Positions 1-64,000 of a stretch of DNA of 64,000 nt are shown piece by piece. The translations under genes were made by a program, and so were the position numbers. The notes beneath the pieces were generated by a model, which saw only the letters and a program-made list of their open reading frames with translations, was not told where the DNA came from and did not search any database. The DNA comes from Castellaniella defragrans (GTDB lineage: Bacteria > Pseudomonadota > Gammaproteobacteria > Burkholderiales > Burkholderiaceae_B), in contig NZ_JACHIB010000020.1 of the NCBI RefSeq assembly GCF_014203015.1, forward strand, positions 1 to 64,000, in the 5' to 3' direction. Numbering within the stretch: position 1 is the first letter of the stretch; each line of letters begins with the position of its first letter.

Positions 1-53
1 TAAAACCGATTCATCTAGGGGTTAACCCGAGTGCCTGGCGGCGAAGAAACGAG

Positions 54-83
54 ACTATAGCACGCTTTTTTGGAGAAGGGCAA
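54..83 (-). promoter_or_regulatory. Sigma70-type promoter facing off the left edge
   Basis: On the minus strand TTGCCC (78-83) is followed after 18 bp by TATAGT (54-59), then CTCGTTTCTTCGCC. The TATAnTCTCGTTTCT start region resembles rRNA and tRNA promoters of Burkholderiales. The transcribed gene would lie beyond position 1, so what it drives cannot be seen. The call rests on hexamer fit only. Confidence 0.4.
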
Positions 84-152
84 ATCGGAGCGGACCATCG
101 GGCGAAAAATCCGCTTTTCTCTGGGGGGGGCCCAGGAGGTTCGGTATGGGGC

Positions 153-206
153 GCCGCTTCGGTGGGGGCTGCCGCTTCGGTGTGGGTTGCTGCTTCGGTG
201 CGGGGC
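153..206. repeat. 18-bp tandem repeat, three copies
   Basis: Units at 153-170, 171-188 and 189-206 share GCYGCTTCGGTG followed by a variable G/T-rich hexamer. A partial copy precedes them at about 140-152. The units are imperfect, so this is an aged or drifting array. It lies in non-coding DNA upstream of rng. Confidence 0.75.
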
Positions 207-227
207 ACCGCGTGGACAGCTCGGCCA

Positions 228-279
228 GTGCGCGCCCCCTGCCGGAACAGGCTGCGAACAGTCCCGGCAGGGGGCGCAC
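228..279. repeat. Long imperfect inverted repeat
   Basis: The left arm GTGCGCGCCCCCTGCCGG (228-245) pairs with the right arm CCCGGCAGGGGGCGCAC (263-279) apart from a two-base bulge, leaving a loop of about 17 nt. No T-tract follows on either strand, so it is not a standard intrinsic terminator. Confidence 0.6.
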
Positions 280-334
280 ACCGGCCCTACGCGAGGAGGG
301 GCGCCGGTTAAAAAACGGCGGCTGAAAAAAGCAC

Positions 335-410
335 CGGCTGTAAGGAGGGGTGTCGGCTGTAAAGAGGGGCACCGGCTGTAAAGAGGGGCGGCGGCTGTAA
401 AGAGGGGCGG
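335..410. repeat. 19-bp tandem repeat, four copies plus partials
   Basis: Units of the form CGGCTGTAAAGAGGGGCNN occupy 335-353, 354-372, 373-391 and 392-410. Degenerate copies flank them at about 319-334 and 411-428. The last three differ only at the final positions, which suggests recent slippage. The array ends about 120 bp before the rng start. Confidence 0.8.
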
Positions 411-532
411 CGGTTTTCTGGGGCGGCGCTGGACAGTCCGCGGGGGGAACCCATCATCGGAGACTCTTCCGCCTCGTGGGCGGCCCGAGGTGATAAATTC
501 ATGGTCAATCCTCCATCAAAGAACAGGCTCTC

Positions 533-2011
533 ATGCCCAGCAGCGAAGACATTCTCATCAACGTCACTCCCTTCGAGACCCGCGTGGCCCTGACTGCCCA
601 AGGGGTGGTGCAGGAACTGCACATCGAGCGCAGCATCCAGCGCGGCCACGTCGGCAATCTGTACCTGGGGCGCGTGGCCCGGGTGCTGCCGGGCATGCAG
701 AGCGCCTTCGTGGACATCGGCCAGGAGCGGGCAGCCTTCATCCATGTGGCCGACCTGCGGCAGAACCGCCATGCCCGCACCGGCAGCGGCGACCATACGC
801 CGCCGACCCCCATCGAAAAGCTGCTGTTCGAGGGACAGCCCCTGCTGGTCCAGGTGATCAAGGATCCGCTCGGGACCAAGGGCGCGCGGCTGTCCACCCA
901 CATCAGCATCGCCGGCCGGATGCTGGTCTACCTGCCGCATGAGCCGCACATCGGCATTTCCCAGCGCATCGGCAACGAGGCGGAGCGCAATGCGCTGCGC
1001 GAGCGGCTGGTGGCGCTGAAGCCCGCCGACGAGCCCGGCGGGTTCATCGTGCGCACCCAGGCGGAGGACGCCAGCGACGAGGAGCTGGCGGCCGACATCG
1101 CGTACCTGCGCACGCTGTGGGCCAACATCCAGACCCGCGTGCGCCAGGTGCCGGCGCCCTCGCCCGTATACGTCGAGCCGACGCTGGCGCAGCGCGTGCT
1201 GCGCGACATGGTGACGCCCGACACGGCGTCCATCACGGTGGATTCGCGCACGGTGACGCAGGAATTGCGGGAATGGGCGCAGCGCTACACGCCGTCGGTG
1301 GTGGACCGCATCCACCATTACAGCGGCAACCGGCCGCTGTTCGACACGGCGAACGTGGACGAGGAGATCGCCCGCGCGCTGTCGCGGCGCGTGGACCTGA
1401 AATCCGGCGGCTACCTGATCATCGACCAGACCGAGGCGCTGACGACGGTGGACGTGAACACGGGCGGTTTCGTGGGCGGGCGCAATTTCGACGACACGAT
1501 CTTCAAGACCAACCTGGAGGCGGCGGTCGCCATCGCCCGGCAGCTGCGGCTGCGCAATCTGGGCGGGATCATCGTGCTGGATTTCATCGACATGGACGAC
1601 GCCGGCCACCAGGCGTCCGTGCTGGCCGAGCTGAACAAGGCCCTGGCCCGCGACCGCACCCGCACGACGGTCAGCGGCTTCAGCCAGCTGGGGCTGGTGG
1701 AGATGACCCGCAAGCGGACCCGCGATTCGCTGGCGCACCAGCTGTGCGAACCCTGCCCCACCTGCGCATCGCGCGGCACGGTGCGCACGCCGCGCACGCT
1801 GTGCTACGAGATCCTGCGGGAAATCCTGCGCGAGGCGCGCCAGTTCGATCCCAAGGAATTCCGCATCGTCGCGGCGCAGGCCGTGATCGACCTGTTCCTG
1901 GAAGAGGAAAGCCAGCACCTGGCGATGCTGGGGGATTTCATCGGCAAGCCGATTTCGCTGGAGGTCGAGGCCAGCTACAGCCAGGAGCACTACGACATCG
2001 TGCTGCTGTAG
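533..2011 (+). CDS. rng: Ribonuclease G
   Basis: Endoribonuclease of the RNase E/G family (492 aa; the E. coli enzyme is 489 aa) that matures the 16S rRNA 5' end and degrades mRNA in the cytoplasm. An S1-type RNA-binding domain covers roughly residues 38-127. The catalytic metal-binding motifs are visible as DVNTGG (307-312) and IVLDFIDM (347-354), and the zinc-link motif CEPCPTC lies at 405-411. The C-terminus YDIVLL is typical of RNase G rather than the long-tailed RNase E. The ATG start has only a weak ribosome site. The stop codon sits inside the first unit of a 13-bp tandem array. Identification is firm. Confidence 0.97.
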   Translation: MPSSEDILINVTPFETRVALTAQGVVQELHIERSIQRGHVGNLYLGRVARVLPGMQSAFVDIGQERAAFIHVADLRQNRHARTGSGDHTPPTPIEKLLFEGQPLLVQVIKDPLGTKGARLSTHISIAGRMLVYLPHEPHIGISQRIGNEAERNALRERLVALKPADEPGGFIVRTQAEDASDEELAADIAYLRTLWANIQTRVRQVPAPSPVYVEPTLAQRVLRDMVTPDTASITVDSRTVTQELREWAQRYTPSVVDRIHHYSGNRPLFDTANVDEEIARALSRRVDLKSGGYLIIDQTEALTTVDVNTGGFVGGRNFDDTIFKTNLEAAVAIARQLRLRNLGGIIVLDFIDMDDAGHQASVLAELNKALARDRTRTTVSGFSQLGLVEMTRKRTRDSLAHQLCEPCPTCASRGTVRTPRTLCYEILREILREARQFDPKEFRIVAAQAVIDLFLEEESQHLAMLGDFIGKPISLEVEASYSQEHYDIVLL

Positions 2012-2137
2012 CGTACTGCCGTAGCGTGCTGCTGCAGGGCACTGCCATAGCGGGCTGCCGTAGCGTACTGCCGTAGCGTACTGCCATAGCATGCCGCCGT
2101 AGCGCACTGCTGCAGGGTACCGCCGTAGCGGCGCGGG
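2008..2137. repeat. 13-bp tandem repeat, about ten copies
   Basis: Ten successive 13-mers of the type GTAGCGTACTGCC run from 2008 to 2137. The units at 2008, 2060 and 2073 are identical and the rest differ by one to four bases; the last is degenerate. The first unit contains the rng stop codon, and the array fills almost all of the space to the lipoprotein stop codon at 2142. Thirteen is not a multiple of three, so extension into either gene would shift the frame. Confidence 0.9.
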
Positions 2138-2141
2138 CGCG

Positions 2142-2585
2142 TCAGTCTCCGATCGCGTCCAGCTTGTTTTCCCAGCTGGTGTCGGCCTGGCAGGAGTCGG
2201 GCTTCATCATGGCGGTCATCATGCGGTGCACCCGGTCCATCTGCCCGGCATGGTAGCTGTAGGCCTGGACGTTGATGCTGCGGTTGTGCAGCAGCGTGAG
2301 GCTGAGCACGATGCTGCGGTCCCAGCCGGCGTCGGGCGTGGGGCGGTAGACGACGCGCCCGAAGGCCGATTCGCCGGGCACCATCTCGAAGGTGTAGGTC
2401 TCGCCGCAGGTCCGCGCATGCCGGAACAGGTTGCGCTGGACGCCGGCGAAATCGATCGGCAGCCGGCGGCGTTCCGTCAGCAGGTACCGCTCGGTCTCCA
2501 GCTGATCGAGCCCCAGGCCGGCCGGCTGCGCGGCGCAGCCCGCCAGGACGACGGCCAGGGAGGCCAGGGTAAGGGTGATTCTCAT
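2142..2585 (-). CDS. Small lipoprotein of unknown function
   Basis: A 147-residue secreted protein. From the ATG at 2585 it has a short charged N-terminus, a hydrophobic core and a lipobox LAGC with the acylated Cys at residue 17. The mature part has two Cys residues and no domain I recognise. An open frame continues 37 codons upstream, but that part is encoded by 17-bp tandem repeats and would bury the signal peptide, so the inner ATG is preferred. It is convergent with rng and lies 162 bp downstream of msbA on the same strand. Lipoprotein status is well supported; function is unknown. Confidence 0.8.
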   Translation of the reverse strand: MRITLTLASLAVVLAGCAAQPAGLGLDQLETERYLLTERRRLPIDFAGVQRNLFRHARTCGETYTFEMVPGESAFGRVVYRPTPDAGWDRSIVLSLTLLHNRSINVQAYSYHAGQMDRVHRMMTAMMKPDSCQADTSWENKLDAIGD

Positions 2586-2612
2586 CGTGCGACTCCGGAA
2601 ATAGCTGACTGG

Positions 2613-2696
2613 ACGGCTTGACTGAATGAACGGCTTGACTGAACGAACGACGTGAAGAACGAACGGCTTGACTGAACGAACGGCATGGCTGAACAA
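2613..2696. repeat. 17-bp tandem repeat in the lipoprotein leader
   Basis: Five units of the type ACGGCTTGACTGAACGA lie at 2613-2629, 2630-2646, 2647-2662 (degenerate, 16 bp), 2663-2679 and 2680-2696. They fill most of the gap between msbA and the lipoprotein start, so they would be transcribed as part of the lipoprotein leader. Each intact unit contains TTGACT, close to a -35 hexamer, but no matching -10 is evident. Confidence 0.8.
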
Positions 2697-2747
2697 CGAC
2701 GGGGCCGAACGGCGGCGGGCACGCCCGAAGGGCTCCGGGGGCGGGCC

Positions 2748-4532
2748 TCAATCTCCGAGCGGGACATCCTGGAACTGCAACTGGTACAAGCGGGCGTACA
2801 GGCCGCCGGCCGCCAGCAGCTCGGTGTGGCTGCCCTGTTCGACGATCTGCCCCTGGTCCAGGACGACGATGCGGTCGGCCTTCTGCACGGTGCTGAGCCG
2901 GTGGGCGATCACCAGCGTCGTGCGGCCGGTCATCAGGCGTTCCAGCGAGGCCTGGACCTGGCGCTCGGATTCGTTGTCCAGGGCCGAGGTGGCCTCGTCC
3001 AGGATCAGGATCGGCGCATCCTTGATGAGGGCGCGGGCGATGGCCAGGCGCTGGCGCTGGCCGCCGGACAGCGCGCTGGCGTTGCTGCCGACACGGGTAT
3101 GGATGCCCTCGGGCAGGCCGTCGACGAATTCCAGCAGGCTGGCCGCCTCCAGCGCCGCGCGGATGCGGTCTTCCGGCACCTCGCCGAGGATGCCGTAGGC
3201 GACGTTCTCGGCCACCGTGCCGTCGAACAGGACGACGTCCTGGCTCACCAGCGACAGCTGCGAGCGCAGGGCGCCGAGCCGCAGCTCGCGCACGTCGATG
3301 CCGTCGATCAGCACCCGGCCCGCGGTGGGCTCGACGAAGCGCGGCAGCATGTTCACCAGCGTGGTCTTGCCGCTGCCCGAGCGCCCCACCAGCGCCACGG
3401 TCTGGCCGGCCGGGACCGTGAGCGTCACCTGGTCCAGGGTGTCGCGGCCCGCGTCGGGAAAGCGGTGCGTGACGGCCTGGAAGACGACCTCGCCGCGCAG
3501 GCGGCCGTCGATTTCCCGGGTGCCGGTGTCCGCCTCGACCGGCTCGTCGATCAGGGCGAAGACGCTTTCGGCGGAGATCAGCATGCGCTGCGCCGCGCCG
3601 GCGATGTTGGTGAGCCGTTTCAGGGGGTCGAAGATCTGGCCCAGCGCGGCCATGAAGGCGGCGAAGCTGCCCACCGTCAGGCCGTGGTGGTTGGCCTGGT
3701 ACAGGGCCACGGCGACGACGATGGCCACCGACAGGGCGACGAAGAATTGCGAGATCGGCGACATGGCCGAATCCGCGCTGGCCGCGCGCATGGCGAAGCG
3801 GCGCAGGCGGGCGTTGACGTAGGCGAAGCGCTCGCGCTCGCGCGCGTAGCCGTCGAACAGCTTGATGACCCGCTGGCCGTCGATGCCTTCGGAGACGACG
3901 TGGGTCAGCTCCGCGTTCATGTTGATCGTGTCGCGATTGATGCGCCGCAGGCGGCGGATGAAATAGCGCCCCGTCACGACGGACAGCGGCAGCATCACCA
4001 GCACGATCAGCGTCAGCTGCCAGGACATGTACAGCAGCACCGCAAGCAGGGCCACGACCGTGAGGGATTCGCGCACGATCACGCGGATGACCTCGGTGGA
4101 CAGGCCGCTGACGTTGCCGGCGTCGATGGTGAAGCGGTTGAGCAGCCGCCCGTGGTCGCGGGCGCGGAAGGTCTCGTCGGACATGCCCAGCAGGCGGTCG
4201 AACATGTCGCGGCGCAGCGCCAGCAGCATGTTGTTGGCGACCCAGGACATCAGGTAGGTGCCGCCGAAGGTGCACAGGCCGCGCAGCAGCATCAGGCCGA
4301 CGACGGCCAGGGGGATGGACCAGATGTAGTCGGGCTGGGCGCCGGTGAAGCCTTCGTCGAGCAGGGGCTTCATGATGACCGCCAGCAGGGGCTGGGTCGC
4401 GGAGGCGATGCTGAGCAGCACCAGGGCCAGCAGGCCGACCTTCCAGTCCCGTCCCAGGCGGACGTAGATCTGCCGCCACAGCTCCAGGCGCACGGGGCGG
4501 CTGTCCACGGGATGATCGGTGGTGGTCTTCAC
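2748..4532 (-). CDS. msbA: Lipid A/core flippase MsbA (ABC half-transporter)
   Basis: Homodimeric ABC exporter (594 aa) that flips lipid A-core from the inner to the outer leaflet of the inner membrane. Six membrane segments span about residues 33-310. The ATPase domain has Walker A GRSGSGKTT (383-391), signature LSGGQ (488-492) and Walker B ILILDEATSALD (508-519). I chose the GTG at 4532, preceded by AAGAGAG, because the longer frame to 4625 would overlap the divergent heptosyltransferase and cross the shared promoter. Adjacency to core-sugar genes supports an LPS role over multidrug export, which is the alternative for this family. Confidence 0.9.
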   Translation of the reverse strand: MKTTTDHPVDSRPVRLELWRQIYVRLGRDWKVGLLALVLLSIASATQPLLAVIMKPLLDEGFTGAQPDYIWSIPLAVVGLMLLRGLCTFGGTYLMSWVANNMLLALRRDMFDRLLGMSDETFRARDHGRLLNRFTIDAGNVSGLSTEVIRVIVRESLTVVALLAVLLYMSWQLTLIVLVMLPLSVVTGRYFIRRLRRINRDTINMNAELTHVVSEGIDGQRVIKLFDGYARERERFAYVNARLRRFAMRAASADSAMSPISQFFVALSVAIVVAVALYQANHHGLTVGSFAAFMAALGQIFDPLKRLTNIAGAAQRMLISAESVFALIDEPVEADTGTREIDGRLRGEVVFQAVTHRFPDAGRDTLDQVTLTVPAGQTVALVGRSGSGKTTLVNMLPRFVEPTAGRVLIDGIDVRELRLGALRSQLSLVSQDVVLFDGTVAENVAYGILGEVPEDRIRAALEAASLLEFVDGLPEGIHTRVGSNASALSGGQRQRLAIARALIKDAPILILDEATSALDNESERQVQASLERLMTGRTTLVIAHRLSTVQKADRIVVLDQGQIVEQGSHTELLAAGGLYARLYQLQFQDVPLGD

Positions 4533-4618
4533 CCGGCACGCTCTCTTATATACTTTGGGAACCACGCATTTTAGCCCGTTCGCGCCTCCGGACCGCGGCG
4601 GGCGCCGGAGCCGCCGCG
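4533..4618. promoter_or_regulatory. Divergent promoter region msbA / heptosyltransferase
   Basis: This 86-bp gap is AT-rich against its surroundings. TATATA (4547-4552) can serve as a -10 for msbA on the minus strand, with CTAAAA about 17 bp upstream as a poor -35. TATACT (4549-4554) can serve the plus strand. The assignment is from base composition and hexamer fit. Confidence 0.35.
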
Positions 4619-5596
4619 TTGACACCCTCCCCCAGCCCCGTCCTGTACGTCCGCCTGCCCAACTGGGTCGGCGATGTCTGCATGAGCCTGCCCAGCCTGG
4701 AAGCGCTGCTGGCCACCGGCCTGCCCGTCGTCGCCTGCGCGCGGCCCTGGGCGGGTGATCTGCTGGCGGCCTATCCGCTGGCCGGCTTCGTCCCGATGCA
4801 GGGCGCCTGGCGCACCGACCGGGCGGCCGTGCGCAATGCGCGCCGGCAGGCGCGCCACGGACGGCCCCTGGGCCTGCTGCTGCCCGATTCCCTGTCCAGC
4901 GCCCTGGTGTTCCGTTTCGCGGGCATCCCCTGCGCCGGTTACCGCGACGACGGCCGCAGCCTGATCCTGCGCTGGCCCTGCGCCAAGCCGGCCGGGCCGC
5001 TGCACGCGGTGCAGTCCTGGTATCACCTGACCCGCCACGCGCTGGCGCAATGGCGCCTGCCGCAGCCGCCCCCCCAGCCCGCCGAGGAACTGCGCTGGCG
5101 CGCCGCCATTCCGCACGAGGACGAGGCGGCCCGCGCGCTGTCCCGGGCGGGGCTCGCCAGCGGCGGGTTCGTGCTGATCGCGCCGACGGCGACGGGGCTG
5201 CACAAGGGCCGCGTCAAGGTCTGGCCGGGATTCGACAGCCTGACACGCTCCCTGCAGGCGCGCGGTCTGACGGTGGCCATGGCGCCCCCCGAGGCCGAGC
5301 GCCAGGCCGCGCGCGAGGCGGCGCCCACCGCCCTGCTGCTGCCGCCCCTGGGCCTGGGCGCCTTCGCGGCCCTGACCCGGCGCGCGGCCCTGGTGATCTG
5401 CAACGATTCGGGGGTCTCGCACCTCGGCGCCGCCGCCGGGGCGCGGCAGATCACCCTGTTCGGCGTCACGGACTCCGCCCGCACCGGCCCCTGGTCGAAC
5501 CGGGCCGTGCGCATGGGCCGCATGGGCGCCTGGCCGGCCGCCCCCGAGGTCCTGTCCACCGCGCTGGATCTCATCGACACGCCTCCCGCCGCATGA
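4619..5596 (+). CDS. LPS heptosyltransferase family protein (GT9)
   Basis: A 325-residue GT9 protein that would transfer heptose from ADP-heptose to the LPS inner core at the cytoplasmic membrane face. The N-terminal NWVGDVCMSLPSL and the C-terminal ICNDSGVSHLGAAAG are the expected acceptor-side and nucleotide-side loops of WaaF/WaaC-like enzymes. Translation appears to start at a TTG (4619); no in-frame ATG fits the conserved N-terminus. The stop overlaps the next start in ATGA, so the YdcF gene is translationally coupled. WaaF is likelier than WaaC from the NWVGD motif, but I leave the symbol open. Confidence 0.85.
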   Translation: MTPSPSPVLYVRLPNWVGDVCMSLPSLEALLATGLPVVACARPWAGDLLAAYPLAGFVPMQGAWRTDRAAVRNARRQARHGRPLGLLLPDSLSSALVFRFAGIPCAGYRDDGRSLILRWPCAKPAGPLHAVQSWYHLTRHALAQWRLPQPPPQPAEELRWRAAIPHEDEAARALSRAGLASGGFVLIAPTATGLHKGRVKVWPGFDSLTRSLQARGLTVAMAPPEAERQAAREAAPTALLLPPLGLGAFAALTRRAALVICNDSGVSHLGAAAGARQITLFGVTDSARTGPWSNRAVRMGRMGAWPAAPEVLSTALDLIDTPPAA

Positions 5597-6357
5597 CGCT
5601 CACCGCTTTTCTCGGCAACCTGCTGATCCCCCTGAACCTGTCGGTCACCCTGCTGGTGCTGGCGCTGCTCCTGTTCATCCTGCGCTGGCGCAAGACGGCC
5701 GGCATCCTGGCGGCCGGCGCCCTGGCCTGGGTGCTGTTCTGGTCCCTGCCGACGTCCTCGCTGTGGGCCGGAGGCCTGCTGGAGCAGCGCTACCCCTACC
5801 AGGCGGCGGCGCAGATGCCGACGGCCCAGGCCATCGTGGTGCTGGGCGGCAATTCCGCCAACGGCCGGCGCAACTGGTTCGAGCCTTACGACCGCAACAC
5901 GGCGATCCCGCGCACCGACACGGCCGCCCGGCTGTACGCGGCGGGCCGCGCGCCCCTGATCGTGGTCTCGGGAGCCGCCCTGGACGGCGGCCAGAGCGAG
6001 GCGGCCATGATGGCCGCGGCCCTGGAGCGCGAGGGCGTGCCCGCCCAGGCCATCGTGAAGGAAAACCAGAGCGATACCACGCGCGAGAACGCGGTCTACA
6101 CGGCCCGGCTGCTGCGCGACCGGGGCATCGAGCGCTTCCTGCTGGTGACCTCGGCCCTGCACATGCCCCGGTCCATGGCGAGCTTCCAGAAGCAGGGCCT
6201 GAACCCGATCGCGGCGCCCTCGCCCCCCCAGATCGTGGTCCCGGACGACCCCGATTTCTCGTTCTGGCTGCCGGACCTGCGCGCGCTGAACGCCAGCCGG
6301 TCGATCATCAAGGAATACCTGGGGCTGCTGGTCTACTGGGCGCGCGGCTGGGCCTGA
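5593..6357 (+). CDS. YdcF/ElyC-type DUF218 membrane protein
   Basis: A 254-residue protein with two hydrophobic segments near the N-terminus (about residues 8-34 and 36-56) and a DUF218 domain starting at AIVVLGG. Conserved DUF218 features include QSEAAMMAAAL and the DTTRENA segment. Family members such as ElyC and SanA affect envelope integrity and peptidoglycan/undecaprenyl metabolism in E. coli; the biochemical activity is not settled. The four-base overlap with the heptosyltransferase suggests a linked envelope role. Confidence 0.85.
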   Translation: MTLTAFLGNLLIPLNLSVTLLVLALLLFILRWRKTAGILAAGALAWVLFWSLPTSSLWAGGLLEQRYPYQAAAQMPTAQAIVVLGGNSANGRRNWFEPYDRNTAIPRTDTAARLYAAGRAPLIVVSGAALDGGQSEAAMMAAALEREGVPAQAIVKENQSDTTRENAVYTARLLRDRGIERFLLVTSALHMPRSMASFQKQGLNPIAAPSPPQIVVPDDPDFSFWLPDLRALNASRSIIKEYLGLLVYWARGWA

Positions 6358-6430
6358 GGCCGGGGGCCGCCGGCGAAGCGCCCGCGCGTCCGCCGCTCCC
6401 TTTGCCGGAGGACGCGGAAAGCGCCGGGAT

Positions 6431-7588
6431 TCAGGACGGGGCGCCGGCGCGCTCGCGCAGGATGTCCGCGTACAGGTCCAGGTACCGGCGCGCCACTTCC
6501 GGCCAGGCGTGGCGCGCCAGCACGTCCTGCGCGCCGGCCAGCAGCCGCTCGCGCAGGTCCGCATCCGCGCGCAGCCGCCCGATGGCCTGCGCCAGTTCGT
6601 CCGCGCGCTCGGGATGGCTGAGGACCAGGGCTTCCGCACCCGGCCGGACGTACTGGGCGAAACCGCACCAGGGCGCGGGGCTGAGGATCACCGGCAGGCC
6701 GAAGGACATGGCCTCCAGCGGCGCCATGCCGAAGCTGTCGTTCAGGGTGGGATGCACGTACAGGTCGGCCGCCTGGTAGTAGGGCTCGACCTGCGAGGTC
6801 TCCGCCACCAGGTGGGTGCGGCGGCGCACGGACTCCGGCGCGCGGGCCACGCACTCGCGCGAGGCCGCATTGGCGCCGACCACCAGCAGCAGCACGTCGT
6901 CAGGCAGTTCGGCCAGCGCGCGCAGCACGGTGGGCAGGCCCTTGCGCATCGGATTGCGCGCCACCAGCAGGCACAGCGTGCCCTCGGCCGGCAGGCCCAG
7001 CCCGGCCCGCGTCCGGCGGCGCCGTTCGGCGGAGACCGGCTCGGCCTGCGCCACGCCCGGGGCGATCACGGGCGCGTCCAGGGCCGGGCCGTAGGCCTGC
7101 GCCAGCTGGTGGGCGATCAGCTGCGACACCGCCACCACCCGATGGCCCGGGCGCGGCGCCACGCGGCGCGCCTCCAGGCCGAGATAGGTCCGCACCCGGG
7201 GGCTGAGGCGCGACAGCCAGCGCCGCAGGCCGGGCATGGGCTGCACCCGCCAGCGGTAACGCACCGGCGTGACGTGCACGACCTCCACGTCGCCGCACCA
7301 GCCGTTCATGTGGGAATGGACGATGTCGAAGCCCGGGCGCGTGGCGCGCGCCGCGCGCCGGGCGAACAGCCAGACCCGGATCCAGCTGGGCCAGCGCCGG
7401 CCGACCGCGATCGGCCGGAACGGCAGCTTCAGGTCGCAGGCGGGGTCGTATTCCCGGGCGAAGACCGTGACCCGGTGGCCGGCGGCGGCCAGTTCGCGCA
7501 TCAGCGCCACGCCGTAGGCCTCGGCCCCGCCGTAGCGGTTGCCGAAACGATCGACGACGAAGGCGATGGACAGGGGGGATTCAGCCAT
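6431..7588 (-). CDS. Glycosyltransferase family 4
   Basis: A 385-residue GT-B glycosyltransferase. The N-terminal RFGNRYGGAEAYGV is the glycine-rich acceptor-side loop. The C-terminal SFGMAPLEAMSFGLPVI carries the E-x7-E-like donor-binding motif of the GT4 family. No signal peptide, so it should act on lipid-linked or nucleotide-sugar intermediates in the cytoplasm. It is the last gene of the minus-strand glycan run and its start overlaps the preceding deacetylase by 8 bp. It resembles WaaG-type core transferases; donor and acceptor cannot be read from the sequence. Confidence 0.85.
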   Translation of the reverse strand: MAESPLSIAFVVDRFGNRYGGAEAYGVALMRELAAAGHRVTVFAREYDPACDLKLPFRPIAVGRRWPSWIRVWLFARRAARATRPGFDIVHSHMNGWCGDVEVVHVTPVRYRWRVQPMPGLRRWLSRLSPRVRTYLGLEARRVAPRPGHRVVAVSQLIAHQLAQAYGPALDAPVIAPGVAQAEPVSAERRRRTRAGLGLPAEGTLCLLVARNPMRKGLPTVLRALAELPDDVLLLVVGANAASRECVARAPESVRRRTHLVAETSQVEPYYQAADLYVHPTLNDSFGMAPLEAMSFGLPVILSPAPWCGFAQYVRPGAEALVLSHPERADELAQAIGRLRADADLRERLLAGAQDVLARHAWPEVARRYLDLYADILRERAGAPS

Positions 7589-8324
7589 GCGCGGCGGCTT
7601 CGGCCTTGCGGCGGCGCCTGTCTTCGAGCTGCGTCAGGCATTTCTGCAGGAAACGCAGCAGATGGGTCGAGCGCATGACGGCCACGCGCGGCAGCGCGTA
7701 GGGATCGTCGTCCGGCCGCGCCAGGCCGCGCGCGGTGGTGGTGGCGCTGTCGTAGCCGGCGGCGCGCGCGACGTCCGCCAGCGCGGGCGTGAATTTGCCG
7801 TAGGGATAGCAGAAGGCCCGCACCGGAGCGCCCGCGATCTGCTCCAGCGCGTCGCGCGAATCGCGGATTTCGTTGACGGCGAGCTCCGGCGAGATGCGCG
7901 GCAGGACGGGATGGTTCAGCGTATGCGAACCGGCCTCGTGGCCGGCGGCCACCCAGGCGCGCACCCCGGCGGCGTCCATCAGCGGCGCGGGCGGCACGCC
8001 TTCGTCGGCGTCCCAGACGTTGCTGCCGCCCAGCTGACGCACGACGAAGTAGTTGGTGGCCTCGAAGCCGCATTCCTCCAGGACCGGAACCGCGTGTTCC
8101 AGCACGTTGGCATAGCCGTCGTCGAAGGTGATGCCGACCACCCTGCCCTGCTTTTCCCCGCGCAGATAGGGCATCAGGCGGGCCATGGACAGCCCCCGGT
8201 AGCCCAGGCGCCGCAGCCACAGCATCTGGCGCCGGAAATCCCGGGGATGCACGGTGAGGCCCCGGTAGGGCGTACCGCGCGGTCCGGGTTCCCCGATCTG
8301 GTGATACATGAGGATAGGAATCAT
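7581..8324 (-). CDS. NodB-type polysaccharide deacetylase (247 aa)
   Basis: A carbohydrate esterase family 4 protein that would remove N-acetyl groups from an amino sugar. The start is the ATG of MIPILMYHQ; the frame upstream is low-complexity. Motif 1 TFDDGY (66-71) carries the catalytic base and metal Asp, and motif 2 GSHTLNHP (132-139) carries the two metal-binding His residues. YPYG follows as the third conserved loop. There is no signal peptide or membrane segment, so the substrate is probably a cytoplasmic LPS-core intermediate rather than exported polysaccharide. It sits between two GT4 genes. Confidence 0.87.
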   Translation of the reverse strand: MIPILMYHQIGEPGPRGTPYRGLTVHPRDFRRQMLWLRRLGYRGLSMARLMPYLRGEKQGRVVGITFDDGYANVLEHAVPVLEECGFEATNYFVVRQLGGSNVWDADEGVPPAPLMDAAGVRAWVAAGHEAGSHTLNHPVLPRISPELAVNEIRDSRDALEQIAGAPVRAFCYPYGKFTPALADVARAAGYDSATTTARGLARPDDDPYALPRVAVMRSTHLLRFLQKCLTQLEDRRRRKAEAAAHG

Positions 8325-8397
8325 CAGCGGATTATATCGGGCCGCCCGGGCCCGTCCATCCCCACTGCAGGCATGATGGACGGATCGCGCCGGGCCG

Positions 8398-9510
8398 CTA
8401 GTCCTGCGCACAGACCTGCCGGTAGAACTCCAGGGTGCGCCGCGCGAAGACCTGCATGGAGAAGCTCTCCTGCGCGCGGGCGCGGGCGGCGGCCGGCATG
8501 CCGGCCGAGATCGGCTGCGACAGCCGCTCCCGCAGCCAGGCCTCGGCCGCGTCCACGTCGCCGGCCGGGACGATCCAGCCGTCCACGCCATGGCGCACGA
8601 CCTCGGGCAGGCCGCCCACGTCCGACACCAGCGTCGGCAGGCCCATGGCCAGGGATTCGCAGGCGGCGAAGGAACAGGCCTCGTGGAAGGACAGCACGAA
8701 GCCCGCGTCGGCGGCGGCCAGGATGCGCTCCGGATCGTTCACCAGGCCGGGGAACACCACCAGGCCGTCCAGGCCCAGGGCCTGAAAATCCTGCTGCAGC
8801 CGGCCGCGCGGCACGTCGCCCGCCACCAGCACGCGCACCCGCCGGCGCTGCTGCTGCGGCAGGCGGGCGAGCGCTTGGGCCAGCACCAGCCAGCCCTTAT
8901 CCCGGTCCGTGCCGCCGACGCTGGCGAGCACCAGGACATCCGCGGGCGTCTCTCCCAGCAGGGCGCGGCGGGCTTCCCGCGCGTCGGCGGGCGCCCAGGG
9001 GCGGAAGCGCTCCGCATCGACACCGTGATGGATGGCGCGCAGCGGCCGGTGACGGTAGGCCGACCGGCGCAGCATGGCGGTGACGAACTCGCTGACGCCG
9101 ATCGCGCCCTCGGTGGCGCAGCGCGCCCGCAGCCAGTGGCCGAAGCCCTGCACCGGCATGGTGTTGTGCTTGGTCCAGACGATGCGCGGCGGGCGGCGCA
9201 GGCCCAGGCGGGCCAGCATGGCCTGGCGATGATCGGCCGAGCCGTTCACGTGGACCAGGTCGAAATCGCCCTCGCGCAGCAGGCGGCGCAGGTGCGCGAC
9301 CTCGGCCAGCATCGGCGCCGGGCGCGTGCTGAAGGAGGCGGCCACGCAGCGCACCCCCGGAATCCGGCCGGCCTGGACATACAGGCGGCTGGTGCCGGGC
9401 GTGGCCACGGTCACCTGGTGCGCGCCCTGGAAGCACCGCGCCAGGTTGACGACGTAGGTGGCGTGGCCACCGCCGTTGCGGGGGTGGAAATTGGTGTAGA
9501 GGATCCTCAT
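8398..9510 (-). CDS. Glycosyltransferase family 4
   Basis: A 370-residue GT-B enzyme. The N-terminus MRILYTNFHPRNGGGHATYV has the GGxx(T/E) loop of GT4 enzymes. Toward the C-terminus, HEACSFAACESLAMGLPTLV followed by SDVGG is the donor-binding E-x7-E region. It starts 7 bp after the end of the GT2 gene and is separated from the downstream deacetylase by 73 bp, so it is probably co-transcribed. Distinct in sequence from the other two GT4 proteins of the cluster, which suggests different linkages. Specific sugar unknown. Confidence 0.85.
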   Translation of the reverse strand: MRILYTNFHPRNGGGHATYVVNLARCFQGAHQVTVATPGTSRLYVQAGRIPGVRCVAASFSTRPAPMLAEVAHLRRLLREGDFDLVHVNGSADHRQAMLARLGLRRPPRIVWTKHNTMPVQGFGHWLRARCATEGAIGVSEFVTAMLRRSAYRHRPLRAIHHGVDAERFRPWAPADAREARRALLGETPADVLVLASVGGTDRDKGWLVLAQALARLPQQQRRRVRVLVAGDVPRGRLQQDFQALGLDGLVVFPGLVNDPERILAAADAGFVLSFHEACSFAACESLAMGLPTLVSDVGGLPEVVRHGVDGWIVPAGDVDAAEAWLRERLSQPISAGMPAAARARAQESFSMQVFARRTLEFYRQVCAQD

Positions 9511-9517
9511 GCCTTCT

Positions 9518-10273
9518 TCAGGAACGCCGGGACCCGCGTCCCAGCCAATACAGTTTCACGTAACGATAGAAGCTGCCCGTGGCCGCCATGCCGGCCAGCA
9601 CCAGCCCCTGCCAGCCGTCCAGGAAGCCGCGCCGCAGGACGTAATGGCGCACGAAGGTCCAGAGGCCGTGGCCGAACGGCCCCAGCGCCGTGGTGCGGCG
9701 CCCCCGCTCGAAGGCCGCGCGGGCCGCCTCCGTGGAATAGCGGTTGATTTTATCGATGAATACTTCCAGGGTGGCGTAGGGGTAATGCAGGAAGTGCCCG
9801 GACAGCGTGCCGGTCCGGCCCCGGACCTCGACCCGCTCGTGCACGGCGGCGTCGGTGAAGCGCCCCGCCTCGCGGCGGAACAGGCGCACCACGTAGTCCG
9901 GCCACCAGCCGCTGTGACGGATCCAGCGGCCGCAGAAGTTCGACAGCCGGGCGATGCGGTAGGCCTCGGCGGCAGGCGCCCCGATGGCCTGGCGGATCGC
10001 CCCGGCCAGCTCGGGCGTGACCCGCTCGTCGGCGTCGATGGACAGCACCCAGTCGCCGGTGGCCAGCGCCAGGGCGCGGTTCTTCTGCGGACCGAAGCCG
10101 GGCCAGTCCGGCGCGACCTCGACCCGCGCGCCGCGCGCCCGGGCGATCTCGCGGGTCGCATCGGTGCTGCCGGAATCGAGCACGATGATCTCGTCGGCGA
10201 AGGCCACGGAATCGAGGCAGTCGCCGATGTGCGCGGCCTCGTTCCGGGTGATGACGATGACCGACAGCGTCAT
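9518..10273 (-). CDS. Glycosyltransferase family 2 (WaaE/KdtX-like)
   Basis: A 251-residue GT-A glycosyltransferase. The nucleotide-binding N-terminus VIVITRNEAAHIGDCLDSV, the DSGSTD motif (about 33-38) and the DADER segment (DxD-type metal site) are typical of the WaaE/KdtX subfamily, which adds glucose to the inner-core heptose in several Gram-negatives. The C-terminal basic/aromatic part (RYVKLYWLGRG) may be a membrane-surface anchor. It starts 4 bp after the upstream deacetylase stop. Core assignment is good; exact linkage is inferred. Confidence 0.85.
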   Translation of the reverse strand: MTLSVIVITRNEAAHIGDCLDSVAFADEIIVLDSGSTDATREIARARGARVEVAPDWPGFGPQKNRALALATGDWVLSIDADERVTPELAGAIRQAIGAPAAEAYRIARLSNFCGRWIRHSGWWPDYVVRLFRREAGRFTDAAVHERVEVRGRTGTLSGHFLHYPYATLEVFIDKINRYSTEAARAAFERGRRTTALGPFGHGLWTFVRHYVLRRGFLDGWQGLVLAGMAATGSFYRYVKLYWLGRGSRRS

Positions 10274-10277
10274 GCCT

Positions 10278-11120
10278 TCACCCCGCGTAGCGCTGGCCGC
10301 GCTTCCACCGCTTCCAGGCGTTGAAGGCCGGCGCGACGAGGGGATGGGCCGCCACGCGGATGCGCCGGCCGACCGAGGCGCCGGAAGTGTCGCGCACGGC
10401 GAAGCGGAAGATCGAGGCCGGATCCGAGCCGGGCCGGTTGCGGCCGAAGGCGCGCGTCGTGTACAGGTGGCGGAATCCTGCCGCCTGGGCGACGCGGACG
10501 TAGTCGGGATCGAAATAGCCCTGCGGCCAGCACAGGTGGTCGGAGACCTCGCCCAGATGCCGCGCCAGGCAGGCGCGCGACTGCGCCAGTTCGTCGGCCA
10601 TGCGGGCGTTCTTGTCGCCCGCCTGCTTGTCCCAGCGGGTATGGGTATGCGTGTGGCTGTGGAATTCGCAGACCCCGCCGGCCCGCATCCGCTCGATCTC
10701 CGCCCAGCGCAGGGCGATGCCGGCGGCGTCGCCCGCGGCCACGCGGCGCATGCATTCGGCGTGATCGGGCGTTTCCGGCAGCGCCGCCCCGCCCTCGCCC
10801 GCGCAGGCGCGCGCGGGCCCGTCGCCGATCCAGGACGTGACCAGGAAGATGACGGCATGGAAGCCGTATTCGCGCAGCAGCGGCCAGGCGTGGACGTAGT
10901 TGTCCAGGTAGCCGTCGTCGAAGGTGATCAGCACGGAGCGCGCGGGCGCCGGCGTGCCCGCCAGGTGCGCGGCGAATTCGTCGCAGCTCAGGCTGCGGTA
11001 GCCGTGGTCCCGCAGCCAGGCCAGCTGGTCGCGGAAATGTTCCGGCGTGACGTTGATGGCGCCCCCGGCGGGGGTGACGTGGTGGTACATCAGCACAGGG
11101 ACTATGCGGTGCCTGCTCAT
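10278..11120 (-). CDS. NodB-type polysaccharide deacetylase (280 aa)
   Basis: The second deacetylase of the cluster, also without a signal peptide. TFDDGY lies at 66-71, as in the 247-residue paralogue. Between motifs 1 and 2 it carries an insertion of about 25 residues with several acidic residues. Motif 2 reads EFHSHTHTHTRWD (152-164), an unusually His-rich version. The start overlaps the stop of the upstream GT4 gene in TCAT (minus-strand ATGA). Two diverged deacetylases in one run suggest two N-acetyl sugars to be trimmed, or one intermediate trimmed at two stages; this is inference. Confidence 0.85.
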   Translation of the reverse strand: MSRHRIVPVLMYHHVTPAGGAINVTPEHFRDQLAWLRDHGYRSLSCDEFAAHLAGTPAPARSVLITFDDGYLDNYVHAWPLLREYGFHAVIFLVTSWIGDGPARACAGEGGAALPETPDHAECMRRVAAGDAAGIALRWAEIERMRAGGVCEFHSHTHTHTRWDKQAGDKNARMADELAQSRACLARHLGEVSDHLCWPQGYFDPDYVRVAQAAGFRHLYTTRAFGRNRPGSDPASIFRFAVRDTSGASVGRRIRVAAHPLVAPAFNAWKRWKRGQRYAG

Positions 11121-12214
11121 GGGGCGCGCTCCTCCAGCCATCGTCCATAGCATTGCTCGGTGCGGCGCACCAGGCCGTCCAGGGTGAAGCGGTCGCCTTC
11201 GCGCACCGCCCGCATGCCCGCCAGGCCCATGGCGCGGCGGCGCGCCGGATCGTCGATCAGCGCCGTCAGCGCCGCGGTCAGCGCCGCCGTGTCGCGGGGG
11301 GGCACGAGCAGGCCGGTCTCGCCGTCGCGCAGCATCTCCGACACCCCGCCCACGTCCGTACCGATCACCGGCAGGCCGGCGGCGGCGGCCTCGACGAAGA
11401 CCGTGCCGGAGGCCTCCTGCTCGGTGGCCAGGGCGAACAGGTCGAAGCCGGCCAGCACGTTGGGAATGTCGGCGCGGCGCCCGGTGAAGAGGATCTTGCC
11501 GTCCAGCCCGAGCGCGCGCACGTGGGCCCGCAGGTTTTCCAGGGTGGGCGAGCCGTCGCCCACCAGCACCAGGAAGACGTCCGGTCGCGCCAGCAGCCCG
11601 GCCATGGCGTCGATCAGGGCGCGATGGCCTTTTTTCTCGCGCATCACGGACACGCAGCCGACCACGACGGCGTCGGTCGGCAGGCCCAGCTCGGCGCGCA
11701 GGGTGGAGTGCTCGACCGGGTCGGGCAGCGGAATGGGGGAATAGACCGTGGCCACGCGCTCGGGCGGGGCGCCGTGCTCCAGCAGCAGGCGCCGCACGTG
11801 CTCGCTGACCGTCGTCACGCAATGCGGCACGCCGGTGTACGACACCAGCGAGCCCGGCCTGACCGCCAGGTGCCGCGTGCGCACGATCAGCGGCGTGCCC
11901 GCCAGGCGCGCCGCCACGCCCGCCAGCATCGTGTCGCGGCGGCTGTGCGTGTTCAGCACGTCGAAGCGGCCGTCCTTCAGGATGCGCCGCAGGCGCAGCA
12001 CGCCGCGGAAGTAGTTGCGCGGGCCGTCCATCGGCATCGTGTGCACCGTGAAGCCCTCGTCGGCCAGGCGGCGCGCCAGCCGGGCGTGCGGCTGGCAGGC
12101 GGCTTCCATGTGATGCCCATGCGCACGCATGGCGCACATTTCCTTGAAGATGCGGTTTTCCTGGCCGCCAAAGCCGGTCGCCGCCTCGGAATGCAGGATG
12201 CGCAGCGGCTTCAT
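11117..12214 (-). CDS. Glycosyltransferase family 4
   Basis: A 365-residue GT-B transferase, first gene of the glycan run. FGGQENRI near residue 15 is the acceptor-side loop; VSVMREKKGH and EQEASGTVFVEAAAAGLPVI with GTDVGG are the donor-side motifs. The start codon overlaps the dnaE stop by 4 bp, so the run may be transcribed from upstream of dnaE, with core-sugar synthesis downstream of a replication gene. An internal promoter inside the dnaE 3' end cannot be excluded. Confidence 0.86.
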   Translation of the reverse strand: MKPLRILHSEAATGFGGQENRIFKEMCAMRAHGHHMEAACQPHARLARRLADEGFTVHTMPMDGPRNYFRGVLRLRRILKDGRFDVLNTHSRRDTMLAGVAARLAGTPLIVRTRHLAVRPGSLVSYTGVPHCVTTVSEHVRRLLLEHGAPPERVATVYSPIPLPDPVEHSTLRAELGLPTDAVVVGCVSVMREKKGHRALIDAMAGLLARPDVFLVLVGDGSPTLENLRAHVRALGLDGKILFTGRRADIPNVLAGFDLFALATEQEASGTVFVEAAAAGLPVIGTDVGGVSEMLRDGETGLLVPPRDTAALTAALTALIDDPARRRAMGLAGMRAVREGDRFTLDGLVRRTEQCYGRWLEERAP

Positions 12215-15200
12215 CCGTAGTGGATCTCCACGTTGTCATGGGACAGCCACTGCCGCGCGTCCGCGATCAGGGTCTCGTCCATGCGCACGCGCCAGTCCTC
12301 GCCCAGGCGCAGCAGGCAGGAGAAGCGCGCGCCGTTCAGGCGCAGTTCCACCGGCACGCCGGCTTCGGCCGAGCGCCAGGGCGCCAGCAGGCCCTCCAGG
12401 CGGCCGGGGTCCAGATCGCCGGACACGGACAGGCGCAGGCTGCGGGCGCGGCTTTCGCGCACGCGCTGCAGGTCGTAGAGTTCGTCGGCCGACACGCGCA
12501 GGCCGCCGGAATAGTCGTCGTGGCTGACGCGCCCCTGGATCACCAGGGGGCGGTCTTCCTTCAGGCTCTGGCGGTGCTGCTCGTAGAGTTCGTTGAAGAT
12601 CGCAACCTCGATCTGGGCGCTGCCGTCGTCCAGCAGGGCGTAGAGCATCTTGCCGCGCCGGGTCATGCGCACGCGCACTTCCGCCAGCACGCCCGCCAGC
12701 CACTGCGGCCCGCGCGAGGGCGCCAGCCGCGCCAGCGGCGTGGGCGCGATGCGGCGGATCTCGTCGCGCCAGGCATCGAAGAGGTGGCCGCTGAAATAGA
12801 AGCCCAGGGCGGTCTTTTCTTCCGTCAGGCGGGTTTCCAGGTCCCACGGCGGGACGCGCGCGAGTTCGTCGGCCACCAGCGCGTCGGTGTCGTCGTCGAA
12901 CAGCGAGACCTGGTTGGCGTTGCGCTCGGCCTGCTCGGCGGCCTCGATGGCGCTGCCCAGGGCCTCCAGCAGGGCCGCGCGGTTGGGCTCCAGGGAGTCG
13001 AAGGCGCCGGCGCGGATCAGAGCCTCGATGGTGCGCCGGTTGACGGCATGGCGGTCCACCCGGGCGCAGAAATCGAACAGCCCGGTGAAGCGCCCGCCCG
13101 CCTCGCGCGCCGCGATGATGGCTTCCACGGCGGACTGGCCGGTGCCCTTGACCCCGCCCAGGCCGTAGCGGATGGTGCGCGGCGGGCGGCCCCGGGCGGT
13201 GTGCTCGTCAGCCACCGGCGCGAAGCGGTAGCCGGATTCGTTGACGTCGGGCGGCAGGACGGCCACGTCGTTTTCCAGGGCATCGCGCCAGAAGACCTGG
13301 ATCTTGTCGGTGTCGTCCATGTCCGACAGCATGGTCGCGGCAAGGAATTCCGCCGGATGGTAGACCTTGAGCCAGGCGGTCTGGTAGGAAATCAGGGCGT
13401 AGGCGGCCGAGTGGCTCTTGTTGAAGCCGTAGCCCGCGAACTTCTCCATCAGGTCGAACAGGTGGGCGGCGAGTTCCGGATCGTAGCCCTTCCTGGCCGC
13501 GCCTTCCTGGAAGATCACCCGGTGCTTGGCCATTTCCTCGGGCTTCTTCTTGCCCATGGCGCGGCGCAGCAGGTCGGCGCCGCCCAGGGAATAGCCGCCG
13601 ATGATCTGCGAGATCAGCATCACCTGTTCCTGGTAGACGATGACGCCGTAGGTGCTCTTGAGCACGGGTTCCAGGTCGGGGTGGAAGTAATCGACCTCGG
13701 CGCGGCCGTGCTTGCGGTTGACGAAATCGACCACCATGCCGGATTCCAGCGGCCCGGGGCGGAACAGCGCCAGCAGGGCGACCACGTCCTCGAAGGTGTT
13801 GGGCCGCATGCTTTTCAGCAGTTCCTTCATGCCGCGCGATTCGAGCTGGAACACCGCCGTGGTGTTGGCCGCCGACAGCAGGTCGTAGGTGGCCTGGTCG
13901 TCCAGCGGCAGGGCCATCAGGTCGAAGTCGCGCTTGTCCGGATTGAACTCGCGCACGTAGCGCACGGCCCAGTCCAGGATGGTGAGGTTGCGCAGGCCCA
14001 GGAAGTCGAACTTGACCAGGCCGGCGGCCTCGACGTCGTCCTTGTCGAACTGGGACACGACGCTGGACTCGCTGCCCGGCTGGCAGTACAGGGGGCAGAA
14101 GTCGGTCAGCTTGCCTGGCGCGATCAGCACGCCGCCGGCGTGCATGCCGATGTTGCGCGTCAGGCCCTCCAGGGGGCGGGCCAGGTCGATGAGGGCGTGG
14201 ATTTCCTCGTCGGTGTCGTAGAGTTCGCGGAAGGCGGGCTCGTGTTCCAGCGTGCGGTCCAGCGACCAAGGATCGGCCGGATTGAAGGGGATCATCTTCG
14301 AGAGCCGGTCGCAGACGCTGTAGGGCATCTCCAGCACGCGGCCGACGTCGCGCACCACGGCCTTGGCGCCCAGGGTGCCGAAGGTGGCGATCTGGCTGAC
14401 GGCGTCGCGGCCGTACTTTTCCTTGACGTATTCGATGACCCGTTCGCGGTTGTCCTGGCAGAAATCCACGTCGAAGTCGGGCATGGACACGCGCTCGGGA
14501 TTGAGGAAGCGCTCGAACAGCAGGTCGTAGCGCAGCGGATCCAGGTCGGTGATCCCCAGGCTGAAGGCCACCAGCGAGCCGGCGCCCGAGCCCCGCCCCG
14601 GCCCCACCGGCACGCCGTGGCTCTTGCCCCAGTTGATGAAGTCCTGCACGATCAGGAAGTAGCCGGGAAAGCCCATGCCGATGATGGTGCGGCATTCCAG
14701 GTCCAGGCGTTCCTGGTAGGCGGGCATCTGGCGGGCGCGTTCGTCGGGGTCCGGATACAGCTGGACCATGCGGCGCGCCAGGCCCTCGTTGGCGAGCTGC
14801 ACCAGGTAGTCGTCCAGCGACACGCCGTCGGGCGTGGGGAACAGCGGCAGCTGCGGCTCGCCCAGGGTCAGGGTCAGGTTGCAGCGGCGCGCGATCTGCA
14901 CCGCGTTGGCCAGGGCCGAGGGCACGTCGGCGAAGCGGCGCGCCATGTCGGCGCTGTCGGGCATGTACTGCTCGGCCGTGAAGCGCCGCACGCGGCGCGG
15001 ATTGCCCAGCAGTTCGCCTTCGGCGATGCAGACGCGGGCCTCGTGGGCGCGGAAGTCGGACGGCGCGATGAACTGGATGGGGTGCGTGGCCACCACCGGC
15101 AGGCCGCAGTCCGCCGCCAGGCGCAGCGCCGCCTGGACGTAGGCCTCGTCGCCGTCGAAGCCGGCGCGCTGCAGCTCGATGAAATAGCCGTCCGGGAAAT

Positions 15201-15690
15201 CGGCGGCCCACTGGCGCGCCAGGCGGCGGGCCTCGTCGTCGCGGCCGGCCTCCAGGGCCTGGCCCACGTCGCCCGCGCGCGCGCCCGACAGGGCGATCAG
15301 GCCGTTCCTGCCCGACAGCCATTCGCGCCGCAGTTCCGCCCGGCCCCGCTGGCTGTTTTCCGTCCAGGCGCGCGACAGCAGTTCGCACAGGTCCAGGTAG
15401 GCGGCATGGCAGGAGGCCAGCAGCAGGACGCGGAAGGGCTTGTCCTCGTCGGCCGGATTGTGCAGCCAGGCGTCGCAGCCGGCGATGGGCTTGATGCCGG
15501 CCTTGCGGGCCGCCTTGTAGAACTTGATCCAGCCGAACAGGTTCGCCAGGTCGCTGATCGCCATGGCCGGCTGGCCGAATTCCCGCGCGCGGCCGATCAG
15601 GTCGGGGATGCGCGCGATCCCGTCCACCACGGAAAATTCCGAGTGGCTGCGCAGGTGGACGAACAGGGGGGTATCGGGGGACGTGGTCAT
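12211..15690 (-). CDS. dnaE: DNA polymerase III alpha subunit
   Basis: Replicative polymerase catalytic subunit, 1159 aa (E. coli 1160). An N-terminal PHP domain starts at FVHLRSHSEFSVVDG. The palm motif PDFDVDF (404-410) carries the catalytic Asp residues and is preceded by the GPGRGSGAGSLV loop. Fingers and the helix-hairpin-helix region follow, and the C-terminal third has the OB fold and tau-binding tail. The start is the ATG at 15690. The frame is open for 194 more codons upstream, but that stretch lies antiparallel-free inside the neighbouring ATPase gene in a different frame and is not homologous to DnaE. Confidence 0.97.
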   Translation of the reverse strand: MTTSPDTPLFVHLRSHSEFSVVDGIARIPDLIGRAREFGQPAMAISDLANLFGWIKFYKAARKAGIKPIAGCDAWLHNPADEDKPFRVLLLASCHAAYLDLCELLSRAWTENSQRGRAELRREWLSGRNGLIALSGARAGDVGQALEAGRDDEARRLARQWAADFPDGYFIELQRAGFDGDEAYVQAALRLAADCGLPVVATHPIQFIAPSDFRAHEARVCIAEGELLGNPRRVRRFTAEQYMPDSADMARRFADVPSALANAVQIARRCNLTLTLGEPQLPLFPTPDGVSLDDYLVQLANEGLARRMVQLYPDPDERARQMPAYQERLDLECRTIIGMGFPGYFLIVQDFINWGKSHGVPVGPGRGSGAGSLVAFSLGITDLDPLRYDLLFERFLNPERVSMPDFDVDFCQDNRERVIEYVKEKYGRDAVSQIATFGTLGAKAVVRDVGRVLEMPYSVCDRLSKMIPFNPADPWSLDRTLEHEPAFRELYDTDEEIHALIDLARPLEGLTRNIGMHAGGVLIAPGKLTDFCPLYCQPGSESSVVSQFDKDDVEAAGLVKFDFLGLRNLTILDWAVRYVREFNPDKRDFDLMALPLDDQATYDLLSAANTTAVFQLESRGMKELLKSMRPNTFEDVVALLALFRPGPLESGMVVDFVNRKHGRAEVDYFHPDLEPVLKSTYGVIVYQEQVMLISQIIGGYSLGGADLLRRAMGKKKPEEMAKHRVIFQEGAARKGYDPELAAHLFDLMEKFAGYGFNKSHSAAYALISYQTAWLKVYHPAEFLAATMLSDMDDTDKIQVFWRDALENDVAVLPPDVNESGYRFAPVADEHTARGRPPRTIRYGLGGVKGTGQSAVEAIIAAREAGGRFTGLFDFCARVDRHAVNRRTIEALIRAGAFDSLEPNRAALLEALGSAIEAAEQAERNANQVSLFDDDTDALVADELARVPPWDLETRLTEEKTALGFYFSGHLFDAWRDEIRRIAPTPLARLAPSRGPQWLAGVLAEVRVRMTRRGKMLYALLDDGSAQIEVAIFNELYEQHRQSLKEDRPLVIQGRVSHDDYSGGLRVSADELYDLQRVRESRARSLRLSVSGDLDPGRLEGLLAPWRSAEAGVPVELRLNGARFSCLLRLGEDWRVRMDETLIADARQWLSHDNVEIHYG

Positions 15691-15704
15691 AAGAGGGATT
15701 GTAC

Positions 15705-16961
15705 TTAGGCTGGAGGACTTGCCCGCCCCCACAGGGTGGACAGGGGGGCGGCCCAGAGGCCAGGGCCCAAAGGCATCGTTTCCGCGCCGTCGTACAGCAG
15801 AACGCCCATCCTGAATCGCTCTCCCGCCGCCCCGGCCAGTTTTCTCAGGCCGCGCAAATCGCGCTCCTTGACCGTGGCCGCCGCCTTCACCTCGACGCAG
15901 ACCAGCCGCCCCGCCGCATTCTCGATGACCAGATCGACCTCGAACCGATCCACGTCCCGGTAGTACAGCAGCCGATAATCGCCTTCCGATACGCCGGCAT
16001 GCTTGAGCAGCTCTCCGAACACGAAGGACTCCAGCACGTGGCCGAACCGCGTGCGGTCCTGACGGATGCCTTCCTCGTTCAAGTCGAGCAGCGCGGCCAG
16101 GAGGCCCGAATCGATGAATTGCAGCTTCGGGGTCTTGACGACACGATTGAGGCGGTTGCGCGCCCAGACCTCGACCCGCTTGAGCAGGTACATATGCTCG
16201 AAAGCCGCCAGATACCGGGCGGCCGTCTTGGCATCCAGCCCCACCTCGCCGCCCAGTTGGGTGTAATTGCACATCTGCCCGGCCATCTGCGCCAAGGCCT
16301 TCAGGAAGCGGGGCAATTGATCCAGTTTTTCGATGCTGGCCACTTCGCGGACATCCCGCTGGATGAGCGCGTCCGTGTACTGCCGCATCCAGGCGGCACG
16401 GCGCCTGGACGAATGTCTGGCGATCGCTTCCGGGTAGCCGCCGGACAGCACGCGCCCGATCAGGCCATCGCCCTGCACGAGGGGTTCGGCTTCCAGGATG
16501 CGCCCGGCAAAGGCATGATCGATCCAGTTGGCGTCATGCGACACGAGTTCGCTCTGGGACAGGGGCAGCAGACGCAGGGTTTCCATCCGGCCGGCCAGGG
16601 AGTCGGCCACGGCCGGCAGGGCCATCAGATTGGCCGAGCCGGTGAGAAGGAATCGTCCGGGCCGGCGATCCTCGTCCACGCTTTTCTTGATGGCCAGCAG
16701 CAGCTGGGGCGCACGCTGGACCTCGTCGATGACCGCCCGATCGAGATCCCGGACCAGGCCCACGGGATCCTCGCGCGCCGCCAGCAGGGTCAGTTCGTCA
16801 TCCAGGGTCAGGTAGCGCAGCCCCTGCTGCGCCACGCGGCGCACCAATGTCGTCTTGCCCGACTGCCGGGGCCCGGCCAGCAGCACGACCGGCGTATCGC
16901 CCAGGGCTTCGGCAATCCGCGGCTCGATCCAGCGGGGATACAGGGGCGGCGCGATCATCAT
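15705..16961 (-). CDS. AAA_14/DUF4143 ATPase, probable accessory gene
   Basis: A 418-residue protein of the widespread AAA+ family with an N-terminal AAA_14 ATPase and a C-terminal DUF4143 nuclease-like fold. Walker A is GPRQSGKT (30-37), Walker B-like VIDEVQRAP follows, then LTGSANL (sensor). The C-terminal half has FVFGELLKH and DRFEVDLVIE followed by CVEVKA, a pattern like D-x-E-x-K nuclease motifs. It sits alone between dnaE and hrpA, ends 14 bp before the dnaE start, and its third-position GC looks lower than its neighbours. Starts at 16961, 16958 and 16991 are all possible. Function of the family is not established. Confidence 0.85.
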   Translation of the reverse strand: MMIAPPLYPRWIEPRIAEALGDTPVVLLAGPRQSGKTTLVRRVAQQGLRYLTLDDELTLLAAREDPVGLVRDLDRAVIDEVQRAPQLLLAIKKSVDEDRRPGRFLLTGSANLMALPAVADSLAGRMETLRLLPLSQSELVSHDANWIDHAFAGRILEAEPLVQGDGLIGRVLSGGYPEAIARHSSRRRAAWMRQYTDALIQRDVREVASIEKLDQLPRFLKALAQMAGQMCNYTQLGGEVGLDAKTAARYLAAFEHMYLLKRVEVWARNRLNRVVKTPKLQFIDSGLLAALLDLNEEGIRQDRTRFGHVLESFVFGELLKHAGVSEGDYRLLYYRDVDRFEVDLVIENAAGRLVCVEVKAAATVKERDLRGLRKLAGAAGERFRMGVLLYDGAETMPLGPGLWAAPLSTLWGRASPPA

Positions 16962-17107
16962 CGGGGAACCCTGACGTAAATACAGGCCCATATTACCGTG
17001 AATCGGGGAATTCAATGACGTGGATTCAGGAAAACAATGACGTAAATCCGGGAATTCGCATCCGTGAATTCCGGAATCCAGAAAGCCGGAACCCTCTCCT
17101 TCTCTCT
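16962..17107. repeat. AT-richer intergenic block with dyads and short direct repeats
   Basis: This 146-bp gap between hrpA and the AAA_14 gene is much less GC-rich than the flanks. CAATGACGT occurs twice (about 17014 and 17034), TGACGTAAAT twice, and GAATTC three times. CCGGGAATTC and GAATTCCGG form arms of a hairpin separated by about 8 nt near 17048-17075. It lies directly upstream of the ATPase gene and could hold its promoter and operator, or be a boundary of the inserted segment. No classical terminator T-tract. Confidence 0.55.
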
Positions 17108-20100
17108 CTAGCGCGGCAGGGCGGCCCAGGCCTTCTCCAGGCGCTTGACCGAGACCGGGAAGGGCGTGCGCAGGGTCTGGGCATAGAGCGCCACGCGCAG
17201 TTCCTCCAGCTGCCAGCGGAAGGCGTCGAGCCGGGCGTCGGGCGCGCCCTTGAGCGCCGCGCGCGCGCGCTGCCAGGGCGTGGTCAGCCGGGCGATGTCG
17301 GCCATGGCGGCGGCGTCGCGCGCGGGGTCGGCGCGCAGCTTGTCGATGCGCATCTGCGCGGCCTTCAGGTAGCGCGGCAGGTGCCCGAGCTGCTCGGGCG
17401 GCGTGTCGCGCACGAAGGCCGGCCCCACCAGGGCGTCGAGCTGCTGGCGGATGTCCTGCTGTGCCTGGGGCCAGGGACGGGCCTGCGGCAGTTTCTTCAG
17501 CAAGGCGGCGCGCTCGGCCAGGATGGCGCCGGCCAGGCGGGCCAGCTCCTGGGCCAGCAGGCCCAGGCGCGCGCGGCCTTCCGCGCAGCGCCGCTCGAAG
17601 GCCGCCGCGTCGGCGGGCCAGGGCTCCATCAGGCAGGCCTGGTCCAGCGCCGCGTCGATCAGCTGGTCGCGCAGTTCCTGCTGGGTGCCCAGGTCCATGT
17701 ACAGCATGCCCATGCGGGTCAGGTCCGGCAGGTTCTTTTCCAGGTAGCGCACCTGTTCCCGCAGCGCCAGGCGGAACAGCCGGCGCAGGCCGACCGCGTG
17801 CACGCGCCGGGCCTCCTGGGGATCGTCGAAGACGTCCAGGTCGCAGGATTCGCCGCGGTCGCGCAGCGCCGGGTAGCCGATCAGGGACTGGCCGCCGCGC
17901 TGGATCTCCAGCAGCTCGGGCAGCTCGCCGAAGGTCCAGGCCGTCAGGCCCTCGTGGTCCAGGACGCGCGAGGCCTGCTGGTCGCGCGCGGCCAGCTGCT
18001 GGAACGAGGCCTGGGCCTGGCGGCCGTGCTCGGCGCGCAGCTGGTCCAGATTGCGGCCGCCGGAGAGCATACGGCCGTGCTCGTCCACCACCTTGAAGTT
18101 CATGAACAGGTGCGGCGGCAGGGTCTCCAGCTTGAAGTCGGTAGGCTGGACGCGCACCCGGCACTGTTCCCAGATGTCCCGCGCCAGGGCGTCCAGCAGG
18201 CCCATGCCGGGATCGGCGGCGCGCTCGAACCAGCGCTCGTGGAAGCCGGCCGCGTAGTCGGGCAGCGGCACGCAATGGCGGCGCAGCTTCTGCGGCAGGG
18301 ATTTCAGCAGCAGATGGACTTTTTCCTTGAGCATGCCCGGCACCAGCCATTCGCAGCGCGCGGCGTCGATCTGGTTGAGCGCGAACAGCGGCACGGTCAG
18401 CGTCATGCCGTCGCGCGGCGAGCCGGGCTCGAAATGGTAGTCCACCGCGAGTTCGGTCCCGGCCCAGGCCAGGCGGCGCGGAAAGACCTCCGTCGTGACG
18501 CCGGCGGCGTCGTGGCGCATCAGTTCGTCGCGGCTCAGGTTCAGCCGCGCGGCCGCCTCGGCGTCCAGGCCCTTGTACCAGGCCTCCAGCGTGGCCGTCT
18601 GGCACACGTCGGCGGGGATCTGCCGGTCGTAGAAGGCGTGGATCAGCGCGTCGTCCACCAGGATGTCCGGGCGGCGGCTCTGGTGCTCCAGCCGCTCGAT
18701 GGACGCGATCAGCCGCCGGTTGTGGGCGATGAAGGGCAGCTTGCTGTCGATGTCCCCCGGCACCAGGGCGTCGCGGATGAAGATTTCCCGCGCGGCCCTG
18801 GGATCGACGCGGCCGTAGTGCACGCGGCGCCCGGTGTACACCGGCAGGCCGTGCACGGTGCCGCGCTCGTTGGCGACGACCTGGCCGGCCTTCTTTTCCC
18901 AGCGCGGGTCGGACCAGGCGCGCTTGAGCAGGTGGGCGCCGGCCCGTTCGACCCAGGCCGGCTCGATCTGCGCCACGCAGCGGGCATACAGGCGGGTGGT
19001 CTCCACCAGCTCGGCCGCCAGCACCCAGCGGCCGGCCTTCTTCTGCAGGGGCGAGCCCGGATGGATGGCGAAGCGGATGTCGTGCGCGCCCTGGTACAGG
19101 CCGCCGTCCTCGGATTTCATGCCGATGTTGCCCAGCAGCCCGGCCAGCAGGGCCATGTGGATCTGCTCGCGCGTGGCCGGGGTCTGGTTCAGCCGCCAGC
19201 CCTGCTCGCGCGCCAGGGTCAGCAGCTGCGTGTGCGTATCGTGCCATTCGCGCAGCCGGATGGGCGAGAGGAACTTCGCGCGGATCTGGTCCACCAGCTT
19301 GCGCTGCGAGGCCTTGTGCGCGACCTGCTCGCCATACCACTGCCAGAGCTTGAGCCAGGCGAGGAATTCCGACTGCTTGTCGTTGAACTGGGCGTGGGCG
19401 TTGTCGGCGGCCTCGCGCGCCTGCATGGGACGGTCGCGCGGGTCCTGCACGGACAGCGCCGCGGCGATGACGAGGATTTCCGCCAGGCACTGGTGTTCGT
19501 GCGCGGCGAAGACCATGCGCGCGATGCGCGGATCGACGGGCAGCTTGGCCAGGACGCGGCCCACGTCCGTCAGGCGGTTGCGCTCGTCGAGCGCGCCCAG
19601 TTCCTGCAGCAGCTGGTAGCCGTCGGCGATGGCCCGGCCGGTGGGCGGCTCGACGAAGGGAAAGGCCTCGATGTCGTCCAGGCGCAGGGATTTCATGCGC
19701 AGGATGACGGACGCCAGGGACGAGCGCAGGATTTCCGGGTCCGTGAAGGCCGGCCGCTGCTTGAAGTCGTCCTCGGCGTACAGGCGGATGCACACGCCCG
19801 GCCCCAGGCGGCCGCAACGGCCGGCGCGCTGGTTGGCCGAGGCCTGGCTGACGGGCTCGATGCGCAACTGCTCGACCTTGCTGCGCCAGGAATAGCGCTT
19901 GATGCGCGCCAGGCCGCTGTCCACGACATAGCGGATGCCCGGCACGGTGAGCGAGGTCTCGGCCACGTTGGTGGCCAGCACGATGCGCCGGACGTTGCCG
20001 CGCGGATGGAAGATCTGCTCCTGCTCCGCGCGCGACAGCCGCGCGTACAGCGGCAGCACCAGGGCGCCGGCCGGATGGCGCTTGCGCAGGGCCTCGGCGC

Positions 20101-21019
20101 ATTCGCGGATTTCGCGCTCGCCGGGCAGGAAGACCAGCACGTCGCCGGTGCCGTGGCGCGCGCATTCGTCCACGCCGTCCACCACGGCATCGACCAGGTC
20201 GCGCTCCTCGTCGCCCTGCGCCGGTTTGCGGCCGGCGGAATCCTCGTCCCCGTCGCGCCGCACGGGACGGTAGCGCAGTTCCACCGGGAACAGGCGGCCC
20301 GAGACCTGGATCACCGGCGCCGGCCGCTCCGGCGTGCCGAAATGCCGGGCGAAGCGGTCCGCGTCGATGGTGGCCGAGGTGATGATCAGCTTCAGGTCCT
20401 TGCGGCGCGCCAGCAGGCGCTTGAGGAAACCGAGCAGGAAATCGATGTTCAGGCTGCGCTCGTGCGCCTCGTCGATGATGAGGGTGTCGTAGCGGCGCAG
20501 CAGCGGATCGCGCTGGGTCTCGGCCAGCAGGATGCCGTCGGTCATCAGCTTGATGGCCGTCGCCGGGCCGGCGCGCTCGGAAAAGCGGATCTGGTAGCCC
20601 ACCCAGTCGCCCAGTTCGGTCTTCAGTTCCTCGGCCACGCGCTGCGCGACGGACGTCGCGGCCAGGCGGCGCGGCTGGGTGTGGCCGATCATGCCGGCGC
20701 GGCCGCGCCCCAGCTCCAGGCAGATCTTGGGCAGCTGGGTGGTCTTGCCCGAACCGGTCTCGCCGCAGACGATGACCACCGGATGCGCGGCGATGGCGCG
20801 CGCGATCTCCTCGCGGCAGGCGCTGACGGGCAGGTCTTCCGGATACTGGATGGGCGGCAGGGGGCGGTCGCCGGCGCCGGCGGGCGGGCGCGGCTGCGCG
20901 GCCCGGGCGGGCGTCCGGCGGGTCGGCTGCGATGGATTTTCTGGCAAGACGTCGGGTTCCACGAAGGGATGAAGCGTGCTGTCCGCCCGGCGCCACAGAA
21001 TGCGGCCGGGAAAGGACAA
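17108..21019 (-). CDS. hrpA: ATP-dependent RNA helicase HrpA
   Basis: DEAH-box helicase of 1303 aa, matching the E. coli length of about 1300. Walker A GETGSGKTTQ lies at 86-95, the DEAH box at 183-186, and the SAT motif in LIITSATID shortly after. HrpA helps resolve stalled ribosomes and process mRNA in E. coli. The frame opens with a TTG at 21019, and a GTG at 20962 is an alternative; the first about 50 residues are Pro/Arg-rich and not conserved, so the start is uncertain. Divergent from argA with a 75-bp gap. Confidence 0.94.
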   Translation of the reverse strand: MSFPGRILWRRADSTLHPFVEPDVLPENPSQPTRRTPARAAQPRPPAGAGDRPLPPIQYPEDLPVSACREEIARAIAAHPVVIVCGETGSGKTTQLPKICLELGRGRAGMIGHTQPRRLAATSVAQRVAEELKTELGDWVGYQIRFSERAGPATAIKLMTDGILLAETQRDPLLRRYDTLIIDEAHERSLNIDFLLGFLKRLLARRKDLKLIITSATIDADRFARHFGTPERPAPVIQVSGRLFPVELRYRPVRRDGDEDSAGRKPAQGDEERDLVDAVVDGVDECARHGTGDVLVFLPGEREIRECAEALRKRHPAGALVLPLYARLSRAEQEQIFHPRGNVRRIVLATNVAETSLTVPGIRYVVDSGLARIKRYSWRSKVEQLRIEPVSQASANQRAGRCGRLGPGVCIRLYAEDDFKQRPAFTDPEILRSSLASVILRMKSLRLDDIEAFPFVEPPTGRAIADGYQLLQELGALDERNRLTDVGRVLAKLPVDPRIARMVFAAHEHQCLAEILVIAAALSVQDPRDRPMQAREAADNAHAQFNDKQSEFLAWLKLWQWYGEQVAHKASQRKLVDQIRAKFLSPIRLREWHDTHTQLLTLAREQGWRLNQTPATREQIHMALLAGLLGNIGMKSEDGGLYQGAHDIRFAIHPGSPLQKKAGRWVLAAELVETTRLYARCVAQIEPAWVERAGAHLLKRAWSDPRWEKKAGQVVANERGTVHGLPVYTGRRVHYGRVDPRAAREIFIRDALVPGDIDSKLPFIAHNRRLIASIERLEHQSRRPDILVDDALIHAFYDRQIPADVCQTATLEAWYKGLDAEAAARLNLSRDELMRHDAAGVTTEVFPRRLAWAGTELAVDYHFEPGSPRDGMTLTVPLFALNQIDAARCEWLVPGMLKEKVHLLLKSLPQKLRRHCVPLPDYAAGFHERWFERAADPGMGLLDALARDIWEQCRVRVQPTDFKLETLPPHLFMNFKVVDEHGRMLSGGRNLDQLRAEHGRQAQASFQQLAARDQQASRVLDHEGLTAWTFGELPELLEIQRGGQSLIGYPALRDRGESCDLDVFDDPQEARRVHAVGLRRLFRLALREQVRYLEKNLPDLTRMGMLYMDLGTQQELRDQLIDAALDQACLMEPWPADAAAFERRCAEGRARLGLLAQELARLAGAILAERAALLKKLPQARPWPQAQQDIRQQLDALVGPAFVRDTPPEQLGHLPRYLKAAQMRIDKLRADPARDAAAMADIARLTTPWQRARAALKGAPDARLDAFRWQLEELRVALYAQTLRTPFPVSVKRLEKAWAALPR

Positions 21020-21094
21020 TCGCTCATTATAATTTCGCTATCGCCCGAGACGCCCTTCCCCCTTCATTCCCCGCCGCCGAATCCGCCGCCCGCC
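21020..21094. promoter_or_regulatory. Divergent hrpA / argA promoter region
   Basis: The 75-bp gap has a perfect TATAAT on the plus strand (21028-21033), about 60 bp before the argA ATG. No good -35 lies 16-18 bp upstream. On the minus strand ATTATAA overlaps the same spot and is very close to the hrpA TTG, which would leave almost no leader; this also weakens the TTG as the true hrpA start. No recognisable ArgR box is visible. Confidence 0.35.
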
Positions 21095-22450
21095 ATGAGT
21101 TCCACTGAAACCGACACCTATTCCGCCCAGGACGCCCCCGAATTCGCCCCCGCGCAGTTCGTGCGCTGGTTCCGCGAGGTCGCGCCCTACGTGCACGACT
21201 TCCGCGGCAAGACCTTCGTGGTGGCCTTCGGCGGCGAACTGATCGAGGACGGCGGACTGGAGGACCTGGTGGCCGACCTGTCCCTGCTGTCGGCGCTGGG
21301 GATCAAGCTGGTCCTGGTGCACGGCTCGCGTCCCCAGGTCAACGAGCAGCTGCGCCTGAAGGGCCAGACCACCCAGTTCGGCCGCGGCACGGAGCCCACC
21401 AGCCCGGAAGCCCTGGAATGCGCCAAGGAGGCCGCCGGGGAAATCCGCCTGGACATCGAGGCCGCCTTCAGCCAGGGGCTGCCCAACACGCCCATGTCGC
21501 ACGCCAAGATCCGCGTGATCTCGGGCAATTTCGTCACCGCGCGGCCGGTGGGCGTGATCGACGGCGTGGACTACCGGCGCGCCGGCACGGTGCGCAAGCT
21601 CGACATCGAGGCGATGCGCAACGTCATCAGCCAGGGCGCCATCGTGCTGCTCTCGCCGCTGGGCTTCTCGCCCACCGGCGAGGCCTTCAATCTGGCCATG
21701 GAAGACCTGGCCACCAACGCCGCCGTGGCGCTGCGCGCCGAAAAGCTGATCTTCCTGACGCAGAACCGCACCGTCACCGAGACCGACGGCTCGGTGGACA
21801 CCGAACTGGCCCGCAAGGACGCCGACGACCTGCTCGCCCAGGGCATCCTGGACGAGGACACGTCCACCTTCCTGCGCCACGCCTCCCTGGCGGTCAAGCG
21901 CGGGGTGGCGCGCGCGCATCTGGTGCCCTACACCATGGACGGCAGCATCCTGCTGGAAATCTTCACCCACGACGGGGTGGGCACCATGGTGGTCGAGGAC
22001 ACCCTGGAAGACCTGCGCCCGGCCATGGCCGACGACGTGGGCGCCATCGTCCAGCTGATCGAGCCCCTGGAGGCCGACGGCACCCTGGTGCCGCGCGGCC
22101 GCGCCGTGATCGAGCGCGACGTGGAAAAATTCACGGTGCTGGAGCACGACGGCGTGATCTACGGCTGCGTGGCCGTGATCCCCTACCTGGAGGACGGCAT
22201 GGCCGAGATGGCCTGCCTGATCGTGCACCCCGAATGGCAGGGCACGGGCGACGGCGAGAAGCTGCTGCGCCACGCCGAGACCAGCGCCCGCGCCCTGGGC
22301 GCCCGGCGCCTGTTCGTGCTCACCACGCGCACCTCGCACTGGTTCCTCAAGCGCGGCTTCGTGCAGGGCGGCGTCTCCGACCTGCCCCACGAGAAGCGCG
22401 CCCACTACAACCATTCGCGCAACAGCCTGGTGTTCATCAAGCGGCTGTAA
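21095..22450 (+). CDS. argA: N-acetylglutamate synthase
   Basis: Catalyses acetyl-CoA plus glutamate to N-acetylglutamate, the first step of arginine biosynthesis, in the cytoplasm. The 451-aa protein has the E. coli ArgA layout: an N-terminal amino-acid-kinase domain (about residues 20-295; [12 protein letters not shown] and [11 protein letters not shown]) that binds arginine as inhibitor, and a C-terminal GNAT domain (about 305-451) with the acyl-CoA loop [14 protein letters not shown]. The ATG at 21095 is preceded only by pyrimidine-rich DNA without a clear ribosome site. It is 139 bp from yggX on the same strand. Confidence 0.95.
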
Positions 22451-22547
22451 GAAACCGGACGGCGGGACGGGCGCCTGGCGGGATGCCATGTCCGGGCGGC
22501 GGCGCGATCACGGCCCGGCGCGGCCCCGGCCCGCGGCCCCGCGGGGC

Positions 22548-22553
22548 TACAAT
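22548..22553 (+). promoter_or_regulatory. -10 element TACAAT upstream of yggX
   Basis: TACAAT lies 36 bp before the yggX ATG in the context GGGGCTACAATGCC. The same GGN-TACAAT form occurs before two other plus-strand genes of this window. No convincing -35 is seen in the GC-rich DNA upstream. Confidence 0.4.
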
Positions 22554-22589
22554 GCCGGCTTTCCCCACAGCGATGACGAGGCGCCCGAC

Positions 22590-22862
22590 ATGGCACGCAT
22601 GATCCAATGCCGCAAACTCAAGCGCGAGGCCCAGGGCCTGGACTATCCCCCGTACCCCGGCGAACTGGGCGTGCGCATCTGGCGCGAGATTTCCAGGGAC
22701 GCCTGGGCCAAGTGGCTGGACATCCAGACGCGGCTGGTCAACGAGAACCACCTGAGCCTGGCCGACCCCGAGGCGCGCAAGTTCCTCGCCGGACGGATGC
22801 AGGCGTTCCTGTTCGACGACCAGGACGTCGAGGCCCAGGGCTACGTGCCGCCCGGGGCCTGA
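22590..22862 (+). CDS. yggX: Fe(II) trafficking / oxidative damage protection protein YggX
   Basis: A 90-residue cytoplasmic protein (E. coli 91 aa) linked to protection of Fe-S clusters from oxidation. The hallmark N-terminal [21 protein letters not shown] with its conserved Cys and the [10 protein letters not shown] segment are present. It follows argA on the same strand with its own probable -10. The last six codons and stop form the first copy of an 18-bp tandem repeat, so the C-terminal VPPGA is repeat-encoded and may vary between strains. Confidence 0.95.
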
Positions 22863-22898
22863 GTGCCGCCCGGGGGCTGAGTGCCGCCTGGGGCCTGA
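22845..22898. repeat. 18-bp tandem repeat overlapping the yggX stop
   Basis: Units GTGCCGCCCGGGGCCTGA at 22845-22862, 22863-22880 and 22881-22898 differ by one or two bases each. The first is coding (end of yggX plus TGA); the other two are duplicates beyond the stop. Each unit carries its own in-frame TGA, so copy number changes would not alter the protein end. Confidence 0.9.
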
Positions 22899-22946
22899 GC
22901 GCGGCCCCGACTCGCCCCGCCGCTGCGTGAACGCCAGGCGGGCACC

Positions 22947-23003
22947 GCGGCGCGGGGCCGCCTGCGTCCTTCAGGCCCGCCCTGCGGCGCGGGGCCGTCT
23001 GCG
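22947..23003. repeat. Direct repeat of 20 bp in the yggX-phoU gap
   Basis: GCGGCGCGGGGCCGCCTGCG (22947-22966) recurs with one mismatch at 22984-23003. The region lies between the convergent yggX and phoU genes and holds no reading frame with family features. A Rho-independent terminator is not evident. Confidence 0.6.
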
Positions 23004-23034
23004 CACGGCCTTCGGGCGTGTCCCGCGGCGGGGA

Positions 23035-23772
23035 TCAGCCGCGCGTGTCCTTCGAGGCGTCGCGCGGCTCGGGCGGCTCGCCGCGCGCCAGCCGTTCGGT
23101 GTTGGTGACGCCCGTGTGGCGCACATCGTCGCCGCGCACCATGTAGATCACGCGCTCGGCCATGTTCTTGGCGTGGTCGCCGATGCGCTCCAGCGCGCGG
23201 GCGATGAAGATCAGGTCGATGGAGCGCGAGATCGTGCGCGGATCCTCGATCATGTAGGTGATGATGTGGCGCAGGGAGGCCTTCCATTCCTTGTCCACGT
23301 CCTTGTCGTTGCGCACCACCTGGGCGGCGGCGACGGGATCCTCGCGGGCGAAGGCGTCCAGCGCCGCCCGGATCATGCTGGCCACCGCGTCGGCCATGTG
23401 GCGCAGTTCCACCACCGGCTCGTAGGATGAATCGGACTCGTGCAGGCGGCGGGCCACCTTGGCGATCTTCTCGGCCTCGTCGCCGCAGCGTTCCATGTCG
23501 GTCAGCATCTTCGAGATCGACAGCAGCAGGCGCAGGTCGCCCGCGGTGGGCTGGTTGCGCGCGATCAGCTGGCTGATGCGCTCGTCGATGTCGACCTCGA
23601 ACTGGTTGACCTGCCGCTCGTGCTCGCGGACCCGGTCCACCAGATGCAGCTCGCCGCGGGACAGGGCCTGCATGCCGTCCAGCACCATGGATTCGACCAG
23701 CCCGCCCATCTGCAGGAACATGGACCGCGTCGTTTCGAGCTCGCTGTGAAATTGCTTGTTGGTGTGTTCCAA
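23035..23772 (-). CDS. phoU: Phosphate signalling regulator PhoU
   Basis: A 245-residue cytoplasmic regulator that restrains Pst transport and PhoR kinase activity when phosphate is plentiful. The tandem three-helix repeats carry the metal-site motifs: DIDERISQLI and DMERCGDEAEKI in the first half, RALERIGDHAKNMAE in the second. Here it stands alone: no pst or phoBR gene lies in the window, and the upstream neighbour is rpiA. A PHO box lies about 110 bp before the ATG, so it should be induced by PhoB under phosphate limitation without a pst operon. The start ATG gives a normal length. Confidence 0.96.
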   Translation of the reverse strand: MEHTNKQFHSELETTRSMFLQMGGLVESMVLDGMQALSRGELHLVDRVREHERQVNQFEVDIDERISQLIARNQPTAGDLRLLLSISKMLTDMERCGDEAEKIAKVARRLHESDSSYEPVVELRHMADAVASMIRAALDAFAREDPVAAAQVVRNDKDVDKEWKASLRHIITYMIEDPRTISRSIDLIFIARALERIGDHAKNMAERVIYMVRGDDVRHTGVTNTERLARGEPPEPRDASKDTRG

Positions 23773-23868
23773 TCCGGGACCTCTGTCTGCCTGTGTCTGG
23801 GGGCCGTCCAGGCGCGTTCAACGAGCGCAAAGCGTACCATCGCACCCGCCGCCTGGGAAGGAACCCCC

Positions 23869-23902
23869 AGCATAGCAGCGCCATGTGACGGAAACATGAC
23901 GG
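23869..23902 (-). promoter_or_regulatory. PHO box and -10 upstream of phoU
   Basis: Reading the minus strand, CCGTCAT (23896-23902), a 4-nt spacer GTTT, and CCGTCAC (23885-23891) form two 7-bp half-sites 11 bp apart, matching the PhoB consensus CTGTCAT-N4-CTGTCAT. TATGCT (23869-23874) follows after 10 nt, the spacing expected where PhoB replaces a -35. The promoter points at phoU and would give a leader of about 90 nt. Confidence 0.75.
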
Positions 23903-23984
23903 CGGGCCCACGTCCCGTCCCGGCCCGGTCCCGCCCTCCCGCAGGGCAAGGGAGAGGGAGAGCGGGGGCGCCGCCGGGCCGGCT

Positions 23985-24665
23985 TCAGTCGAGCAGTTCC
24001 AGTCGCGACACGCCGTCCTGCCCCGCCACCAGCGCCACCTGGGCGCCGGAGATCGCGAACAGACCGCAGCAGACCACGCCCGGGATGTTGTTCAGCAGCG
24101 CCTCGAATTCGGCGGGATCGCCGTAGTTCAGGCCGGAAACGTCCAGGATCTGGTTGCCGTTGTCCGTGACGAAGCCTTCGCGCAGGCACGGCTGCCCGCC
24201 CAGCTGGCGCACCTGCCGGGCGACGGCCTCGCGCGCCAGGGGGATGACCTCGATGGGCAGCGGAAAGGCGCCCAGGCGCTCGACCAGCTTGGACTCGTCG
24301 ACGATGCAGACGAAGCGGTCCGCCACCGAGGCGACGATCTTCTCGCGCGTCAGCGCCCCGCCGCCGCCCTTCACCATGTTCAGCTGGGGGTCGATCTCGT
24401 CGGCGCCGTCCACGTACAGCGCCAGCGCGGCCACGTCGTTCAGGTCCAGCACCTCGATGCCCGCCGCCCGCAGGCGGCGCGTGCTGCGCTCCGAGCTGGA
24501 CACCGCCGCGCGGAATTCCTGCCGGTGGGGCGCCAGCAGGTCGATGAAGCGGTCCACCGTCGATCCCGTTCCCACCCCCAGGATGCTGTCGGGCTGCAGT
24601 TGCGGCAGCACGTGGTCGAGGGCGGCCTGCGCCGCCTGTTGCTTGAGTTCGTCCTGAGTAAGCAT
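23985..24665 (-). CDS. rpiA: Ribose-5-phosphate isomerase A
   Basis: Interconverts ribose-5-phosphate and ribulose-5-phosphate in the non-oxidative pentose phosphate pathway. The 226-aa protein has the phosphate loop [37 protein letters not shown] with the catalytic Asp, and [15 protein letters not shown] with the catalytic Lys. The family length is 219-230 aa. The ATG lies at the edge of a long tandem repeat array that separates it from the divergent sirtuin gene. It is followed on the same strand by phoU after a 212-bp gap that holds the PHO box. Confidence 0.96.
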
Positions 24666-24710
24666 GGGGATGTCCGGAGAGGGTCTGGGAGGCCCGTATT
24701 GTAATTTGCA

Positions 24711-24873
24711 ATGGTCCCGTTCCTCGCAATGGCCCCCGTTCCGTCATGGCACCCCGTCCCGTCATGGCGCCCCGTCCCGTCATGGCACCCCGTTCCGTCA
24801 TGGCACCCGTCCCGTAACGGCGCCGTTCCGGCGACGCATCTTTCCGGCGACGCATCCTTCCGGCGACGCATTC
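24711..24873. repeat. Composite tandem array: six units of about 18 bp and three of 16 bp
   Basis: Between the divergent rpiA and sirtuin genes, six 17-18 bp units of the type ATGGCACCCCGTCCCGTC run from 24711 to about 24816. Three 16-bp units TTCCGGCGACGCATCY then follow at 24826-24841, 24842-24857 and 24858-24873. The last 16-bp unit merges into a dyad-like motif (24862-24880). The array fills nearly the whole spacer, so any promoter of either gene must lie in or beside it. Confidence 0.85.
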
Positions 24874-24880
24874 TGTCGTG
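24862..24880 (+). promoter_or_regulatory. Operator-like motif upstream of the sirtuin gene
   Basis: GGCGACGCATTCTGTCGTG matches the motif before the AAA+ ATPase gene at 15 of 19 positions, including GGCGAC and ATTCTGTCG. The dyad is weaker here (CGAC/GTCG arms only). The left half-site GGCGACGCAT is repeated twice more upstream in the 16-bp array, which may mean repeated binding sites or chance. It lies 50 bp before the sirtuin ATG. Confidence 0.4.
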
Positions 24881-24930
24881 GGCCGCCGCTAGACTGGCTT
24901 TGTGTCCCCACTCGCAAAGGAATCGCAGCA

Positions 24931-25755
24931 ATGCCGCCCACCGAAGCACAATGGAACCGCGCCCTGGACTACCTGCGCGCAGCCCAGGGGCTGCTGATCA
25001 CCGCCGGCGCCGGCATGGGCGTGGATTCGGGCCTGCCGGACTTCCGCGGCAAGGAGGGCCTGTGGAAGGCCTATCCCGCCCTGCGCCAGGCCCGCCTGGA
25101 TTTCAAGCGCATCGCGCAGCCCGAGGCCTTCGACCGCTGGCCCGCGCTGGCCTGGGGCTTCTATGGCCATCGCCTGTCCATGTACCGCCGCGCCGTGCCG
25201 CACGCAGGCTTCGGCATCCTGCTGCGCTGGGCCGAACGCCTGCCCCATGGCGCCTTCGTCTTCACCAGCAACGTCGACGGCCAGTTCCAGCGGGCGGGCT
25301 TCGACCCGGACCGCATCCTGGAATGCCACGGTTCGCTGCACTGGATGCAATGCCACGCCCATTGCCGGTCGCGGATCTGGCCGGCCGACGGCTTCGAGCC
25401 GGATGTCGATCCGCATACCTGCCGCCTGCGCTCCCCGCTCCCGCTTTGTCCCGACTGCGGCGCCCTGGCCCGCCCCAACGTCCTGATGTTCAACGACCTG
25501 GACTGGGAAATGGCACGCATGGTGGCCCAACGCGACCGTCTGAACGCCTGGCTGGAATCCGTCGGCGGCGACCGCCTGGCCGTCATCGAACTGGGCGCGG
25601 GCCAGGCGATCCCGTCGGTGCGCCACTTCAGCCTGCGCACCGGCCACCCCATCCTGCGCATCAACGTCCGCGACAGCGCCATTTCTCCGCGCTGGGGCGT
25701 GGGCCTGGAAGGCACGGCGCTGCAGACGCTGCGATGGCTGGACGCCCGCATCTGA
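24931..25755 (+). CDS. Sir2-family NAD-dependent protein deacylase
   Basis: A 274-residue sirtuin; it would use NAD to remove acyl groups from lysines in cytoplasmic proteins. The NAD loop reads GAGMGVDSGLPDFRG (bacterial subclass with MGVDSG instead of ISAESG). TSNVDGQF matches the conserved ribose-binding segment and ECHGSLHW holds the catalytic His. Zinc ligands are plausible in QCHAHC and LCPDCG. The ATG at 24931 follows AAAGGA; an in-frame upstream extension is repeat-encoded and rejected. The WYL regulator starts 35 bp downstream, so the two are probably one operon. NADase activity, as in defence SIR2 proteins, cannot be excluded. Confidence 0.88.
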   Translation: MPPTEAQWNRALDYLRAAQGLLITAGAGMGVDSGLPDFRGKEGLWKAYPALRQARLDFKRIAQPEAFDRWPALAWGFYGHRLSMYRRAVPHAGFGILLRWAERLPHGAFVFTSNVDGQFQRAGFDPDRILECHGSLHWMQCHAHCRSRIWPADGFEPDVDPHTCRLRSPLPLCPDCGALARPNVLMFNDLDWEMARMVAQRDRLNAWLESVGGDRLAVIELGAGQAIPSVRHFSLRTGHPILRINVRDSAISPRWGVGLEGTALQTLRWLDARI

Positions 25756-25790
25756 TCCATACTGGCGGTTTTACGCGCCCCGCCCCCGAC

Positions 25791-26759
25791 ATGGCCAAAC
25801 GATCCTCGACCCTGGAAACCACCCTGCTGGCACTGGAAATGCTGCGCCGGATTCCACGCGCCCCCCGCTCGATCACCGCCGGCGAACTGCACGCGCAACT
25901 GGTCGCCAGCGGCTTTGAACGCGACCTGCGCACCATCCAGCGGCAGCTGGACATGCTCAGCACGCACCTGGGCATCGAACGCGACGACGGGAGCGCCCCC
26001 TACCGCTACCGGTGGCTGCCGCACGCCAGGCCGCTGGCCATCCCCCACCTGAGCCCGCAGGAATCCCTGCTGCTGAAGCTGGCCGAGGAACACTTGCGCC
26101 CCCTGCTGCCCGCCCACCTGATGAAATCCATGGAAGGTTTCTTCGTCCAGGCGCGGCACAACCTGGAACCCGATGGCAATGCCCGGCTGGAACGCGAATG
26201 GCCGTCCAAGATCCGCACCGTCGCCACCAGCCAGCCGCTGCTGCCGCCGAAAATCGTGCCCGGCGTGCTGGAGACGGTCAGCGAAGCCCTGTACCATAAC
26301 CATTGGCTGCGGCTGGACTACAAGAATGCCGCCGGCCGGCGCACGACGGTCGAAGTCATGCCCCTGGGCCTGGCCCAGCAAGGCCCCCGCCTGTATCTGG
26401 TGTGCCGCTACCGGGGGTTCGACAACGAGCGCAGCCTGGCCCTGCACCGCATCCTGAGCGCCGGGCAGGCCTCCACCATCCCGTTCGACCGGCCCCGGGA
26501 TTTCGACCTGGCACAATACGACGCCGACGGCCGCTTCCGCTTCGGCGAGGGCGCGCTCGTCCGCCTGCGCTTCCGGATCGACCGGCGTACCGGCCATCAT
26601 CTGCGGGAAACGCCGCTCTCCAAGGACCAGACGGTCACCGAGTGCGACGGCGACCGGCTGGAAATCGCCGCCACCGTGGTCGACAGCGCCATGCTGGACC
26701 AGTGGCTGAAGGGCTTCGGCGACGCGGTGGACGGGGTGCAAAAGGAGGCGGTGGCCTGA
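25791..26759 (+). CDS. WYL-domain transcriptional regulator
   Basis: A 322-residue regulator with an N-terminal winged-helix region (about residues 5-70; ITAGELHAQL and RDLRTIQRQLDML look like the recognition helix) and a central WYL domain near residues 165-230 (HWLRLDYKN, then PLGLAQQGPRLYLVCRY). WYL domains bind small ligands or nucleic acid; members control DNA-damage responses (PafBC, DriD) and phage-defence genes (CapW, BrxR). It is probably co-transcribed with the sirtuin and lies 205 bp before the EcsC gene. It is the only DNA-binding regulator in this part of the window and the best candidate to bind the shared dyads. Confidence 0.9.
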   Translation: MAKRSSTLETTLLALEMLRRIPRAPRSITAGELHAQLVASGFERDLRTIQRQLDMLSTHLGIERDDGSAPYRYRWLPHARPLAIPHLSPQESLLLKLAEEHLRPLLPAHLMKSMEGFFVQARHNLEPDGNARLEREWPSKIRTVATSQPLLPPKIVPGVLETVSEALYHNHWLRLDYKNAAGRRTTVEVMPLGLAQQGPRLYLVCRYRGFDNERSLALHRILSAGQASTIPFDRPRDFDLAQYDADGRFRFGEGALVRLRFRIDRRTGHHLRETPLSKDQTVTECDGDRLEIAATVVDSAMLDQWLKGFGDAVDGVQKEAVA

Positions 26760-26881
26760 GCCGCTGCGCCGGCGTGGCCGGGCAGCGCGCGTCGCTGTGG
26801 CTGCAGGCGCGCGTCGCCTCCCCTATCCGGGGGCGCGGGCATGCGCGATGCGACATGCACGGCGCGATTCATAGAATCAGT

Positions 26882-26916
26882 GTGACGACAAAGCCCTGGC
26901 GTCATATTCTGTCGCG
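26882..26916 (+). promoter_or_regulatory. Promoter with operator-like motif upstream of the EcsC gene
   Basis: GTGACG (26882-26887) and TATTCT (26905-26910) are spaced by 17 bp. The -10 lies inside GGCGTCATATTCTGTCGCG (26898-26916), which matches the AAA+ ATPase promoter at 17 of 19 positions, with the same 10-nt distance from TGACG. The dyad arms here are GCGTCA/TGTCGC, one mismatch from perfect. The motif ends 48 bp before the EcsC ATG. Confidence 0.6.
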
Positions 26917-26964
26917 TACCGGTCCGATCATGGCTCCGTTCCCATTGTCTCCAGGAGTTTTCCG

Positions 26965-27774
26965 ATGAACGTCACGCCCTTCTCCCCAGCCGACCTCGAC
27001 GCCCTGCGCCAGGCCCACGCCCTGCTTGAAAACCCGGGCCTGGCCGCGCGCATGACGAACCTGGTCGGCACGCCCATCGAGAAAGTCCTGGACCGGCTGC
27101 CCGAAGGCTGGAGCGCCCAGATCGGCCAGGTCACCCGGCTGGCGCTGAGCAAGGCCGCCGACGCCGCCCTCTTCACGATGGACGACAAGCCCCGCGACCG
27201 CAGCTCGAACTGGTGGCACAAGGTGGGCGCGGCCGCCACCGGCGGCGTGGGCGGCTTCTTCGGCCTGCCCGGCCTGGCGGTGGAACTGCCGATCTCCACC
27301 ACGATCATGATGCGCTCGATCGCCGACATTGCCCGCAGCGAAGGCGAATCGCTGGCCGATCCCGGCACCCGGCTCGCCTGCCTGGAAGTCTTCGCCCTGG
27401 GCGGCAAGAGCGCGGCCGACGACGGCGCGGAAAGCGGCTACTACGTGGTGCGCGCGGCGCTGGCGCGCGCCATCAGCCAGGCCGCGGAATACGCCGCCGG
27501 CAGCGTCGCCGTCGAGAAAGCCGCCCCGCCCGCCCTGATGCGCCTGATCACGATGGTGGCCGAGCGCTTCGGCATCCAGATCACCGAAAAGGCCGCCGCC
27601 CAGGCCATCCCCGCCCTGGGCGCGGCGGGCGGCGCCCTGATCAACACCCTGTTCATCGACCACTTCCAGGACATGGCGCGGGGGCACTTCATCATCCGGC
27701 GGCTCGACCGGCGCTACGGCACGGAGGTGGTGCGGCTGGCGTACGAAGACCTGCACGGGCGGCGCGCGGACTGA
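26965..27774 (+). CDS. EcsC-family membrane-associated protein
   Basis: A 269-residue EcsC-domain protein. The family is named after B. subtilis EcsC, encoded with an ABC exporter, but its activity is unknown. Glycine-rich hydrophobic stretches (AAATGGVGGFFGLPGLAVELP near residues 90-110 and ALGAAGGALINTLF near 215-228) look membrane-interacting. HFQDMARGHFIIRRLDRRYG is the conserved C-terminal signature. CAGGAG lies 8 bp before the ATG. It has its own promoter with the motif shared with the tandem-AAA+ gene. No ABC exporter is adjacent. Confidence 0.88.
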   Translation: MNVTPFSPADLDALRQAHALLENPGLAARMTNLVGTPIEKVLDRLPEGWSAQIGQVTRLALSKAADAALFTMDDKPRDRSSNWWHKVGAAATGGVGGFFGLPGLAVELPISTTIMMRSIADIARSEGESLADPGTRLACLEVFALGGKSAADDGAESGYYVVRAALARAISQAAEYAAGSVAVEKAAPPALMRLITMVAERFGIQITEKAAAQAIPALGAAGGALINTLFIDHFQDMARGHFIIRRLDRRYGTEVVRLAYEDLHGRRAD

Positions 27775-27867
27775 CCCTCCGGCGGGGAACGGTCCGCCGG
27801 CGCGGGTGGAAACGGCCGCACGGCCGCCGAAGGGAATGCGGAAAAAGGGGTATTCAAACTTTTTTTC

Positions 27868-27883
27868 GCAAATTTGCAATAAT
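27868..27883 (+). promoter_or_regulatory. Promoter and palindrome upstream of the Pit gene
   Basis: An AT-rich block precedes the Pit gene. GCAAATTTGC (27868-27877) is a perfect 10-bp palindrome and runs into CAATAAT (27877-27883), a likely -10; TTCAAA about 19 bp upstream is a possible -35. The palindrome would sit in the spacer, a natural operator position. No PHO box is present. Confidence 0.5.
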
Positions 27884-27910
27884 TCCGCGTCTCCCGAACG
27901 TTCCTCCATC

Positions 27911-29386
27911 ATGCTCGACCTATTCTCCGGCTTGCCCCTTTCGGTCGGGCTCAGCCTGGTCCTGGCGCTGGCCCTCGTCCTGGTCTTTGAATTCATCAAC
28001 GGCTTCCACGACACCGCCAATGCCGTCGCCACGGTCATCTACACCAAGGCCATGCCGCCGCACCTGGCGGTGCTCTTCTCGGGCATCTGCAACTTCCTGG
28101 GCGTGCTGCTCGGCGGCGTGGGGGTGGCCTACGCCATCGTCCACCTGCTGCCCGTGGAGCTGCTGCTCAACCTGGACAGCGGGCGCAGCCTGGCCATGGC
28201 GTTCTCCATGCTGGCCGCCGCCATCGTCTGGAACCTCGGCACCTGGTATTTCGGCATCCCCGCGTCCAGCTCGCATACGCTGATCGGCGCGATCCTGGGC
28301 GTGGGCCTGGCCAACGCCCTGCTGACCGGCCTGCCCGTGGGCATCGGCGTGAACTGGGGCAAGGCCATCGACATCGGCCTGTCGCTGATCATCTCGCCCG
28401 TGGCCGGCTTCATCGTCGCGGCGCTGCTGCTGCTCGGCCTGAAGAGGCTGTTCGCCGGCTCGAAGATGCACAAGACGCCCGAGCAGCGCCGCGCCATCGA
28501 CAACAAGAAGCACCCGCCCTTCTGGAACCGGCTGGTGCTGGTGCTGTCGGCGATGTGCGTGAGCTTCGTGCACGGTTCCAACGACGGGCAGAAAGGCATC
28601 GGCCTGATCATGCTGGTGCTCATCGGCATCGTCCCGGCCAAGTTCGTGCTGGATCCGGCCAGCACGCCCTACCAGGTCCAGCGCACCGTCGACGCCGCCG
28701 CCCACCTGGGCGACTTCTACCAGCGCAACGCGGATACGCTGGGCGACTACCTGGCGCTCAAGCGGCCGCTGCGCACCGATCCGCCCCAGACGGCCCACTG
28801 CGATCCCCAGGATACGATGAGCGTCATCCGGGCGGTGCGCCGCAGCCTGGACGGCGTGCGCGTCTATGACGACCTGCCGCCCGACGCGCGCGTGCGCCTG
28901 CGCCGCTACCTGCTCTGCCTGGACGACACCGCCCGCAAGGTGGCCGGCCTGGACGCGCTGTCCCTCAGCGAAAAAGCCGATCTGCGGCGCCTGCGCGCCG
29001 ACCTGACCGCCACGACGGAATACGCGCCGCTGTGGGTGATCGTCGCCGTCGCGCTGGCCCTGGGCGCCGGCACCATGCTGGGCTGGCGCCGCGTGGTACT
29101 GACCGTGGGCGAAAAGATCGGCCGGCAGGGGATGACCTACGCCCAGGGCATGGCCGCCCAGACCACCGCCGTCGTCGCCATCGGCGTGGCCAACATCTTC
29201 AGCCTGCCGGTCTCCACCACCCAGGTGCTGTCCTCGGGCGTGGCCGGCACCATGGTCGCCAACCGCAGCGGCCTGCACAACGGCACCGTGCGCATCATCC
29301 TGCTGGCCTGGCTGCTGACCTTCCCGGCCAGCATGCTGCTGTCGGCGGGGCTGTTCAGCCTGGCGGTGTGGGGGTTGGGGGTGTGA
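27911..29386 (+). CDS. Inorganic phosphate transporter, PiT family
   Basis: A 491-residue membrane symporter for phosphate (E. coli PitA 499 aa). The two inverted PiT signatures are visible: NGFHDTANAVAT near residue 27 and FVHGSNDGQKGIGL near residue 218. About ten hydrophobic segments flank a cytoplasmic loop (roughly residues 245-375) rich in charged residues, as in PitA. The C-terminal half repeats the transporter fold (ANIFSLPVSTTQVLSSGVAG). With phoU 4 kb away this gives a low-affinity, constitutive phosphate route, but the two are not in one operon. Confidence 0.94.
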   Translation: MLDLFSGLPLSVGLSLVLALALVLVFEFINGFHDTANAVATVIYTKAMPPHLAVLFSGICNFLGVLLGGVGVAYAIVHLLPVELLLNLDSGRSLAMAFSMLAAAIVWNLGTWYFGIPASSSHTLIGAILGVGLANALLTGLPVGIGVNWGKAIDIGLSLIISPVAGFIVAALLLLGLKRLFAGSKMHKTPEQRRAIDNKKHPPFWNRLVLVLSAMCVSFVHGSNDGQKGIGLIMLVLIGIVPAKFVLDPASTPYQVQRTVDAAAHLGDFYQRNADTLGDYLALKRPLRTDPPQTAHCDPQDTMSVIRAVRRSLDGVRVYDDLPPDARVRLRRYLLCLDDTARKVAGLDALSLSEKADLRRLRADLTATTEYAPLWVIVAVALALGAGTMLGWRRVVLTVGEKIGRQGMTYAQGMAAQTTAVVAIGVANIFSLPVSTTQVLSSGVAGTMVANRSGLHNGTVRIILLAWLLTFPASMLLSAGLFSLAVWGLGV

Positions 29387-29390
29387 GGGG

Positions 29391-29426
29391 GGCATCGCCG
29401 GTATCCTCGGCATCGCTGGTACCCCC
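29391..29426. repeat. Degenerate 18-bp repeat after the Pit gene
   Basis: GGCATCGCCGGTATCCTC (29391-29408) is followed by GGCATCGCTGGTACCCCC (29409-29426) and a partial third unit GGTATCGC. The array starts 4 bp after the Pit stop codon, as in other arrays of this window. Confidence 0.65.
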
Positions 29427-29461
29427 GGTATCGCACATCATGGCATCCGCTCTCTGGCGGC

Positions 29462-29491
29462 TTGACAGTATCTCAATGGAGATACAGAATC
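29462..29491 (+). promoter_or_regulatory. Toxin-antitoxin promoter with palindromic operator
   Basis: A perfect -35 TTGACA (29462-29467) is followed after 17 bp by CAGAAT (29485-29490). The spacer is a perfect inverted repeat: GTATCTC (29468-29474), loop AATG, GAGATAC (29479-29485). An operator between -35 and -10 is the usual arrangement for RelB/DinJ autorepression, so this is the probable binding site of the antitoxin or antitoxin-toxin complex. It ends 28 bp before the antitoxin ATG. Confidence 0.8.
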
Positions 29492-29513
29492 CATGGAAAG
29501 GGAGGATCGGCTC

Positions 29514-29786
29514 ATGGCCCATTCCACGATGCTGCACGTCCGGGTGGACGAGGAAATCAAGACGCAGGCCAGCGAAGCACTGGCGGCGATGGGGCTGTCC
29601 GTCTCCGACGCGGTACGCATCCTGCTCAAGCGCGTGGTCAACGATCAGGCTTTCCCGCTCGAACTGAAGGTGCCCAACGCGGCCACACGCGCGGCCATGG
29701 AAGAAGCCCGCGCCATCGCACAGTCCCGTGCAGCACGGTTCAGTTCCGCGGACACGCTGATCGATGACCTCGAAAAAGCCAGCTGA
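29514..29786 (+). CDS. dinJ: Antitoxin, RelB/DinJ family
   Basis: A 90-residue antitoxin that neutralises the adjacent toxin and represses the operon. The N-terminal LHVRVDEEIKTQASEALAAMGLSVSDAVRILLKRVV is the ribbon-helix-helix dimer fold that binds DNA; the C-terminal part (about residues 55-90) is the toxin-wrapping tail. I chose the ATG at 29514 because GGGAGG lies 8 bp before it; a start at 29493 would put that site inside the gene. It overlaps the toxin gene by 23 bp. Family assignment is strong; orthology to E. coli DinJ is inferred from the pairing. Confidence 0.9.
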   Translation: MAHSTMLHVRVDEEIKTQASEALAAMGLSVSDAVRILLKRVVNDQAFPLELKVPNAATRAAMEEARAIAQSRAARFSSADTLIDDLEKAS

Positions 29787-30084
29787 CAGCAAGCGGGCCA
29801 GGCCTCCGAGGACGTGCGACCACACCCGGGCTTTTCTCAAGGATTGGGAACGTCTTTCCCACTCGGGCCGCTACGATCTGACACGCCTGAAGGACGCAAT
29901 GCTGCTGCTCATCGCGGACGATGCGCCGCTGGGCCCCGAATGGCGGGACCACCCGCTCAAGGGCGAGTGGGCCGACCACAGGGAATGCCATATTGGCGGC
30001 GATTTCCTGCTGATCTACCGGGCGGATGGCCATGCCGTCATCTTCGTGCGGACCGGCACGCATTCGGAATTGTTTGAAGAATGA
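29764..30084 (+). CDS. yafQ: mRNA-interferase toxin, YafQ family
   Basis: A 106-residue RelE-superfamily toxin that would cut mRNA in the ribosomal A site. DHPLKGEWADHRECHIGGDFLLIYR and RTGTHSELF match the YafQ core; the His, Asp, Arg and final His-x3-F residues correspond to the catalytic set of E. coli YafQ. The N-terminus is about 15 residues longer than usual and Lys/Arg-rich; a later start cannot be excluded, but the overlap with the antitoxin supports 29764. It is convergent with the tandem-AAA+ gene. All catalytic positions seem intact, so it is probably active. Confidence 0.9.
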   Translation: MTSKKPADSKRARPPRTCDHTRAFLKDWERLSHSGRYDLTRLKDAMLLLIADDAPLGPEWRDHPLKGEWADHRECHIGGDFLLIYRADGHAVIFVRTGTHSELFEE

Positions 30085-30159
30085 GGGACGAGGCTTGTCA
30101 AGCGACATCAGGAATCGCCCCCTGATAATTATCGATATCAAACACAAACGACAAGTTCT
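30085..30159. other. Convergent gap between toxin and AAA+ gene
   Basis: Seventy-five AT-rich bases. ATCAGG and CCTGAT form a weak 6-bp stem around AATCGCCC, followed by AATTATCGATATC. This may end transcription from one or both sides but is too short a stem for a confident terminator call. Confidence 0.3.
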
Positions 30160-32307
30160 TCAAACAAACCCAATCCCCCTCTTCCCGGCATCCGGCTTCA
30201 AATCCATCTCCATCCGCAAAGCCCCCAACACCCCCACATGATCCGCAAAGGGCTTGAACCGGTGCTGACGCGCGATGACGGCGAAATCCCCCGGAGCCAG
30301 CATGCGCATTCCATCCAGCACCCGCCAGACGGACTCGCTCGGTTCCAGCAAACCCATCGCCTTGCTGTGCCGCTGATACAAGGCCCGTGCCTGCTCCGGC
30401 CTCAGATAATGAAACCGGACCTTCAGGTCGAACCGGCGCAATGCCGCCTCATCCAGGTTGTCCATCAGATTGGTGGAGGCGATGAAAACCCCGGTGAAGG
30501 ATTCCATTTGCGTCAGCATTTCATTGACCTGGGTGATTTCCCAGGACCGGCTGGCCCCCCGGCGGTCCTGCAGGAAACTGTCGACCTCGTCGATCAGCAG
30601 GATCGCACCGTCCCGCTGGGCGGACTCGAAGGCCTCGGCGATCTGTTTTTCGCTTTGACCCACCCACATGGACAGCAGATCGGACGCGCGGCGTACCAGC
30701 AGCGGCTTGTCCAATTCGCGCGCCAGCCACTGCGCCCAGGCGGTCTTGCCGGTGCCGGGCGGGCCGTACAGGCACAGGCGCGCGGATTCCACACGCGCCA
30801 GCCCCTGGACCAGGGACGGCAGGTCGGCATCCGCGCAGGACAATGCGGGGTCGTAGGTGTCGGGCAGATCGGCGGCTGACGCCCGCAGCAGCGCATCCTG
30901 GCCACAGGCTTTCAATGTGCCGCCGATCAGACGCTCGATGACCGCGCCGGTGTCGGCGTGCGCGGCAGCGCCCGCCGGATCGGATTGCGCCAGATGCACG
31001 ACATCAACAGCTCGAGTCAGCAAAGCCGGCGGCAACTGCTCGATGGCGGACAGGCGTGCCTTGGCCCGGGATGTCAAAAAATCCCCAACGGCGGATTCGA
31101 TCAGTTCCGCCCGCTGCCGGCGGGCCGGCACGGGGATTTCGATGACCAGATCGAAGCGGCGCAGGTAGGCCGGATCGATGCAGGCCACCGAATTGCTGAT
31201 CCAGAGGGTCGGGACGGGATTTTCCTCCAGCAGGCGATTGATCCAGGCCTTGCTGATCTGCATATGGGCACTGCCACGGGACACCAGGAATCGGCCCGCC
31301 CCCGCAAACACGTCTTCGGCTTCGTCGAACACCAGCACAGGCCGGGGGCTGCGTGCGAATACGCACTGTGCGGTCCGGTAGGCGCGCAGACGCTTGTCGC
31401 CGCCGATGGCGTCACCGTCCTCGTCCTCGATGCAGACCTCGAAAGGCGATGCGTCCAGCATCTGGGCCAGCAGGCGGGACAACTGGGTCTTGCCGGTGCC
31501 CGGGCGGCCATGCAGCAAGACATTCACGCCGGGACGTCGGTGCGCCAGGGCCTGGCGCAGATAGGGAATCAGGGTGTCCAGCCAGGGCTGCACGTGAACA
31601 TAGTCGTTCAACGACAGTTCCGGTGCGGGCGGCATGGATACGACACCTTCCAGCAACTCGACAGGTTCCGCATCGCGCGAGATCAGCGTGGCGGCAAACT
31701 GATCCGAGACGAACGAGAAAGAACTTTTATCGTATTTGGAGCCCAGCGACCAGGAGACGGACAAGAGGCCGCTGCGGACCAGGCGTCCTTTGGACGACAG
31801 CACGGCCTGGATATCGGCCGGCGCGTGCTCCAGCAAGGAGCCCAGGACACGATACATGCGGCTCGGACTCAGGGCATTGCCCAGCAATTCCATGGTTTCG
31901 CCCAGCAGCGAGTTATTGGCCAGCAATGCCGTGAATTCCAGGATGGTCCGCTCGGCCGCGGTCAGCCCCATCAAGGGCGCCAGGCGATCCAGGTTGCGAC
32001 GCAGAGGACTGTCGTCCTCGTCCTGCTCGGCCTGTTCTTGCTCAGCCGCCTCATGCTGTTCGCGCAGCAACCGCAAGACGGTCTTGGGGTCGAAGTCCTC
32101 TTCGTCCATATCGACCCAGTCATCCAGGCCCAGAGCACGCGCGATGTCATCGTCATAAAGGCGGTCCTTGTCGATGAATTTGCGATGGCCCTGCAAGGGC
32201 ACCAGGATGCGCAGCATCCAGAGGTGCGTCTGACGATCCAGGGAACGCTCCGGACGGGCGCTCCCGATCTTGATCCGGCTTTTTTTGGGGCTGGCGATAC
32301 GCGACAT
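30160..32307 (-). CDS. Orphan tandem-AAA+ ATPase
   Basis: A 715-residue protein with two AAA+ modules. An N-terminal region of about 230 residues, rich in acidic and Gln/Glu residues near 85-100, has no domain I know. Module 1 has Walker A GRPGTGKT (267-274) and Walker B VLVFDEAED (324-332); module 2 has GPPGTGKT (515-522) and LLIDEVDS (570-577). Both have LRRFDL as likely Arg-finger region. The second module resembles FtsH/Cdc48-type unfoldases, but no protease is fused or nearby. AGGAG sits 6 bp before the ATG, inside a hairpin. The promoter shares its motif with the EcsC gene. Composition is less GC-rich than the core genes around it. Confidence 0.85.
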   Translation of the reverse strand: MSRIASPKKSRIKIGSARPERSLDRQTHLWMLRILVPLQGHRKFIDKDRLYDDDIARALGLDDWVDMDEEDFDPKTVLRLLREQHEAAEQEQAEQDEDDSPLRRNLDRLAPLMGLTAAERTILEFTALLANNSLLGETMELLGNALSPSRMYRVLGSLLEHAPADIQAVLSSKGRLVRSGLLSVSWSLGSKYDKSSFSFVSDQFAATLISRDAEPVELLEGVVSMPPAPELSLNDYVHVQPWLDTLIPYLRQALAHRRPGVNVLLHGRPGTGKTQLSRLLAQMLDASPFEVCIEDEDGDAIGGDKRLRAYRTAQCVFARSPRPVLVFDEAEDVFAGAGRFLVSRGSAHMQISKAWINRLLEENPVPTLWISNSVACIDPAYLRRFDLVIEIPVPARRQRAELIESAVGDFLTSRAKARLSAIEQLPPALLTRAVDVVHLAQSDPAGAAAHADTGAVIERLIGGTLKACGQDALLRASAADLPDTYDPALSCADADLPSLVQGLARVESARLCLYGPPGTGKTAWAQWLARELDKPLLVRRASDLLSMWVGQSEKQIAEAFESAQRDGAILLIDEVDSFLQDRRGASRSWEITQVNEMLTQMESFTGVFIASTNLMDNLDEAALRRFDLKVRFHYLRPEQARALYQRHSKAMGLLEPSESVWRVLDGMRMLAPGDFAVIARQHRFKPFADHVGVLGALRMEMDLKPDAGKRGIGFV

Positions 32308-32309
32308 GA

Positions 32310-32330
32310 AAAGCTCCTGTGATGAGCTTT
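32310..32330 (-). promoter_or_regulatory. Hairpin enclosing the AAA+ gene ribosome site
   Basis: AAAGCTC (32310-32316) and GAGCTTT (32324-32330) are perfect inverted repeats with a 7-nt loop. The Shine-Dalgarno AGGAG (minus strand, 32314-32318) lies in the stem and loop, so the folded mRNA would partly hide it. It could equally be a protein-binding dyad in DNA. Confidence 0.55.
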
Positions 32331-32345
32331 CATTGTCCGCATGCG

Positions 32346-32380
32346 GGCGACAGAATATGTCGCCATCAGAGGGCCGTCAG
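32346..32380 (-). promoter_or_regulatory. Promoter with perfect dyad upstream of the AAA+ gene
   Basis: On the minus strand CTGACG (32375-32380) and TATTCT (32352-32357) are 17 bp apart. The -10 is inside GGCGACA-TATTC-TGTCGCC (32346-32364), a perfect 7-bp inverted repeat with 5-nt centre. The same layout, TGACG-N10-GGCG, occurs before the EcsC gene. It lies between the potI stop (32385) and the AAA+ start; no T-tract follows, so a potI terminator is less likely than an operator. Confidence 0.65.
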
Positions 32381-32384
32381 CCCC

Positions 32385-33194
32385 CTACCCCGCCCGCTTC
32401 GCCGCCTGGATCTGCATGCGGTTGACCGCCACCACGACGATCCCCACGGCGACCATGAACAGGGTCGCCAGGGCGTTGATCTCGGGTTTCAGGCCCAGGC
32501 GCACGCGGGAAAAGACTTCCAGCGGCAGGGTCGTGTAGCCCGGGCCGGACAGGAAGGATGCCACCACCACGTCGTCCAGCGACAGGGTGAAGGACAGCAG
32601 CCACGCGGCCAGCAGGGCCGGGGCGATCAGGGGCAGCGTGATCTGGAAGAACACCCGCAGCGGCGAGGCGCCCAGGTCCAGGGCGGCCTCTTCCAGCGAG
32701 CGGTCCAGGTCGCGCACGCGCGACTGGATGATGACGGCGACGTAGGCCGTGCACAGGGTCACGTGGCCCACCCAGATGGTGAACATGCCGTTGCCGTCGG
32801 GCCAGCCGAACACCTTGGACATTTCCACGAACATCAGCAGCAGCGAAATGCCCAGCACGACCTCGGGCATGACCAGCGGGGCGCTGAGCATGCCGATGTA
32901 CAGGCCGAAGCCGCGGAACCGCCCCATGCGCGCCAGCACGTAGCCGGCCCAGGTGCCGACCGCCACCGCCGCGGTGGCGGTCAGGGTGGCGATGGCGAGC
33001 GAGAGCTTCGCCGCCGACAGCAGCGCCTGGTCCTGGAACAGTTCCGCGTACCAGCGCAGCGAGAAGCCCGACCACGAGGTCATCAGCGTGGAGTCGTTGA
33101 AGGAGAACACCATCAGGCAGGCGATGGGCACGTACAGGAAGCCGTAGCCGACCACCAGCGTGAGGAAGCGGAACCAGCCGCCGCCGCGCTTCAT
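32385..33194 (-). CDS. potI: Putrescine ABC transporter permease PotI
   Basis: Inner-membrane permease (269 aa), second of the PotHI pair. Six hydrophobic segments; the EAA loop reads EEAALDLGASPLRVFFQITLP, where the permease contacts the ATPase. Start at the ATG of MKRGGGWF (33194), which overlaps the potH stop by 4 bp. The longer open frame to 33323 runs inside potH and is not membrane-like. Last gene of potFGHI. Substrate preference for putrescine over spermidine is inferred from the four-gene order with PotF. Confidence 0.92.
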   Translation of the reverse strand: MKRGGGWFRFLTLVVGYGFLYVPIACLMVFSFNDSTLMTSWSGFSLRWYAELFQDQALLSAAKLSLAIATLTATAAVAVGTWAGYVLARMGRFRGFGLYIGMLSAPLVMPEVVLGISLLLMFVEMSKVFGWPDGNGMFTIWVGHVTLCTAYVAVIIQSRVRDLDRSLEEAALDLGASPLRVFFQITLPLIAPALLAAWLLSFTLSLDDVVVASFLSGPGYTTLPLEVFSRVRLGLKPEINALATLFMVAVGIVVVAVNRMQIQAAKRAG

Positions 33195-34096
33195 GTCCGC
33201 GCTCCCAGCTGGCGGGCCTGGTTGTACTGGAAGATGGACAGGGGCACGAGCAGCAGCAGGACCATCACGCAGGTGACGGCCGCCGCCATCGGCCAGTCGG
33301 CGTTGTTGAAGAATTCGTTCCACATCACGCGCCCCATCATCAGGGTGTTGGCCCCGCCCAGCATTTCAGGGATGACGTATTCGCCCACCGACGGAATGAA
33401 CACCAGCATGGCGCCCGCCACCACGCCGGGCATGGACAGCGGCAGCGTGATCCGCAGGAAGGCGCTCCAGGGCCGCGCGCCCAGGTCGTAGGCGGCTTCC
33501 AGCAGGCGGTAGTCCAGCTTCACCAGGTTGGCGTACAGCGGCAGGATGAAGAACGGCAGGTAGGCGTAGACCAGGCCGATGTAGACGGCCAGGTCGGTGC
33601 GGTAGATTTCCAGCGGCGCGTCGGTCAGCCCCAGGCCCATCAGCAGGTGATTCAGCAGCCCGTCGTTGCGCAGGATGCCGACCCAGGCATAGACGCGCAG
33701 CAGCAGCGAGGTCCAGAACGGCAGGATCACGCCCAGCAGCAGCAGGTTGCGGATCTCCGGCCGCGCGCGGGCGATGTGGTAGGCCATGGGATAGCCGATC
33801 AGCGCGCAGCAGACGGTGGTGACCAGGGCCATCTTCACCGAGTTCAGGTACACGGCGGCGTACAGGCTGTCGGTGAACAGCAGCACGTAGCCGCGCAGGT
33901 GCAGCGCCAGCGTCAGGGTCTGGTCCTGCAGGGTGGCGATGGGCGTGTAGGGCGGGATGCCGAACTGCAGGTCGGAAAAGCTGATCTTCAGCACCAGCAG
34001 GAAGGGCACCAGCAGGAACAGCGCCAGCCAGGCGTAGGGCACGCCGATGGCGAATTGCCGGGCGCTGGGGCGGTGGCCGGGAAGTTTCAGATGCAT
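33191..34096 (-). CDS. potH: Putrescine ABC transporter permease PotH
   Basis: A 301-residue inner-membrane permease with six predicted segments, beginning with a hydrophobic stretch after residue 18. The EAA loop EAAYDLGARPWSAFLRITLP is well conserved. PSVGEYVIPEMLGG is characteristic of PotB/PotH permeases. It lies 48 bp downstream of potG and overlaps potI by 4 bp, so the pair is translationally coupled. Confidence 0.93.
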   Translation of the reverse strand: MHLKLPGHRPSARQFAIGVPYAWLALFLLVPFLLVLKISFSDLQFGIPPYTPIATLQDQTLTLALHLRGYVLLFTDSLYAAVYLNSVKMALVTTVCCALIGYPMAYHIARARPEIRNLLLLGVILPFWTSLLLRVYAWVGILRNDGLLNHLLMGLGLTDAPLEIYRTDLAVYIGLVYAYLPFFILPLYANLVKLDYRLLEAAYDLGARPWSAFLRITLPLSMPGVVAGAMLVFIPSVGEYVIPEMLGGANTLMMGRVMWNEFFNNADWPMAAAVTCVMVLLLLVPLSIFQYNQARQLGART

Positions 34097-34144
34097 CGGC
34101 GGCTCCGGGCGCAGGGGTCGATGAAGGCGGAGGACGGACAGCCG

Positions 34145-35269
34145 TCAGGAGGCCAGCACGGTGCCGGCGTCGTGGGACCAGGTGACGTAGACTTCCTCGT
34201 CCACGCCGGGCGCGTCGGACTGGCTCCAGTCCAGGCTGGGCACGCTGGCCTCGATGGTCTGGCCGGCATCCAGGCGGATCTGGTAGCGGGCATAGCTGCC
34301 CATCCAGGCGACGTGCGACACCATGCCGTGGCCCCAGTTGGATTCGGCCTCGGGGACCTGGCGGCCGACGCGGATCTGCTCGGGCCGGATGGAGACGTGG
34401 ACTTCCATGCCCAGGGGCTCGCTGATGCCGTGGCTGACGTACAGCGGGCGCGACAGCGCGTCGGTCTCGATCAGCACGTGGTCGGGCTCGTCCACCACGA
34501 TGGTGCCGGTGAACAGATTGGTCGATCCGATGAAGCCGGCGACGAAGCGGGAATTGGGAAAGGTGTAGACGTCGTGCGGCGTGCCGCACTGGACGATCTG
34601 GCCCTCGGTCATGACGGCCAGGCGGCTGGCCATGGTCATGGCCTCTTCCTGGTCGTGGGTGACCATGATGCAGGTGACGCCGACCTGGCCCAGGATCTTC
34701 ACCAGCTCGATCTGGGTGGCCTGGCGGATCTGCTTGTCCAGCGCCGACATGGGCTCGTCGAGCAGCAGCAGCTTGGGCCGCTTGACCAGGCTGCGCGCCA
34801 GCGCCACGCGCTGCTGCTGGCCGCCGGAGAGCTGGTGCGGGCGGCGGCGCGCGTAGCCGGCCATCTGCACCAGATCCAGGGCCTCGAACACGCGCTCGTG
34901 GATCTCCTGGCGCGGCACGCCTTCCTGCTTCAGGCCGAAGGCCACGTTGGCCTCGACCGACATGTGCGGAAAGAGCGCATAGGACTGGAACATCATGTTG
35001 ACCGGCCGCCGGTGCGGCGGCAGGGCCGTGATGTCCTCGTCGTCCAGGATGATGCGCCCGGAGGTGGGCTCCTCGAAGCCCGCCAGCATGCGCAGCAGGG
35101 TGGACTTTCCGCAGCCCGAGCTGCCCAGCAGGGCGAAGATCTCGTGGCGCCGCACCGACAGGGAGACGGACTTCACGGCCACCGTGTCGCCGAAGATCTT
35201 GACGACGTCGTCCATGCGCACGAAGTCGTCGGCCTCGCCCTGGCGAGGCATGCCGCGCGGATCCTGCAT
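34145..35269 (-). CDS. potG: Putrescine ABC transporter ATP-binding protein PotG
   Basis: A 374-residue ATPase that powers PotHI. Walker A GSSGCGKST, signature LSGGQQQRVALARSL and Walker B LLLLDEPMSALD are intact, and the Q-loop is in MMFQSYALFPHM. The C-terminal third (from about residue 255) is the TOBE-type regulatory domain typical of PotA/PotG. Starts at 35269 (MQDPRG) and 35251 (MPRQGE) are both possible; the first is 5 bp from the potF stop and better fits the operon. Confidence 0.93.
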   Translation of the reverse strand: MQDPRGMPRQGEADDFVRMDDVVKIFGDTVAVKSVSLSVRRHEIFALLGSSGCGKSTLLRMLAGFEEPTSGRIILDDEDITALPPHRRPVNMMFQSYALFPHMSVEANVAFGLKQEGVPRQEIHERVFEALDLVQMAGYARRRPHQLSGGQQQRVALARSLVKRPKLLLLDEPMSALDKQIRQATQIELVKILGQVGVTCIMVTHDQEEAMTMASRLAVMTEGQIVQCGTPHDVYTFPNSRFVAGFIGSTNLFTGTIVVDEPDHVLIETDALSRPLYVSHGISEPLGMEVHVSIRPEQIRVGRQVPEAESNWGHGMVSHVAWMGSYARYQIRLDAGQTIEASVPSLDWSQSDAPGVDEEVYVTWSHDAGTVLAS

Positions 35270-35274
35270 CGCCT

Positions 35275-36372
35275 TCAGCGCCCGGTCTTGAGCTGCGCCC
35301 ACATCTGCGTCTGCAGGCGCAGGATGTTCAGGGGCTGCGGCTTGATGACGAACAGGGTGCGCGAGACCTCGGGCGAGGGGTAGATCATGGGGTTGCTCGC
35401 GACTTCCTCGACCACGTACTTGCGCGCCTCCTTGTTGGCGTTGGGGTAGTACATGGTGTTGGTGATGGCCGCGTGCACCTGCGGCGTCTCGATGTAGTTG
35501 ATGAAGGCGTGCGCCTCGTCCACGTGCTCGGCGCTCTTGGGGATGGCCATGGTGTCGAACCAGACCGGCGCCCCGCCGTCGGGGATGACGTAGTCGATGG
35601 CGTAGGACTTCTTGGCTTCCTTCGCGCGCGACGAGGCGATCATCACGTCGCCCGAGAAGCCGTAGACCATGCACAGGCCGCCCGAGGCCAGCTCGTCGAT
35701 GTAGCCCGAGGAGCTGAACTGGCGCACGTAGGGCCGGATGGTCTTCAGCAGGGCCAGCGCGGCCTCGTAGTCCTTGGGATCGCTGCTGTTGGGATCCTTG
35801 CCCAGGTAGTGCAGCGCGGCCGGGAAGACCTGCGCGGCCTCGTCCAGGATGGAGATGCCGCAGGACTGCAGCTTGGCCGCGTTTTCCGGCTTGAACAGCA
35901 TGTCCCAGGAATTCAGGGGCGCGTCCTGGCCCATGAGCTCGCGCACCTGGGTGACGTTGTAGCCCAGGCCGTTGGTGCCGTAGCCCCAGGGGATCAGGTA
36001 CTGGTTGCCGGGATCGACGGTGGCCACCAGGGCCATCAGGTCGGGGTCCAGGTACTGCCAGTTGGGGATCTTGGAGCGGTCCAGCTTCTGGAACAGGCCG
36101 CCCTGGATCTGGCGGGCGGCATAGTGCGTGGACGGCACGACCACGTCGTAGCCCGACTTGCCCGTCAGCAGCTTGGCCTGCAGCGTGTCGTTGGTGTCGT
36201 AGACGTCGTAGCGGATCTTGATGCCGGTGGCCTTCTCGAAACCGGAGAGGGTGTCGGGCGCGGTGTATTCGGCCCAGTTGTAGACGTTGACGACGCGATC
36301 CTGTGCGGACGCCGGAACCGCGGCGATCAGCGCGGCGGCGGCCAACAGGGTGTGTACGGTGCCGATTTTCAT
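35275..36372 (-). CDS. potF: Putrescine-binding periplasmic protein PotF
   Basis: Periplasmic binding protein of 365 aa with a Sec signal peptide (about residues 1-22, cleavage near PASAQ). VVNVYNWAEYTAPDTLSGFE is the conserved start of the mature PotD/PotF fold; VVVPSTHYAARQIQGG and NGLGYNV line the ligand cleft. It is first in the potFGHI operon. The start (36372) is 11 bp after the stop of the Kdo kinase gene, so its ribosome site lies in the kinase 3' end. Confidence 0.93.
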   Translation of the reverse strand: MKIGTVHTLLAAAALIAAVPASAQDRVVNVYNWAEYTAPDTLSGFEKATGIKIRYDVYDTNDTLQAKLLTGKSGYDVVVPSTHYAARQIQGGLFQKLDRSKIPNWQYLDPDLMALVATVDPGNQYLIPWGYGTNGLGYNVTQVRELMGQDAPLNSWDMLFKPENAAKLQSCGISILDEAAQVFPAALHYLGKDPNSSDPKDYEAALALLKTIRPYVRQFSSSGYIDELASGGLCMVYGFSGDVMIASSRAKEAKKSYAIDYVIPDGGAPVWFDTMAIPKSAEHVDEAHAFINYIETPQVHAAITNTMYYPNANKEARKYVVEEVASNPMIYPSPEVSRTLFVIKPQPLNILRLQTQMWAQLKTGR

Positions 36373-36383
36373 GGCATGGGCCC

Positions 36384-37085
36384 CTAGCATGGAGGAAAAC
36401 AACGGGATAACGCATCCCACCACTGCGCTCCGCGCGCGCCGGCTACCTTAACCAAAGACCGACGCAGGCGCAACCGGTTTTTTTCCGCCTGTCCCGGGGA
36501 TACCACACCCAGGCGCGCGCGGTCGAAGTCGATCAGCCAGACTTGATCGTCGGCGTCGAACAGGATGTTGTAGGCGTTCAGGTCCGCGTGCCAGACGCCG
36601 GCCGCGTGCATGGCGGCGATGGCCTGGGCGACGGCGGCGGGATCGGCCCGGTCCAGGCGGCCCGCCAGGGCCTGCGCCCCCGCGATCCGGGCGATCAGGA
36701 TGGCGTTGCGGTAGAACGGGGAAGCGCCCGGGCGCCAGTACGCCGCGCCCAGCGGTTCGGGCACGCGCAGTCCGGCCCGGCGCAGATGGTCCAGCACCCG
36801 GACCTCGGCATAGGCCCGCACGCGGGATGCGCCCAGCCACAGGTAGGATTCGCGGCCGCCCAGCCGGGCGCGCAGGCCGCCGCGCCGGTAGTGGCGCAGG
36901 ACGGCGGGGCCGTGGACGCCGTCGACGAACCAGGCGGCCTGGCGGCCGCCCTCGCCCACCGGCGCGGCATCGGGCCGGCGCGCGTCGAACCAGCCCGCAT
37001 CGGCCTGTCCGGCGAAGCGCGCGGGCACGCAGAAGGCGCCGCCTGGGAAACGATGCGCTGCCCAGCCCGGTGGAGTGCAATTCAT
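36384..37085 (-). CDS. kdkA: 3-deoxy-D-manno-octulosonic acid (Kdo) kinase
   Basis: A 233-residue kinase that would phosphorylate the Kdo residue of LPS inner core at the cytoplasmic face. The eukaryotic-like kinase core is visible: catalytic loop WHADLNAYNILFD and metal-binding WLIDFDRAR, with the preceding AIAAMHAAGV helix. KdkA occurs in species with a single, phosphorylated Kdo, such as Haemophilus and Bordetella. AAGGAGA precedes the ATG. It is far from the main core cluster but directly precedes potFGHI with 11 bp between. Assignment from motif and length; WaaP-type heptose kinases are the alternative. Confidence 0.85.
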   Translation of the reverse strand: MNCTPPGWAAHRFPGGAFCVPARFAGQADAGWFDARRPDAAPVGEGGRQAAWFVDGVHGPAVLRHYRRGGLRARLGGRESYLWLGASRVRAYAEVRVLDHLRRAGLRVPEPLGAAYWRPGASPFYRNAILIARIAGAQALAGRLDRADPAAVAQAIAAMHAAGVWHADLNAYNILFDADDQVWLIDFDRARLGVVSPGQAEKNRLRLRRSLVKVAGARGAQWWDALSRCFPPC

Positions 37086-37172
37086 CGTTCATCTCTCCTT
37101 GGATTTGATCGGCTGGGTGTGTCTTGGCATGAGGCATCTCTCCACCTCGCGGCCTGCATGCCGCTCGGATTC

Positions 37173-37215
37173 GACCGGCACGGAACAGTCCGCAGGGACT
37201 GTTCCGTGCCCGGTC
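37173..37215. repeat. Dispersed palindromic element, copy A
   Basis: GGCACGGAACAGTCC (37177-37191), loop GCAG, GGACTGTTCCGTGCC (37196-37210) is a perfect 15-bp stem; GACC/GGTC extends it with one bulged base. It starts right after the TauE stop (37216, minus strand) and ends the gap to kdkA. A close relative is at 63562-63606. It may act as a factor-independent roadblock or terminator, although there is no T-tract. Confidence 0.85.
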
Positions 37216-37992
37216 TCATCCCCGCATCAGCAGCAGTCCCATGATCACCAGCAGCATGCAGGCGAAGATCAGCTTCAGGCGCGCCTCGGGCAGCGCATAG
37301 GCCAGGCGCACGCCGTAAGGCACGCACAGCAGGCTGCCGGCCGCCAGGGGAATGCCCACCAGCCCATGCGCCTGGCCGTGCCAGGCGTAGGTGGCCAGGG
37401 CCACGCAGGTGCCCGGTACGATCATCGCCAGCGCCACCGCCTGGGCCGAGGTCTGGCGCAGGTGGAAGAACGCGGTCAGGAACGGCACCGCCAGCACCGC
37501 GCCGCCCACGCCGAAGATCCCGCCGGTCAGCCCGGCGAAGACGCCGACGCAGAAATACCAGCGCTTGCGCACCTGGCCGACCTCGCGGTAGAAGGCGGCC
37601 GGGCGGGGCCGCGCGCGGCGCCCCAGGCTCTCGCGGAAATAGAACAGCGCGATCAGGAACACGAAGCCGGCGTAGATGCGGCGCAGCAGCCAGGGGTCCA
37701 GGCCCAGGGCGATCCGCGCGCCGATCCAGGTGCACAGGATCGAGCTGCACGCCCCCGCCGCCGCCGAGCGCCAGTCGATGGGCGCGTGCTGATGGTATTT
37801 GCGCAGGGTGAGCAGAATGGCCGGCAGCACCATGATCAGCGCCGTCCCCTGGGCGGCCTGCTGCTCGTAGCCCAGGACCAGCCCCAGCAGCGGGATTGCG
37901 AACAGGCCGCCGCCGATGCCCAGCACCCCGCCGGAGAACCCGATCAGGCCGCCCGCCGCGAGGCAGGCGGGAATCAGCCAGAGCCCGTCCAT
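37216..37992 (-). CDS. TauE/SafE-family membrane transporter
   Basis: A 258-residue membrane protein with about eight hydrophobic segments. The two glycine-rich repeats GFSGGVLGIGGGLFAIPLL (N-terminal) and GLTGGIFGVGGAVLAVPFL (middle) are the hallmark of the TauE/SafE exporters, proposed to export sulfite, sulfoacetate or related organosulfur anions. No sulfur-metabolism gene is adjacent. The start is 10 bp after the radA stop, so it is probably read from the alr-radA direction. Substrate unknown. Confidence 0.9.
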   Translation of the reverse strand: MDGLWLIPACLAAGGLIGFSGGVLGIGGGLFAIPLLGLVLGYEQQAAQGTALIMVLPAILLTLRKYHQHAPIDWRSAAAGACSSILCTWIGARIALGLDPWLLRRIYAGFVFLIALFYFRESLGRRARPRPAAFYREVGQVRKRWYFCVGVFAGLTGGIFGVGGAVLAVPFLTAFFHLRQTSAQAVALAMIVPGTCVALATYAWHGQAHGLVGIPLAAGSLLCVPYGVRLAYALPEARLKLIFACMLLVIMGLLLMRG

Positions 37993-38002
37993 CGCGCGCC
38001 TT

Positions 38003-39361
38003 TCAGGACAGCACGCCGAGCACGTCCTCGACGCGGTCGACGGCCTGGATGCGCAGGCCCTCGATGGGCTGGCGCGGCAGATTGGCGCGCGGCACGACGG
38101 CCAGGCCGAAGCCCAGCTTGGCGGCCTCGCGCAGGCGTTCCTGGCCGCGCGGGGCCGGGCGGATCTCGCCCGCCAGGCCGATCTCGCCGAAGGCCAGCAG
38201 GCCGGCCGGCAGCGGCCGGTCGCGCATGGACGACAGGATCGCCAGGGCCACGGCCAGGTCGGCGGCCGGCTCCATGATGCGCACGCCGCCCACGGCGTTG
38301 ACGAAGACGTCCTGATCGTAGGTGGCGATCCCCGCGTGGCGGTGCAGCACGGCCAGCAGCATGGCCAGGCGGCTGCTTTCCAGGCCCACGGACAGGCGGC
38401 GCGGATTGGGCACGTGGGCCGTGTCCACCAGGGCCTGGACTTCGACCAGCAGCGGACGGGTGCCTTCCTGGGTGGCCATGACGCAGGAGCCGGCGACCTC
38501 GCGCGAGTGTCCCGCCAGGAACAGCGCGGACGGATTGCTCACCCCGCGCAGGCCGCGGTCGGTCATGGCGAACACGCCCAGTTCGTTGACAGCGCCGAAG
38601 CGGTTCTTGATGGCCCGCACCAGGCGGAACGAGGAATGGGTGTCGCCCTCGAAGTACAGGACGGTGTCGACGATGTGCTCCAGCACGCGCGGGCCGGCCA
38701 GCGCGCCGTCCTTGGTGACGTGGCCGATCAGGATCAGGGTGACGCCGGTCTGCTTGGCGATGCGGGTGAGCTGGGCGGCGCATTCGCGCACCTGCGACAC
38801 CGAGCCGGGCGCGGCGGTCAGCTCGCCGGAATAGAGGGTCTGGATGGAATCGATGACTGCCACGCCGGGCCGGCGCTCGACCAGGGCCTGGGTGATCTGC
38901 TCCAGGCGGATCTCGGCCAGCAGGTCCACGCCGTCGCCCGACACGCCCAGGCGCTGGGCGCGCAGGGCGACCTGCTCGGCGGATTCCTCGCCCGTGACGT
39001 AGAGCACCGGGCCGCGTTCGGACAGGCTGGCCAGCGCCTGCAGCAGCAGGGTCGATTTGCCGATCCCCGGGTCGCCGCCGATCAGCACCACCGCGCCGGC
39101 CACCAGGCCGCCGCCCAGCACGCGGTCGAATTCCTCGATGCCGGTGGGGTTGCGGGCCTGCTCGCGCGCCTCGATGTCGGACAGGCGGCGCACCGGAGTG
39201 GAGGCGGCCAGCGGCGCGTAGCGGTGGCCGGAGGATCCCGCCGGCGATTCGCGGGTTTCCTGCAGCGTGTTCCAGGCGCCGCAATGCGGGCAGCGGCCTT
39301 CCCACTTGGCGGAGGTGCCGCCGCAGTCCGAGCAGAGGAACAGGGTGCGCGCCTTGGCCAT
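38003..39361 (-). CDS. radA: DNA repair protein RadA
   Basis: A 452-residue RecA-like ATPase that promotes branch migration during recombination repair. The N-terminal zinc finger is CSDCGGTSAKWEGRCPHCGAW-like (Cys residues about 10, 13, 24, 27). Walker A is GGDPGIGKST, the RadA-specific KNRFG motif follows in RAIKNRFGAV, and a C-terminal Lon-protease-like domain ends the protein. The ATG shares its A with the TGA of the upstream SDR gene. Confidence 0.96.
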   Translation of the reverse strand: MAKARTLFLCSDCGGTSAKWEGRCPHCGAWNTLQETRESPAGSSGHRYAPLAASTPVRRLSDIEAREQARNPTGIEEFDRVLGGGLVAGAVVLIGGDPGIGKSTLLLQALASLSERGPVLYVTGEESAEQVALRAQRLGVSGDGVDLLAEIRLEQITQALVERRPGVAVIDSIQTLYSGELTAAPGSVSQVRECAAQLTRIAKQTGVTLILIGHVTKDGALAGPRVLEHIVDTVLYFEGDTHSSFRLVRAIKNRFGAVNELGVFAMTDRGLRGVSNPSALFLAGHSREVAGSCVMATQEGTRPLLVEVQALVDTAHVPNPRRLSVGLESSRLAMLLAVLHRHAGIATYDQDVFVNAVGGVRIMEPAADLAVALAILSSMRDRPLPAGLLAFGEIGLAGEIRPAPRGQERLREAAKLGFGLAVVPRANLPRQPIEGLRIQAVDRVEDVLGVLS

Positions 39362-40077
39362 CAGCGGCCCGCCAGGCTGCCGCCGCCGTCCACGCCGATT
39401 TCCTGGCCGGTGATGAAGGCCGCCCCGTCGCCCAGCAGGAACACCACGGCGGCCGCGACCTCGTCGGCCTGGGCCAGGCGCCCCATGGGGATGGTGGCCA
39501 GCACGGCTTTTTCGGCATCGCTGCCGACCGGGCATTCGGCGCGGAACAGGCCGGTTTCCACCGGCCCGGGCGAGACCGCGTTGACCGTGACGCCGTAGGG
39601 CGCCAATTCCAGCGCCCAGGTGCGGGTACAGCCCAGCAGCGCGCTCTTGGCCGCCGCATAGCTGGTGTGCCCGGCCTGGCCATGCACCACGCGCCCGCAC
39701 AGATTGACGATGCGGCCGGACTTGCGCGCCTTCATGCCCGGCACGAAGGTCTGCACCGCCTGGACGGCCACGCGCACGTTCAGGTCGAAGGCCTGGTAGA
39801 GCGAGGCCAGATCGACCTCGCCCAGAGGTTCGGGCATCGCGGGCCCGACGCAGTTCACCACCGCGTCGACCGGGTACTTTTCGCGGATGACGCGCAGCAG
39901 TTCCTCGGTCTCGCCGGCGTTGGCCAGGTCGCAAGCGTACAGGTAGCCGGGAAAATCGATGTCGGCCACGTGCCGCGCCAGGCCGACGACGTGACAGCCC
40001 TGGTCGGCCAGGCGCTGGCTGACGGCCCAGCCGATGCCCTTGGTGGCGCCGGTGACGAGCACACAACTGTTTTTCAT
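39361..40077 (-). CDS. Short-chain dehydrogenase/reductase
   Basis: A 238-residue SDR of the FabG-like type. The NAD(P) loop is TGATKGIG (9-16), the catalytic set is SYAAAKSALLG (Y-x3-K), and the active-site Ser position appears to be replaced: the segment before it reads IVNLCGRVVHGQAGHTSYAAAK, with Cys/Gly where IVNISS is usual. It lies between alr and radA, which are usually close neighbours in betaproteobacteria. Substrate unknown; a Ser-to-Cys change at this site would alter activity, but alignment is needed to be sure. Confidence 0.85.
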   Translation of the reverse strand: MKNSCVLVTGATKGIGWAVSQRLADQGCHVVGLARHVADIDFPGYLYACDLANAGETEELLRVIREKYPVDAVVNCVGPAMPEPLGEVDLASLYQAFDLNVRVAVQAVQTFVPGMKARKSGRIVNLCGRVVHGQAGHTSYAAAKSALLGCTRTWALELAPYGVTVNAVSPGPVETGLFRAECPVGSDAEKAVLATIPMGRLAQADEVAAAVVFLLGDGAAFITGQEIGVDGGGSLAGR

Positions 40078-40102
40078 GAAGCATTCCTCCGCAGGCGGGG
40101 AT

Positions 40103-41218
40103 TCACAGGACGCGGCGCGGCACCCGGGGCGTCACGGCGGTGAGCAGTTCGTAGCCGATGGTGCCGCAGGCGGCGGCGACCTCGTCCACCGACGGGCCGC
40201 CCTGCCCCCACAGCACGACCGGAGCGCCCACCGCCGCCTCGGGCACGGGGTCCAGGTCCACGGCCAGCATGTCCATGGACACCCGGCCGACCAGGCGGGT
40301 GCGCACCCCGTCCACCGCGATCGGCGTGCCGGTGGGCGCGTGGCGCGGATAGCCGTCGGCATAGCCGCAGGCGACGATGCCGACCCGCATGTCGCGGGGC
40401 GCGCGGAAGGTGTGGCCATAGCCCACCGATTCGCCCGCCGGCACCCGGTGCGCGCCGATCAGGCGGGCGGACAGGGTCATGGCCGGACGCAGGCCGAAGG
40501 CATCGGCCGGCTGGTCGGCGAAGGGCGAGGAGCCGTACAGGCAGATGCCGGGACGCACCCATTGCGGGTCGCCGGCGATGCCCGCCGCCAGGCCCGGCGT
40601 CAGGGTGGCGGCGGAATTGCACAGGCTGACCGGGCCGGACAGGCCTGCGGTGGCCCGCAGGAAACAGTCGATCTGGGCCCGCGTGACGGCGGGATCGTCG
40701 TCCGCGCGGGCGAAGTGGGTCATCGCGCCGACCTGGCCCAGCACGCCGTCGGCCTGCAGGGCCAGGGCGCGCGCGTGGGCCGCGCGGAATTCGTCCGGCT
40801 GGAAGCCCAGCCGGTGCATGCCGGTGTTGAGCTTGACGAAGGCGTCGATCTGCCGGGCGACGGGGCTGGATTCCAGCATGTCGAACTGCTCGGCGCAATG
40901 CAGCGCGGCGCCGATGCGGTAATGGACCAGCGTGTCGAGGTCGGCGGGCTCGAAGAAGCCTTCGAGCAGCAGCAGCGGACCGGTCCAGCCCAGCTCGCGG
41001 CAGCGCACGGCTTCTTCCAGGTCCAGCATGGCCAGGCCGTCGGCCTCGGCGAAACCGGCCAGGGCGGCCTCGATGCCGTGGCCGTAGCCGCGCGCCTTGA
41101 TCACCGCCCAGATGAAGGGCGCGGCGCCGGAGGCGTCCCGCCGCAGGCGGCCGGCCACCGTGCTCAGATTGTGGGACAAGGCTTCGGTGTCGATCGTCGC
41201 CAGGATCGGGCGCGGCAT
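40103..41218 (-). CDS. alr: Alanine racemase
   Basis: PLP enzyme making D-alanine for peptidoglycan; 371 aa. The PLP lysine lies in VIKARGYGHG, slightly different from the usual KANAYGHG. The second catalytic Tyr is in SVGYGHTF, and the C-terminal beta domain has GRVSMDMLAVDL. The start is the ATG of MPRPILATIDTEAL; the frame upstream overlaps the hpnC promoter region. First gene of the alr-SDR-radA-TauE run on the minus strand, divergent from hpnC. Confidence 0.94.
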   Translation of the reverse strand: MPRPILATIDTEALSHNLSTVAGRLRRDASGAAPFIWAVIKARGYGHGIEAALAGFAEADGLAMLDLEEAVRCRELGWTGPLLLLEGFFEPADLDTLVHYRIGAALHCAEQFDMLESSPVARQIDAFVKLNTGMHRLGFQPDEFRAAHARALALQADGVLGQVGAMTHFARADDDPAVTRAQIDCFLRATAGLSGPVSLCNSAATLTPGLAAGIAGDPQWVRPGICLYGSSPFADQPADAFGLRPAMTLSARLIGAHRVPAGESVGYGHTFRAPRDMRVGIVACGYADGYPRHAPTGTPIAVDGVRTRLVGRVSMDMLAVDLDPVPEAAVGAPVVLWGQGGPSVDEVAAACGTIGYELLTAVTPRVPRRVL

Positions 41219-41327
41219 GTAATCCCCCGGAAAGCGGAAAAGGAGGCGACGGCCCCGGAACCGGGCCGCGCGGGCACTTTGAGAATCAGCCCGTCGGGCC
41301 GCGGTTGCATCGAGATGAAAAACCACG

Positions 41328-41356
41328 GCCGGACAGGCTGTCCGGCTAAGTATACT
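41328..41356 (+). promoter_or_regulatory. Promoter with dyad upstream of hpnCDE
   Basis: GCCGGACA (41328-41335), GGC, TGTCCGGC (41339-41346) is a perfect 8-bp inverted repeat; TATACT (41351-41356) follows after 4 bp and lies 8 bp before the hpnC ATG at 41365. The dyad covers the -35 and spacer, where a repressor or activator would bind. Transcription would start close to or at the start codon, so hpnC may be nearly leaderless. Confidence 0.5.
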
Positions 41357-41364
41357 GCCTCATC

Positions 41365-42264
41365 ATGGCCGTCGATCACTACGAAAACTTCCCCGTCGCG
41401 TCCCTGCTGCTGCCCGCCCGGCTGCGCCCGGCGGTGCGCGATCTGTACGCCTTCGCGCGCGGCGCGGACGACATCGCCGACGAGGGCGACGCCCCCGCGC
41501 CGGCGCGCCTGGAACGGCTGGAAGCCTGGCGCGCCGCGGTCCGGGACCTGGGTGCCGGGCGGCCGATCCGGGCGCCACTGTCCGACGGCGACCGCGCGAT
41601 CTTCGCCCGGCTGGGCGACACCGCCGTGCGCCACCGGCTGCCCGTCCAGCCGCTGCTGGACCTGCTGTCGGCCTTCATCCAGGACCTGAGCGTCACGCGC
41701 TACGCCGACGAGCCGGCCCTGCTCGACTACTGCCGCCGCTCCGCCAACCCGGTCGGGCGCCTGATGCTGCACCTGTTCGGCCGCACCGATCCTGCGGACC
41801 TGGCCCAGTCCGACGCCCTCTGCACCGGACTGCAGCGGGTCAATTTCTGCCAGGACGTGGCCCTGGACCAGGCCAAGGGCCGCTGCTACATCCCCCTGGA
41901 CTGCCTGGAACGCCACGGCCTCGACCCCGCCGCCCTGGACGCGCCGTGCGCCGATCCGGCCGCGCCGCCGTCCGACGCCTGGCGGGACGCGGTGCGCGAG
42001 CAGGCCGCGCAGGCCCGCCGCGCCCTGCTGGCCGGCAGCCCGCTCGCCTGGCGCCTGCCCGGCCGCATCGGCCTGGAACTGCGCCTGGTGGTGCACGGCG
42101 GCCTGCGGGTCCTGGAAAAGCTCGCCGCGGGCGGCTACGACCCTTGGCGCAACCGGCCCATCCTGGGCCGCGCCGACGCCTTCCTGCTATGCTGGCGCGC
42201 ATTCTGTACGCCGCGCCCCCGCGCCGCATCGCCCCATGGCTCCTCTGAATCAGTCGAGCGTTAA
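41365..42264 (+). CDS. hpnC: Hydroxysqualene synthase HpnC
   Basis: A 299-residue trans-isoprenyl synthase that converts presqualene diphosphate to hydroxysqualene. Both Asp-rich motifs are visible: DDIADE near residue 34 and NFCQDVALD near 155. HYENFPVASLLLPARLRP is the HpnC-type N-terminus. First of three squalene genes in the order C-D-E, 32 bp before hpnD. The last about 25 residues are low-complexity. Confidence 0.94.
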   Translation: MAVDHYENFPVASLLLPARLRPAVRDLYAFARGADDIADEGDAPAPARLERLEAWRAAVRDLGAGRPIRAPLSDGDRAIFARLGDTAVRHRLPVQPLLDLLSAFIQDLSVTRYADEPALLDYCRRSANPVGRLMLHLFGRTDPADLAQSDALCTGLQRVNFCQDVALDQAKGRCYIPLDCLERHGLDPAALDAPCADPAAPPSDAWRDAVREQAAQARRALLAGSPLAWRLPGRIGLELRLVVHGGLRVLEKLAAGGYDPWRNRPILGRADAFLLCWRAFCTPRPRAASPHGSSESVER

Positions 42265-42296
42265 GCAGGCGCTGCGGATCGGAGAGAATCCATACC

Positions 42297-43160
42297 ATGA
42301 CGCCTGACGAATACTGCCAGCAGAAGGCCGCGCGCAGCGGCTCGAGCTTCTACTACGCCTTCCTGTTCCTGCCGCCGGAGCGGCGCCGCGCCATCACGGC
42401 GCTGTACGCCTTCTGCCGCGAGGTGGACGACATCGTGGACGAGGTCGGCGAGCCCTCGGTCGCGCGGATGAAGCTCGCCTGGTGGCGCGACCAGGTCGGC
42501 CTGATGTTCGACGGCAAGCCCGACCATCCGGTGGCCATCGCCCTGGCGCGGCACGTTCCCGCCTTCGGGCTGCGCCCCGAGCCCTTCTACGCCGTGATCG
42601 AAGGCATGGAAATGGACCTGGACCAGTTCCGCTACGCCGACTGGAACGCCCTGCGGGAATACTGCTGGCGGGCCGCCGGCGTGGTCGGCGACCTGTCGGC
42701 CGCCATCTTCGGCCACACCGACCCGCGCACCCTGGAATACGCCGAGACCCTGGGCCTGGCCTTCCAGATGACGAACATCATCCGCGACGTGGGCGACGAC
42801 GCCCGGCGCGGGCGCATCTACCTGCCGGCCGACGACATGGCGCGCCACGGCGTGACGGTGGACGACATCCTCGACGGCCACTACACCGAAGGCTTCCAGG
42901 CCCTGATGCGCCAGCAGACCGAACGCGCGCGCGCGCTGTACCGCGACGCCATGCGCGCCCTGCCCGAGGCCGACCGCCGCGCGCAGCGGCCCGGCCTGAT
43001 GATGGCCGCCATCTACGTCGCCCTGCTCGACGAGATCGAGCGCGACGGCTGGCACGTGCTGAACCAGCGCATCGCGCTGACGCCGATCCGCAAGTTCTGG
43101 CTCGCCTGGAAGACCTGGGTCGGCGGCGGCCGGGGGCTGGTGCGCCGTCTGGCGCAATGA
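42297..43160 (+). CDS. hpnD: Presqualene diphosphate synthase HpnD
   Basis: A 287-residue enzyme joining two farnesyl diphosphates to presqualene diphosphate. The first Asp-rich motif is DDIVDE after FCREV, and the second is NIIRDVGDDARRGRIYLP. SSFYYAFLFLPPERRRAI is the conserved N-terminus. Farnesyl diphosphate would come from IspA, also encoded in this window. It shares fold and ancestry with HpnC; the two are told apart by N-terminal sequence and order. Confidence 0.95.
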   Translation: MTPDEYCQQKAARSGSSFYYAFLFLPPERRRAITALYAFCREVDDIVDEVGEPSVARMKLAWWRDQVGLMFDGKPDHPVAIALARHVPAFGLRPEPFYAVIEGMEMDLDQFRYADWNALREYCWRAAGVVGDLSAAIFGHTDPRTLEYAETLGLAFQMTNIIRDVGDDARRGRIYLPADDMARHGVTVDDILDGHYTEGFQALMRQQTERARALYRDAMRALPEADRRAQRPGLMMAAIYVALLDEIERDGWHVLNQRIALTPIRKFWLAWKTWVGGGRGLVRRLAQ

Positions 43161-43242
43161 GCGCGCCGGGCGGCGCCCCCGCGCGAATTCCCTCTCCGGA
43201 AGAAGGCGCGCAGCGCCAGGGGGCCGGCATGAGCGCGCCGCG

Positions 43243-44550
43243 ATGAGCATCGCCGTCGTCGGCGCCGGCTGGGCGGGCCTGGCCGCCGCCGTGCGCCTGC
43301 GCCGGGCGGGCCGGGCGGTCCGGGTCTACGAGGCCGCCACCGCGCCGGGCGGCCGGGCGCGGTGGATCGACCATCCCGGACTGGGCCTGCGGATCGACAA
43401 CGGCCAGCACATCCTGCTGGGCGCCTACAGCGCCACCCTGGCGCTGATGCGGTCCCTGGACGTGGACCCGGCGCGGGCCCTGCTGGCCGGGGACCTGGAC
43501 CTGCGATCGGCCGACGGCGGCCTGAGGCTGCGGTTCTGGCCGCTGCCCGCGCCCCTGCACCGCCTGGGCGTGCTGCTGGGCAGCCGCGGGCTGGACGGCG
43601 GGCGGGGCCGGCGCCACCTGGCCCGCGTGTTCGGCGCGCTGGAGCCGCAGCGCGTCGATCCGTGCGCGACCGTCGCGGACTGGCTGGCCGGCCTCGGCTG
43701 CCCGCCGGACCTGATGACGCGCCTGTGGGAGCCCCTGTGCGTGGCCGCCCTGAACACGCCGGCGCGGGCGGCGCAGGCGCGCCTGTTCGTCCGCGTGCTG
43801 GCCGACAGCCTGGGCGCGGGGCCGGCCGCCAGCCGCATCCTGATCCCGCGCGACGGCCTGCATGCGCTCTGGCCCGCCCGCGCCTGCGCCCTGCTGGGCG
43901 AGGGCCTGCGGCGCCAGCGGGTGCGCGCGATCGCACCCGGCCCGGCGGGCGGCTGGCGGGTGGACGGCGAACCGCACGCAGGCGTCATCCTGGCCGTGCC
44001 GGCCGCCGAAGCCCGGCGCCTGCTGGCGCCGCTGCCCGGGGCGGCGGACTTCCTGGACGGCTGGACGGAGCCGGCGCACTCCGCCATCGGCACCCTCACC
44101 CTGCGGCTTGCCCGGCCCTGGGATTCGGGCCGGCCCATGCTGCTGCTGCGCGACGAGCCGGCGTGCGACGCCTGGGGCCAGTGGCTGTTCGACCGCAGCG
44201 CCAGCGCCCGCGCGCACGCCGAACGCCGGCTGGTCCACGTGGTCATCGGCACGGCGGACCGCTACGCGGGCCGGGATCCGGCGCGCCTCGCGGCCGGCGT
44301 CATCGCCCAGATCCGCGCCCAGGCGGCCGCGGGATCGCTCCCGCCGCTGCCGCAGATCGAGGCCCACGCCCTGGTCACCGAGCGGCGCGCGACCTTCGAC
44401 GCCGTCCCGGGCCTGCGGCGCCCCGGCATGGCCACCCCCTGGCCCGGCCTGCTGCTGGCCGGCGACTGGACCGACACCGGCTATCCGGCCGTGCTGGAAG
44501 GCGCGGTGCGCAGCGGGCTGGCGGCGGCCGACGGCATCCTCGCCGCCTGA
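43243..44550 (+). CDS. hpnE: Hydroxysqualene dehydroxylase HpnE
   Basis: A 435-residue FAD-dependent amine-oxidase-fold enzyme that reduces hydroxysqualene to squalene. The dinucleotide loop VVGAGWAGLAAAVRLRRAG (5-23) and the C-terminal FAD contact LLLAGDWTDTGYPAVLEGAVRSG are intact. GQHILLGAY is typical of HpnE. It completes the three-step route from farnesyl diphosphate; squalene-hopene cyclase is not in the window. It lies 82 bp after hpnD, in GC-rich DNA with no separate promoter seen. Confidence 0.94.
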   Translation: MSIAVVGAGWAGLAAAVRLRRAGRAVRVYEAATAPGGRARWIDHPGLGLRIDNGQHILLGAYSATLALMRSLDVDPARALLAGDLDLRSADGGLRLRFWPLPAPLHRLGVLLGSRGLDGGRGRRHLARVFGALEPQRVDPCATVADWLAGLGCPPDLMTRLWEPLCVAALNTPARAAQARLFVRVLADSLGAGPAASRILIPRDGLHALWPARACALLGEGLRRQRVRAIAPGPAGGWRVDGEPHAGVILAVPAAEARRLLAPLPGAADFLDGWTEPAHSAIGTLTLRLARPWDSGRPMLLLRDEPACDAWGQWLFDRSASARAHAERRLVHVVIGTADRYAGRDPARLAAGVIAQIRAQAAAGSLPPLPQIEAHALVTERRATFDAVPGLRRPGMATPWPGLLLAGDWTDTGYPAVLEGAVRSGLAAADGILAA

Positions 44551-44592
44551 GACCGGCCGGCGCGCGGCGCCCGCGGCCTCACCGACGCGCCG

Positions 44593-45714
44593 TCACGAGA
44601 CCAGCGCGGGCCGGCTCTGCGGTTCGCCCCTCTGCTCGCCCCTTTGCTCGCCCCGAAGTTCGCCCTGCAGCCAGCCGTACAGGTCGCGCGGATCCGCCTG
44701 CCCCGGCGTGACCTCCACCCAGGTACCCACCTGGTGGGCCTCCGCCTGGGCCTGCAGGAAGCGCAGCGCGGAATAGTCCTCCAGCGCGAACCCGACCGAG
44801 TCGAACAGCGTCACCTGGTCCGCCCGCGTCCGCCCCGGCGCGTCGCCCGCCAGGACGCGCCACAGTTCGGTCACGGGGAAATCGGCCGGCATCTGCTGGA
44901 TCTCGCCTTCCTTGCGCGTCTGGGGCGGGAATTCGACGAAGACCTCGGCCCGGCGCAGGATCGCCGGATCCAGCTCGGTCTTGCCGGGGCAGTCGCCGCC
45001 CACGGCATTCAGGTGCATGCCCGGCTCGATCAGGGCGTCGTCCAGCACCTGCGCCCGGCCCTGGAAGGCCGTCACGGTGGTGACGATGTCCGCGCCCCGC
45101 ACGGCTTCGGCCACCGAATCGCAGAGCCGCACGGACAGCGGCCGCCCGGGCAGTTCGGCCGCCGCCAGATTGCGCGCCAGGCGTTCCGAGGCGCGGCGGT
45201 CCAGGTCGTGGAGACGCAGTTCGCGCACGCCCAGCAGGGTGGCGAAGGCCAGCGCCTGGAAGTCGCTCTGCGCCCCGTTGCCGATCAGCGCCATCGAATG
45301 GCTGTCGCGCCGCGCCAGGACCTGCGCGGCCAGGGCCGACATCGCGGCCGTGCGCAGCGCCGTGGTCAGGGTCAGCTCGCTCAGCAGGCGGATCATGCCG
45401 GTGTCGCAATCCAGCAGCGCGCCCATCGCCATGACGGTGGGCAGGCCGTGGCGCCCGTTGCCCGGGTGGCCGTTGACGCATTTGAAGCTGTAATGCGTGC
45501 CGTCGGTGATGGGCATCAATTCGATGGTGCCCTGCTCGGAATAGGCGGCGATGCGGGCTTCCTTGTCGAACTCGGGCCAGCGCAGGTAATCGGCCCGCAG
45601 CGTGCCGGCCAGGCCCCGCAGGCAGGCGGGCAGGCCCAGCACGCCGATCAGCCGGGCGACGTCGTGGGTGTCCAGGAACAGGGTGCGGGGCAGCACCGGA
45701 GCGGGGGCGTGCAT
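44593..45714 (-). CDS. Ornithine cyclodeaminase family protein
   Basis: A 373-residue member of the ornithine cyclodeaminase / mu-crystallin family; the name enzyme turns L-ornithine into proline and ammonia with NAD. The NAD loop is ALIGNGAQSDFQALA; MPITDGTHYSFKCVNGHPGN lies in the substrate pocket, and NAVGGDCPGKTELD follows as the catalytic Asp region. AAGGAG precedes the ATG at 45714. The C-terminal tail is encoded by four 12-bp units (44623-44670) giving a repeated RGE(Q/L) peptide, not part of the fold. Other family members use alanine or lysine; ornithine is favoured by length and motifs. Confidence 0.87.
   Translation of the reverse strand: MHAPAPVLPRTLFLDTHDVARLIGVLGLPACLRGLAGTLRADYLRWPEFDKEARIAAYSEQGTIELMPITDGTHYSFKCVNGHPGNGRHGLPTVMAMGALLDCDTGMIRLLSELTLTTALRTAAMSALAAQVLARRDSHSMALIGNGAQSDFQALAFATLLGVRELRLHDLDRRASERLARNLAAAELPGRPLSVRLCDSVAEAVRGADIVTTVTAFQGRAQVLDDALIEPGMHLNAVGGDCPGKTELDPAILRRAEVFVEFPPQTRKEGEIQQMPADFPVTELWRVLAGDAPGRTRADQVTLFDSVGFALEDYSALRFLQAQAEAHQVGTWVEVTPGQADPRDLYGWLQGELRGEQRGEQRGEPQSRPALVS
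44623..44670. repeat. 12-bp tandem repeat inside the cyclodeaminase 3' end
   Basis: Units at 44623-44634, 44635-44646, 44647-44658 and 44659-44670 share the core TCGCCCC. Being a multiple of three, they encode a four-residue peptide repeat without frame damage. Confidence 0.8.
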
Positions 45715-45774
45715 GGCGTGTCTCCTTGGGATGTGATGTTCTGCATGCAGTGTGGCCCAAGGGTAAGACAATGT

Positions 45775-45971
45775 ATATCGCCAATCCTGCCGCTATTCCG
45801 CCATGAAACTGGCAGAACGGCACAAGGAATTGGACAGAGTGATCAGTGCGGTCCGCTTCCGCCCGTTCCGCCGTTCATTTTTCCGCCCGTTCTTCCGCCC
45901 GTGCCGATGCGCCGCATCCGGCGGCGCGCACGCGCCGCCGGACCGCTCCGGCTCCGGGACGGGCGGCCGCG
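45775..45971. other. Gap between thrC and cyclodeaminase with TTCCGCCCGT repeats
   Basis: Of the 257-bp gap, 45858-45905 holds three to four copies of TTCCGCCCGT in degenerate context. A short plus-strand frame starts at 45803 but quickly runs into these repeats and then into antisense thrC; it is not called. The 60 bp before the cyclodeaminase start hold AT-richer DNA that probably contains its promoter. Confidence 0.4.
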
Positions 45972-47372
45972 CTACAGCGCGTGGCGATGCACGTAGTCGG
46001 CCACCAGGCGGGCGTCGCAGTCCATGACCTCGACGCGCTGGGGCAGCCGGTCCAGGTCGCGCAGCGCGGCCGGGACTTCCGGCGATTCGCCGGTGGCCTC
46101 GACGATGGTCTCGGCGAACTTGGCCGGCAGGGCCGTTTCCAGCACCAGCATGGGCACGCCGTCCTCCAGGTGCTCCAGGGCGACCTTCACGCCGTCGGCC
46201 GTGTGCGGATCGATCAGCACGCCGGTCTCGCGGCGGATGTCGCGGATGGTGCGCAGGCGGTCGGCGTGGGTGCTGGCGCCCGCCACGAAGCCGTAGCGCT
46301 CCGTGAACGCCGGCCGCAGGCCGGACAGATCGAACTGCCCGGTGGTGCGCAGTTCCTCCATCAGCGCCTGCACGCGGGCCGGATCGCGGCCCACCAGGTC
46401 GAAGACGAAGCGCTCGAAGTTCGAGGCGCGCGAGATGTCCATCGACGGGCTGGAGGTGGCGTGCGTCTGGCTGGCCGCGCGCGGCCGGTAGACGCCGGTG
46501 CGGAAGAATTCTTCCAGCACGTTGTTTTCGTTGGTGGCCAGCACCAGGCGGCGGATCGGCACGCCCATCTCGCGCGCGATGTGGCCGGCCAGGATGTTGC
46601 CGAAATTGCCCGAGGGCACGGCGAAGGACACCGGCTCGCCGGGCCCCTGCGTGGCCCGCAGCCAGCCCCAGACGTAGTACACCACCTGGGCGGCGATGCG
46701 CGCCCAGTTGATGGAATTGACGGCGCCCAGACGGTGGGCGCTCTTGAAATCCAGGTCGCCGGCCAGCGCCTTGACGATGTCCTGGCATTCGTCGAACACG
46801 CCGCGCACGGCGATGTTGTGGATGTTGGCGTCCTGCAGCGAGTACATCTGGGCGCGCTGGAAGGCGCTCATGCGGCCGTGGGGCGACAGCATGAACACGG
46901 CCACGCCGCGCTTGCCGCGCAGCGCGTATTCCGCCGCCGAGCCGGTGTCGCCGGAGGTGGCGCCCAGGATGTTGAGCGTCTGGCCGCGCCGCGCCAGCAC
47001 GTATTCAAAGACCTGGCCGAGGAACTGCATGGCCATGTCCTTGAAGGCCAGCGTCGGCCCTTCGGACAGGCCCAGCAGCGACAGGCCCGGGCGCAGCGGC
47101 TTGACCGGCGCGATGCGCGGGAACACGTCGGGCGCGTAGGCCGCGTGCGTCATGCGCGACAGGTCGCCGGGCGCGATGTCGTCGATGAACAGGCCCAGCA
47201 CGCGGGCCGCCAGGTCGGCGTAGTCCAGCCCGCGCCAGGATTCCAGGGTGGCCGCGTCCAGCTTCGGCAGGGTTTCGGGCAGCGTCAGGCCGCCGTCGGG
47301 CGCCAGGCCTTCGAGCAGGATGTCGCAGAAAGGCTGCGGGGCCATGCCGCCCCGGGTGGACAGGTATTTCAC
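45972..47372 (-). CDS. thrC: Threonine synthase
   Basis: PLP enzyme converting O-phosphohomoserine to threonine; 466 aa, the long form common in proteobacteria. The PLP lysine is in LAFKDMAMQF (about residue 110), and the phosphate cup is in SGDTGSAAEYAL. The start is a GTG at 47372 overlapping the hom stop by 4 bp; MKYLSTRGG is the conserved N-terminus. Last of the alaC-hom-thrC run. No thrL-like leader attenuator is seen in the window. Confidence 0.96.
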   Translation of the reverse strand: MKYLSTRGGMAPQPFCDILLEGLAPDGGLTLPETLPKLDAATLESWRGLDYADLAARVLGLFIDDIAPGDLSRMTHAAYAPDVFPRIAPVKPLRPGLSLLGLSEGPTLAFKDMAMQFLGQVFEYVLARRGQTLNILGATSGDTGSAAEYALRGKRGVAVFMLSPHGRMSAFQRAQMYSLQDANIHNIAVRGVFDECQDIVKALAGDLDFKSAHRLGAVNSINWARIAAQVVYYVWGWLRATQGPGEPVSFAVPSGNFGNILAGHIAREMGVPIRRLVLATNENNVLEEFFRTGVYRPRAASQTHATSSPSMDISRASNFERFVFDLVGRDPARVQALMEELRTTGQFDLSGLRPAFTERYGFVAGASTHADRLRTIRDIRRETGVLIDPHTADGVKVALEHLEDGVPMLVLETALPAKFAETIVEATGESPEVPAALRDLDRLPQRVEVMDCDARLVADYVHRHAL

Positions 47373-48673
47373 GTGATGTTCTCCACGCGCAGGCGGGTCA
47401 CGTCCGAACGCACGAAAGGCAGGCCATGGATCGCGCGCAGGGCCTGGTCCACGTCGCCCTCGCGCGCTTCGTGGGTGAGGAAGATGATGTCGGCCTGGTG
47501 CTCGCCGTGGGGCTGCTGGAACATCGAGCCCACGGAAATGCCGGCGTCCGACAGCACGCGCGCCAGGTCGGCCAGCACGCCGGGGCGGTCGTCCACCCGC
47601 AGGCGCAGGTAGAAGCAGGTGCGCACGTCCGCCATGGGCAGCACGGGAATGTCGGCCATGGCGTCGGGCTGGAAGGCCAGGTGCGGCACCCGGTGCTCGG
47701 GGTCGGCCATCTGCAGCCGGGTCACGTCGACCAGGTCGGCCACCACGGCCGAGGCCGTGGGCAGCGCGCCCGCGCCCTGGCCGTAGTACAGCGAAGGGCC
47801 GACCGCGTCGCCGCGCACCAGCACGGCGTTCATGGCGCCTTCGACGTTGGCCAGCAGGCAGTGGTCGGGCACCAGGGCGGGATGGACCCGCAGCTCGATG
47901 CCTTCCGGGCGGCGGCGGGTGATGCCCAGCAGCTTGATGCGGTAGCCCAGGCGCTCGGCGTGGACGATGTCCTCGGAGGCCAGGCGGGAAATGCCTTCGA
48001 TGTAGGCCTTGTCGAACTGTACCGGAATGCCGAAGGCCAGCGAGGCCAGCAACGTGAGCTTGTGGGCCGCGTCCACGCCCTCGATGTCGAAGGTGGGGTC
48101 GGCCTCGGCGTAGCCCAGGCGCTGGGCCTCGGCGAGCACGGCGTCGAAGGGCAGGCCGCGCTGGCGCATCTCCGACAGGATGAAATTGGTGGTGCCGTTG
48201 ATGATGCCGGCCAGCCACTGGATGCGGTTGGCCGTCAGGCCCTCGCGGATCGCCTTGATGATGGGGATGCCGCCGGCCACGGCCGCCTCGAAGGCGACCA
48301 TCACGCCGCGCGCCTGGGCGGCGGCGAAGATCTCGTTGCCGTGCACGGCCAGCAGGGCCTTGTTGGCCGTGACCACGTGCTTGCCCTGGGCGATGGCTTC
48401 CAGGATGCAGTCGCGGGCCACCGTGTCGCCGCCCATCAGCTCGACGATGATGTCGATGTCCGGGTCGCGCGCCAGGGCCATGCCGTCGGTGGTGACGGCG
48501 ACGTCCGGCCCCACCAGCGCGCGCGCCTTGGCCACGTCGCGCACCGCCACCGCGGCGACCTCGATGCGCCGTCCGGCGCGCCGGGCGATCTCGCCGCCGT
48601 TCTGGGCCAGGACCGTCCAGACGCCGCCGCCGACGACGCCCAGGCCGAGCAAACCTACGCGGATCGGTTTCAT
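47369..48673 (-). CDS. hom: Homoserine dehydrogenase
   Basis: Reduces aspartate-semialdehyde to homoserine for threonine and methionine; 434 aa. The NAD(P) loop is [13 protein letters not shown] (7-19), the catalytic core has NKALLA and GTTNFIL, and a C-terminal ACT domain starts near residue 350 ([21 protein letters not shown]), giving threonine feedback control. It is monofunctional, with no aspartokinase fused. It overlaps both neighbours by 4 bp. Confidence 0.96.
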
Positions 48674-49857
48674 TTGAGCAGCCCGTCCTTGCGGAACATG
48701 TCCTTGATGCCGCGCACCGCCTGACGGGTGCGCTGTTCGTTTTCGATCAGGGCGAAGCGCACGTATTCGTCGCCGTATTCGCCGAAGCCGATGCCGGGGG
48801 ACACGGCGACCTTGGCGTCGGCCAGCAGGCGCTTGGAGAATTCCAGCGAGCCCTGGGCGCGGTAGGGCTCGGGGATGCGCGCCCAGATGTACATGGACGC
48901 CTTGGGCACGTCCACCGGCCAGCCGGCCTCGTGCAGGCCGCGCGCCAGCACGTCGCGGCGGCTGCGGTACTGCTCGACGACTTCCGCCACACAGTCCTGG
49001 GGCCCTTCCAGGGCGGCGATGGCCGCCACCTGGATGGGCGTGAAGGTGCCGTAGTCGTGGTAGCTCTTGATGCGCGCCAACGCGTTGACCAGCTCGCGGT
49101 TGCCCACCATGAAGCCGATGCGCCAGCCGGCCATGTTGTAGCTCTTGCTCATGGTGAAGAATTCCACCGCCACGTCGCGCGCGCCGGGCACCTGCATGAT
49201 GGACGGCGCCACGTAGCCGTCGAAGGTGATGTCGGCGTAGGCCAGGTCGTGCACCACCAGGATGCCGTGTTCGCGCGCCAGCGCCACGATGCGCTCGAAG
49301 AAGGACAGCTCCACGCACTGGGCCGTGGGGTTGCTGGGGAAACCCAGGATCATCATCTTGGGCTTGGGGATGGTCTCGCGCACCGCGCGCTCGATCTCCT
49401 CGAAGAAATCCAGTCCGGGCGTCATCGGCACCGAGCGGATGTTGGCGCCGGCGATCACCGCGCCGTAGATGTGGATCGGGTAGCTGGGATTAGGCACCAG
49501 CACCGTGTCGCCCCGGTCCAGCGTGGCCAGCATCAGGTGGGCCAGGCCTTCCTTGGAGCCGATGGAGACGATGGCCTCGGAATCCGGATCGATGTCCACC
49601 CCGTAGCGGCGCTCGTACCAGGTCGAGATCGCGCGGCGCAGGCGCGGGATGCCCTTGGACACCGAATAGCCGTGGGTGTCGGGGCGGCGGGCGACTTCCA
49701 CCAGCTTGTCGACGATGTGCTGCGGCGTGGGGCCGTCCGGATTGCCCATGGACATGTCGATGATGTCCTCGCCGCGCCGGCGTGCGGCCATCTTGAGTTC
49801 CCCGGTGATGTTGAACACGTAGGGGGGCAGGCGCTCGATGCGCGGAAAGCTCGTCAT
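48670..49857 (-). CDS. alaC: Alanine transaminase (AlaC type)
   Basis: A 395-residue class I/II PLP aminotransferase, probably making alanine from pyruvate and glutamate. The PLP lysine is in [41 protein letters not shown]-type N-termini and GNPDGPTP are typical of the AlaC/YfdZ group. In Burkholderiales it commonly precedes hom and thrC, as here, with a 4-bp overlap to hom. Substrate choice between alanine and aspartate cannot be read with certainty; the flanking threonine genes leave an aspartate-family role open. Confidence 0.9.
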
Positions 49858-49912
49858 GATGGTCCTCGGCAGGTGGGCTGGAGTCGTGCGGATGGATGCG
49901 GTGCAGCAAACT

Positions 49913-49925
49913 CGATAATCTATCG
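49913..49925 (-). promoter_or_regulatory. -10 region with small dyad upstream of alaC
   Basis: CGATA-ATC-TATCG is a 5-bp inverted repeat; on the minus strand TAGATT (49917-49922) inside it is a plausible -10, 60 bp before the alaC start. No firm -35 is seen. It is the only AT-rich spot in the gap. Confidence 0.35.
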
Positions 49926-50019
49926 CATGCGTCCGCGACTCGCAAATGGGCGGGCTGCAATGGGCGGACGGGGACGACGATCTCGACGAGCCGGCAGGAA
50001 ATCCGGCGGTTCCCCGGAA

Positions 50020-50025
50020 TACAAT
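50020..50025 (+). promoter_or_regulatory. -10 element TACAAT upstream of the secreted hydrolase
   Basis: TACAAT in CGGAATACAATGG lies 62 bp before the hydrolase ATG. No clear -35 is present in the GC-rich DNA upstream. The hexamer equals that before yggX and the Rieske oxygenase gene. Confidence 0.4.
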
Positions 50026-50086
50026 GGTCGGCCTGCACCGGCGCGGCCATCCGCCCTCCGGGCGGCCGTTGAACGAGGAACCGCCC

Positions 50087-50899
50087 ATGACGCAATCGCT
50101 CCGCCTGGTTCTTGCCCTGCTTGCGGCCGGCATCGCCCTCGCCGTGTCCGGCGGCGCGCGGGCGCAGGCGCCGGCGCCGAAGATCGGCGTGGTGGTGATG
50201 CACGGCAAGGCCGGCTCGCCGGGCCGGCACGTGGCGGAACTGGCGGCCGCGCTGGAGGCCAAGGGTTGCCTCGTCGCCAATCTCGAAATGCCGTGGTCGG
50301 GACGGCGCAACTATGACGTCGGCGTCGCCGCCGCCGAGCGGGAAGTCGCCGCCGCACTGGACGCCTTGCGTGCGCGCGGCGCGCAGAAGCTGTTCGTCGG
50401 CGGACACAGCCAGGGCGGGCATTTTGCCCTCTACCTCGGCGGCCGGCTGCCGGTCGATGGCGTGATCGCCATCGCGCCGGGAGGCAATTCCAACAGTCCG
50501 CAAGCCCGCGAACAGGTGGGCGAGGCCGTGGCCCTGGCTCGCAAGCGGGTCGGCGAAGGCCGGGGCGAGAGCAGGACGCGGCTCGTGGACTACGAGGGTG
50601 CGCGCGGCGCCTATCCCGTCGCCGTGGCACCGGCGGTCTATCTCGACTGGTTCGCCCCCGACAGCCCGTTGAACCGGGTGAAGCCGGAGCACGCGCTGAA
50701 CCCCGCCGTGCCGGTCCTGTTCATCGTGCCGACCCGGGACTATCCGGGTCTGCTCAAGGTCAGGCAACAGCGATTCGCCGCCCTGCCGCCGAATCCGCGA
50801 ACCGAGCTGTACCAGCCGGAGGCCAGCCACACCGGCGCGCCCTCGGCGTCGATCGACCGGATTGCCGAGTGGATGGCCGCCGTGGCAGGGGCCCGCTGA
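50087..50899 (+). CDS. Secreted alpha/beta hydrolase
   Basis: A 270-residue alpha/beta-hydrolase-fold protein with a signal peptide (about residues 1-26, ending near GGARAQA). The nucleophile elbow is GGHSQGGH with Ser as nucleophile; the acid is probably in [10 protein letters not shown] and the His in [22 protein letters not shown] forms the oxyanion region. GAGGAA precedes the ATG. It stands alone, divergent from alaC. Likely periplasmic esterase or lipase-like; substrate unknown. Confidence 0.82.
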
Positions 50900-51054
50900 G
50901 CGGCGCAGGATGCGCACGGCGCAACACCCATGCAGCCGATTTTTCAACGCCTGGGAGGAAGCCGGCCGCTGCACGCCGGCGCTCCCCGCCCGCGGGCTCC
51001 GGTCCCGCGGGGAAAGCGCTCCGGCCCCCGGCACGATCGCCCGATCGATTGCGC

Positions 51055-51060
51055 TATCAT
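51055..51060 (+). promoter_or_regulatory. -10 element TATCAT for the Mth938-like/bcp/phoH/pdxA run
   Basis: TATCAT in GCGCTATCATCACG lies 25 bp before the GTG start of the first gene. No strong -35 is seen. The following genes are close or overlapping, so this may serve all four. Confidence 0.35.
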
Positions 51061-51084
51061 CACGAGGAACACCGGAGCTTGCCC

Positions 51085-51534
51085 GTGCTATTGCAAAAAG
51101 ACCTGAATCCCGCGCTCAACACCGTCACCGCCTACGGCGACGGCTTCCTGGAAATCAATCGGGTCCGCTACGACGGCGCCATCTGCTTCGCCCCCGAAGG
51201 GCCGGTGCGCGGCCTCGCCCTGCGCGGCGTCGCCGACATCGATGCCGCCTTCCTGCAGGACCTGGTCGGCCTGAAGCCGGCCGCGCGCGATCCGCTCGCC
51301 TTCCTCGACGACGCGGCGCCCGCCGCCGAGCTGCCCCCGGGCGCGCCCGAGGTCCTGCTGATCGGCACCGGCCCGCGCCAGATCTTCCTGCGTCCCGAAG
51401 TGCTGCGGCCGCTGCTGGCGCTGGGAATCGGCATCGAAACCATGACCACCCAGGCCGCCGCCCGGACCTACAACATCCTCATGTCCGAGGAACGGCGCGT
51501 GCTGGCCCTGCTGCTACCCGGAGACCCCTCATGA
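51085..51534 (+). CDS. Mth938-like (DUF498) protein
   Basis: A 149-residue protein of the Mth938/DUF498 family, whose mitochondrial relative NDUFAF3 helps complex I assembly. YGDGFLEINRVRYDGAICF near the start and PEVLLIGTGPRQIFLRPEV in the middle are the family core; ALGIGIETMTTQAAARTYNILMSEERRV is the conserved end. In betaproteobacteria it is often near membrane-protein or redox genes; function in bacteria is not known. GTG start at 51085; the stop overlaps bcp in ATGA. Confidence 0.88.
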   Translation: MLLQKDLNPALNTVTAYGDGFLEINRVRYDGAICFAPEGPVRGLALRGVADIDAAFLQDLVGLKPAARDPLAFLDDAAPAAELPPGAPEVLLIGTGPRQIFLRPEVLRPLLALGIGIETMTTQAAARTYNILMSEERRVLALLLPGDPS

Positions 51535-52001
51535 CCCCCATCGCCATCGGCCGCCCGCTGCCGCCGCTCACCGCCGAAACCACCCAGGGATCCTTCGACT
51601 CCGCCGCCCTGCACGGCAAGCCCTTCGTGCTGTACTTCTATCCCAAGGACAACACCCCCGGCTGCACCACCGAGGCGCAGGATTTCCGCGACCGCCACGC
51701 GCAGTTCCTGGCGCTGGACTGCCAGATCTTCGGCATTTCCCGCGACACCCTGAAATCCCATCAGGGCTTCGCCGACAAGCAGTGCCTGCCCTTCCCCCTG
51801 ATCGCCGATTCCGACGAGGCCCTGTGCGCCCTGTTCGGCGTGATGAAGCAGAAGAACATGTACGGCAAGCAGGTGCGCGGCATCGAGCGCAGCACCTTCC
51901 TGGTCGACCGCCAGGGCGTCCTGGTCCAGGAATGGCGCGGCGTGCGCGTTCCCGGCCATGCGGACGAAGTCCTGCAGGCCGCGCAAAACCTGGCCGCCTA
52001 G
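51531..52001 (+). CDS. bcp: Thiol peroxidase Bcp (peroxiredoxin)
   Basis: A 156-residue peroxiredoxin of the BCP/PrxQ group that reduces organic and lipid hydroperoxides with thioredoxin. The peroxidatic Cys is in YPKDNTPGCTTEAQDFRD, in the P-x3-T/S-x2-C arrangement; a Cys five residues later, typical for resolving in some BCPs, is absent (Thr-Thr-Glu follows), so the resolving Cys may be elsewhere, for example in KQCLPFPL. The ATG overlaps the previous stop. Family length 150-160 aa. Confidence 0.94.
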   Translation: MTPIAIGRPLPPLTAETTQGSFDSAALHGKPFVLYFYPKDNTPGCTTEAQDFRDRHAQFLALDCQIFGISRDTLKSHQGFADKQCLPFPLIADSDEALCALFGVMKQKNMYGKQVRGIERSTFLVDRQGVLVQEWRGVRVPGHADEVLQAAQNLAA

Positions 52002-52021
52002 GGCCTGTCACAGGAGCCTAC

Positions 52022-53884
52022 ATGCCCCTTCCGAAACCGCCGGCCCGCCCGGGCGACATCATCGAAACCGCCGTCCGCGCCGCCCCGCGCGAGACGGCCC
52101 CGGCCCCGGCCGTGCCCGGCCCCGCCCTGGACACCTCCCGCTCCGCGTCCCGCGGACGGGGGTCGAAAGCCCGCCCGCTCGCCGCCATCCTGTCCAGGCC
52201 CGCCGGGCGCGCGGCGCCGGCCGCGCCTGCGCCCGCTCCCAAGCCCGCCCAGGCCTCCACCCCCGCCCAGGCACCCGCCCGCGCACCAGCCCCCGCCGCG
52301 GCACCGGCGCCCGCCGCGGTGCCGGCCCCCGCCACGGCCGCGGTGCCGGCCGCCCCCGCCCGGACCGCCCGGGCGCCGGCCACGGACAAGCCCGCCCCCG
52401 CGAGTCCGGCGCCGGCCGGCGCGGCGCCCGCTCCGGCCCGCCCCGCCGCCGCCCGCGCACGGCCGAAACGCCTGCCCACGGCGCAGCGCAAGCTGTTCGT
52501 GCTGGACACCAACGTGCTGCTGCACGATCCCTCGTCCCTGTTCCGCTTCGCCGAGCACGACGTCTTCCTGCCCATGATCGTGCTCGAAGAACTCGACCAC
52601 CAGAAAAAGGGCATGTCGGAAGTCGCGCGCAACGCCCGCCAGGTCAGCCGCCACCTGGACCAGCTGATCGGCACCGCCGATCTGTCCAAGGGGGTTCCGC
52701 TGGATGCGCTGGGCAATGCCGACGCCCTGGGCTCGCTGTATTTCCAGACCCGCCCCACCGACACGCGCCTGCCCCTGGAACTGCCCATGGGCAAGGCCGA
52801 CAACGTGATCCTGGGCATCGTCCACGGCCTGCGCGAGGAAAACCCCAAGCGCGAGATCGTGCTGGTGTCCAAGGACATCAACATGCGCCTGAAGGCGCGG
52901 GCGCTGGGCCTGCCGGCCGAGGACTACCTGAACGACCACGTCCTGGACGACTCCGACCTGCTCTACGACGGCGTCATGCCGCTGCCGGAAAACTTCTGGA
53001 ACAAGCACGGCAAGGACATCGAATCCTGGCAGCAGAACGGCCTGACCTGGTATCGCGTGCGCGGACCGCTGTGCGGCCAGTTCATCGTCAACGAATTCGT
53101 CTACTACGAAGGCGAGATGCCGCTGTACGCCCAGGTGCGCGAAGTCACGGGGAAAAGCGCCGTGCTCTCCACCCTGCGCGATTTCAGCCACGCCAAGAAC
53201 AGCGTCTGGGGCATCACCACGCGCAACCGCGAGCAGAATTTCGCCCTCAACCTGCTGATGAACCCGGACATCGACTTCGTGTCGCTGCTGGGCCAGGCGG
53301 GCACCGGCAAGACCCTGCTGGCCCTGGCCAGCGGCCTGGCCCAGACCTTCGAGACCAAGCGCTACACCGAAATCATCATCACCCGCGCCACCGTGCCGGT
53401 GGGCGACGACATCGGCTTCCTGCCCGGCACCGAGGAAGAAAAGATGCTGCCCTGGATGGGCGCGCTGGAGGACAACCTGGAGGTCCTGCACCAGGGGGCG
53501 ACGGGCGCGCTCGGCGCTCCCGGCAGCGGCAACGGCCAGGACTGGACCAAGACGCCCGCCATGGACCTGATCCGCTCGCGCATCAAGGTCAAGTCCATGA
53601 ACTTCATGCGCGGGCGCACCTTCCTCAACAAGTTCCTGATCATCGACGAGGCCCAGAACCTGACGCCCAAGCAGATGAAGACCCTGGTCACCCGCGCGGG
53701 CCCCGGCACCAAGATCGTCTGCCTGGGCAACATCGCCCAGATCGACACGCCCTACCTCACCGAGGGCAGTTCGGGGCTGACCTACGTGGTGGACCGCTTC
53801 AAGGGCTGGCCGCACGCCGGCCACATCACCCTGCAGCGCGGCGAGCGCTCCCGCCTGGCGGACTATGCCAGCGACGCCCTCTGA
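52022..53884 (+). CDS. PIN-PhoH domain ATPase with long Ala/Pro-rich N-terminus
   Basis: A 620-residue protein of the PhoH2 type, in which a PIN ribonuclease domain is joined to a PhoH helicase-like ATPase. Residues about 50-150 are an Ala/Pro-rich, probably disordered linker of PA repeats. The PIN domain starts at FVLDTNVLLHDPSSLFRF (Asp as metal ligand) and includes VLVSKDINMRLKA. Walker A is GQAGTGKTLLA and Walker B FLIIDEAQNLTPKQ. PhoH2 proteins of mycobacteria unwind and cut RNA. AGGAG lies before the ATG at 52022. The stop overlaps pdxA by 20 bp. Confidence 0.92.
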   Translation: MPLPKPPARPGDIIETAVRAAPRETAPAPAVPGPALDTSRSASRGRGSKARPLAAILSRPAGRAAPAAPAPAPKPAQASTPAQAPARAPAPAAAPAPAAVPAPATAAVPAAPARTARAPATDKPAPASPAPAGAAPAPARPAAARARPKRLPTAQRKLFVLDTNVLLHDPSSLFRFAEHDVFLPMIVLEELDHQKKGMSEVARNARQVSRHLDQLIGTADLSKGVPLDALGNADALGSLYFQTRPTDTRLPLELPMGKADNVILGIVHGLREENPKREIVLVSKDINMRLKARALGLPAEDYLNDHVLDDSDLLYDGVMPLPENFWNKHGKDIESWQQNGLTWYRVRGPLCGQFIVNEFVYYEGEMPLYAQVREVTGKSAVLSTLRDFSHAKNSVWGITTRNREQNFALNLLMNPDIDFVSLLGQAGTGKTLLALASGLAQTFETKRYTEIIITRATVPVGDDIGFLPGTEEEKMLPWMGALEDNLEVLHQGATGALGAPGSGNGQDWTKTPAMDLIRSRIKVKSMNFMRGRTFLNKFLIIDEAQNLTPKQMKTLVTRAGPGTKIVCLGNIAQIDTPYLTEGSSGLTYVVDRFKGWPHAGHITLQRGERSRLADYASDAL

Positions 53885-54896
53885 TCCCGGCATCCCGGCC
53901 GCGCCCGCCGGCGCGCCCCTGGCCATCACGCTGGGGGACGCCGCGGGCGTCGGCCCGGAGCTGATCGCACACCTGTTCGCGGAAGGCCTGCCCCACCCCA
54001 CCGTGGTCTACGGCGACGTGGGCGCCCTGCGGCGCGCCTGCCGTGCACTGGGGCTGGACGGCCGCCTGGAGATCCGTCCGCTGGACGCCCCCGGCGCGGG
54101 CACGACGCAGGGCGTGATCGGCGTACTGAACCGCTGGGACGCGCTGCCGGCCGACCTGCCCTGGGGCCGCGAGGACGCCCGCGCCGGGCGCGGCGCCTAC
54201 GAATACCTGTGCCACGCCATCGACGACGCCCTGGCGGGCCGCGTGCGGGCGCTGGTGACGGCGCCGCTGCACAAGGGCGCGCTGCACGCGGCCGGCATCG
54301 ATTTCCCCGGCCACACGGAAATCCTGGCGCAGCGCAGCGGCACGGCGGACTACGCCATGATGCTGGCCAACGACGAACTGCGCGTGCTGCTGGTGACCAT
54401 CCACATCGCCCTGGCCGCGGTACCGGCGGCGCTCAGCGCCGCGGCCGAACTGCGCGCCATCCGCCTGGCGCAGCGGGCCTGCCGCCAGGCCGGCATCGCC
54501 CGGCCGCGCATCGCCGTGGCGGGCCTGAATCCGCACGCGGGCGAAGGCGGCGCCTTCGGCGACGAGGAAGCCCGCCACATCGCGCCGGCCCTCGCCGCCG
54601 CCCGCGCCGAGGGCCTGGACGCCACCGGCCCCTGGCCGGGCGATACCGTGTTCATGCGCGCCCGCCGGGGGGAATTCGACATCGTGGTCGCCCAGTACCA
54701 CGACCAGGGCCTGATCCCGGTGAAGTACCTGGGGCTGGACGAAGGGGTGAACGTGACCGTGGGCCTGCCTTTCGTGCGCACCAGCGTGGACCACGGCACG
54801 GCCTTCGACATCGCCGGGCGCGGCCTGGCCGACCCGGCTTCGCTGCGCGCGGCGGTGCGCATGGCGCTGAAAATGACCGCGGCGAATCCGGGCTGA
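53865..54896 (+). CDS. pdxA: 4-hydroxythreonine-4-phosphate dehydrogenase
   Basis: NAD-dependent enzyme of the DXP-dependent pyridoxal phosphate pathway; 343 aa. ITLGDAAGVGPELIAH is the start motif; the metal-binding His residues lie in FPGHTEIL, VTIHIALAAV and QYHDQGLIPVKYLG, and NPHAGEGGAFG is the active-site loop. It begins inside the PhoH-type gene (20-bp overlap), so translation is probably coupled. It links to dxs, also in the window, since deoxyxylulose phosphate is a co-substrate of the same pathway. Confidence 0.95.
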   Translation: MPATPSDPGIPAAPAGAPLAITLGDAAGVGPELIAHLFAEGLPHPTVVYGDVGALRRACRALGLDGRLEIRPLDAPGAGTTQGVIGVLNRWDALPADLPWGREDARAGRGAYEYLCHAIDDALAGRVRALVTAPLHKGALHAAGIDFPGHTEILAQRSGTADYAMMLANDELRVLLVTIHIALAAVPAALSAAAELRAIRLAQRACRQAGIARPRIAVAGLNPHAGEGGAFGDEEARHIAPALAAARAEGLDATGPWPGDTVFMRARRGEFDIVVAQYHDQGLIPVKYLGLDEGVNVTVGLPFVRTSVDHGTAFDIAGRGLADPASLRAAVRMALKMTAANPG

Positions 54897-54992
54897 TCCG
54901 CCCCGAATGCCGCTGTGCCGCCCATCGTGCCGGTGGCGGGACCGCCGCGGGCGGGCCGCCGGTCTCGGGGATCAGAATCCCGCCGCCGCCGA

Positions 54993-56363
54993 TCAGAACG
55001 CGGGCGCCGCCGAGAAATTCAGGAAGCGCGTGCTGGAGCCCTGGAAGGTCAGGCGCACCGTGCCGATCGGGCCGTTACGCTGCTTGCCGATGATGATCTC
55101 GGCCGTGCCCTTGTCCGGCGAATCGGGGTTGTAGACCTCGTCGCGGTAGATGAAGATGATCACGTCGGCGTCCTGCTCGATGGCGCCGGATTCGCGCAGG
55201 TCGCTCATGACGGGCCGCTTGTTGGGGCGCTGCTCCAGGCTGCGATTGAGCTGCGACAGGGCGATCACCGGGCAGTTCAGCTCCTTGGCCAGGCCCTTCA
55301 GGGACCGGCTGATCTCGGAGATTTCGGTGGCGCGGTTTTCCCCGCCCGAGCCGGACATCAGCTGGATGTAGTCGATGATGATCAGGCCCAGCTGCCCGCA
55401 CTGGCGCGCCAGCCGCCGCGCCCGCGCGCGCAGTTCCATGGAACTGAGCGCCGGGGTCTCGTCGATGTAGATCTGCGCTTCCTCGACCTTCTGCACGGCG
55501 TGGGTCAGGCGCGGCCAGTCGTCCTGGTTCAGCTTGCCGGTGCGCATGCGGTGCTGGTCCAGCATGCCGACCGAGCCGATCATGCGCATGGCCAGCTGCA
55601 CGGCGCCCATTTCCATGGAGAACACGGCCACCGGCAGGCCCTGCTCGATGGCGACGTGCTCGCCGATGTTCATGGAAAACGAGGTCTTGCCCATGGACGG
55701 CCGCCCGGCCACGATCACCAGGTCGCCGGCCTGCAGGCCCGAGGTCATGCGGTCCAGGTCGTTGAAGCCGGTGGGCACCCCGGTCACGTCGGAATCGCCT
55801 TCGCGGTGATAGAGCTCGTCGATGCGCTCGACCACCTGGGCCAGCAGCGGACGGATCTCCTGGAATCCGGCCATGCCGCGCGCACCTTCCTGGGCGATCT
55901 GGAACACGCGGGACTCGGCCTCGTCGAGGATCTGCCGGGCTTCCTTGCCCTGGGGATTGAAGGCGGCCGAGGAGATCTCGTCGGCGATCGAGACCAGCTT
56001 GCGCAGCATGGACCGCTCGCGCACGATCTCGGCGTAGCGGCGGATGTTCGCCGCCGAGGGCGTGTTGTGCGCCAGCGCGTTCAGGTACTGCAGGCCGCCG
56101 CATTCGTCGGACTTGCCGGCCGTGGCCAGGGATTCGTGGACCGTGACGACGTCGGCCGGCCGCGCCAGCGCCACCAGCCGGGCGATGTGCTGCCAGATCA
56201 GGCGGTGGTCGTAGCGGTAGAAGTCGTCCTCGGTGAGGACGTCGGCGACCCGGTCGAAGGCGGCGTTGTCCAGCAGCAGCCCGCCCAGCACCGACTGCTC
56301 GGCCTCGATGGAGTGCGGCGGCACACGCAGGTAATCCAGTTGCGCGTCGGCTTCGATTTCCAA
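54993..56363 (-). CDS. dnaB: Replicative DNA helicase DnaB
   Basis: Hexameric 5'-3' helicase of the replication fork; 456 aa. The N-terminal dimerisation domain (about 15-115) starts at PPHSIEAEQSVLGGLLLDN; the RecA-like motor has Walker A GRPSMGKTSF and LIIIDYIQLM (Walker B), with SRSLKGLAKELNCPVIALSQLNR and the Arg finger in the last third. The frame begins at a TTG (56363), preceded by AGGACAGG, and the N-terminus fits the family. It is downstream of the rpsF operon, separated from it by a terminator. Confidence 0.96.
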   Translation of the reverse strand: MEIEADAQLDYLRVPPHSIEAEQSVLGGLLLDNAAFDRVADVLTEDDFYRYDHRLIWQHIARLVALARPADVVTVHESLATAGKSDECGGLQYLNALAHNTPSAANIRRYAEIVRERSMLRKLVSIADEISSAAFNPQGKEARQILDEAESRVFQIAQEGARGMAGFQEIRPLLAQVVERIDELYHREGDSDVTGVPTGFNDLDRMTSGLQAGDLVIVAGRPSMGKTSFSMNIGEHVAIEQGLPVAVFSMEMGAVQLAMRMIGSVGMLDQHRMRTGKLNQDDWPRLTHAVQKVEEAQIYIDETPALSSMELRARARRLARQCGQLGLIIIDYIQLMSGSGGENRATEISEISRSLKGLAKELNCPVIALSQLNRSLEQRPNKRPVMSDLRESGAIEQDADVIIFIYRDEVYNPDSPDKGTAEIIIGKQRNGPIGTVRLTFQGSSTRFLNFSAAPAF

Positions 56364-56472
56364 ACCCTGTCCTCGATACGGGGGCGCGGCACGGCGCCCG
56401 ATGAAAGGCCCCCGCGCGGCGCGGGCCGGCGGCGGGCCGCCCGGATCCGCCGAAGCGCGCCGGGCGAATGAA

Positions 56473-56499
56473 AAAGGGCCGGCGCAATGCCGGCCCTTT
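56473..56499 (-). terminator. Rho-independent terminator of the rpsF-priB-rpsR-rplI operon
   Basis: AAAGGGCCGGC (56473-56483), loop GCAAT, GCCGGCCCTTT (56489-56499) is a perfect 11-bp stem. On the minus strand it is followed by a T run (complement of the A run at 56471-56475), directly downstream of the rplI stop (56557). It also separates the operon from dnaB. Confidence 0.9.
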
Positions 56500-56556
56500 C
56501 AGCGGCGCCGCGCCATTCCCATCGTGAGAAATGTAGCACGGCGGCGCGGCGGTGCC

Positions 56557-57012
56557 TCAGGCCATTTCGCCCTGCACGTTGATCGTGATGTCGGCCACCA
56601 CGTCGGCGTGCAGCGCAACCTGCAGCGGGAACTCGCCCACGGCCTTGATGGCGCCGTCGGGCATGCGGACCTGGGCCTTGTGCACGTCGGTGAAGCCGGC
56701 GGCCTGCAGCGCGGCGGCCACGTCCATGTTGGTGACCGAGCCGAACAGGCGGCCGTCGACGCCGGCCTTCTGGCTGATGGTCAGCACGTAGCCGGACAGC
56801 TTCTCGCCCACGGCCTGGGCCGCGGCCAGCTTTTCGGCCTGGTGCTTTTCGAGTTCGGCGCGGCGGGCCTCGAATTCCTTCAGGGCGGCGTCGGTCGCGC
56901 GGCGGGCGATCTTCTGGGGGATCAGGTAGTTGCGGGCGTAGCCGTCGCGCACACGAACCACGTCGCCGAGGTTGCCGAGATTGACGACTTTTTCAAGCAG
57001 GATGACTTGCAT
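56557..57012 (-). CDS. rplI: 50S ribosomal protein L9
   Basis: A 151-residue large-subunit protein with two globular RNA-binding domains joined by a long helix (about residues 40-75, rich in Lys/Glu/Ala). [30 protein letters not shown] is the near-invariant N-terminus. Last gene of the rpsF-priB-rpsR-rplI operon, 16 bp after rpsR. A strong terminator follows. Confidence 0.98.
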
Positions 57013-57028
57013 GACGGGAGACCTCGGA

Positions 57029-57301
57029 TCAGTTGTGGTTGTCGGTGTACGGCAACAGGGCCAGGAAGCGCGCGCGCTTGATGGCGGTGTCCAGCTGGCG
57101 CTGGTAGTGCGCCTTGGTGCCGGTCAGGCGGGCCGGGATGATCTTGCCGTTTTCCTGGATGAAATCGCGCAGGGTGTCCAGATCCTTGTAGTCGATCTCT
57201 TCGACCTTGGCGACGGTGAAGCGGCAGAACTTGCGGCGCTTGAACAGCGGATTCTGCTGCCCGAACTTGCGCTTTTCCTTGGTTTTCTTGAAGTAAGCCA
57301 T
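57029..57301 (-). CDS. rpsR: 30S ribosomal protein S18
   Basis: A 90-residue small-subunit protein that pairs with S6 on the platform. RRKFCRFTV and [13 protein letters not shown] followed by [10 protein letters not shown] are the conserved core. It follows priB by 49 bp. The S6-S18 complex commonly binds its own leader mRNA for autocontrol. Confidence 0.98.
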
Positions 57302-57350
57302 GATGGTTGCCTTTATCTCTCTAGGGCCGGGCCCTGCCCGGCATGTTCAT

Positions 57351-57644
57351 TCAGTGTGCCTGCGCGATCCGCTGGATGTGGAACACCAGCCGGTCCGAGC
57401 CCTGCCGGAGGGGCGCCAGGAATCCGACGGCCTGGACCAGCGCGCCGATCGGCGTCCCGGCCAGTTCCCGGGCCACGTCCCCCAGGGCCACCGCCTGCAG
57501 TTCCATGCGGACGGTGCGGGGGGATCCGGCTTCCAGGACCTCGGATTCGTGTGCCATCCGGAGCCGCAGCACCGGCGTGCCCGCCGGCGTGTGGCGCAGC
57601 GGCTCGGCCTCGGCCACGCGCGCTGCGATTTCGACCCGGTTCAC
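57351..57644 (-). CDS. priB: Primosomal replication protein N (PriB)
   Basis: A 97-residue OB-fold single-strand DNA-binding protein that helps PriA restart stalled replication. Its place between rpsF and rpsR is diagnostic, and the sequence (NRVEIAARVAEAEPLRHTPAG, RMELQAVALGDVA) follows the PriB pattern. Length fits the 95-105 aa family. Replication restart is thus co-expressed with ribosomal proteins, and dnaB is the next gene downstream. Confidence 0.94.
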   Translation of the reverse strand: MNRVEIAARVAEAEPLRHTPAGTPVLRLRMAHESEVLEAGSPRTVRMELQAVALGDVARELAGTPIGALVQAVGFLAPLRQGSDRLVFHIQRIAQAH

Positions 57645-57663
57645 GGAATGCGCGGGCTCCGGA

Positions 57664-58032
57664 TCAGGAATTCGTAGACTCGGTGGCGGTCGCCTTGCGG
57701 GCTTCCTCGCGCTCGACCGACTTCATCATGATCGACGGCTCGGTGTGGGCGTGCCTGGTCTTGACGAACAGGTGGCGCAGGATCGCGTCGTTGTAGCGGA
57801 ACGAGTGTTCGAGTTCGTCCAGGGCGGCCTGGCCGCACTCGATGTTGAAGCACACGTAGTGGGCCTTGACGAGCTTCTGGATCGGGTAGGCCAGCTGGCG
57901 GCGGCCCCAGTCCTCGACGCGGTGGATCTGGCCGCCATTGCTGGTGACCATGGCCTGGTAGCGCTCGATCATGGCGGGCACCTGCTCGCTCTGATCGGGA
58001 TGCACGATGAACACTACTTCGTAGTGGCGCAT
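57664..58032 (-). CDS. rpsF: 30S ribosomal protein S6
   Basis: A 122-residue platform protein; [25 protein letters not shown] is the conserved N-terminus and [19 protein letters not shown] the S18-contact strand. AAGGAG lies 7 bp before the ATG (58032); an upstream open frame is rejected because it would cover the leader. First gene of the operon; the C-terminal tail is acidic and short, so no ATP-dependent glutamate ligase site is obvious. Confidence 0.97.
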
Positions 58033-58167
58033 GTAAGACTCCTTGTGGATATCTGTGGTGTGGACAGACAGCCCGCCGGCACGATGCGAAATCCCGTCCT
58101 GGGAATCACGGACACGCCAAAAATCGGCATGCCACAAGCACGGTCGAGCAAGTAACCCGGCATTCTA
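58033..58167 (-). promoter_or_regulatory. Promoter and leader of the rpsF operon
   Basis: On the minus strand TGCTAGAAT gives an extended -10 (TAGAAT at 58162-58167). The following leader of about 125 nt has several GC-rich pairing segments with CCG triplets. S6-S18 autoregulatory leaders are known for this operon in many bacteria; I cannot fold the RNA here, so the regulatory role is inference. Confidence 0.5.
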
Positions 58168-58246
58168 GCACATCGGCCGGGGTGAGGGAGTGGACGGCGC
58201 GCATCGTCCCTCCGAGGGGTGACGCGCCGGCGTTCCGGCGCCGGCG

Positions 58247-59059
58247 CTAGGCGCTGCGCACCACCGCGTAGGCGGAATGGTTGTGGATGGACTCGAAGTT
58301 TTCCGCCGTGACCTGGTAGGACGCCACGCCGGGCAGGCGCTGCAGCATCACGGCCACGTCGCGCACCAGGTCCTCGACGAATTTCGGGTTCTCGTAGGCG
58401 CGCTCGGTGACGAACTTTTCGTCGGCGCGCTTGAGCAGCCCCCAAAGCTCGGACGAGGCCTGCGATTCCACGCCGCGGATCAGCGCGTCCAGGTCCACGG
58501 CATCGACCGCGTCGTATTCCAGGTCCACGCAGACGTGCGAGCGCTGGTTGTGGGCGCCGTAGTCCGAGATCGCCTTCGAGCACGGGCACAGGCTGGTCAC
58601 CGGCACCTGGACGGACAGGGAAAAGCGCGGCGCCTCGCCGCGGCGCACGCCGACGCGCCAGCGTACCTGGTAGTCCATCAGGCTGCGCACGCCCGACACC
58701 GGCGCGGGCTTCTCGATGAAATAGGGAAAGCCGGCCGCGACGTCGCCCGCGTCGGCGTGCAGCAGGTCGAGCATGGACCGCGCCAGGGCGCACAGGGCCG
58801 CGGGCGTCATGGGCTCGCCGCGGTGCGCTTCCAGCAGGGCGATGAAGCGCGACATGTGCGTGCCTTTTTCGTCGGCCGGCAGGGCCACGGTCATTTCCCA
58901 GTCGGCGACGGTCGCCTGGGGCCGGCCGGCGCCGGACGCGACCACCAGGGGGTGGCGCACGCCGCGCACGCCCACCCGTTCGATGGCGATGCGGCGGGTG
59001 TCGGGTCCGCTTTGCACGTCCGGCATCGACATCGCCACCGGATCCAGCAGGGTGTTCAT
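58247..59059 (-). CDS. folE2: GTP cyclohydrolase I type 2 (FolE2)
   Basis: Metal-promiscuous enzyme making dihydroneopterin triphosphate for folate, also used when zinc is scarce; 270 aa. The active-site Cys lies in [20 protein letters not shown] and the Glu in [22 protein letters not shown] is the conserved end. It overlaps the dxs stop by 4 bp and is last of the xseB-ispA-dxs-folE2 run. No zinc-regulator box is visible, so it may be constitutive here. Confidence 0.95.
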
Positions 59060-60915
59060 GAAGCATTCCTTTTCAAGCGCTGGCGTATCGACGCCTCGAT
59101 TCCACCGGCATCCAGGCCGAGCCCGGCGAGGATGGCCTTCTGGTCCCCGTGATCGATGAATTCGTCCGGCAGGCCCAGCTGCAGGATCGGGCGGACGATC
59201 GCCTCCCGGTTCAGCCATTCGGCCACGGCGCTGCCGGCGCCGCCCATGACGGCGCCCTCCTCGACCGTGACGAACAGGCCGTGGGTGTCGGCCAGCCGCC
59301 GCAGCAGGGCCTCGTCCAGCGGCTTGACGAAGCGCATGTCCACCAGCGTGGCGTCCAGCGCCTCGGCCGCCCGCGCGGCTTCTGGCAGCAGCGTGCCGAA
59401 CACCAGCAGCGCCACGTCCCGGCCCTCGCGCCGCACCACGGCGCGGCCGAGTTCGACCGGCTCCAGGCTGTCGCCGGGATCGGCGCCGCAGCCCGCGCCG
59501 CGCGGGTAGCGCACCGAGGCCGGGCCGGGATGGAGGAAACAGGTGTTGAGCAGCAGCCGGGCCTCGCGTTCGTCCGAGGGCGTGGCGATCACCAGGTTCG
59601 GGACGCAGCGCAGGTAGGCGATGTCGTAGTTGCCGGCGTGGGTCGCCCCGTCGGCGCCGACGATGCCGGCCCGGTCCAGGGCGAAGGTCACGTCCAGGTT
59701 CTGCAGCGCCACGTCGTGGATCAGCTGGTCGTAGCCGCGCTGCAGGAAGGTGGAGTAGATGGCCACCACGGGCTTGCAGCCCTCGCAGGCCAGGCCGGCG
59801 GCGAAGGTCACGGCGTGCTGCTCGGCGATGCCGACGTCGAAGTAGCGCCGCGGGAACCGGCGCTCGAACTCGACCAGGCCGCTGCCTTCGCGCATGGCGG
59901 GCGTGATGCCCATCAGGCGCGCGTCGGCGGCGGCCATGTCGCACAGCCAGGCGCCGAAGACCTGGGTGAAGGTGCGGCGCGCGGGTGTGGCGGGCTTCTG
60001 GATGCCGACCGAGGGATCGAACTTGCCCGGGCCGTGGTAGAGCACCGGATCGGCCTCGGCCAGCTTGTAGCCCCGGCCCTTGCGCGTCACGACGTGCAGG
60101 AACTGCAGGCCGCCGAGCCGGCGCAGGTTTTCCAGGGTGGGGATGAGCACGTCCAGGTCGTGGCCGTCGATCGGGCCCATGTAGTTGAAGCCCAGTTCCT
60201 CGAACAGGGTGGCCGGCGACAGCATGCCCTTGGCGTGGCCTTCGAGCTTGCGCGCCAGCGCCAGCACGGGCGGCACGTGCTGCAACATGGCCCGCCCCAT
60301 GTTCTTGGCGCGGGCGTAGAACTGGCCCGACAGCAGGCGGGCGAAGTAGTAGTTCAGCGCGCCCACCGGCGGCGAGATCGACATGTCGTTGTCGTTCAGC
60401 ACGACCAGCAGATTCACGTCGGGGGTGACGCCGGCGTTGTTCAGGGCCTCGAAGGCCATGCCGGCCGTCATCGCCCCGTCGCCGATCACGGCGACGTGCT
60501 GGCGATCGATGCCGGCGTTGCGCGAGGCCACGGCCATGCCCAGCGCGGCGGAGATCGAGGTCGAGGAATGCGCCGTGCCGAAGGCGTCGTACGGCGATTC
60601 GGCGCGCCTGGGGAAGCCCGAGATCCCGCCGCGCTGGCGCAGGCCGGCCATGGCCTCGCGGCGCCCGGTGAGGATCTTGTGCGGATAGGACTGGTGGCCC
60701 ACGTCCCAGACCAGCCGGTCGTGGGGCGTGTCGAACGCGTAGTGCAGCGCCAGGGTGAGCTCGACCGTGCCCAGGTTCGAGGACAGGTGGCCGCCGGTGC
60801 GCGACACGGAGTCCAGCACGAACGCGCGCAGTTCGACGGCCAGGTCCTTGAGCTCCCGGCGGTCCAGCCGGCGCAGGTCCGCCGGCGACTGAATGCCTTC
60901 CAATAGTCTAGTCAT
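59056..60915 (-). CDS. dxs: 1-deoxy-D-xylulose-5-phosphate synthase
   Basis: TPP enzyme starting the MEP isoprenoid pathway from pyruvate and glyceraldehyde-3-phosphate; 619 aa. The TPP motif is [18 protein letters not shown], catalytic His residues lie in [12 protein letters not shown] and GTAHSS, and the transketolase-C part has [16 protein letters not shown] prefer the ATG at 60915 ([11 protein letters not shown]) over an in-frame GTG at 60942, since homologues start there. It follows ispA by 28 bp, giving first and later steps of isoprenoid synthesis in one operon that can feed HpnCDE. Confidence 0.96.
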
Positions 60916-60943
60916 GATGCCTTGGATGCAGGGTCTGTCCACG

Positions 60944-61861
60944 CTAATGGGACCTGCCGATGATGTAGTCGGCCAGCTCGCGCAGGCGGCAGGCCGACGG
61001 CCCCAGCGGCAGCAGCGCGGCGCAGGCCTGCTCGCGCAGGCCGGCCAGCAGTTCGCGCGAGCCGTCCAGCCCCATGATGGAGACGTAGGTCGGCTTGCCC
61101 TGGGCGGCGTCCTTGCCGGCGGTCTTGCCCAGGGTGGCCGAATCGGCGGTCACGTCCAGGATGTCGTCCACCACCTGGAAGGCCAGGCCCATGGCCGAGG
61201 CGTAGGATTCCAGGCCGGCGCGCACGGTGCTGCTGGCGCCGGCCACCACCCCGCCCAGCAGCACGCTGGCTTCCAGCAGGGCGCCGGTCTTCATGCGGTG
61301 CATGTGCTGCAGCGCCTCGATCGGCAGGGCCTGGCCGACGCTGGCGCAGTCGATGGCCTGGCCGCCGACCATGCCCTCGCTGCCCGCCGCGCGGGCCAGC
61401 AGCCGGACCGCCTGGACCGTCAGGGCCGGCGCGATGGGCATCTGCGCCAGGCAGTCGAAGGCCAGGGGCTGCAGCGCATCCCCGGCGAGCATGGCGAGCG
61501 CCTCGTCGTCGAACTGGCGATGCACGGTGGGCCGGCCGCGCCGCAGGTCGTCGTCGTCCATGCAGGGCAGATCGTCGTGGATCAGCGAATAGGCGTGGAT
61601 CAGCTCCACGGCGGCGGCGGCGGCGTCCAGCGCCAGATCCTGCGCGGCGGCCGTGCCGTTGGGAGTGCGGCTGGCTTCGCCGGCGGCGTAGACCAGGGCG
61701 GCCCGCACCCGCTTGCCCGGCCCCAGGACGGCATAGCGCATGGCTTCGTGCAGGCGCGCGGGATCGTCCTCGGCGGGCGGCAGCAGGTCGTCGAGCACCG
61801 CCGCGGTGTGGTCCACCCGCTCGCGCAGCCAGGCGTCGAAATTCCCCGCGACAGCGCTCAT
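60944..61861 (-). CDS. ispA: Farnesyl diphosphate synthase
   Basis: Prenyl elongase that builds farnesyl diphosphate; 305 aa. The first Asp-rich motif is [14 protein letters not shown] with two small residues before it, and the second is DDILD in [12 protein letters not shown]. The Lys-Pro-Thr run [11 protein letters not shown] follows. Its product is the substrate of HpnD at 42.3 kb and of undecaprenyl and ubiquinone pathways. The ATG overlaps xseB by 4 bp. Confidence 0.95.
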
Positions 61862-62145
61862 GTCGCGTCCCGCGCCGCGGCGTCGTCGAAGGGCTGGAGC
61901 AGCTGGCCCTGGAGCACCTGGACCTGCTGCTCGACGGCTTCCAGCCGCCGCTGGCACACCTGGGCCAGCGCCACGCCGCGCTGATACAGGGCGATGGACT
62001 CGTCCAGGCCCAGGTTGCCGTCGTTCATGCGGCCGGCCAGGTCCTCGAGTTCGGCCAGCGCCGTCTCGAAGTCCTGGGGCAATGGATCGGCGGGCCGGGA
62101 TGGCGGGGCCGGCGGCGGGGTTTGATCGTTGACCATGGGTTTCAT
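61858..62145 (-). CDS. xseB: Exodeoxyribonuclease VII small subunit
   Basis: A 95-residue accessory subunit of ExoVII (XseA-XseB). FETALAELEDLAGRMNDGNLGLDESIALYQRG is the conserved helical core; the N-terminal 20 residues are Pro-rich and variable. It starts the xseB-ispA-dxs run, an order widely conserved in proteobacteria. The start could also be the ATG at 62136 three codons later. xseA is not in the window. Confidence 0.94.
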   Translation of the reverse strand: MKPMVNDQTPPPAPPSRPADPLPQDFETALAELEDLAGRMNDGNLGLDESIALYQRGVALAQVCQRRLEAVEQQVQVLQGQLLQPFDDAAARDAT

Positions 62146-62225
62146 CTGAGCATTCCAGACTGGATTGTACGGGAACCCCGCCGGACCATGAAACCGCCCC
62201 GGGCCCGATCATCTGCGGGGTGGGG

Positions 62226-62231
62226 TACAAT
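62226..62231 (+). promoter_or_regulatory. -10 element TACAAT upstream of the Rieske oxygenase
   Basis: TACAAT in TGGGGTACAATTTCG lies 198 bp before the oxygenase ATG. This is far for a leader, and the intervening DNA (62232-62428) is GC-rich, with no recognisable frame or terminator. A long 5' leader or a promoter nearer the gene are both possible. Confidence 0.4.
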
Positions 62232-62428
62232 TTCGACCCCTGCCCCGGACCGGGCTTCACGTGGTGCCGGGGCCATGCGGTCCGGCCGCTTTTCGCGGCC
62301 GACCGGCTCGGGCGTTTTTCTTCGCGCCGACCCGGCCGCCGTCCATCCCCCGCCCCGACCGCCGGAACCGCCGGTGCCGGGACGTCCCGGCGGCGCTCCG
62401 GGCGGTTCCATTCTTGCGGGGGGAACCA

Positions 62429-63586
62429 ATGACCAACCCTTACATCCCTTCCGGCGCCGATCTGGCCAGCCAGCTTCCGGTCCACCACTACTTCGATCCG
62501 GCCGTCCTGGCCCGGGAACGGCGCCACATCTTCGAGCGCAGCGCGTGCTACGTGGGCCACGAGAAGATGGTGCCCGACCCCGGCGACTGGCGCACCCTGG
62601 CCCACGAGGGCGGCGGCCGGGTCCTGCTGCGCGACCGGACCGACGTGCGCCTGCTGTCGAACGTCTGCCGCCACCGCCAGGCCCTGATGCTGGGCAGCCA
62701 GACGGGGCGCGACGCCGATTGTTCGGCCGGCAACCTGTGCGCCACGGGCGGGCGCATCCTGTGCCCGATCCACCAATGGAGCTACGACACCCAGGGCCGG
62801 CTGCTGAACGCCCCGCTGTTTCCCGAGAAACCGGACCTGCGGCTGCGGGAATTCCCGCTGCGCAACTGCCATGGCCTGCTGTTCGAGGGCGCGCGCGATC
62901 CGCTGGGCGACCTCGGCGGCCTGTTCGAGCGGCCGGAATTCGATTTTTCCGACTACGTGCTGGACCACGTGGAAGTCCACCCCTGCCACTACAACTGGAA
63001 GACCTTCATCGAAGTCTACCTGGAGGACTACCACGTCGGCCCCTTCCACCCGGGGCTGGGGCGCTTCGTCACCTGCGACGACCTGGAATGGGAATTCGGC
63101 GAATTCCACAGCATGCAGCGCGTCGGCGTCCACCAGGCCCTGGGCCAGCCCGGCACCGAGGTCTACCGCCAGTGGCACGACCGCCTGCTGCAGTACCGCT
63201 CGGGCGCCGCGCCCGATTTCGGCGCGATCTGGGTGACGTATTTTCCCACCCACATGATCGAGCTCTATCCCCACGTCCTGGTGCTGTCCACGCTGCACCC
63301 CGTCAGCCCCCAGGAGACCGTCAACGTGATCGAGTTCTACTACCCCGAGGAAATCGTCGCCTTCGAGCGCGAATTCATCGAGGCCCAGCGCGCGGCCTAC
63401 CTGGAGACGGCGATCGAGGACGACGAGATCGGCGAGCGCATGGACGCCGGCCGCCGCGCCCTGATGGAGCGCGGCGAAAACGAATGCGGCCCCTACCAGA
63501 GCCCCCTGGAGGACGGCATGGCGCACTTCCACGCCTGGTACCGCCGCATGATGAACCCCGTCACGGATCAGTTCCCTGCGGACTGA
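62429..63586 (+). CDS. Rieske non-heme iron oxygenase, alpha subunit
   Basis: A 385-residue ring-hydroxylating-type oxygenase. The Rieske cluster ligands are C80, H82, C112 and H115 (NVCRHRQ and LCPIHQW), with 29 residues between the pairs where about 15-17 are usual; the extra part contains two further Cys residues. The non-heme iron site is seen in EVYLEDYHVGPFH (H202, H207). No reductase, ferredoxin or beta subunit is adjacent, so electron donors must come from elsewhere. Substrate unknown. GGGGGGAA precedes the ATG. The last six codons and stop fall in palindromic element B. Confidence 0.88.
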   Translation: MTNPYIPSGADLASQLPVHHYFDPAVLARERRHIFERSACYVGHEKMVPDPGDWRTLAHEGGGRVLLRDRTDVRLLSNVCRHRQALMLGSQTGRDADCSAGNLCATGGRILCPIHQWSYDTQGRLLNAPLFPEKPDLRLREFPLRNCHGLLFEGARDPLGDLGGLFERPEFDFSDYVLDHVEVHPCHYNWKTFIEVYLEDYHVGPFHPGLGRFVTCDDLEWEFGEFHSMQRVGVHQALGQPGTEVYRQWHDRLLQYRSGAAPDFGAIWVTYFPTHMIELYPHVLVLSTLHPVSPQETVNVIEFYYPEEIVAFEREFIEAQRAAYLETAIEDDEIGERMDAGRRALMERGENECGPYQSPLEDGMAHFHAWYRRMMNPVTDQFPAD

Positions 63587-63606
63587 TCCGTGCCTGGTGA
63601 ATCGGA
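63562..63606. repeat. Dispersed palindromic element, copy B
   Basis: CACGGATCAGT (63562-63572) pairs with ACTGATCCGTG (63582-63592); TCC and GGA extend the stem with one bulge around the loop CTGC. Relative to copy A (reverse complement) the stem has an A-T to T-A exchange that keeps pairing (GGAACAG/CTGTTCC versus GGATCAG/CTGATCC), and the flank GTGCC-GGT-GAATC is shared. It contains the oxygenase stop codon and lies between convergent genes, so it may end transcription from both. Confidence 0.85.
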
Positions 63607-63632
63607 GCGCCTTGCAAGGCGCGAGGCGGGAG

Positions 63633-64000
63633 TCAATCGCCTTTCGCCACCGGCCGGGCGGCGTCGGCGCACCATTCGCTCCAGGATCCCGGATACAGGG
63701 CCGAGCCGCGCAGGCCGGCCAGTTCCATGGCGAAAAGGTTGTGGCAGGCGGTGATGCCCGAGCCGCACTGATGGACGATGCCGCGGTCCAGCCGGCCGCC
63801 CAGCAGGGACTCGAATTCCGCGCGCAGTTCGGCGGCGGGCTTGAAGCGCCCGTCCGGGCCCAGATTGCGTTCAAACGGCCGGTTCAGCGCCCCCGGGATG
63901 TGCCCCGGCACCGGATCGATGGGCTCGACCGCGCCGCTGAAGCGCTCGGGCGCGCGCGCATCCAGCACCGTGAAGCGCGGCTCGTCCAGGTTGGACAGCA
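63633..64000 (-). CDS. sseA: 3-mercaptopyruvate sulfurtransferase (partial, N-terminus outside)
   Basis: The C-terminal rhodanese domain of a two-domain sulfurtransferase; the frame stays open to the window edge (NLDEPRFTVLDARAPERF at the cut). The active loop HQCGSGITACHN carries the catalytic Cys in the CGSG(V/I)T form of mercaptopyruvate sulfurtransferases rather than thiosulfate enzymes. GSWSEW is the conserved end. About 120 residues are visible of about 280 expected. Convergent with the oxygenase gene. Confidence 0.9.
   Translation of the reverse strand, partial: LSNLDEPRFTVLDARAPERFSGAVEPIDPVPGHIPGALNRPFERNLGPDGRFKPAAELRAEFESLLGGRLDRGIVHQCGSGITACHNLFAMELAGLRGSALYPGSWSEWCADAARPVAKGD

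Follow-up and report, generated by a model that had tools for sequence, protein, structure and literature searches.

WYL-domain regulators and their operators

The best starting point for the locus considered here is DriD of Caulobacter crescentus, which the available portions of PMC12340889 describe as a homodimer recognizing the consensus ATACGAC(X)7GTCGTAT. Its site lies over the −35 position, at a constant distance from the −10 element of promoters whose own −35 is poor, and its activity is gated by single-stranded DNA (ssDNA). Some other WYL regulators are repressors. The palindromes of CapW, 19–24 bp in length, overlap the −10 (excerpts of PMC9122588), and BrxR represses via inverted repeats of 11 bp separated by 5 bp (excerpts of PMC9122601), its operator being just downstream of the promoter.

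The WYL protein dealt with here is encoded in a 64,000-nucleotide window (positions 1–64,000 of contig NZ_JACHIB010000020.1, here C20; assembly GCF_014203015.1) of the 3.94-Mb genome of Castellaniella defragrans, in which a repeated dyad ties a few neighbouring genes together (Table 1). It has the domain order wHTH-WYL-WCX, both by Pfam and in an AF2 model (pTM 0.52) that aligned over residues ~7–320 to DriD chains. Profile comparison gave DriD-type chains as the closest PDB entries, and Foldseek placed DriD (7.5e-14) before PafBC (1.3e-11) and BrxR/CapW (3.7e-7 to 2.7e-5). The resemblance to DriD is remote, with 21–24% identity, a Foldseek TM of ~0.3 and rmsd of 17–21 Å for full-length DriD, and VIA-align Z values tied among DriD, BrxR, CapW and PafBC. 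Taken together, half-site spacing, promoter layout and nearest structures point to DriD rather than CapW/BrxR. Our preferred reading, to which we assign a probability of roughly 0.7, is that the protein is a DriD-like activator of a small dedicated regulon made up of the sirtuin-WYL pair, EcsC, the AAA+ gene and a fourth operon.

Table 1. Genes, candidate sites and predicted promoter elements of the window (coordinates counted from its first base)
Feature	Position	Strand	Remarks
Candidate weak DriD-type site before sirtuin gene, GGCGACGCATTCTGTCGTG	24862..24880	+	PWM 20.4, fourth on contig C20
Predicted −10 TAGACT of sirtuin-WYL promoter	24890..24895	+	Offset 27 from dyad
SIR2-family deacylase gene, 274 aa	24931..25755	+	Pfam SIR2 6.9e-18
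Gene of the wHTH-WYL-WCX regulator (322 aa), a proposed activator of DriD type	25791..26759	+	Pfam WYL 3.3e-11, WCX 2e-5
Candidate DriD-type site before EcsC, GGCGTCATATTCTGTCGCG	26898..26916	+	PWM 23.9, above all 20 Markov backgrounds
Predicted −10 GATCAT of EcsC promoter	26926..26931	+	Offset 27
EcsC-family protein gene, 269 aa	26965..27774	+	Pfam EcsC 3e-29
Tandem AAA+ ATPase gene, 715 aa	30160..32307	-	Pfam AAA 3.2e-44, two stretches
Predicted −10 GACAAT of AAA+ promoter	32332..32337	-	Offset 26
Candidate DriD-type site before AAA+ gene, perfect GGCGACA-N5-TGTCGCC	32346..32364	-	PWM 27.6

Gene calls came from a simple script based on codon usage, not from a standard gene finder, and small genes and starts may be wrong; gene-family clustering was crude. 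The AAA+ protein (AF2 pLDDT 86) has Rix7, p97 and Cdc48 as its best PDB matches. Its identification as IetA of the IetAS defence system was rejected, the NCBIfam IteA_antiphage match (122.3 bits against a cut-off of 510) being to the AAA core only. The EcsC protein has a weak PADLOC match to PDC-S29 (1.3e-8).

A rare site before a few genes

The sequences and coordinates of the three dyads given by a first-pass annotation of the window, their TGACG-N10 spacing and their 17/19 and 15/19 matches were all reproduced. At up to three mismatches GGCGWCATATTCTGTCGC has four matches in the window, two of them being both strands of the AAA+ site, where 0.11 are expected (none of 100 shuffles reached four). 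The bare arms behave otherwise: GGCGACA-N5-TGTCGCC at ≤3 mismatches gives 9 matches in the window against 9.95 expected, no excess over chance, and GCGACA-N5-TGTCGC at ≤2 mismatches is not enriched in the whole of this genome (224 matches, the reversed pattern having 295). The significance of the motif derives from the full 19-mer, which at ≤3 mismatches occurs genome-wide in just two places, upstream of AAA+ and of EcsC, together with evidence from other genomes. As the proposed regulon had it, the 19-mer does not recur at many unrelated promoters of this genome. Sixteen one-mismatch dyads were listed there and eight inspected; that of EcsC is intergenic and the other seven are within called genes.

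No further copy had been noticed by eye in the window; a perfect dyad was found at C20:75683, on the same contig but outside the window. A weight matrix (PWM) trained outside the genus puts a fourth site, 43 kb off, at the top of this contig, followed in order by the AAA+, EcsC and sirtuin sites. A composite pattern has 13 matches genome-wide, four of them intergenic, and those intergenic with a score above 20 are the sirtuin, AAA+ and C20:75683 sites only. A chance origin of the motif was rejected on the 19-mer scan, the weight-matrix ranking and the enrichment at WYL loci described below, and a generic −10 form on the rarity of the 19-mer and the composite-pattern scan.

Is the sirtuin gene a true target? 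Its site lies partly inside a local repeat, the left arm being one of three ~16-bp repeats of the form GGCGACGCATCyTTCC (24830–24880, by eye), and so is weakened when taken alone; it has two arm mismatches, and dyads with that many are common genome-wide, as the 224 attest. One may then suppose that only the AAA+ and EcsC genes are targets and the sirtuin site a by-product of the repeat. We consider this rather unlikely, since the right arm and the −10 agree with the model, the site ranks fourth on the contig even with the genus left out of training, and sirtuin promoters in five other loci (L078, L086, L155, L164 and L171) score 25.7–31.5, the L155 and L164 sites having been in the training set. 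Its score also exceeds the best of 19 of 20 Markov backgrounds. Eight of the 14 members of the SIR2 cluster are without a good site.

Promoter geometry

Of 58 one-target sites, 39 have a −10-like hexamer at offset 25–27, where control triplets average 2.5 and reach 7 at most; no −35 peak is seen upstream. Counted from the first base of the dyad, the conserved hexamer is at +26/+27, which puts the predicted −10 9–10 bp downstream of the dyad, so the view that the dyad covers the −10 is unsupported. In the consensus of 98 oriented sites the CGAC-N7-GTCG spacing matches that published for DriD; upstream of the dyad the neighbouring T alone exceeds the information threshold, and TGACG-N10, not conserved across the aligned sites, was rejected as a component of the motif. 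The AAA+ promoter reads GTCGC-N9-GACAAT, which can be set against GTCGC-N8-GACAAT of a DriD promoter shown in the available part of PMC12340889. Offsets of 26/27 to the −10 and lack of an upstream −35 peak make up, by sequence, a DriD-type layout, and this geometry points to an activator of the DriD kind placed over the −35 rather than to an operator covering the −10. A point against the reading is that two of the window's predicted −10 elements, those of EcsC and the sirtuin, stand at offset 27 and not, like that of the AAA+ gene, at 26.

A CapW/BrxR-type repressor, blocking RNA polymerase at the dyad until a phage or damage signal arrives, would fit the operators cited above, the TATTCT (a passable −10) inside the AAA+ and EcsC dyads of the window, and the defence models matched by some neighbours of WYL genes; a repressor could likewise occupy a −35. 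Yet the −10-like hexamer 9–10 bp downstream is the better conserved, and among the 36 aligned AAA+-upstream sites, that of the window included, a TAnnnT-like hexamer within the dyad (offset 6) is present in eight as against 23 at offset 26. The missing −35 peak, the Foldseek-nearest structures and the half-site spacing likewise speak for DriD, and we judge repression improbable.

The site and its partners in other genomes

From 204 relatives 80 WYL loci were retained, having been retrieved by the WYL protein alone; several of the stretches end at contig edges. Their intergenic regions hold 35 perfect copies of the core GCGACA-N5-TGTCGC and 56 with one mismatch, spread over 57 loci, while 40 scrambled control palindromes gave two perfect intergenic sites altogether. 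The other 23 loci, some of them short stretches, have no intergenic site at ≤1 mismatch. The expected clustering of sites in related genomes was seen at loci selected solely for the regulator. A scan of 98 loci, with the duplicates L158, L212 and L220 removed from the site-gene and consensus set, found 110 intergenic sites, 98 of them within 300 bp of a called gene start; site-gene pairs were 36 for AAA+, 14 for DUF2779, 10 for an FtsZ-like cluster, four each for EcsC and SIR2, and 51 unclustered.

Across whole genomes the bare dyad shows no excess. Perfect copies in 151 family genomes number ~80 against ~70 for the reversed pattern (hand sums), and 12 genomes holding such a WYL gene have 13 against 14 (10 of the 14 from one genome), with seven of the 13 scored inside called frames by the rough gene caller and four of the 12 genomes having none. 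Sixteen of the family's perfect dyads were placed (L124–L138): ten lie within called genes and six between genes (the second site of L124, L131, L132, L133, L137 and L138), those of L131–L133 belonging to G050, a genome with WYL and AAA+ matches. An 18-mer at ≤2 mismatches matches in nine of 41 genomes, C. defragrans among them; the other eight look like chance, because none of seven window proteins was found in their 3-kb stretches.

The recurrent order across loci is dyad, AAA+ and/or DUF2779 nuclease, then WYL. Of the 80 WYL loci, 49 have AAA+ and 49 have DUF2779; 27 have the two together, nine have neither, and in 71 at least one of them lies within the retrieved stretch. DUF2779-WYL intergenic gaps are mostly 0–11 bp. 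L239 and L250, with no called AAA gene, were left out of these counts and of the comparison of AAA+ dyads with WYL presence. As had been foreseen, AAA+ and WYL genes occur together: 19 genomes have both where 2.8 would be expected (Fisher 5e-15, which takes no account of relatedness). The AAA+ dyad goes with the regulator: at ≤2 mismatches 16 of 23 AAA+ genes carry it when the genome has the WYL gene and two of 17 when it has none, and at ≤1 mismatch 11 of 23 and one of 17. Four site-bearing AAA+ genes have no WYL gene nearby, and each of them comes from a genome that has one elsewhere; AAA+ homologues of <37% identity mostly have neither site nor WYL. The perfect AAA+ dyad of G341 is in a genome with no WYL match at the cut-off used, its contig ending behind DUF2779. 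That some other regulator uses the dyad, the WYL gene being linked for other reasons, is very improbable: WYL binding is itself inferred, and the G341 AAA+ and G001 EcsC genes have sites in genomes that gave no WYL match at the cut-offs applied, but the large enrichment at loci retrieved by WYL alone, the partner genes in 71 of 80, the tracking of the AAA+ dyad and the DriD-like half-sites all stand against it.

EcsC is mostly independent of WYL, with co-occurrence weak (12 against 6.4 expected, p 0.006). Among 31 of 45 EcsC places inspected, site-bearing genes are confined to Castellaniella; a dyad at ≤1 mismatch is upstream of three of 30 EcsC genes plus L076, one of the three belonging to G001, a genome of this genus that gave no WYL match. 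In L076 and L077, where EcsC is near WYL, it also bears a dyad. SIR2 is in eight of the 80 loci, relatives adjoining WYL in L075 and L078. Single ADP-ribosylglycohydrolase, macro and sirtuin genes were found behind sites. The fourth operon encodes a zinc-ribbon and a small coiled-coil protein, homologues of the latter following EcsC in sister species. A closed system of three genes, as first envisaged, has to be given up: the widespread partners are AAA+ and DUF2779, the sirtuin is occasional, EcsC is genus-limited and a fourth target is outside the window. Control of the sirtuin, EcsC and AAA+ genes by the WYL protein through the dyad appears sound as far as site statistics, AAA+ co-occurrence and the tracking of the AAA+ dyad can tell from sequence; what has to be amended is the promoter geometry, which speaks against an operator over the −10.

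Proposed mechanism

From the site statistics, synteny, conserved promoter geometry and structural similarity observed, we infer how binding, homodimer formation, activation, ligand and biological role may go together. A WYL homodimer would bind the 19-bp dyad, with core CGAC-N7-GTCG, over the −35 position of promoters having a GATAAT-like −10 9–10 bp further down and no recognisable −35, and its ligand-loaded WYL domain would recruit sigma-70 RNA polymerase. The ligand would most likely be ssDNA from damage or phage infection. With the sirtuin-WYL pair as a target there would be positive feedback, the other targets being EcsC, the AAA+ ATPase and the fourth operon 43 kb away. In Beta- and Gammaproteobacteria the same regulator and site may drive AAA+ and DUF2779 operons ending in the WYL gene, DUF2779 probably being Cas4-like plus 3'-5' exonuclease-like. 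From such operons with swappable accessory genes, the regulon would most likely serve genome integrity or anti-phage defence.

More broadly, and tentatively, at somewhat less than an even chance, there may be a widespread and undescribed ssDNA-gated DriD-type regulon in these two classes, with positive feedback on a p97-like AAA+/Cas4-exonuclease (DUF2779) operon for anti-phage or genome protection, into which sirtuin and ADP-ribose enzymes, GmrSD, FtsZ-like proteins and, in Castellaniella, an EcsC membrane module plug. The AAA+/DUF2779 operon is uncharacterised; an open-access literature search found no paper joining DUF2779 and WYL, nor one bringing a WYL domain together with an AAA ATPase and a nuclease in an anti-phage operon. 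A searchable promoter signature predicts which genes such a regulator switches on and would connect DriD-type damage sensing with defence-type operons. Are the WYL factors at such loci activators or repressors? The signature allows that to be tested directly.

Comparison with described systems

The available part of PMC3985635 deals with DUF2779/COG2251 RNase H-like exonucleases with a Cas4-like domain; the likeness is to the DUF2779 partner gene of the relatives, which also bears a weak Cas4-like match, and the difference is that DUF2779 was not found in the C. defragrans genome. ARG and NAD-ADP-ribose conflict systems, in the available text of PMC9503650, share a WYL or Nudix regulator with ADP-ribose enzymes, phosphatases and nucleases as variable partners, but section 3.8 there has no AAA+/DUF2779 core and assumes negative regulation. 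PafBC is similar as a WYL activator that lets the housekeeping RNA polymerase use a promoter class of its own, but, going by the portions of PMC11804915 at hand, it is a heterodimer that without RNA polymerase does not bind its own promoter DNA. CapW and BrxR have the wHTH-WYL-WCX fold, a palindromic site (with BrxR's 5-bp spacer) and some defence-type neighbours in common with the present case; they differ in being repressors, in ranking lower in Foldseek and in the position of the site relative to the predicted −10. DriD differs in sequence (~22% identity) and in its targets, didA, bapE, recJ and dnaG, but shares, as far as PMC12340889 was available, the CGAC-N7-GTCG geometry, the wHTH-WYL-WCX layout and a site over a poor −35.

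The site at WYL loci

The 19-bp inverted repeat before the AAA+, EcsC and sirtuin genes belongs to a promoter signature that recurs at WYL loci, promoters at relatives' loci giving the consensus TGCGACA-N5-TGTCGCA. In a motif-independent test, genome contigs were scanned with the WYL protein alignment and the best 80 of 204 relatives used (1.285 Mb in total; L158, L212 and L220 repeat records already examined as family loci). Perfect sites in these loci were intergenic in 35 cases and intragenic in 1, one-mismatch sites in 56 and 5, and 57 of the 80 loci held them, such sites being absent from the other 23; 40 permuted-arm palindromes gave 2 perfect intergenic sites altogether and 0–3 one-mismatch intergenic sites each. 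Genome-wide, perfect dyads are about as frequent as the reversed pattern, both in the 151 family genomes (about 80 versus about 70, by hand sums) and in 12 genomes with the WYL gene (13 versus 14, a rough gene caller placing 7 of the 13 within frames), so that the signal is confined to WYL-type loci. One of these 7 is the sirtuin site of a relative (L155), which in the larger locus has a promoter position.

In the window sequence the three motifs of the first-pass annotation were found where it had put them. An 18-letter form has 4 window matches where 0.11 would be expected, two of the 4 being a single site read on both strands. Across the whole genome (3,942,929 bases in 45 contigs, the window being C20:1-64000) the 19-mer at up to 3 mismatches is confined to the regions upstream of the AAA+ and EcsC genes. 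The bare dyad at up to 2 mismatches shows no enrichment across this genome (224 versus 295 for the reversed pattern). A weight matrix built from 56 one-target sites, all from outside the genus, scores the AAA+ site 27.6, the EcsC site 23.9 and the sirtuin site 20.4 on the 102-kb contig, with the next distinct site at 12.5; the highest of 20 Markov backgrounds was 22.0, with a runner-up of 17.7. No further copy had been seen by eye, but the top score, 29.3, goes to C20:75683 on the same contig beyond the window. On the minus strand this fourth site faces a short coiled-coil protein as well as a small zinc-ribbon frame; in Castellaniella denitrificans and C. caeni, homologues of the coiled-coil protein come after EcsC. 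A composite of dyad core and -10 has 13 genome matches (reversed control 8), 4 of them intergenic, and the three intergenic matches scoring above 20 are those of the sirtuin, the AAA+ gene and C20:75683, the EcsC site being invisible to it because its left arm has a mismatch.

Upstream of the sirtuin gene, with what we take to be an rpiA-like gene on the far side, several CCCGTyCCGTCATGGCrCC copies and then three GGCGACGCATCyTTCC-like copies can be seen by eye at 24740-24880, the sirtuin site arising from the last of these.

Promoter geometry

The 98 loci scanned hold 110 intergenic sites, of which 98 lie no more than 300 bp from a called gene start. When 36 AAA+-upstream sites are aligned on the dyad, A27 (81%), A30 (78%) and T31 (72%) mark a -10 starting at +26, nothing upstream of the dyad being conserved except the adjacent T; a -10-like hexamer lies at offsets 25–27 in 39 of 58 single-target sites (shifted controls: mean 2.5, maximum 7). 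Since this hexamer is downstream of the dyad, it is most likely the -35 that the dyad covers, and the earlier claim that it covers the -10 of the AAA+ promoter probably gives way to a predicted -10 at offset 26. The main rival to the activator reading is a CapW-type regulator, the CapW site overlapping the -10 (PMC9122588).

Features in and beyond the window
Feature	Location	Remark
RelB/DinJ-YafQ type II toxin-antitoxin pair	window 29493-30084	between phosphate transporter and AAA+ gene
Zinc-ribbon frame, short coiled-coil protein, 124-aa protein	L122:10820-11683 (C20, outside window)	behind contig's strongest site
Predicted -10 of AAA+ gene, GACAAT	window	offset 26
Predicted -10 of EcsC gene, GATCAT	window	offset 27
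Predicted -10 of sirtuin gene, TAGACT	window	offset 27

Partner genes and homologues

The window proteins carry SIR2, WYL plus WCX, EcsC and tandem AAA+ domains, a phosphate transporter and the toxin-antitoxin pair lying between EcsC and AAA+. The AAA+ model (pLDDT 86) resembles Rix7, p97 and Cdc48, and the IetA models of PADLOC and NCBIfam match the protein in the AAA core only. By tblastn, 49 of the 80 WYL loci hold AAA+, 49 DUF2779, 27 both and 9 neither, the common order being dyad, AAA+, DUF2779, WYL, with a DUF2779–WYL gap of mostly 0–11 bp. The DUF2779 protein joins a weak N-terminal Cas4-like match to its DUF2779 domain, which PMC3985635 groups with presumed 3'-5' exonucleases; a search of the window's own genome found no DUF2779 gene. 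WYL loci further hold GmrSD, a 5'-nucleotidase (PADLOC PDC-S08, E 8.8e-135), an SNF2-helicase module with weak ZacB/ZacC similarity and, in 8 of 80, a sirtuin (8 of 14 sirtuin-cluster members are without a good site); FtsZ-like proteins and one each of ADP-ribosylglycohydrolase, PP2C, cREC and macro genes also occur in site or WYL loci, and 51 site–gene pairs point to unclustered genes. FtsZ/tubulin-like proteins lie near WYL in L159, L161, L185, L192 and others, and several of them have at the start, by eye, a Tat-like signal of the form M(D/K)RRxFL, which is unusual in a cytoplasmic GTPase. The three-gene module (unknown, ZacB-like, SNF2 helicase) is near or behind WYL in L144, L178, L181, L194, L199, L215 and L220, 5 of the 7 records being Erwinia, Pantoea or Rahnella.

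The AAA+ site tracks the presence of the WYL regulator: it is found at up to 2 mismatches in 16 of 23 cases in genomes with a WYL gene versus 2 of 17 without (Fisher 3e-4), and at up to 1 mismatch in 11 of 23 versus 1 of 17 (4e-3). At 37% identity or above, 11 of 26 homologues have the site at up to 1 mismatch, 12 a WYL/DUF2779 neighbour and 16 either; below it, 1 and 2 of 14 have site and neighbour. Four AAA+ genes with a site and no WYL in the stretch all come from genomes with WYL elsewhere, a layout like the window's split arrangement. Many of L238-L255 hold a second, possibly housekeeping, tandem AAA+ class (about 33–37% identity, longer frames, no site or WYL nearby).

EcsC control looks genus-specific: the sites found, at 3 of 30 EcsC genes and at L076, all come from this genus, and one of them belongs to a genome that lacks a WYL match. 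In C. denitrificans the copy beside WYL has the site, and that beside a phosphate transporter has none at up to 2 mismatches. Behind EcsC there (L076/L212) are a glycine-rich protein related to near-WYL genes of Enterobacter and Paraburkholderia (L187, L209), and two proteins that give no further Pfam match, one of 485 aa and the other a zinc-ribbon protein.

The 151 family genomes hold matches to WYL in 22, AAA+ in 8 and EcsC in 44. WYL adjoins AAA+ in G005 and G109 (at most 1.2 kb apart in G108), EcsC in G003 (at most 1.2 kb in G004) and SIR2 in G153 and G011. In a count of co-occurrence of the three loci, a check proposed earlier, with relatedness of genomes ignored, WYL/AAA+ are shared by 6 family genomes versus 1.2 expected (p 1e-4) and by 19 of 399 order-level genomes versus 2.8 (AAA+ 36, WYL 31), WYL/EcsC by 12 family genomes versus 6.4 (p 0.006), and AAA+/EcsC by 3 versus 2.3.

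Comparison with known WYL regulators

Both WYL activators and WYL regulators linked to defence are already known; the AAA+/DUF2779/WYL operon and its promoter signature appear new, no description of either having been found in the open-access literature searched. At E 0.01 the WYL profile reached five PDB sequences (best 2.7e-6), 7tzv, 9cu3, 9pfq and 8tp8 being by their titles DriD, the Caulobacter activator, and the fifth 7u02. Matches to the predicted structure (pLDDT 85, pTM 0.52), all of low TM-score, rank DriD (7.5e-14) before the mycobacterial activator PafBC (1.3e-11) and the repressors BrxR/CapW (3.7e-7 and worse); VIA-align Z values fail to separate them. Site geometry and promoter layout like those of DriD, with this ranking, make an activator the favoured reading of the window WYL protein, whose ligand and role we infer. 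According to PMC12340889, the site bound by DriD, ATACGAC(X)7GTCGTAT, lies over the -35, its distance to the weak -10 elements is constant, and DriD activates once ssDNA fills its WYL domains; a DriD promoter, ACGACCGTTTCTGTCGC-AATGCGCG-GACAAT, has nearly the layout found upstream of the window AAA+ gene.

Follow-up and report, generated by a model that had tools for sequence, protein, structure and literature searches.

The N-domain of Cdc48-type ATPases consists of a double-psi barrel and a beta-clam. Among regulators with the WYL fold, the Caulobacter activator DriD recognizes the site ATACGAC(N7)GTCGTAT, which overlaps the -35 region and keeps a constant spacing to weak -10 elements; DriD is stimulated by single-stranded DNA (ssDNA), acts in a non-SOS response to DNA damage, counts nuclease genes among its targets and does not regulate its own gene (PMC12340889). 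BrxR and CapW, two other WYL proteins, also bind palindromes, those of BrxR being repeats with a 5-bp spacer (PMC9122601, PMC9122588). DUF2779 proteins possess an RNase H-like domain with predicted 3'-5' exonuclease activity (PMC3985635); our literature search found no functional data on DUF2779, or on WYL, AAA and Sir2 proteins occurring together. We compare with these systems a tandem-AAA+ ATPase encoded in the window, by which we mean the whole 64-kb stretch of DNA analysed.

The ATPase and the insert that carries it

The ATPase gene (30160–32307, minus strand), an ORF with an ATG start that is supported by motifs, Pfam matches and conservation, is a single-gene transcription unit and encodes 715 aa: an N-terminal helical and winged-helix-like region (~20–225), AAA1 (~231–480) and AAA2 (~481–715). 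The two modules are intact, with Walker A (GRPGTGKT, 267–274; GPPGTGKT, 515–522) and Walker B (VLVFDEAED from 324; LLIDEVDS from 570) exactly where an earlier interpretation of the locus (the sequence-only reading) had located them. Residues G267, K273, D328, E329, R383 and R384 of AAA1 and G515, K521, D573, E574, R624 and R625 of AAA2 are invariant in 75 homologues; because these include the catalytic glycines and lysines, the acidic pairs of Walker B and the arginine pairs, ATP hydrolysis is expected of both rings. In the confident AlphaFold2 model (pLDDT 91.2, pTM 0.86) the two AAA modules can be superposed together on the double ring of p97/Cdc48 and on that of NVL; the superposition on p97 (7lmz_A) has Z 19.1 and rmsd 5.9, with 439 residues aligned.

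Pfam detects only the AAA family (PF00004; two stretches, 3e-44) and covers none of residues 1–230, which the sequence-only reading had likewise left unassigned. In structure prediction, which it had recommended for this region, the N-terminal 245 residues folded alone yield a helical model (pLDDT 89.6) with a winged-helix-like part at ~97–221, but no clear fold match. The best one, to the winged-helix protein ST1889 (Z 7.1, VIA search), is weak, and Foldseek returned no match at E <1. Hence the fold is only weakly assigned, and a DNA-binding role of this domain is only a suggestion. Rows for MarR-like proteins and for the C-terminal domain of RuvB have Z near 5, under the reliability mark, and the RuvB likeness was dropped as evidence.

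NCBIfam and PADLOC give partial matches to IetA and CDC48, far below the cut-offs where a cut-off exists; for the CDC48 model (TIGR01243) the score is 93 bits against 802.65. The IetA models are the best match in the defence library (130.7 bits), as would befit a defence ATPase of the IetAS kind that works with a protease, but the IetA family model with a cut-off of 510 bits gives only 122.3, and the best-scoring stretch is AAA2 of a protein that has tandem rather than single AAA modules. Since, in addition, no subtilase (IetS) turned up in the scan of window genes or in the annotations of the plasmid neighbourhoods, we rejected this identity on score and partner, and consider it barely credible.

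The mRNA leader of the ATPase (32308–32337, minus strand) is predicted to form a strong hairpin with 7-bp arms, AAAGCUC/GAGCUUU (-15.5 kcal/mol, z -3.0), whose stem takes in part of the Shine-Dalgarno sequence, and translational control through this hairpin is possible. The gene has a GC content of 63.6%, below that of the flanking core genes (66–72%), as had been noted before; the whole window has 70.0%.

The ATPase gene lies in an insert of 2,998 bp (29387–32384), placed exactly between the convergent stop codons of a PiT transporter gene and potI. In two genomes of the same genus (G002 and G003) the gene order is rpiA-ecsC-PiT-potI-potH-potG-potF, and their alignment with the window breaks off after base 29386 and starts anew at base 32385. 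Since the two break points sit directly next to each other in G002 as well as in G003, the intervening 2,998 bp constitute an insert. The ATPase shares it with genes for a DinJ/RelB antitoxin (29493–29786, plus strand; PF04221, TIGR02384) and a YafQ mRNA-interferase toxin (29764–30084, plus strand; PF15738, TIGR02385), which overlap in the complete DinJ-YafQ arrangement and are, as stated in the sequence-only reading, convergent with the ATPase gene. Another insert (~24705–26964), between rpiA and ecsC, carries sir2 and wyl.

Within the genus the ATPase occurs in 2 of 10 genomes, including that of the window, and the other copy is only 47% identical, versus 83–98% for the core genes of these genomes. 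It is present in 14 of 268 genomes at the rank of family (some with just partial or single-AAA matches), 34 of 399 at that of order and 22 of 369 at that of class. The family is thus patchy (5–9% of genomes per rank), with copies on plasmids too. Judged by sequence, the ATPase gene is accessory and was acquired by horizontal transfer; conservation of the locus as core genome is not seen, as the flanks join directly in G002 and G003. Together with the two-ring Cdc48-like architecture, this agrees with the type of protein originally proposed, an accessory unfoldase or remodelling machine. A decayed copy broken by frameshifts or stops (L147, G062 C274) is consistent with an accessory gene open to loss. 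Other variants include a homologue with an internal deletion of residues ~384–485 that fuses parts of both modules (L164, G328 C12), two divergent paralogues encoded side by side (L176, G875 C20), and an ATPase accompanied by WYL and Sir2 genes in a record labelled as bacteriophage from human faeces (L084, MT835507.1), which may represent bacterial DNA or a mobile element.

The occurrence of dinJ-yafQ and a lone ATPase transcription unit in one insert could mean that the toxin-antitoxin pair stabilizes the insert and that proteins damaged by stress are handled by the ATPase on its own, the sharing of its operator being coincidental. However, DinJ/YafQ homologues were found at no other ATPase locus examined, which argues against the pair as a recurrent partner of the ATPase; the operator is common to several genes of the window and recurs across the ATPase family, as do WYL and DUF2779 neighbours (see below). 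We therefore regard independent action of this kind as very unlikely.

The shared palindrome and the recurrent neighbours

The candidate operator of the ATPase, GGCGACATATTCTGTCGCC (GGCGACA-TATTC-TGTCGCC; 32346–32364, minus strand), lies 38 bp before the start codon and is followed, 8 bp downstream, by the -10-like hexamer GACAAT. The promoter dyad mentioned in the sequence-only reading is thus present as this palindrome, in addition to the hairpin at the ribosome-binding site. The motif was spotted in the window's own site and then tested on the homologues, where the consensus is TGCGACA-N5-TGTCGCA (19 bases). With at least 10 of the 12 fixed bases it is found upstream of 52 of 88 ATPase homologues, whose loci are related rather than independent, as compared with 2.5% of random 270-bp windows from the same loci; 36 homologues have no good operator.

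A position weight matrix (PWM) trained on the homologue sites, with the window's own site left out, detects exactly three sites above 9 bits in the 64 kb: that of the ATPase, one before sir2 (GGCGACGCATTCTGTCGTG, 24862–24880, plus strand; 12.7 bits, 53 bp before the start codon, TAGACT 9 bp downstream) and one before ecsC (GGCGTCATATTCTGTCGCG, 26898–26916, plus strand; 48 bp before the start codon, GATCAT 9 bp downstream). In Markov simulations the mean number of sites with at least 12 bits was 0.31 per 64 kb and the maximum 2. Of the 12 fixed bases, the sir2 site retains 10 and the ecsC site 11, which makes both of them weaker; the CGAC-N7-GTCG core is exact before the ATPase and sir2 genes, and one half-site base is off before ecsC. 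The region preceding the sir2 site (24716–24860) has 18-bp tandem repeats (CCCCGTCCCGTCATGGCA), after which come three copies of the half-site GGCGACGCAT, the last alone being a full palindrome.

The Sir2-family gene (24934–25755, plus strand; PF02146) is the first of a sir2-wyl operon; an in-frame ATG exists upstream at 24664, and homology begins near 24934. The WYL transcription factor gene (25791–26759, plus strand; PF13280 and PF25583 over cut-off) follows after 35 bp and codes for a protein of wHTH-WYL-WCX layout, its wHTH being deduced from sequence. Alignment to G002 and G003 resumes exactly at the start codon of the EcsC-family gene (26965–27774, plus strand; PF12787). By this alignment the promoter region of ecsC is replaced by the sir2-wyl insert, and ecsC thereby gained its operator; the PWM finds none at the native ecsC locus of G002 and G003, and one or two at extra ecsC copies that stand beside wyl in G001 and G002. 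EcsC homologues were encountered at no other ATPase locus examined.

Across the loci of the ATPase family, operators also precede DUF2779, WYL, Sir2, macro-domain and histone-deacetylase-fold genes. Good examples are a histone-deacetylase-fold gene (L155:15887-16783) and a macro-domain gene (L146:5945-6529), which together with Sir2 hint at an acyl/ADP-ribose theme. Elsewhere in the window's own genome, a strong operator of 22.6 bits (L196:15683-15701; C20 ~75682) is followed at ~100 bp by an ORF that encodes a DUF4351 domain, possibly a further member. Overall, the assignment of the ATPase, sir2-wyl and ecsC to one regulon is well supported by sequence.

A search for constant partners, suggested in the sequence-only reading, revealed that WYL and DUF2779 proteins are the commonest neighbours within 7 kb across ~100 ATPase loci: the former occur at 54 (including the window) and the latter at 35, in 19 cases immediately downstream on the same strand. 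One or the other is present within this distance at 32 of the 38 closest loci, and most of the remaining loci are on short contigs. In the 399 genomes of the order, ATPase and DUF2779 co-occur in 15 genomes versus 3.6 expected (p 8e-8), often only a few kb apart; at the genome level, association with this WYL is moderate both for the ATPase (p 3e-4) and for Sir2 (p 0.003). DUF2779 proteins hold a Cas4/PD-(D/E)XK-like part. The same search that finds them in 42 of 399 relatives finds no DUF2779 partner in the window's own genome.

The window Sir2 is 58, 53 and 46% identical to the Sir2 proteins encoded beside the ATPase family in L144, L083 and L140, and the window WYL protein is 60–70% identical to those of ATPase operons; in G008, from the same genus, only 46 bp separate the ATPase gene from that for WYL. 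In L149 (G050) and L150 (G020) a shorter single-AAA relative is flanked by a Sir2 and a WYL gene, and the operators preceding wyl are perfect; this is a smaller version of the ATPase-Sir2-WYL set. The description of the ATPase as an orphan thus had to be abandoned. The accompanying statement that no protease, chaperone or secretion partner is encoded nearby is literally correct, but it missed the sir2-wyl operon and ecsC, which carry the same operator 2.4–7.4 kb from the ATPase gene.

Promoter architecture and the WYL regulator

The profile of the window WYL family best matches the structures 7u02, 7tzv, 9cu3, 9pfq and 8tp8 (E 3e-13 to 1e-12), followed by PafBC (9e-12), 7qfz (2.6e-4) and CapW (9c5g, 9e-3). 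Two of them, 9PFQ and 8TP8, are identified as DriD in the literature (PMC12340889, PMC11804915), and from the identical alignments we infer that 7u02, 7tzv and 9cu3 are DriD as well. Rows for TAL effectors in the same search were discarded as repeat artefacts.

Of the 46 distinct promoters of homologues, 36 have a TATAAT-like hexamer (at least 4 positions) 8–9 bp after the palindrome, compared with 1 of 46 at control offsets, and no conserved -35 element is recognizable before it in these promoters. The three -10-like hexamers of the window match at just 4 of 6 positions each. A loose DriD pattern from the literature that tolerates up to 3 mismatches is of no use given the GC content of the window (more than 100 matches); it is only the exact core and the PWM that discriminate.

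Many WYL proteins, BrxR and CapW among them, are repressors with similar palindromes. The regulator could accordingly be of this type and keep the ATPase, sir2-wyl and ecsC silent until phage infection, in which case the genes would form a dispersed anti-phage module and not a damage regulon. WYL regulators do co-localize with defence genes, and neighbours of the ATPase homologues include the BREX genes pglZ/brxD as well as DUF2357, HipA and PLD/SNF2 genes. The 5-bp spacer is that of BrxR sites (PMC9122601, PMC9122588), and a -35-like CTGACG (4 of 6), spaced 17 bp from a TATTCT that falls within the operator of the ATPase, would suit a repressor sitting over the -10 element. On the other hand, the WYL profile is far closer to DriD and PafBC than to CapW or 7qfz, the operator matches the DriD consensus at the level of individual bases, and the promoters of the family share a -10-like hexamer after the operator and have no -35, which is what activated promoters look like. 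Repression is for these reasons the unlikely, although not negligible, alternative.

The proposed regulon and its relation to known systems

The ATPase would then belong to a DriD-like WYL regulon that responds to ssDNA and DNA damage (or to phage), and would act as a Cdc48-type remodeller, a conclusion that we hold with some, but by no means full, confidence. At the level of sequence it draws on the insert, the conserved ATPase centres, the shared operator and its conservation throughout the family, and the recurrent WYL and nuclease neighbours; the presence of WYL beside a second ecsC but without the ATPase in G001 and G002 counts against it, as do the weaker sir2 and ecsC sites, the homologues that have no good operator, and the site before sir2-wyl, given that DriD does not control its own gene. 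For activation, the inducer and the substrate of the ATPase we infer the following. In analogy to DriD, ssDNA arising from DNA damage or phage replication would bind the WYL domain of the regulator, for which we propose the protein encoded at 25791–26759, acting on all three operators. The activated protein would occupy the operator over the -35 region, recruit RNA polymerase to the weak promoters, and switch on sir2-wyl, ecsC and the ATPase together. As the control site of the ATPase matches that of DriD, its induction by DNA damage or phage attack alongside these neighbours is probable. To judge from its architecture, the ATPase could assemble into a double-ring hexamer that unfolds and threads proteins or strips them off, the winged-helix-like N-terminal domain selecting the substrate, probably at nucleic acid. 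In many relatives such action would give the DUF2779 exonuclease access; in the window's genome the co-induced partners would be Sir2 and EcsC. The stress or phage-defence role suggested in the sequence-only reading is retained in flavour and sharpened: the evidence points first to a DNA-damage regulon of the DriD type, and phage defence is possible.

More tentatively, and with our doubts slightly prevailing, we propose a mobile regulon marked by the operator, whose mutually unrelated accessory members (ATPase, DUF2779, Sir2, macro-domain, HDAC-fold and EcsC genes) would travel through Proteobacteria alone or a few at a time. As each would bring along a DriD-type promoter, a WYL protein already resident or acquired with them would tie them all into one ssDNA-triggered response to damage or phage. 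An uncharacterized family of bacterial Cdc48-like ATPases thus gains a proposed regulator with its control site, ssDNA as the predicted inducer, and a set of recurrent partners, which makes its function directly testable. The findings also suggest that SOS-independent damage control of the DriD type extends beyond the housekeeping genes of Caulobacter and organizes accessory genes that move horizontally, which would couple the sensing of DNA damage to content resembling that of defence islands. The 19-bp site can be used for discovering further members of unknown function.

Compared with known systems, the ATPase resembles Cdc48/p97/VAT and NVL/Rix7 in its two tandem classical AAA modules with Walker A, Walker B and arginine-finger residues, but it falls far short of the CDC48 family cut-off, no match to the Cdc48 N-domain was found for its predicted helical, winged-helix-like N-terminus, and its gene is a patchy accessory rather than a housekeeping one. 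With IetAS it shares a related AAA2 module and differs in the tandem AAA arrangement, the N-terminus, the lack of a protease partner among the genes scanned and a score far below the family cut-off. BrxR and CapW share with the regulator the WYL fold, palindromic operators (with the spacer of BrxR) and a neighbourhood of defence type, but the profile match is weaker and the promoters fit activation over repression. DriD gives the best profile match: the wHTH-WYL-WCX layout recurs, the spacing between CGAC-N7-GTCG and a weak -10 is fixed, and the nuclease genes among DriD targets have their counterpart in the operator-bearing DUF2779 genes. In contrast to DriD, which does not control its own gene, the site here precedes the operon that contains wyl, and the proposed targets are mobile, patchily distributed genes for an AAA+ ATPase, Sir2, EcsC and DUF2779. 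The parts, an AAA+ ATPase and a WYL activator, are of known kinds; their combination is new.
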